From Verrucomicrobiota bacterium (GTDB lineage: Bacteria; Verrucomicrobiota; Verrucomicrobiia; Verrucomicrobiales; DEV007): 14,378 bases of DNA. Location of the stretch: NCBI GenBank assembly GCA_020629815.1, contig JAHDCN010000030.1, forward strand, positions 1-14,378, written 5' to 3'. The number at the start of each line of letters is the position of its first letter. The first letter of the stretch is position 1. Made by a program: the position numbers and the translations under genes. Positions 1 through 14,378 of this stretch are shown in pieces. The notes under the pieces are model-generated. The model saw nothing but the letters and a program-made list of their open reading frames with translations. It did not search any database and was not told the DNA's origin.

Positions 1-3000
1 TCATCATCGAGCGAGAAACTGAAGTCTTCTTCGAAACGGAGTTTCTTGTAGCGCTGCAGGCCGAGAATAAAAATAAAGGTCGAACGATCATCCGCCGGTG
101 CTGAGCCTTCACTCTTTGCCTTCATTTCGGCTGCGACTTCGTTGATCACATCGCCCATTGCATAGGACTCAGGCACTTCTACTCCGTCCAGTTGGGCGAC
201 AGCCCCTTTCAACCAACTCTGACTGTTGGGATCACTGACTGTTCCATCAATCAATATCAATCGGGCTTTCTCGCCCAGCTGCGCGCGGAGCAGACGCAAG
301 CCGATTGCGGTCATCGCTTCGACGGCATCCTCCCTCTGACCGACGATCATCAGGTTGCTGCCACTTTGACGTTCGAAGCCAACTTCGGTCGGTCCTTTGA
401 TTGCATTCGGCGCACCCAGGAAAAGAGTCGGTGTACCCTGGCGTGGTCCGGCTGCAATGACGTCGGAAATAATCCGGTCGTCGGCTACGCGAGCCGGTGC
501 GTTGCCTTCGAAAATCACCTGAGGCTTGCCGGCCAGTCCGCGCTTCTCAGCGATCCCATGGAGCTGTGAAAGATACTTGTCGCGCTCATCTTCGTCGAGC
601 CACACCACCTGGAAGGGTGAGTTGGCTTCGATCGCCCCGGCGCTGTCGTTGTAAATCCCCTCCCCCGGACGCGTCAGCATACGCGGTGCCGGGTTGGTGT
701 CGTCCATGATCAGGTAGGCGTCTGCCTCGTTACACTGCAAAGCGATCCGGATCACCATCTGACCAAGCGTCGCGCGCGCGAGAGTGAACGCACCGCCGAG
801 CGTTTGCGATCCGAGAATCGCGTGAATTCCGAAGGCACGGCCCTGACGAACGATCCGGTCCATCAACACAGCAGCCTGTTGGGATATCTGGTCGTCTTCG
901 ACAAAAAATTCCTGAAACTCGTCAATCAGAAGCAAGGTTCGCGGAACCGGGTCAGGACCACCTGCTTTCTTGTAGCCAGCTACATCCTGAACTCCCATCT
1001 CACGAAATTTCTCACCGCGCTCTTTCAATTCTTCATCCAGTCGCTGCAAAACGCTCAGGCCGAATTCACGATCCGACTCGATCGCAATCACCCGGGCATG
1101 AGGCAGCTTGGCGTCGGCATAAGCTTTGAACTCCACCCCTTTTTTGAAATCAATCAAATAGAACTCCACCTGATCGGGATCACACCAAAGAGCCAGGTTG
1201 GTGATCATGATGTGGAACAAGGTCGACTTACCGGAACCGGTTTTGCCCGCAATCAACGCATGCTGGCAGGTTCCCTTACCAATCGCCAGTTCCTGCAACT
1301 TCGTCGCACCGGTTCGACCGATGGGCACACGCAATTCCTTTGAAGTTTCCAAGCTCCAAAATTCCTCTTTACTCGGAGCAATACAATCGAACGGAACCTC
1401 AATCCGGTTGGAGTCGCGGTTGGCCTCACCAATCCTGTGGATCCATTCAATCAATTGATCACTTTCGGGTGGCTGAAACAGATTCAACCTGGCTCCCGAC
1501 ACGGGGGAATCTTTCAGGAAGAACCCGTTCATATTGGAGCGGATACAGACACTGTTCTTACGCAAATCATCGATCTTAAAACCCGGAGGCAGATCATGGC
1601 GCTGGTCATGGTGGATCAGCGTAAAGACACCACAACGGGCACCGGCAGATGCGATACTCAGCAGGCGACGCGCAGCTTCTTCGGAAAACTGCTGGGGAAA
1701 ATCCGCAATTACGATGAAGTGATACCGCTCGGCAATCGTTCCGGCTTTTTCGTTGTATTCGGAAATCGTTTCGTACTCGTTACGCAGATACATTTGGATC
1801 ACCTTCTCCATGTGATCGCATAACTCACCGAGGCGTTTCTCAATCTGATCTGATTGCGTCCGGATCCGGGTGTTGATCAGGATTTCCTCGTAGTCCGCCA
1901 GATGCATCAACCCCGCGAAGCTTTCGCCGAGTCCCACTGGATCGAAGAGGGAGAAAGACATTCTTCCCGGAGGCGAACCCGCCAGTAATCCGAGCACCAG
2001 ATAGTTGAGTGCTTTGATCGCTTCGTCGCGTCCACCATTCTTAGTTTCGATCAGAATCGATCCCTGCTCTGGAAAGTTCAGACGCAAAGGCACTTCGAAC
2101 TCTCCACTCGAATTCAGCGCCAGCTTTTCGCTCTTTGGCAAACCGATCTCTGCACCCTCAAGGGAAAATGCCAGGCTGCCATAGACCAGCTCTTCATTCA
2201 TTTCCGACGGTGGACTCCATGCCGACGAACCAGCTTCCAGCCAACTGGTCTCTGCGGCGAGGGCACCAGCTTCGGCCTGAAGTGACTGCTCACCGGGCAG
2301 CAGTTTCTCCGACCATTCGCTAAACAGTCCCAGTCGCTGGGCGTCAAAATCCTGCACGGTGGTGCCGCTCTCTTCTCCTTCTCCCAGCCCTGCAATTTGC
2401 TGATCTCTCTGTGCCTCGATTCCTGCCACCTTTGAACGGAGTCCGTCCTTGATCGAATCCAACCTCCGCTGCAATCCAGCACTCAGTCGCTGACGCAAAC
2501 TTTCGCCACGGGCATCGACTTCTTCCGCTGAGTCATATCGCCGATCTGCCGCGACATCGCCAGTCGACTGCAGACCGGACTGAAAATTTTGTTTCACTGC
2601 GTTGTATTCCGCGTCAAATGCCTCTTTCTGCGCATCGACATCCAGCTGCGCTACGGCATTGAATTGAGCACACATTCGTTTGCCCTTGCCGAGCGTGGAC
2701 GACATTTTTTTTGAGAAGGAAGCCGCTGCGCCCCAGCCAAAGAGATACAGCATCAGGACAAATGCCAACACGGCACCGATACCGATCAGCACCTTGATGA
2801 GCTCCAGCTCGATTCCCAACTTCGGCAACACCGGAATCGCAATCCCACCGAGGATCGCCACAACGATCAACCACAGCCAGATTGGCACCCGGGAAAACAT
2901 GCCGACAAACGGGTTCTTCGAAAATCCCGACACCGCTTTACCGGTCTTTTTGTAAATTGCCGGCAAAGAGGAAAGATCGGGTGCGCCTGCTTCCGCGGAA

Positions 3001-3539
3001 ACATTGACCGCTTTCTCCAAACGGCCGGATAGCTTTTTGCGAAAGGATGGAAAGCCCTTCAGCCCGGTCAGAGCCTTTTCCTCCAGAGCATCAAACTTGG
3101 CACCGAAATCCTGCGACGTGGCTGTGACTTGATCGTAGTTGGCTTTTGCGGCAGCGAGACCGTCTTTGCGACGCTTTTCAGCGTCCATCATCTGCTTCTG
3201 CAGGTTGGCGCGGTATTCGCCCTCCTTGCCCTGGATCATCTGGATCAGTTCATTGCGAACCGTCATGGTCGCTTTGTCGATCCGACCCTTGCGATCAGCA
3301 AAAACCTTTTCGGTCTGTTCCCGCTGCTGTTCCGCTGCGGCCTCAGCCAGCTTGATTTGTTCCTTAGCCTGCTTGTTGATCTGGACCTCCGCCTCCGCCA
3401 GATCCTGACGCAGGTTGGAGTCCTTCAGTTTTTCCGCATAGTCAATCTTCCCCTCGCGTTCCGCAAAAGAACGGACGCCGCTGGTGAAGGACTCGATCAG
3501 GTCAAGGGTTCCGGAGGTGGAAAGTCGTTTAGAGCTCAC
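1..3539 (-). CDS. FtsK/SpoIIIE-type membrane ATPase, EccC/EssC-like (partial)
   Basis: This is an open frame of 1179 codons from a GTG start to the window edge, so the C-terminus is missing. Residues 1-200 are rich in Glu, Lys, Gln and Ala and look coiled-coil. Two membrane segments lie near 218-240 and 247-271, followed by a second charged helical stretch to about 400. The FtsK core has a clear Walker A (GKTGSGKST, 765-773) and Walker B (LLLIDEF, D873-E874). A preceding module around D533 to D613 has the fold pattern (LFDPVG, FIVIADFP) but no P-loop. A following module has VGQREDA (G1067) in place of a P-loop and TFIFILGLQ near 1160. This layout resembles the multi-ATPase motors of type VII/ESX secretion more than the DNA translocase FtsK. 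Its start overlaps the upstream small gene by 11 bp, which suggests translational coupling. The likely role is energising export of the neighbouring W-x-D proteins; that role is inferred. No strong ribosome site precedes the GTG. Confidence 0.92.
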   Translation of the reverse strand, partial: MSSKRLSTSGTLDLIESFTSGVRSFAEREGKIDYAEKLKDSNLRQDLAEAEVQINKQAKEQIKLAEAAAEQQREQTEKVFADRKGRIDKATMTVRNELIQMIQGKEGEYRANLQKQMMDAEKRRKDGLAAAKANYDQVTATSQDFGAKFDALEEKALTGLKGFPSFRKKLSGRLEKAVNVSAEAGAPDLSSLPAIYKKTGKAVSGFSKNPFVGMFSRVPIWLWLIVVAILGGIAIPVLPKLGIELELIKVLIGIGAVLAFVLMLYLFGWGAAASFSKKMSSTLGKGKRMCAQFNAVAQLDVDAQKEAFDAEYNAVKQNFQSGLQSTGDVAADRRYDSAEEVDARGESLRQRLSAGLQRRLDSIKDGLRSKVAGIEAQRDQQIAGLGEGEESGTTVQDFDAQRLGLFSEWSEKLLPGEQSLQAEAGALAAETSWLEAGSSAWSPPSEMNEELVYGSLAFSLEGAEIGLPKSEKLALNSSGEFEVPLRLNFPEQGSILIETKNGGRDEAIKALNYLVLGLLAGSPPGRMSFSLFDPVGLGESFAGLMHLADYEEILINTRIRTQSDQIEKRLGELCDHMEKVIQMYLRNEYETISEYNEKAGTIAERYHFIVIADFPQQFSEEAARRLLSIASAGARCGVFTLIHHDQRHDLPPGFKIDDLRKNSVCIRSNMNGFFLKDSPVSGARLNLFQPPESDQLIEWIHRIGEANRDSNRIEVPFDCIAPSKEEFWSLETSKELRVPIGRTGATKLQELAIGKGTCQHALIAGKTGSGKSTLFHIMITNLALWCDPDQVEFYLIDFKKGVEFKAYADAKLPHARVIAIESDREFGLSVLQRLDEELKERGEKFREMGVQDVAGYKKAGGPDPVPRTLLLIDEFQEFFVEDDQISQQAAVLMDRIVRQGRAFGIHAILGSQTLGGAFTLARATLGQMVIRIALQCNEADAYLIMDDTNPAPRMLTRPGEGIYNDSAGAIEANSPFQVVWLDEDERDKYLSQLHGIAEKRGLAGKPQVIFEGNAPARVADDRIISDVIAAGPRQGTPTLFLGAPNAIKGPTEVGFERQSGSNLMIVGQREDAVEAMTAIGLRLLRAQLGEKARLILIDGTVSDPNSQSWLKGAVAQLDGVEVPESYAMGDVINEVAAEMKAKSEGSAPADDRSTFIFILGLQRYKKLRFEEDFSFSLDD

Positions 3540-3744
3540 AGTCGTGTCTGAGTTTCTTTAAAATTTTATCCAAATCTTCCATCGCTGTCACTGCATTATC
3601 AACCCCATCGAGCAGGGGTTGAATGTAGCTGGCGTCGAATTCTTTCGATTTGGTATCGCGCCAGGTTTGCTGGCAATCCTGCCACTGTCGCGACAGTTCT
3701 TTGGAAAGTCCGGAAAGCCGGGTCCGGCTGGCTTGCATGCTCAT
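3529..3744 (-). CDS. small helical W-x-D protein, possible second WXG100-like member (71 aa)
   Basis: From the ATG at 3744 this encodes 71 residues, predicted all-helical, with no signal peptide or membrane segment. It carries W28-R-D30 followed by F36, the same W-x-D-x5-F spacing as the 90-residue WXG100-like protein upstream (W43-Q-D45, F51). A further W21-Q-D23 lies just before. The W-to-aromatic spacing of 8 is that of classical WXG100 proteins such as ESAT-6. An in-frame ATG at 3801 would give 90 residues but would overlap the upstream gene by 47 bp. I prefer 3744, which leaves a 10 bp gap; 3738 is also possible. Sandwiched between the coiled-coil gene and the ATPase gene, it is probably a component or substrate of the same system. 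Assignment to the WXG100 superfamily is inference from the short motif and context. Confidence 0.72.
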   Translation of the reverse strand: MSMQASRTRLSGLSKELSRQWQDCQQTWRDTKSKEFDASYIQPLLDGVDNAVTAMEDLDKILKKLRHDCEL

Positions 3745-3754
3745 AGAAATCTTC

Positions 3755-4252
3755 TTAGTCACTGCTACCCGAAGAGCCTCCGCCGGGTGATGCATACGCA
3801 TTTAAATTCTTCACAGCTTCCTGCAAATACTGGAGGCCTTTGACCATGTCTGAATCCAGATGGTGGCGAAGCTTATCAACCTTGCGCGCTTCGATCTCGA
3901 CCTTGCTATCGTAGTTGCGCAACCAGGCCGACACCGCACGCAGTTTATTTTCCAGATCGCGAATCTCGCGTCGTTTCTTGTTCACGATCATTTGGTGACC
4001 GGTCTTGGTCTCCTGCAAACCGGAAAGCCGGGCTGAGAAAAGCTCCTGCTCTACCTGTTCGAGTTCCTTCTTTCGGCGCCGCATCTCATGGTCGAGCCGA
4101 AGCTTCTGCTCACTTTGCAGCCAGATACGTGTGCGCTTCACTTCTTCGCTGGCTTCATCGAGAATGACACTCGCCTTCTCAATAAAGACCACCAGCTTGG
4201 AGCGAAAATCCTCCAGCGCCTCAATGTTGGTAACGTTTGCTTTTTCAGCCAA
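3755..4252 (-). CDS. coiled-coil protein of the WXG100/FtsK cluster (165 aa)
   Basis: The product is 165 residues of nearly continuous charged helix (about 10-155), rich in Glu, Lys and Arg with heptad-like spacing, ending in a flexible tail of Ser, Gly and Asp (155-165). There is no signal peptide or membrane segment, so it should be cytoplasmic or exported without Sec. Trp occurs at 44 and 110. The start is a TTG (4252-4250); no ATG lies near the N-terminus, and the conserved-looking sequence begins right after it (ANVTNIEALEDFRSKL). The 21 bases between the preceding TAA and this TTG are pyrimidine-rich with no ribosome site, so translation probably depends on coupling. As far as I recall, similar proteins recur beside WXG100 and FtsK genes in Planctomycetes and Verrucomicrobiota, but I cannot verify that here. 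A chaperone, adaptor or long helical substrate is possible. Confidence 0.83.
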   Translation of the reverse strand: MAEKANVTNIEALEDFRSKLVVFIEKASVILDEASEEVKRTRIWLQSEQKLRLDHEMRRRKKELEQVEQELFSARLSGLQETKTGHQMIVNKKRREIRDLENKLRAVSAWLRNYDSKVEIEARKVDKLRHHLDSDMVKGLQYLQEAVKNLNAYASPGGGSSGSSD

Positions 4253-4273
4253 AGGAAGGAGGGGCTGAGGTTT

Positions 4274-4546
4274 TTATCGCTGACCGAGGTAGTCCTCGAT
4301 TCGTTGAGCCTTGCGCAGCAAGTACGGCCCCTGATGATTCGACGCCTCCATAAACTGGCGCAACACTTTCATCGTATCCTTAAACTCTTCCGCAAACTTG
4401 GCGTGCTCACGGTCCTGCCAGGTTTCACCCAATGCCGCGAAGCGCGCCTGCAGCGAAGACATCGAGTTCTGCAAATCGCCGTTAAAGCGCTTCAGTTCTT
4501 CCGCGAAACGGCGGACTTCATTAGGATCAATCACTGCTTGGGACAT
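4274..4546 (-). CDS. WXG100-like small protein with W-x-D variant motif (90 aa)
   Basis: This 90-residue protein has the size and helix-turn-helix pattern of WXG100/ESAT-6 proteins. A first amphipathic helix covers about 8-37 and a second about 47-80. The turn holds G40-E-T-W43-Q-D45, with Asp where Gly is usual, and F51 and F55 continue the typical aromatic spacing. There is no signal peptide, as expected for type VII substrates. It is the first gene of a four-gene minus-strand run leading to an EccC-like ATPase, which supports the family call. A C-terminal secretion signal (YxxxD/E) is suggested only weakly: the tail reads RKAQRIEDYLGQR and lacks the exact spacing. It may be exported as a dimer or act as a structural component. 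Family membership is fairly secure; export is inferred. Confidence 0.84.
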   Translation of the reverse strand: MSQAVIDPNEVRRFAEELKRFNGDLQNSMSSLQARFAALGETWQDREHAKFAEEFKDTMKVLRQFMEASNHQGPYLLRKAQRIEDYLGQR

Positions 4547-4552
4547 GGGCTT

Positions 4553-4582
4553 AGATTAGCCTTCTTCCCAACAACGAAACAA
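4553..4582 (-). promoter_or_regulatory. weak candidate promoter of the WXG100/FtsK cluster
   Basis: On the minus strand TTGTTT (4582-4577) and TAATCT (4558-4553) are separated by 18 bp, within the 51 bp divergent gap between the WXG100-like gene and the 614-residue protein gene. The -10 box would lie only 6 bases before the ATG, giving an almost leaderless transcript. A GAAGAAGG purine run overlaps the spacer and could instead be a distant ribosome site. Some promoter is expected here because both flanking genes start outward. Confidence 0.25.
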
Positions 4583-4597
4583 GGTTAATCGGGTGAA

Positions 4598-6442
4598 ATG
4601 TTTTCATGGAATTCGCATTCCGGAATTCCGGAGCTATTCTTTCGCATGCCGTTTTTCGATGACATAGATGACGAACTTACCAGCGAGTTGACTGCCGACT
4701 TTTCTGATGTCTTCACTGCGATTCGGGACTTGATGAATTTGCTGAACGTCGACTCCTACAAAGAAATGGGTGATGACAATGCTCCTCTGGAAAACTTGCT
4801 CAACAGTGAGAAAAAGTTGGCTGAAGAACTGCGACATGACCTGCGTGATTCCCTGCCGGAAATTCCCGATCCCTATACCATTCATGCCTTTCTCACTGCA
4901 TACCGGATGGAAGCGCGTTACCCGGAGTCTGTAGGAGATTTTTCGGAAACGGTCTCCTCCATTGAGTTACAAACGCTGCCGGAATTTCGAGTTCGCAAAT
5001 TGGATCCACAGGTTCGGGAAAAAGTGTATCGCTCACTTTGCGAGAAGTTTGCACTCTCGGACCGTGCGCTGAATTTGATCGAGGTCGAATACGCCAAAGC
5101 GAAACAACAGCTGCAGCGGCGTCGCGAGTTCACTGATGCAGTCCGCGAAATTCTGATCACTCCCGACAACGAACCTGTGCCACCCGAACGCCGGAAAGAG
5201 ATTTTCGATCTGTATTTCCCCGGAAACCCATTGCGGGCGAGTGAAGTCGAAATGGTCATCACCCGAACCTGTCTATACTGGTCGATTCCAAAAAAGGGCG
5301 AGATCGAGCCTCGCGATTCCGAAGCAGAAACCGAAGAGGTGGAGGCCTGGCTCAAATATACAGGACGCTTCTCCTACCAGTATTTCAGCCACTTCCCGAC
5401 ATTCAGTTCGTTCGATGGCCGGGATGCCGACTCAAAGTTGCTGGAAACGCTAGGCAAAAAGCTCGGCTGGAAAGAAAGTGAGATCATCGATCTGCTCAAC
5501 TCCTCAACTACTATCGAGAAAACCTCCGAGATCGAAAAATACCTGATTCATGACACGTGGGGACACATGTGGCAGGGCGACCTGACCAATCTGCGCCAGC
5601 TCTACGATCGCATGGAGAGCCTGAAAACCCCGATCGATGCCAGTGATCATCTTACCCTGCCGAATGGCAATGTGATTTCGCTTCTTGATCTGCTTTACCT
5701 CACCCGGGAAGGCACTATTCGCTACGATGAGGAGATGGCAGCGGAATACATTGATGAGTGGATTCGCGTTCGTGTTGAAGCCCTGCTCGCTCCGATTGTT
5801 GCCGAGCTCACCGCTGACGTCGTTGAATTCAAATACCAGCTCGACAATTGCGGCTCGGACACTCCCCTTCCCTCTTCATCTCTGTTTTCCGCCAATCCGG
5901 CGAAGCTCGACTTCGCCTGGGTCGATATCGGATATTTTGTGCGAACCCTGCAACGGACCAATGCCGCTTACACCAAGAGCGAAGAGCTGCGCACCAATCT
6001 GATTGACCGGGTCTGTTTGCTGTTAAAACAAAAGTATCCCCGCCAATACAAGAATATCGAATCACCGGAAGCGCTGCGAACCGAAATTGTCGCACACCTC
6101 GAAAGCTTTTTCGGACAGGTAGAGGAAAGGCAGGCCCGCCACCTGAATCAGGAACTGATCACAAAAGACGCCGACGGTGACGCAGTTCCTGAAGCCAATG
6201 GGTTCTTTCTTTTATTCACTAACTTCCTGCGAATTCAGTTCACCTTGAATCAACTGATTCGGGAGCACCTGCCTCCTCATTCGGATGACGAGCCCGATTT
6301 GTTCAATGTGCTGATCCTGTTCATCGCCCACTATTTTCAAGACGATCCGCTGCATCGCTTCTGGGATCTCGACGAAGCACTTGGCGACTATCTTCCCGGG
6401 CTTTTGGCCATAGCTCGTGAAGCCGAAAAGAGAGAAGCGTAA
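4598..6442 (+). CDS. unrecognised 614-residue soluble protein
   Basis: I do not recognise this family. The product is long, acidic and mostly helical, with no signal peptide or membrane segment. Residues 318-326 (HDTWGHMWQ) form a dense His/Trp cluster preceded by a helix, which could bind a metal or be a structural core. Other distinctive stretches are DLYFPGNPLRASEVEMV (about 204-220) and an acidic helical C-terminus. The ATG at 4598 has AAGG 13 bases upstream. An alternative ATG at 4646 (M17, MPFFDDIDDEL) has GGAG 12 bases upstream and may be the true start, because residues 1-16 look unlike the rest. It is the only plus-strand gene, divergent from the WXG100/FtsK cluster across 51 bp, so it could be regulated with that cluster or belong to it. 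Base composition is like its neighbours. Confidence 0.85.
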   Translation: MFSWNSHSGIPELFFRMPFFDDIDDELTSELTADFSDVFTAIRDLMNLLNVDSYKEMGDDNAPLENLLNSEKKLAEELRHDLRDSLPEIPDPYTIHAFLTAYRMEARYPESVGDFSETVSSIELQTLPEFRVRKLDPQVREKVYRSLCEKFALSDRALNLIEVEYAKAKQQLQRRREFTDAVREILITPDNEPVPPERRKEIFDLYFPGNPLRASEVEMVITRTCLYWSIPKKGEIEPRDSEAETEEVEAWLKYTGRFSYQYFSHFPTFSSFDGRDADSKLLETLGKKLGWKESEIIDLLNSSTTIEKTSEIEKYLIHDTWGHMWQGDLTNLRQLYDRMESLKTPIDASDHLTLPNGNVISLLDLLYLTREGTIRYDEEMAAEYIDEWIRVRVEALLAPIVAELTADVVEFKYQLDNCGSDTPLPSSSLFSANPAKLDFAWVDIGYFVRTLQRTNAAYTKSEELRTNLIDRVCLLLKQKYPRQYKNIESPEALRTEIVAHLESFFGQVEERQARHLNQELITKDADGDAVPEANGFFLLFTNFLRIQFTLNQLIREHLPPHSDDEPDLFNVLILFIAHYFQDDPLHRFWDLDEALGDYLPGLLAIAREAEKREA

Positions 6443-6452
6443 AACTATTGGT

Positions 6453-7289
6453 TTACCAGCGAACAGCCGATTGATATCCGGTGTGGCGCAAAATATAGGT
6501 CGACGCATTGCGGGCAGCATCTTCGCTCGCAAACGGGTCCAACGAGAGAACGTGATAATTTTTCCCCCAATCGGGAGAATACACTTTCACCGGCGCTCCG
6601 CGGAATCGAAGAATCCGGGAAACTTGCTCTGCATGATTGCGATCACCCGTGCGCAGAAACTCCAGCCAGAATGTATTCGCGGTGTGTTTGCTCCCGCTTT
6701 TCACCAATCCGTGAACCTGTTTCGCTTTTTTCAAACCGCCCATCACAAGGAAGGGAACAGCCAGCGGAGGAGCTGCGGCTACCACCGCTTTCTTCGACAT
6801 CGATTTTACCGCCTTCTTGCCAAAAGCCTTTCCCCCACCCATCGATGCCTGCTGGGTAATGGATCCCGGTTGCAAGCCCACCCGCAAGTCTTTCGAAATC
6901 GACGGATTCCCTACTTCCTCCGGAAGAAAACCGATCCTTTCGATGGAAACGTCTGCGACCCGGTGGTGCAGCATTTCCAGTTCCCGAGCCGCTGACTGCG
7001 ATAAAATCACCAGCTGCCCGCGATGCGAGCGGCGGTCGTTTACCTTCACATCGATCACGCGACCATTGTTCAAATTACGAACCCGTATCATGGTTCCAAA
7101 AGGAAGCCACGCGTGTCCGGCGGTAGGAATTTCGTGCTGATACATCTCACCGGAAGCTGTTTGTCCGCCCTCATTTTCATCAGGATAGACATAACCTTTG
7201 CCCTCCTTTGCATCAGCAGCGCCGACGGTCCCGAGGAAAAAGAATATTGCGGTAACCAAGTGAGATGAGAGCGAGTGGTGAGCTCTCAT
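6453..7289 (-). CDS. RlpA-like double-psi beta-barrel protein with SPOR-like C-terminus
   Basis: Counted from the ATG at 7289 (278 aa), residues 1-25 form a signal peptide (hydrophobic LVTAIFFFLGTVGAADA). Residues about 30-120 match the RlpA domain: GQTASGEMY, IPTAGHAWLPFGTMIRV, NLNNGRVIDVKVNDR and LSQSAARELEM. E48, H59 and D85 align with residues reported to be catalytic in Pseudomonas aeruginosa RlpA, a lytic transglycosylase acting on denuded peptidoglycan. The usual DLS triad reads ILS here. A basic and Ala-rich linker (150-200) leads to a compact domain (205-278) with the size and pattern of a SPOR peptidoglycan-binding domain (WLEFLRTGD, YHVLSLDPFASEDAA). No lipobox is present, so it should be periplasmic rather than lipid-anchored. 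An in-frame GTG at 7331 would extend it by 14 residues but overlaps the promoter-like sequence. It converges with the 614-residue protein gene, 10 bp apart. Confidence 0.88.
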   Translation of the reverse strand: MRAHHSLSSHLVTAIFFFLGTVGAADAKEGKGYVYPDENEGGQTASGEMYQHEIPTAGHAWLPFGTMIRVRNLNNGRVIDVKVNDRRSHRGQLVILSQSAARELEMLHHRVADVSIERIGFLPEEVGNPSISKDLRVGLQPGSITQQASMGGGKAFGKKAVKSMSKKAVVAAAPPLAVPFLVMGGLKKAKQVHGLVKSGSKHTANTFWLEFLRTGDRNHAEQVSRILRFRGAPVKVYSPDWGKNYHVLSLDPFASEDAARNASTYILRHTGYQSAVRW

Positions 7290-7301
7290 AGGGATTCTTT
7301 G

Positions 7302-7330
7302 ATTATAATTACCATAATTCAAAATTTCCA
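7302..7330 (-). promoter_or_regulatory. promoter-like sequence upstream of the RlpA-like gene
   Basis: On the minus strand TGGAAA (7330-7325, four of six to TTGACA) and a perfect TATAAT (7307-7302) are 17 bp apart. The -10 box lies 12 bp before the ATG at 7289, giving a very short leader without a clear ribosome site. It sits just downstream of the terminator of the preceding operon, where a new transcription unit would be expected. This position also argues against the GTG start at 7331. Confidence 0.5.
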
Positions 7331-7340
7331 CTCAGGCAAC

Positions 7341-7374
7341 AAAAAAGCACCGGACCCAATAGGGTTAGGTGCTT
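7341..7374 (-). terminator. intrinsic terminator of the exbB-exbD-TPR operon
   Basis: Read on the minus strand, AAGCACC (7374-7368) and GGTGCTT (7351-7345) form a 7 bp stem, with an inner CCC/GGG pairing in the loop, followed directly by a run of six T (7346-7341). It lies after the last gene of the long minus-strand run and before the RlpA-like gene promoter. Confidence 0.75.
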
Positions 7375-7383
7375 GATCTAAGA

Positions 7384-7420
7384 CCAATTCTCCGGTTAAA
7401 CCGGAAGAATGGATTTTTTT
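7384..7420 (+). terminator. hairpin followed by a T run, terminator-like on the plus strand
   Basis: CCAATTCTCCGGTT (7384-7397) pairs with AACCGGAAGAATGG (7399-7412) with two single-base bulges and a tight loop, followed by ATTTTTTT (7413-7420). On the plus strand this has the form of an intrinsic terminator. No plus-strand gene lies nearby: the closest ends at 6442. It may stop readthrough from there, or be part of the structured intergenic element. Confidence 0.35.
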
Positions 7421-7457
7421 ACGGTTGGGAAATCAGCGCTACGCGGGTAAAGGCAAA

Positions 7458-7553
7458 GCGGGCCAGATTGACGCAACTGCTTTGTTATTCACTTGTTGCG
7501 ATGCACGCATCGCGCCTCGCTCATGCCGCGCATTTGAGCCAATCTGACTCCGC
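7458..7553. other. structured intergenic element, possible ncRNA or miniature repeat
   Basis: The outer arms CAGATTG (7464-7470) and CAATCTG (7540-7546) pair, and the pairing continues imperfectly outward (GCGGGC with GACTCCGC). Inside are CGCAAC (7472-7477) with GTTGCG (7495-7500), and a perfect GCGATG (7498-7503)/CATCGC (7508-7513) hairpin, which compete for 7498-7500. A further GC-rich stretch at 7511-7533 can pair locally. The result is a multi-branched fold. There is no convincing reading frame. The sequence has the look of a dispersed extragenic repeat, but copy number cannot be judged from one window. The strand, if transcribed, is unknown. Confidence 0.45.
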
Positions 7554-7564
7554 CATTCTACCAC

Positions 7565-7578
7565 TTTCACCGGTGAAA
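7565..7578. repeat. 14 bp perfect palindrome
   Basis: TTTCACCGGTGAAA is a perfect palindrome, extended by CCA (7561-7563) and TGG (7579-7581) around a one-base bulge. It could be an operator half of the structured region, or a mirror of the CCA...TGG hairpin at 7384-7412 at the other end of the segment. Confidence 0.45.
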
Positions 7579-7582
7579 TGGT

Positions 7583-7618
7583 CTAACAGGGTTAGGTCCG
7601 TGACCCAACCCTGTTTAG
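7583..7618 (-). other. strong hairpin just after the last operon gene
   Basis: CTAAACAGGGTTGGGTC (7618-7602 on the minus strand) pairs with GACCTAACCCTGTTAG (7598-7583) around a three-base loop, with one mismatch and one bulge. It begins 17 bases after the TAG of the 350-residue protein gene. No T run follows, so it is not a standard intrinsic terminator. It may protect the 3' end of the operon mRNA or be the remnant of a split terminator. Confidence 0.55.
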
Positions 7619-7635
7619 TCGTATTCCCAGACAGC

Positions 7636-8688
7636 CTATTCTGCTGGTTTTTCTTCTTCAGCAGGTTTGGCGTCTTCGCCTTCCGCTGGCTTGGCCTCAC
7701 CTTCCGCAGCAGTTTCTTCCGGCTTCTCCTCAGCCTTAGGAGGCTTGGGAAGTTCCGGACGAACCGCAAACTCTTTGAAAGCCGCCGGCATAGAATCAGC
7801 ACCAAATTGTTTACTGAAGATATACGCCAGGCTTTGCATCTGCAGCAGAGGAATCTTGTTGGTCTCGTTCTGCAAACCCGGATTATTTTTCTGAATCACC
7901 ATTGCCGCTCCCATCGCCTGCTTGGTAAGAAACGGATCGTTACCTGAGGTGAGAGAGAAGACGCGGTAGTAGTCTTGAAGAGCTTTTTCTTTCTCCCCTT
8001 CCGAATCGTAAACCTTGGCCCGAAGAAACGCGATCTGCGCAGTTTCATAAAGCGTCATGTCTGTGGTGTTCGGAGTCGGAAGCAGCTTTTCCTGCCCCAT
8101 CTGTGGCTTTTGGTAACGCTCAAGCGCAGCCTTCAACCCTGCCATATCTTTGGCCCCATAAAGTGCCCAGAGTTTCTGGAAGGTGTGTGGACGCTGGAAG
8201 CTTTCCGGCAAGTGCGTGGTGATCGTCTTCGCGGCTGGCGTTTCCAGCAAGGCAGGCATGGCGCTAAACGCTCCTGCACGGCGCAGACTTTCCAGCTGAA
8301 AGTAGCGTGCCTCAGTTGCAAAGTTTTGCGGGATTCCGAGAATCAATGCGCTGAAGGCATCGGAAACTTTGCCATATTCGGCAGCAGCCTCACGAAATTT
8401 CCCTTCGGCGAACATTGCCCTGGCATTTGCCAGAACCTCGGAGCGGGCGGAAAGCCTTACCCCTTTATTCAGGCCATCTCCTTTGATGCTGGAAAACGGA
8501 AAAGTTTTTCCCTGCTGTCCCTGCACGGGTGAGAACACAACGCCCTGCGCATTCGATCCCTGAATGAATCCCTGAGGATTGCCCCCCTGAACCAGGAAAA
8601 TTGTCGCAGGCGTTTCACGAACCTGACTTTGCGCAGCCAATGGCATCAGGCCAATCGCGGCCAAAACAAAAAGTGCTGATTTCTTCAT
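7636..8688 (-). CDS. secreted TPR-like protein with acidic Pro/Glu/Ala tail (350 aa)
   Basis: Residues 1-22 are a Sec signal peptide (MKKSALFVLAAIGLMPLAAQS). Residues about 25-68 look like a small beta domain (IFLVQGGNPQGFIQGSNA and KTFPFSSI). The middle is helical with TPR-like units near 85-110 (ANARAMFAEGKFREAAAEYG) and 213-245 (AFLRAKVYDSEGEKEKALQDYY). The last 40 residues (311-350) are a low-complexity tail with repeated KPAE/KPEE units, very acidic and probably disordered. The gene is the last of the six-gene run, 39 bp after the large TPR gene, with a strong hairpin and then a terminator downstream. A periplasmic scaffold or partner for the proton-driven complex is plausible; no enzyme motif is visible. 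Function is inferred from context only. Confidence 0.85.
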   Translation of the reverse strand: MKKSALFVLAAIGLMPLAAQSQVRETPATIFLVQGGNPQGFIQGSNAQGVVFSPVQGQQGKTFPFSSIKGDGLNKGVRLSARSEVLANARAMFAEGKFREAAAEYGKVSDAFSALILGIPQNFATEARYFQLESLRRAGAFSAMPALLETPAAKTITTHLPESFQRPHTFQKLWALYGAKDMAGLKAALERYQKPQMGQEKLLPTPNTTDMTLYETAQIAFLRAKVYDSEGEKEKALQDYYRVFSLTSGNDPFLTKQAMGAAMVIQKNNPGLQNETNKIPLLQMQSLAYIFSKQFGADSMPAAFKEFAVRPELPKPPKAEEKPEETAAEGEAKPAEGEDAKPAEEEKPAE

Positions 8689-8727
8689 TACAATCTAGTC
8701 GGCTAAAAGTTTACTCCGTAGTTCTGA

Positions 8728-11700
8728 TTAGTTTTCTTCAACAGGAAGACCCAGATCGAACTCGATCTTCTGCTGCTCTTCCGGAGTGATTGCCATCCGG
8801 CCTTTCATATCGTTGAGGTCACGACGGAGGCGACCAAGAGCGCCACTTGGAGCTTCATCGTCCGTCCACTTCTGCCACATGAAAATGTATTTCGTGCAGA
8901 GCTTGTAGAGAGACAATTGGCGCGCGCGTTTGGCGAGTGTTTCCTCCTCAGTTCCGGCAGGCATACCGTTCATGTCTTCCTCACTGATCTTGATGTAACG
9001 CTCCCAGGCCTGAGTGACATAGTCGGGAAATGCTCCGTAGGTAGAAACAACTGAGAGATACGCTTTGTTGGCAGCCAGTTTGTCGCCGGTCTCTTCCAGT
9101 GCATTACCAAACAACCAACCTGCCTCAGCACGCTTGACCCGCTCTTTGCCGAAGTAGTTTTTGTTTTTGTTGATCGCATCCAGTGCCTCGATTGCATCCT
9201 TCCACTCTTTTGCTTTGATGTGGAGTTTGCCCAGACTCAGGTAGGCCTCAGGAATCAACGGCTTCGCCTGAGCAGCGGTCTCAGGCTTAGTGCCGTAGTC
9301 ATTGATGATACGACGGAAGCGCTCACGAGCTGCTTGCACCTTGCCTGCTTCGGGAGACCGCATCTCGATTCGTCCCATAGCCATTTCAGCCGATGCCTTG
9401 AAGCCTTTGGCCTCTTCGTTGGTCCGGCTCATCAACTCGTCATAGTAAGGAATCGCGAGGAAGGGGTTGTCGCCTTTGGACATGTAGTCACCGATTTGTT
9501 GCAGAGCGAATTCAGAGAGGTTGCGTTTTTCGAACAGCTTGAGTTCTTCAAACACCTCACTGATTCTGCCCTCAACCGCAGCGTATTGCGGAGAGTCCTT
9601 CTCGGTTTTGCCGCGAAGTTCCTGCAGCACGATGACTTTCTGGATTTTCAGCCAGGTCAACAAAGCCTGATTGTTGGGATCCAATCCCGGGAAGTTGTCC
9701 AGCGTCTGAATCGTTGGCTCTGCTCCTTTGATCCGGACAGATGCGTCCGAGTAGGAACCAATCGCCTGACGAAGCAGAGTGAGGTCCTGCTCTTCGGGCG
9801 GCTTGTTACCCAGCACATTGATCATTTTCTCGACTTGAACAAGCCCCTCTTCACCGCGGCCTGCGCCTTCCAAAGGCTCCAGAGAGAAAACTGAAATCTG
9901 CGGCTCCCAGAAAGTGCCTGCGTAGTCCGGGAAGAACTCATCATACAAGGCAAGACCTTCTTCGTTTTTCTCATCGGTGTAGTAAAGGTCAGCCGCTTTC
10001 CAGATCGCTTCTGCTGCCACCGTTTTGAAGTATTCCTCCTGACCTTCGTCGGCCACAGCGAGCGTCTTCTTGGCTTCGTCCTTGGCCCGAAGGTAGGCAT
10101 CGAGACCTTTCTGACGCCACTCAGCTTTTTGCTCAGCCTGCTCTTTCTGAGTCATTGCGTCGGACTGCACAATGTAGGCATCACCCTCAATATTCAGCAC
10201 GCGGCCCAGTTGCTTGGTATCTGGTTTCGTTTGCGGTGCAAACTCCTGCAGTTTCTCAGACGCTTTGATAGCTGCGGGGTAGTCTTCCAGATTGTAGCGA
10301 GCTGTCGCCAGATCAGCGATGGCAACATCACCGAATTTTTCCGATTCCGGATAAGCTTTCAGGAAGTCATCCAACTGTTCAGCAGCACTGCGCATTTTAT
10401 TCAAAATGAGCGAATTGTTGCCGCGGTGGAACATGACCATCTCACGGTTGTTGCCTTCGGTATAGTTTTTCACGTACTCGTCAAACGGCGCTTCCGCTTC
10501 TTCGTGACGTTTGGTGGAGTAAAGTGCCAGCGGATAAAGTGAATCAGCCAACTCCCGCTGATTTGCACCGGGCTCATATTGTGCCCGCACCTTTTCACAC
10601 ACATCAATGACCATGTCATACTGGCGTGAAGTAAACAGCGATTGCAGCATGAAAGTCGCTACGTTGCTACGCAGCTTGTGATCCTCCGGCATTTCCGCCA
10701 TGAATTTTTCGCCGAAATACTGAGCTGCCGGATAGTCAGCAAGCATCGATGAAAAACGCGCAGCTTCGTGCAAAATCTCACCGCGCTTCTCCTGATCCAC
10801 ATCAGGGAAATGCTCAGCAAGGTGCCAATAGATGGAACGGGGTGCCTGATAGTTGCCCAATTTTTCGTAACAGCTCGCAGTGAGGCGCAGGATTTCTGCA
10901 TCAGGATGAAACTCAGCTTTCTCTGCTTCGTCCAGGCGGTCGATCAGCTGCTGAAACTGAGATGGAACACCGGATCCAATCGGAAACTCTGCTAGACGCA
11001 GGTTAATGTCGTCCCGGATCTGCTGAACAGTCGGTGTATAAGCGAAGTAACGCAGTCCAAGTGAAGGAAGTTCTGCCTTGGTCGATTCGAAACCGAGTTT
11101 CTTCAAGCGATCGACGAAGCCATAGCGGAACTGATCGGAAGGACGCACTTTGACCAAATCGCCATACGAATTCAGGAAAGCGTGAGCACGTGTCTCAATT
11201 GCTTCCAGAGCTTTGGTGTTGTCAGGATCAGCGGCGTTGGCGTTGTCAACCCAACCCAGACCAAGCTCAAGCAGTCCCTGCATCAGAAAAGGTGGGGTCA
11301 CTTTCCAGGCTTCCTGATTGTCGAACAACTCCTGGATAGTTGAAGTTCCTTCATCTACCCGCCCCAACTTAAGAAGAGTGGTGCCGCGACGCAGCTTGAA
11401 GCTGTTGCGAACCTGAGCCAACTCACTTTGCGGAGGATTTGAACCGATGTATTCGTCATAGAGACGCAGGGCCTCTTCGTGATTTCCCAACTGAGCTTCA
11501 CAAAAAGCCAACTGAAACTGGGCCAGACTCTTCCGCGTATTGTTTCCCGGAATCGCCGATTTTACTTTTTTCGCCGTTTCATCCGCATTGTAGGAATCAG
11601 TAAACGCCTGCTTCGCTTCGGTCCAAAGCTGCTGAGGCATCAGCGTCATTCCGTAGTCAAAAACAAGACCACCTGCTGGTGCACCGTAGTCTTCAAAAAG

Positions 11701-11913
11701 CGTTTCCAAACCACCGGAAAGATCGAACAATTTTTCAAAGGTCTTCGACGCGGCTGCGGGATCACCCGACATATTTTGTTCGACCGCCTTGCGATACAAT
11801 CCTTCGACGCTGTTGTCTTCTTCGTCCTGCGCCTGAAGGTGAAATCCCGGCAGCATCAGCGCTGCGAGCACCACCGGCAAAAGACGGCTTCTTTTGAGAG
11901 TTACTTGTTTCAT
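8728..11913 (-). CDS. large secreted tetratricopeptide-repeat protein (1061 aa)
   Basis: The N-terminus is a signal peptide of about 29 residues (basic start, then LLPVVLAALMLPGFHLQAQ), followed by an acidic stretch. The rest is helical repeats throughout. Recognisable TPR units include AQFQLAFCEAQLGNHEEAL, LTASCYEKLGNYQAPRSIY, ARYNLEDYPAAIKASEKL, LSLGKLHIKAKEWKDAIEAL and FGNALEETGDKLAANKAYL. I count roughly a dozen by eye. No membrane anchor, lipobox or enzymatic motif is seen. TPR solenoids bind proteins, and this one is expected in the periplasm. It follows the third ExbD gene by 39 bp, so it is probably made with the proton channel and could be the load or scaffold of that complex. It is unusually long for a TPR protein encoded beside exbD genes. 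The family is clear; the specific role is unknown. Confidence 0.9.
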   Translation of the reverse strand: MKQVTLKRSRLLPVVLAALMLPGFHLQAQDEEDNSVEGLYRKAVEQNMSGDPAAASKTFEKLFDLSGGLETLFEDYGAPAGGLVFDYGMTLMPQQLWTEAKQAFTDSYNADETAKKVKSAIPGNNTRKSLAQFQLAFCEAQLGNHEEALRLYDEYIGSNPPQSELAQVRNSFKLRRGTTLLKLGRVDEGTSTIQELFDNQEAWKVTPPFLMQGLLELGLGWVDNANAADPDNTKALEAIETRAHAFLNSYGDLVKVRPSDQFRYGFVDRLKKLGFESTKAELPSLGLRYFAYTPTVQQIRDDINLRLAEFPIGSGVPSQFQQLIDRLDEAEKAEFHPDAEILRLTASCYEKLGNYQAPRSIYWHLAEHFPDVDQEKRGEILHEAARFSSMLADYPAAQYFGEKFMAEMPEDHKLRSNVATFMLQSLFTSRQYDMVIDVCEKVRAQYEPGANQRELADSLYPLALYSTKRHEEAEAPFDEYVKNYTEGNNREMVMFHRGNNSLILNKMRSAAEQLDDFLKAYPESEKFGDVAIADLATARYNLEDYPAAIKASEKLQEFAPQTKPDTKQLGRVLNIEGDAYIVQSDAMTQKEQAEQKAEWRQKGLDAYLRAKDEAKKTLAVADEGQEEYFKTVAAEAIWKAADLYYTDEKNEEGLALYDEFFPDYAGTFWEPQISVFSLEPLEGAGRGEEGLVQVEKMINVLGNKPPEEQDLTLLRQAIGSYSDASVRIKGAEPTIQTLDNFPGLDPNNQALLTWLKIQKVIVLQELRGKTEKDSPQYAAVEGRISEVFEELKLFEKRNLSEFALQQIGDYMSKGDNPFLAIPYYDELMSRTNEEAKGFKASAEMAMGRIEMRSPEAGKVQAARERFRRIINDYGTKPETAAQAKPLIPEAYLSLGKLHIKAKEWKDAIEALDAINKNKNYFGKERVKRAEAGWLFGNALEETGDKLAANKAYLSVVSTYGAFPDYVTQAWERYIKISEEDMNGMPAGTEEETLAKRARQLSLYKLCTKYIFMWQKWTDDEAPSGALGRLRRDLNDMKGRMAITPEEQQKIEFDLGLPVEEN

Positions 11914-11952
11914 TCTTATATAGAAAATGTTGGGAGGAGTTTCGTTGAAAAA

Positions 11953-12423
11953 TTATTGGATAAACCGGACATCGGATATGCCGACTTCAGCAAGACAGTT
12001 CAACACATCGATAAATCGCTGACCGGGGACGGCATCAGCTACATCCAGATCGATCCCGGCACCTTTGGTCGGGTCGATCAAAAGGCTGGCTTCGGAAAAT
12101 GTTCGGAGCCGATCTTCGAGCAGAAGCAACTGTCTCCGATCCAAATCAGAGTCGAGCATTTCCGTTTCGAAGAAGATGACACCGGACTCGCTCACCTCGA
12201 TTAATGGCCTTGTGTTATCCACAGGGTAAGTGTTCTCGCCAATCGGAGGCGGCCCGGGCATGGTCATCGCCAGATCCGCTTCCTGTGGCTCAAGAGTGGA
12301 GGTAACGAGAAAGTAAATCAGCAAAAGAAAACTCACATCGACTAAGGAGGAAATGTCGAGCGCTTCCCGCCCGTGACTTCGCTGCTCTAACCTGTTCAAC
12401 TTTCTCTGCAAACGCTTTCTCAT
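11953..12423 (-). CDS. exbD: ExbD/TolR-family protein, third copy (156 aa)
   Basis: A short basic cytoplasmic segment (1-22) precedes a single membrane helix (about 29-45) with the signature DISSLVDVSFLLLIYFLVTS. D29 is the conserved membrane aspartate that carries protons in ExbD/TolR. The remainder (about 50-156) is the periplasmic domain, ending in the typical QRFIDVLNCLAEVGISDVRFI. The membrane helix and following residues are nearly identical to those of the second copy (12519-12977), so the two arose by duplication. The periplasmic domains have diverged strongly. AAAGGAAG lies 5 bases before the ATG as a good ribosome site. It is preceded by a 95 bp gap and followed 39 bp later by the large TPR gene. 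It should join ExbB pentamers, possibly as a heterodimer with another copy. Confidence 0.93.
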   Translation of the reverse strand: MRKRLQRKLNRLEQRSHGREALDISSLVDVSFLLLIYFLVTSTLEPQEADLAMTMPGPPPIGENTYPVDNTRPLIEVSESGVIFFETEMLDSDLDRRQLLLLEDRLRTFSEASLLIDPTKGAGIDLDVADAVPGQRFIDVLNCLAEVGISDVRFIQ

Positions 12424-12518
12424 CTGGGCTTCCTTTCTTTTCCTGAATATTCACTGGTAATCGGATTCACCGAAAATCGGCAAACCATCAGCCAGGAAAA
12501 AATCTGCCCGCTAATTTG

Positions 12519-12977
12519 CTACTCCTCCGTGAATCCGGAAATGGTTACGTTCTTGATTCCGACATCCTGATCCGCCAGGGCATTCAGTACATCGACAAAC
12601 CTCTGACCTTTCGCCGCGTCATCAGCCGCGATAATCACCATTGGTTTGGAATCTGTGAGGCGAGCGCTCTCAGCATAAGTAGTGAGGCGATCCAACAACA
12701 TCGGAACTTCTCGGGAATCCGGATCGGTATCCAAAACTTCTTCATTCACCACAATGTGTCCGGCCCCATTGACTTCGATCGTCATTTGGTCAATCTCCAC
12801 CTCTTGCGAGCTACTGGATTGACTGGTCGGCATTGTCATCCCTAAATCCGCTTCTTTCGGATCCAGCGTTGAGGTAACCAGGAAGTAAATCAAAAGCAGG
12901 AAACTGACGTCAATCAACGACGACATATCCAATCCCGGATCTTCCTCTTTTGGTGCCTGTCTTCTTCTTCTACCCAT
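12519..12977 (-). CDS. exbD: ExbD/TolR-family protein, second copy (152 aa)
   Basis: The start GRRRRQAPKEE is strongly basic and cytoplasmic. A single membrane helix follows (DMSSLIDVSFLLLIYFLVTS, with conserved D23), then a periplasmic domain. The domain contains a Ser-rich stretch (about 52-58) and ends in QRFVDVLNALADQDVGIKNVTISG, the usual C-terminal alpha-beta unit of ExbD. The helix plus STLDPKEADLGMTMP segment matches the third copy almost residue for residue. The gene starts 19 bp after the first ExbD gene; the gap is AT-rich without a clear ribosome site, so translational coupling is likely. It transduces proton flow through the ExbB-type channel to a periplasmic partner. Confidence 0.93.
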   Translation of the reverse strand: MGRRRRQAPKEEDPGLDMSSLIDVSFLLLIYFLVTSTLDPKEADLGMTMPTSQSSSSQEVEIDQMTIEVNGAGHIVVNEEVLDTDPDSREVPMLLDRLTTYAESARLTDSKPMVIIAADDAAKGQRFVDVLNALADQDVGIKNVTISGFTEE

Positions 12978-12996
12978 GGTATTACAAAATAAAATA

Positions 12997-13446
12997 TCAG
13001 CGTTCCACTACGTAGCTTCCGAAAATCACTTCGGTGACGCCTGCGTCGCCAGCGGCCTTCACCACTTTCTTGATGATACGGGTATCAACACCCTCATCTG
13101 CCCGGAGATTCAGCCGAGTCTCAATCCCGTTCTCCCGGTTCATCTGAAATGCCTGATCTACATAGTCAGTGATCGACTCGTCAGAGGTAAGCTCAAGTTC
13201 GTCCTGCCCCCAGATCGTCCCGTCTTCGAGAACGTTGACGACTACACGCCCTGTCGCATTTTTCGCGACTTGAGCGTTCTTCGCGGTCGGCGGCTTCACC
13301 CGTTTATCGATTTTCACGATAATCAGGTGAGAACTAACCATGAAGAAAATCAGAAGCAGGAAAACCAGATCGATCATGGAGGACATATCCATCTCCATGT
13401 CCTCTCCCTCTGCTGCCATTGCAGCCTTCAGTTTTTCGGAAGCCAT
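12997..13446 (-). CDS. exbD: ExbD/TolR-family protein, first copy (149 aa)
   Basis: An acidic, Met-rich N-terminus (about 1-21) precedes the membrane helix MIDLVFLLLIFFMVSS, with D26 as the conserved proton-carrying aspartate. The periplasmic domain runs to the C-terminus and contains LNLRADEGVDTRIIKKVVKA and GVTEVIFGS, typical of ExbD. It is clearly more distant from copies two and three than they are from each other (negative instead of positive N-terminus, different sequence after the helix). A strong GGAGGTGA lies at 13476-13469, but 22 bases from the ATG, too far for normal use; AGAG just before the ATG is weak. No in-frame alternative start lies between. The gene follows the ExbB gene by 87 bp. 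Confidence 0.93.
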   Translation of the reverse strand: MASEKLKAAMAAEGEDMEMDMSSMIDLVFLLLIFFMVSSHLIIVKIDKRVKPPTAKNAQVAKNATGRVVVNVLEDGTIWGQDELELTSDESITDYVDQAFQMNRENGIETRLNLRADEGVDTRIIKKVVKAAGDAGVTEVIFGSYVVER

Positions 13447-13513
13447 AGTCTCTAAAACCGTGTTGAATTCACCTCCAGGAGATTACAGAAAATCAAACCG
13501 GAGGTCGATCACG

Positions 13514-13533
13514 AAATTCGGAAACCCGAATTT
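13514..13533 (-). other. intercistronic hairpin between exbB and the first exbD
   Basis: AAATTCGG and CCGAATTT form a perfect 8 bp stem around a four-base loop, starting immediately after the ExbB TAA. No T run follows on the minus strand, so it is not a normal terminator for this operon. It may stabilise or process the mRNA and so favour ExbB over ExbD, which are needed in unequal amounts. Confidence 0.5.
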
Positions 13534-14361
13534 TTACCCTTCGGAGATACCTTCTGGAACCTTAGCCAGCTGCTGATCAGCATTGACTGTAGCAATGGCA
13601 GCATCCAGTCCTTCCGCAGCTACTTCCTGAGCTTCACCAACCTGCTTATTGAACATGTTTTTGAAAATGTAAAAGCAGAAGATACTCGGAATCGCCACCA
13701 CAAGACCACCGGCAGTAGTCATCAGAGCCAGCGAGATGTTACCAGCAAGAGCGCCCGGGTCAGAACCACCACTGAGTCCCATGGTATCGAACGCCATGAT
13801 CATACCGGCAACCGTTCCGAACAGACCGATCATCGGTGCCGCCTGAGCGATAACCGAAAAGTAGCCAATCCATGACATATAACGTGAGTTTTCCTTAATC
13901 GAGAAATCAGCAACCGCGTCTTCCACTTTCTCCCGCCCCAGAGTCTCGGGGTCGGTTGCATCCACGTGAGGCAGTGCGTGAGTGAGCATACGACCAAGGT
14001 AGGATGGATCCGCAGCAGAGGCATCGATCGCGCTACGAACCCGGACGTCAGCCATGTTCGCCAGTACTGTCTGTTTCAAAACAGGCGGCACAAATTTTTT
14101 CTTACCCAGCTGAAGAATGTTAAACACAGCAAGAGTAATCATCAGGATAGAAAGAATACCGATCGGAACCATGAAGATTCCAGCATCCTTGATTTTATCC
14201 ATCAGGGTTTTGGTTTCACCCTCAGTCGCCGGAGGGGCGTCTGCGGCGGCGGCACCCTCATCTTGAGCCATACCCACTTCCGGGCCGATTAAAAAATAGG
14301 CCAGAACTGCTCCGAGGAGGATGAGGAACTTGGGGCGGAGAAACGTCGTGTTGAATGACAT
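13534..14361 (-). CDS. exbB: MotA/TolQ/ExbB-family proton-channel protein (275 aa)
   Basis: Residues 11-32 form a hydrophobic N-terminal segment ending in GMAQ, a probable cleaved signal peptide. An acidic Ala-rich linker (33-50) follows, then three membrane helices near 62-83, 164-190 and 208-233. The family signatures are APMIGLFGTVAGMI (175-188) and ALMTTAGGLVVAIPSI (212-227); the threonines in these helices are part of the proton path in ExbB/TolQ. The large cytoplasmic loop lies between helices one and two (about 86-160). This is the longer ExbB form with an N-terminal extension, not the short TolQ form. GAAGAAGA lies 4 bases before the ATG. It is the first gene in the visible operon, followed by three exbD genes and two TPR genes, so it supplies the channel of that complex. 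Confidence 0.95.
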   Translation of the reverse strand: MSFNTTFLRPKFLILLGAVLAYFLIGPEVGMAQDEGAAAADAPPATEGETKTLMDKIKDAGIFMVPIGILSILMITLAVFNILQLGKKKFVPPVLKQTVLANMADVRVRSAIDASAADPSYLGRMLTHALPHVDATDPETLGREKVEDAVADFSIKENSRYMSWIGYFSVIAQAAPMIGLFGTVAGMIMAFDTMGLSGGSDPGALAGNISLALMTTAGGLVVAIPSIFCFYIFKNMFNKQVGEAQEVAAEGLDAAIATVNADQQLAKVPEGISEG

Positions 14362-14378
14362 GGGTCTTCTTCGTATTT

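What the first reader, a model, noticed from the sequence alone, without database searches (positions are those of the whole stretch)
1..4546. ESX/type VII-like gene set in a diderm bacterium
Two small W-x-D proteins, a coiled-coil protein and an EccC/EssC-like membrane ATPase form one tight minus-strand cluster. The rest of the window (ExbB/ExbD, RlpA-like, secreted TPR proteins) points to an outer membrane. Type VII systems are best known from monoderm and mycobacterial envelopes; how a substrate would cross a Gram-negative outer membrane is unclear. No EccB, EccD, EccE, mycosin or EsaA/EssB homologue is visible, so this may be a minimal or different machine. Its left part lies outside the window.
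Basis: partly seen in the sequence, partly recalled or inferred. Interest (0 to 1): 0.8.

Follow-up and report, generated by a model that had tools for sequence, protein, structure and literature searches.

The report
Stripped-down type VII-like secretion operon
Four adjacent genes in an uncultured Verrucomicrobiota bacterium encode a membrane motor related to type VII secretion ATPases, a typical type VII small protein and two further helical proteins; the same four-gene set recurs in this two-membrane phylum without the usual partner genes beside it, so it may be a very small export machine, although export has not been shown.

Summary
Four minus-strand genes (W1, CC, W2, ATPase; 3-4546) form a tight operon. 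In 80 related loci plus the window the order is intact in 72 of 75 where the contig reaches far enough (6 more are cut); no flanking gene is conserved. W1 is a true WXG100 protein (72 of 72 members match PF06013; best PDB relatives HP0062, EsxB). W2 is a 71-aa helix-WxD-helix hairpin, WXG100-like by fold only. The ATPase has two predicted membrane helices and one active motor between degenerate modules; fold searches put EccC/EssC first, yet its motor forms a clade apart from both EssC and FtsK. EccB, EccD, YukD, EssB, EsaA and LXG were not found over cut-off in 56 genomes; the EccB and EccD searches had no ringing control. Tree and layout tie it to the EssC-like/WXG100 module of CoCoNuT/TerY-P clusters: three such clusters in the same phylum lack membrane helices and carry VWA, PP2C, kinase and helicase genes. 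A stand-alone WXG100/FtsK operon is already mentioned in print. So this is a membrane-anchored, stand-alone variant of a known kind. Export, substrate and outer-membrane passage are untested.

The parts
4274..4546 (-). W1: WXG100-family protein, 90 aa, WxD turn (WQD in the window)
   Evidence: PF06013 32.6 bits over cut-off 27.3; 72 of 72 members match PF06013 at E<=0.01; PDB relatives HP0062 1.5e-10 and EsxB 7.3e-8; 80% mean column identity
3755..4252 (-). CC: predicted coiled-coil protein, 165 aa, no known family
   Evidence: found in 75 of 81 loci by profile; no Pfam family matches more than 6 of 75 members; no credible PDB relative (best E 0.032); no hydrophobic membrane segment in 75 of 75
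3529..3744 (-). W2: 71-aa helical hairpin with WRD at the turn (ORF 3529-3801; likely start 3744)
3..3539 (-). EccC/EssC-like membrane ATPase, 1179 aa seen, C-terminus cut by the contig end
   Evidence: PF01580 116.8 bits; PDB: T. curvata EccC 1.8e-30, EccC5 7.3e-27, YukB 6.5e-19, FtsK 8.7e-8; model of relative L005 finds EccC first
2826..2882 (-). ATPase hydrophobic segment 1 (residues 220-238), predicted membrane helix
   Evidence: hydropathy 2.62; in the aligned zone two segments in 67 of 76 rows at threshold 1.4, three in 6, one in 3; 65, 1 and 10 at 1.6
2736..2792 (-). ATPase hydrophobic segment 2 (residues 250-268), predicted membrane helix
   Evidence: hydropathy 2.59
1335..2132 (-). 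ATPase first cytosolic module (residues 470-735), degenerate, EccC 'DUF'-like fold
540..1334 (-). ATPase active motor module (residues 736-1000); Walker A GKTGSGKS at 1224-1247, Walker B LIDEF at 915-929
   Evidence: GxxxxGK[ST] in 81 of 81 rows; Walker A and DEF invariant in A4
3..452 (-). ATPase last module (residues 1030 onward, cut), degenerate NTPase fold

Best explanation
It is a stand-alone, membrane-anchored type VII-like module: an EccC/EssC-type ATPase with two inner-membrane helices, a WXG100 protein (W1), a second hairpin (W2) and a cytosolic coiled-coil protein (CC). Most likely the ATPase forms a hexamer whose membrane helices line or gate an inner-membrane pore; W1, as a homodimer or with W2, binds the degenerate C-terminal ATPase module through its very conserved C-terminal helix and is moved, or moves a cargo, out of the cytoplasm by ATP hydrolysis in the single active motor; CC and the ATPase's N-terminal coiled coil act as a cytosolic scaffold or chaperone. 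Shown here by computation: families, folds, hydrophobic segments, single intact motor, conserved operon and co-occurrence. Inferred: hexamer, pore, W1-ATPase docking, export, and release into the periplasm rather than the medium (no conserved neighbour could be an outer-membrane part).
For: W1 is a WXG100 protein. The ATPase's best sequence relatives in the PDB are EccC and YukB; the eight best Foldseek chains are EccC/EssC (E 3.9e-31 to 7.8e-15), the first aligned over 979 columns, while FtsK (5.2e-12) aligns over 352-412; the rows of the VIA list that reach into the part before the motor (from model residue 193-228) are all EccC/YukB chains. Two membrane segments are usual. Operon order in 72 of 75 uncut loci. 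Co-occurrence: of 56 genomes (own included) 28 have both ATPase and WXG100, 26 neither, G016 and G021 one each, and in G021 W1 runs off the contig; in the phylum sample all 20 ATPase genomes of 288 also have W1, G240 has W1 alone.
Against: No export has been measured. The curated EccC and EssC cut-offs are not met (110 and 88 bits against 509 and 778), and the two genuine FtsKs tested score 105-133 bits on the same models, so those scores are not diagnostic. The full-length EccC superposition is loose (TM 0.32-0.40, rmsd 15-16 A), and by VIA the motor alone ties between FtsK (25.2) and EccC (24.8). The motor is a clade of its own, apart from EssC and FtsK. No W1 (72) or W2 (76) ends in a YxxxD/E signal. 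Two stand-alone ATPases, L080 and L081, lack the membrane stretch. The nearest relatives sit in restriction-type CoCoNuT clusters, and the motor hits defence models SspH (2.2e-24) and mads_8 (2e-17).
Confidence: 0.55

Rival explanations
1. A non-secretory conflict or stress module: like its CoCoNuT/TerY-P relatives, the ATPase with WXG100 and coiled-coil partners senses or acts on something inside the cell (phage component, nucleic acid, damaged envelope) and the WXG-like proteins are adaptors, not export substrates.
For: The ATPase tree joins the stand-alone proteins with three CoCoNuT-type ATPases and L123 at 100/99; those three lie with VWA, PP2C, kinase-like and helicase genes; the L119 helicase hits the defence model MkoA and the window ATPase's motor hits SspH and mads_8. 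Published section on Type III-A CoCoNuTs. Distribution is patchy (20 of 288).
Against: Stand-alone ATPases usually have two membrane segments, the three CoCoNuT-type ATPases none at threshold 1.6; no nuclease family among the Pfam hits of CC; W1 and W2 hit no PADLOC model, CC only weakly JetC (0.00088); flanks are not shared and in the contigs inspected look by eye like housekeeping genes.
Confidence: 0.27
2. A DNA translocase of the FtsK/SpoIIIE kind with unrelated small neighbours.
Against: The genome has a further, FtsK-sized protein hit weakly by the query (G000:C108, 887-aa frame); no FtsK gamma, alpha or 4TM domain at E<=1; 20.6 bits on the FtsK model against 418 and 441 for two true FtsKs; own clade; WXG100 is co-inherited.
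Confidence: 0.07
3. An ordinary T7SS whose membrane partners are encoded elsewhere in the genome.
For: Partners can be unlinked; EccB and EccD searches had no ringing control; a YukD hit just under cut-off (25.1 against 27 bits) lies in G025 and a weak EccD hit (22.1 against 95) in G050, both operon carriers; this MAG is 69% complete.
Against: YukD, EssB and EsaA 0 of 56 over cut-off with B. subtilis ringing.
Confidence: 0.08

Closest known systems
[quoted passage not shown]
   Same: EssC-like ATPase with N-terminal coiled coil and only the central of three ATPase domains active; one WXG100 plus a second WXG100-like protein; a coiled-coil protein; joined in the tree at 100/99. Three clusters of this layout were found here (L119, L122, L124).
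   Different: Window type: usually two membrane segments (none at threshold 1.6 in the three CoCoNuT-type ATPases, as the paper says); no nuclease family in CC; no shared VWA/PP2C/kinase/helicase neighbours. The CC profile does not hit the CoCoNuT coiled-coil proteins; the W2 profile gives only two weak hits (E 0.0019 and 0.0012), both to the WXG100 proteins there.
Helicobacter pylori HP0062/HP0066 (PMC3397514 passages, PMC4978471 section 17 whole)
   Same: HP0062 is the best PDB relative of W1 and the top VIA row of W2; WRD turn; reported in a cluster with an FtsK/SpoIIIE-domain protein in a Gram-negative.
   Different: HP0066 was not compared here; CC and W2 counterparts were not looked for there.
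T7SSa/T7SSb and T7SSc-T7SSj (PMC11217815, passages)
   Same: WXG100 protein plus EccC/EssC-type ATPase; DUF-like module and tandem ATPase-fold modules.
   Different: No YukD/EsaB, EssB or EsaA over cut-off; no FHA domain listed; one intact motor; diderm phylum. That paper covers Gram-positives.
FtsK/SpoIIIE DNA translocase
   Same: Motor fold.
   Different: Own clade, extra modules on both sides of the motor, another FtsK-sized protein in the genome.

Membership tests
WXG100 (W1) | Match to PF06013 over the curated cut-off | tested here: met
   32.6 bits against 27.3 for the window protein; 72 of 72 members match at E<=0.01
WXG100 (W1) | Trp in the hairpin turn, in WxG or a variant | tested here: met
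   W43 and D45 invariant, WxD in 72 of 72, any WxG in 1 of 72; HP0062 also has WRD (passage). The fold of W1 itself was not predicted; its profile aligns end to end with HP0062 and EsxB
WXG100 (W1) | C-terminal pattern or YxxxD/E signal seen in many members (both motifs recalled; regular expressions are mine) | tested here: inconclusive
   3 of 72 and 0 of 72; not a feature of every member as far as I recall
WXG100 (W2) | Match to PF06013 | tested here: not met
   1 of 76 at E<=0.01 (the window, 18.1 bits, under cut-off) and 1 of 76 for PF25547; profile comparison with W1 Prob 1.6
WXG100 (W2) | Helix-WxG-helix hairpin fold | tested here: inconclusive
Type VII secretion system (general) | EccC/EssC-type ATPase | tested here: inconclusive
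   fold and PDB sequence matches favour EccC/EssC; NCBIfam cut-offs not reached; separate clade
Type VII secretion system (general) | WXG100 protein encoded with it | tested here: met
Type VII secretion system (general) | Measured ATPase-dependent export of WXG100 protein | not testable with these tools
   needs cells
T7SSb | EsaB/YukD, EssB, EsaA | tested here: not met
   0 of 56 over cut-off each, B. subtilis control rings; one YukD hit just under cut-off in G025
T7SSa (ESX) | EccB, EccD | tested here: inconclusive
   0 of 56 over cut-off, but no control genome rang; one weak EccD hit in G050; EccE and mycosin not searched
T7SSc-T7SSj | subtype-specific partners (kinase, phosphatase, VWA, FHA proteins) | not tested
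   only seen that no flanking family is shared by more than 12 of 81 loci
CoCoNuT III-A EssC extension | VWA, PP2C, kinase and helicase genes around the module | tested here: not met
   no such shared family around the stand-alone loci; present in L119, L122, L124
CoCoNuT III-A EssC extension | ATPase without membrane helices | tested here: not met
   window 2 segments; 67 of 76 rows two, 6 three, 3 one at threshold 1.4; L080 and L081 are exceptions without the stretch, L060, L066, L076 could not be scored
FtsK DNA translocase | FtsK gamma and alpha domains, FtsK equivalog score | tested here: not met
   none listed at E<=1 (C-terminus cut, the 120 listed relatives show only PF01580 and two small NTPase families); 20.6 bits against cut-off 1566

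The most novel reading that the evidence does not exclude
A single-membrane-protein type VII system in a diderm phylum: the EccC-like ATPase alone, with its own two helices per subunit, forms the inner-membrane channel, and the near-invariant W1 (80% mean column identity against 58% for the ATPase from about residue 201 on) is not a variable effector but a fixed structural or carrier part delivered to the periplasm.
Probability: 0.3. Interest if true: 0.8.

Novelty: new variant of a known kind. Interest (0 to 1): 0.55.

Why it matters
If it exports, it would show the smallest set of parts a type VII machine needs, in bacteria with an outer membrane where such gene pairs have been noted but not confirmed functionally (review passage). 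It also offers a bridge between type VII secretion and the WXG100/EssC-like modules embedded in CoCoNuT/TerY-P clusters: a related core with membrane helices and without the defence neighbours. One locus comes from a record not marked as a MAG, so presumably from an isolate (Verrucomicrobium sp. BvORR106, L035), which makes the question testable.
Full report
WHAT IS THERE. The window is the left part of a 17,277-base contig (C582) of a 69% complete MAG. Four minus-strand genes lie in 3-4546: W1 (4274-4546), CC (3755-4252), W2 (3529-3744 by comparison with relatives; ORF to 3801) and a large ATPase (3-3539, cut by the contig end). W1 and W2 carry WQD and WRD.

CONSERVATION. By my reading 75 of the 80 titles name a Verrucomicrobiota group, four say only 'bacterium' (L021, L052, L055, L064) and one 'Proteobacteria' (L058). 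With the window this makes 81 loci. Profiles found W1 in 72, CC in 75, W2 in 76 and the ATPase in 81. With aligned starts the order W1-CC-W2-ATPase holds in 72 of 81; 6 others are cut by the contig end (L022, L026, L027, L060, L066, L078) and 3 are exceptions (L018 without W1 and CC, L064 without W1, L070 without a W2 hit in the 668 bases before its ATPase). Median gaps are 4, -4 and -8 nt. Outside the four genes no family is shared by more than 12 of 81 loci, the next by 6. So the operon is a unit without fixed neighbours. The window's other listed genes have no hit in the 80 loci at E<=1e-5.

DISTRIBUTION. Of 56 genomes (the window's own included) 29 have an ATPase match above 200 bits and 29 a WXG100 match; 28 have both, 26 neither (tallied by hand). 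G021's W1 runs off its contig; G016's ATPase lies near a contig start. In G043 and G052 the two hits are on different contigs. There are 30 WXG100 matches in these 29 genomes; only G005 has two, each beside an ATPase of the family. In 288 genomes drawn across the phylum the ATPase (E<=1e-60) is in 20 and W1 in 21, all 20 shared, G240 extra; in G059 and G134 they are on different contigs. The system is patchy: for example none of the genus-g4 genomes listed (2.2-3.3 Mb) has it.

W1. PF06013 matches over cut-off in the window, and 72 of 72 members match at E<=0.01. A profile search of the PDB finds Helicobacter HP0062 (1.5e-10), then EsxB (7.3e-8) and weakly EsxA (0.006). Mean column identity is 80%, against 58% for the ATPase from about residue 201 on, 49% for W2 and 39% for CC (slightly different row sets). 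Such constancy is unlike a diversifying effector (inference).

PARTNERS. In the 56 genomes YukD 0 over cut-off (one hit at 25.1 against 27 bits in G025), EssB 0, EsaA N-terminus 0, LXG 0, all with B. subtilis ringing. EccB 0, and EccD 0 over cut-off (one weak hit in G050), but no control rang. EccE and mycosin were not searched. LptD is over cut-off in 10 of 56, six of them carriers of ATPase and W1, in line with an outer membrane.

RELATIVES IN DEFENCE-TYPE CLUSTERS. G005 has a second ATPase (31% identity). Its locus L119 reads VWA, WXG100, a 445-aa protein, a small protein, ATPase, a short protein with a VWA-like start (by eye; no Pfam hit), PP2C, a weak kinase match, SF1-type helicase. L122 and L124 have the same layout with VWA, WXG100 (30.2 and 36.1 bits), PP2C, kinase (sub-threshold in L122) and helicase. 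This matches the published Type III-A CoCoNuT extension: EssC-like ATPase with N-terminal coiled coil and only the central domain active, no membrane helices, two WXG100 proteins (one without the motif), a coiled-coil nuclease; [quoted passage not shown] The three CoCoNuT-type ATPases have no hydrophobic segment at threshold 1.6, while two divergent stand-alone ones (L118, L121) have two. A Helicobacter paper calls WxG plus FtsK a minimal T7SS and names HP0062/HP0066 (section 17), and a review notes WXG100 with FtsK/SpoIIIE proteins in some Gram-negatives without functional proof (passage). The window type is thus the stand-alone, membrane-anchored branch.

HOW IT MAY WORK. Shown by computation: parts, folds, one intact motor, hydrophobic segments, co-inheritance. 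Inferred from EccC/EssC systems: hexamer, pore, W1 docking on the last ATPase module, export to the periplasm. No conserved neighbour could serve as an outer-membrane part. The defence-module rival is live because the nearest relatives sit in restriction-type clusters and the motor hits the defence models SspH and mads_8.

VERDICT. Real, conserved and of a known kind, in a little-described variant. Interest is moderate to good: the kind is in print; I did not recognise the membrane-anchored four-gene form of this phylum in ten searches of an open-licence library.

Noticed in passing
L119 2-12188, L122 4666-18740, L124 2616-15510: CoCoNuT/TerY-P-like clusters with a WXG100 gene and an EssC-like ATPase, a second system beside the stand-alone one in G005, G221 and G289.
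   Followed up: partly
L123 5285-10615: A third arrangement in G287: an EssC-like ATPase with two adjacent W1-like genes and further small genes on one strand; one hydrophobic segment in the ATPase at threshold 1.6.
   Followed up: partly
window 4598-6442 (+): A 614-aa protein with no Pfam match over cut-off and no NCBIfam match, divergent from the operon and without hit in the 80 operon loci.
   Followed up: no
   Followed up: no
L118, L121: A divergent form of the stand-alone operon on large contigs of G209 and G221, next to genes that look like yajC, secD/F and thiG (named by eye from sequence starts).
   Followed up: partly
L080, L081: Two stand-alone ATPases that seem to lack the membrane stretch; whether this is real or an assembly or start-site matter was not examined.
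   Followed up: no
PMC11090510, section 10: The authors report that Helicobacter Type III-A CoCoNuT genes are split into fragments under the standard code and could not be explained by a known alternative code.
   Followed up: no
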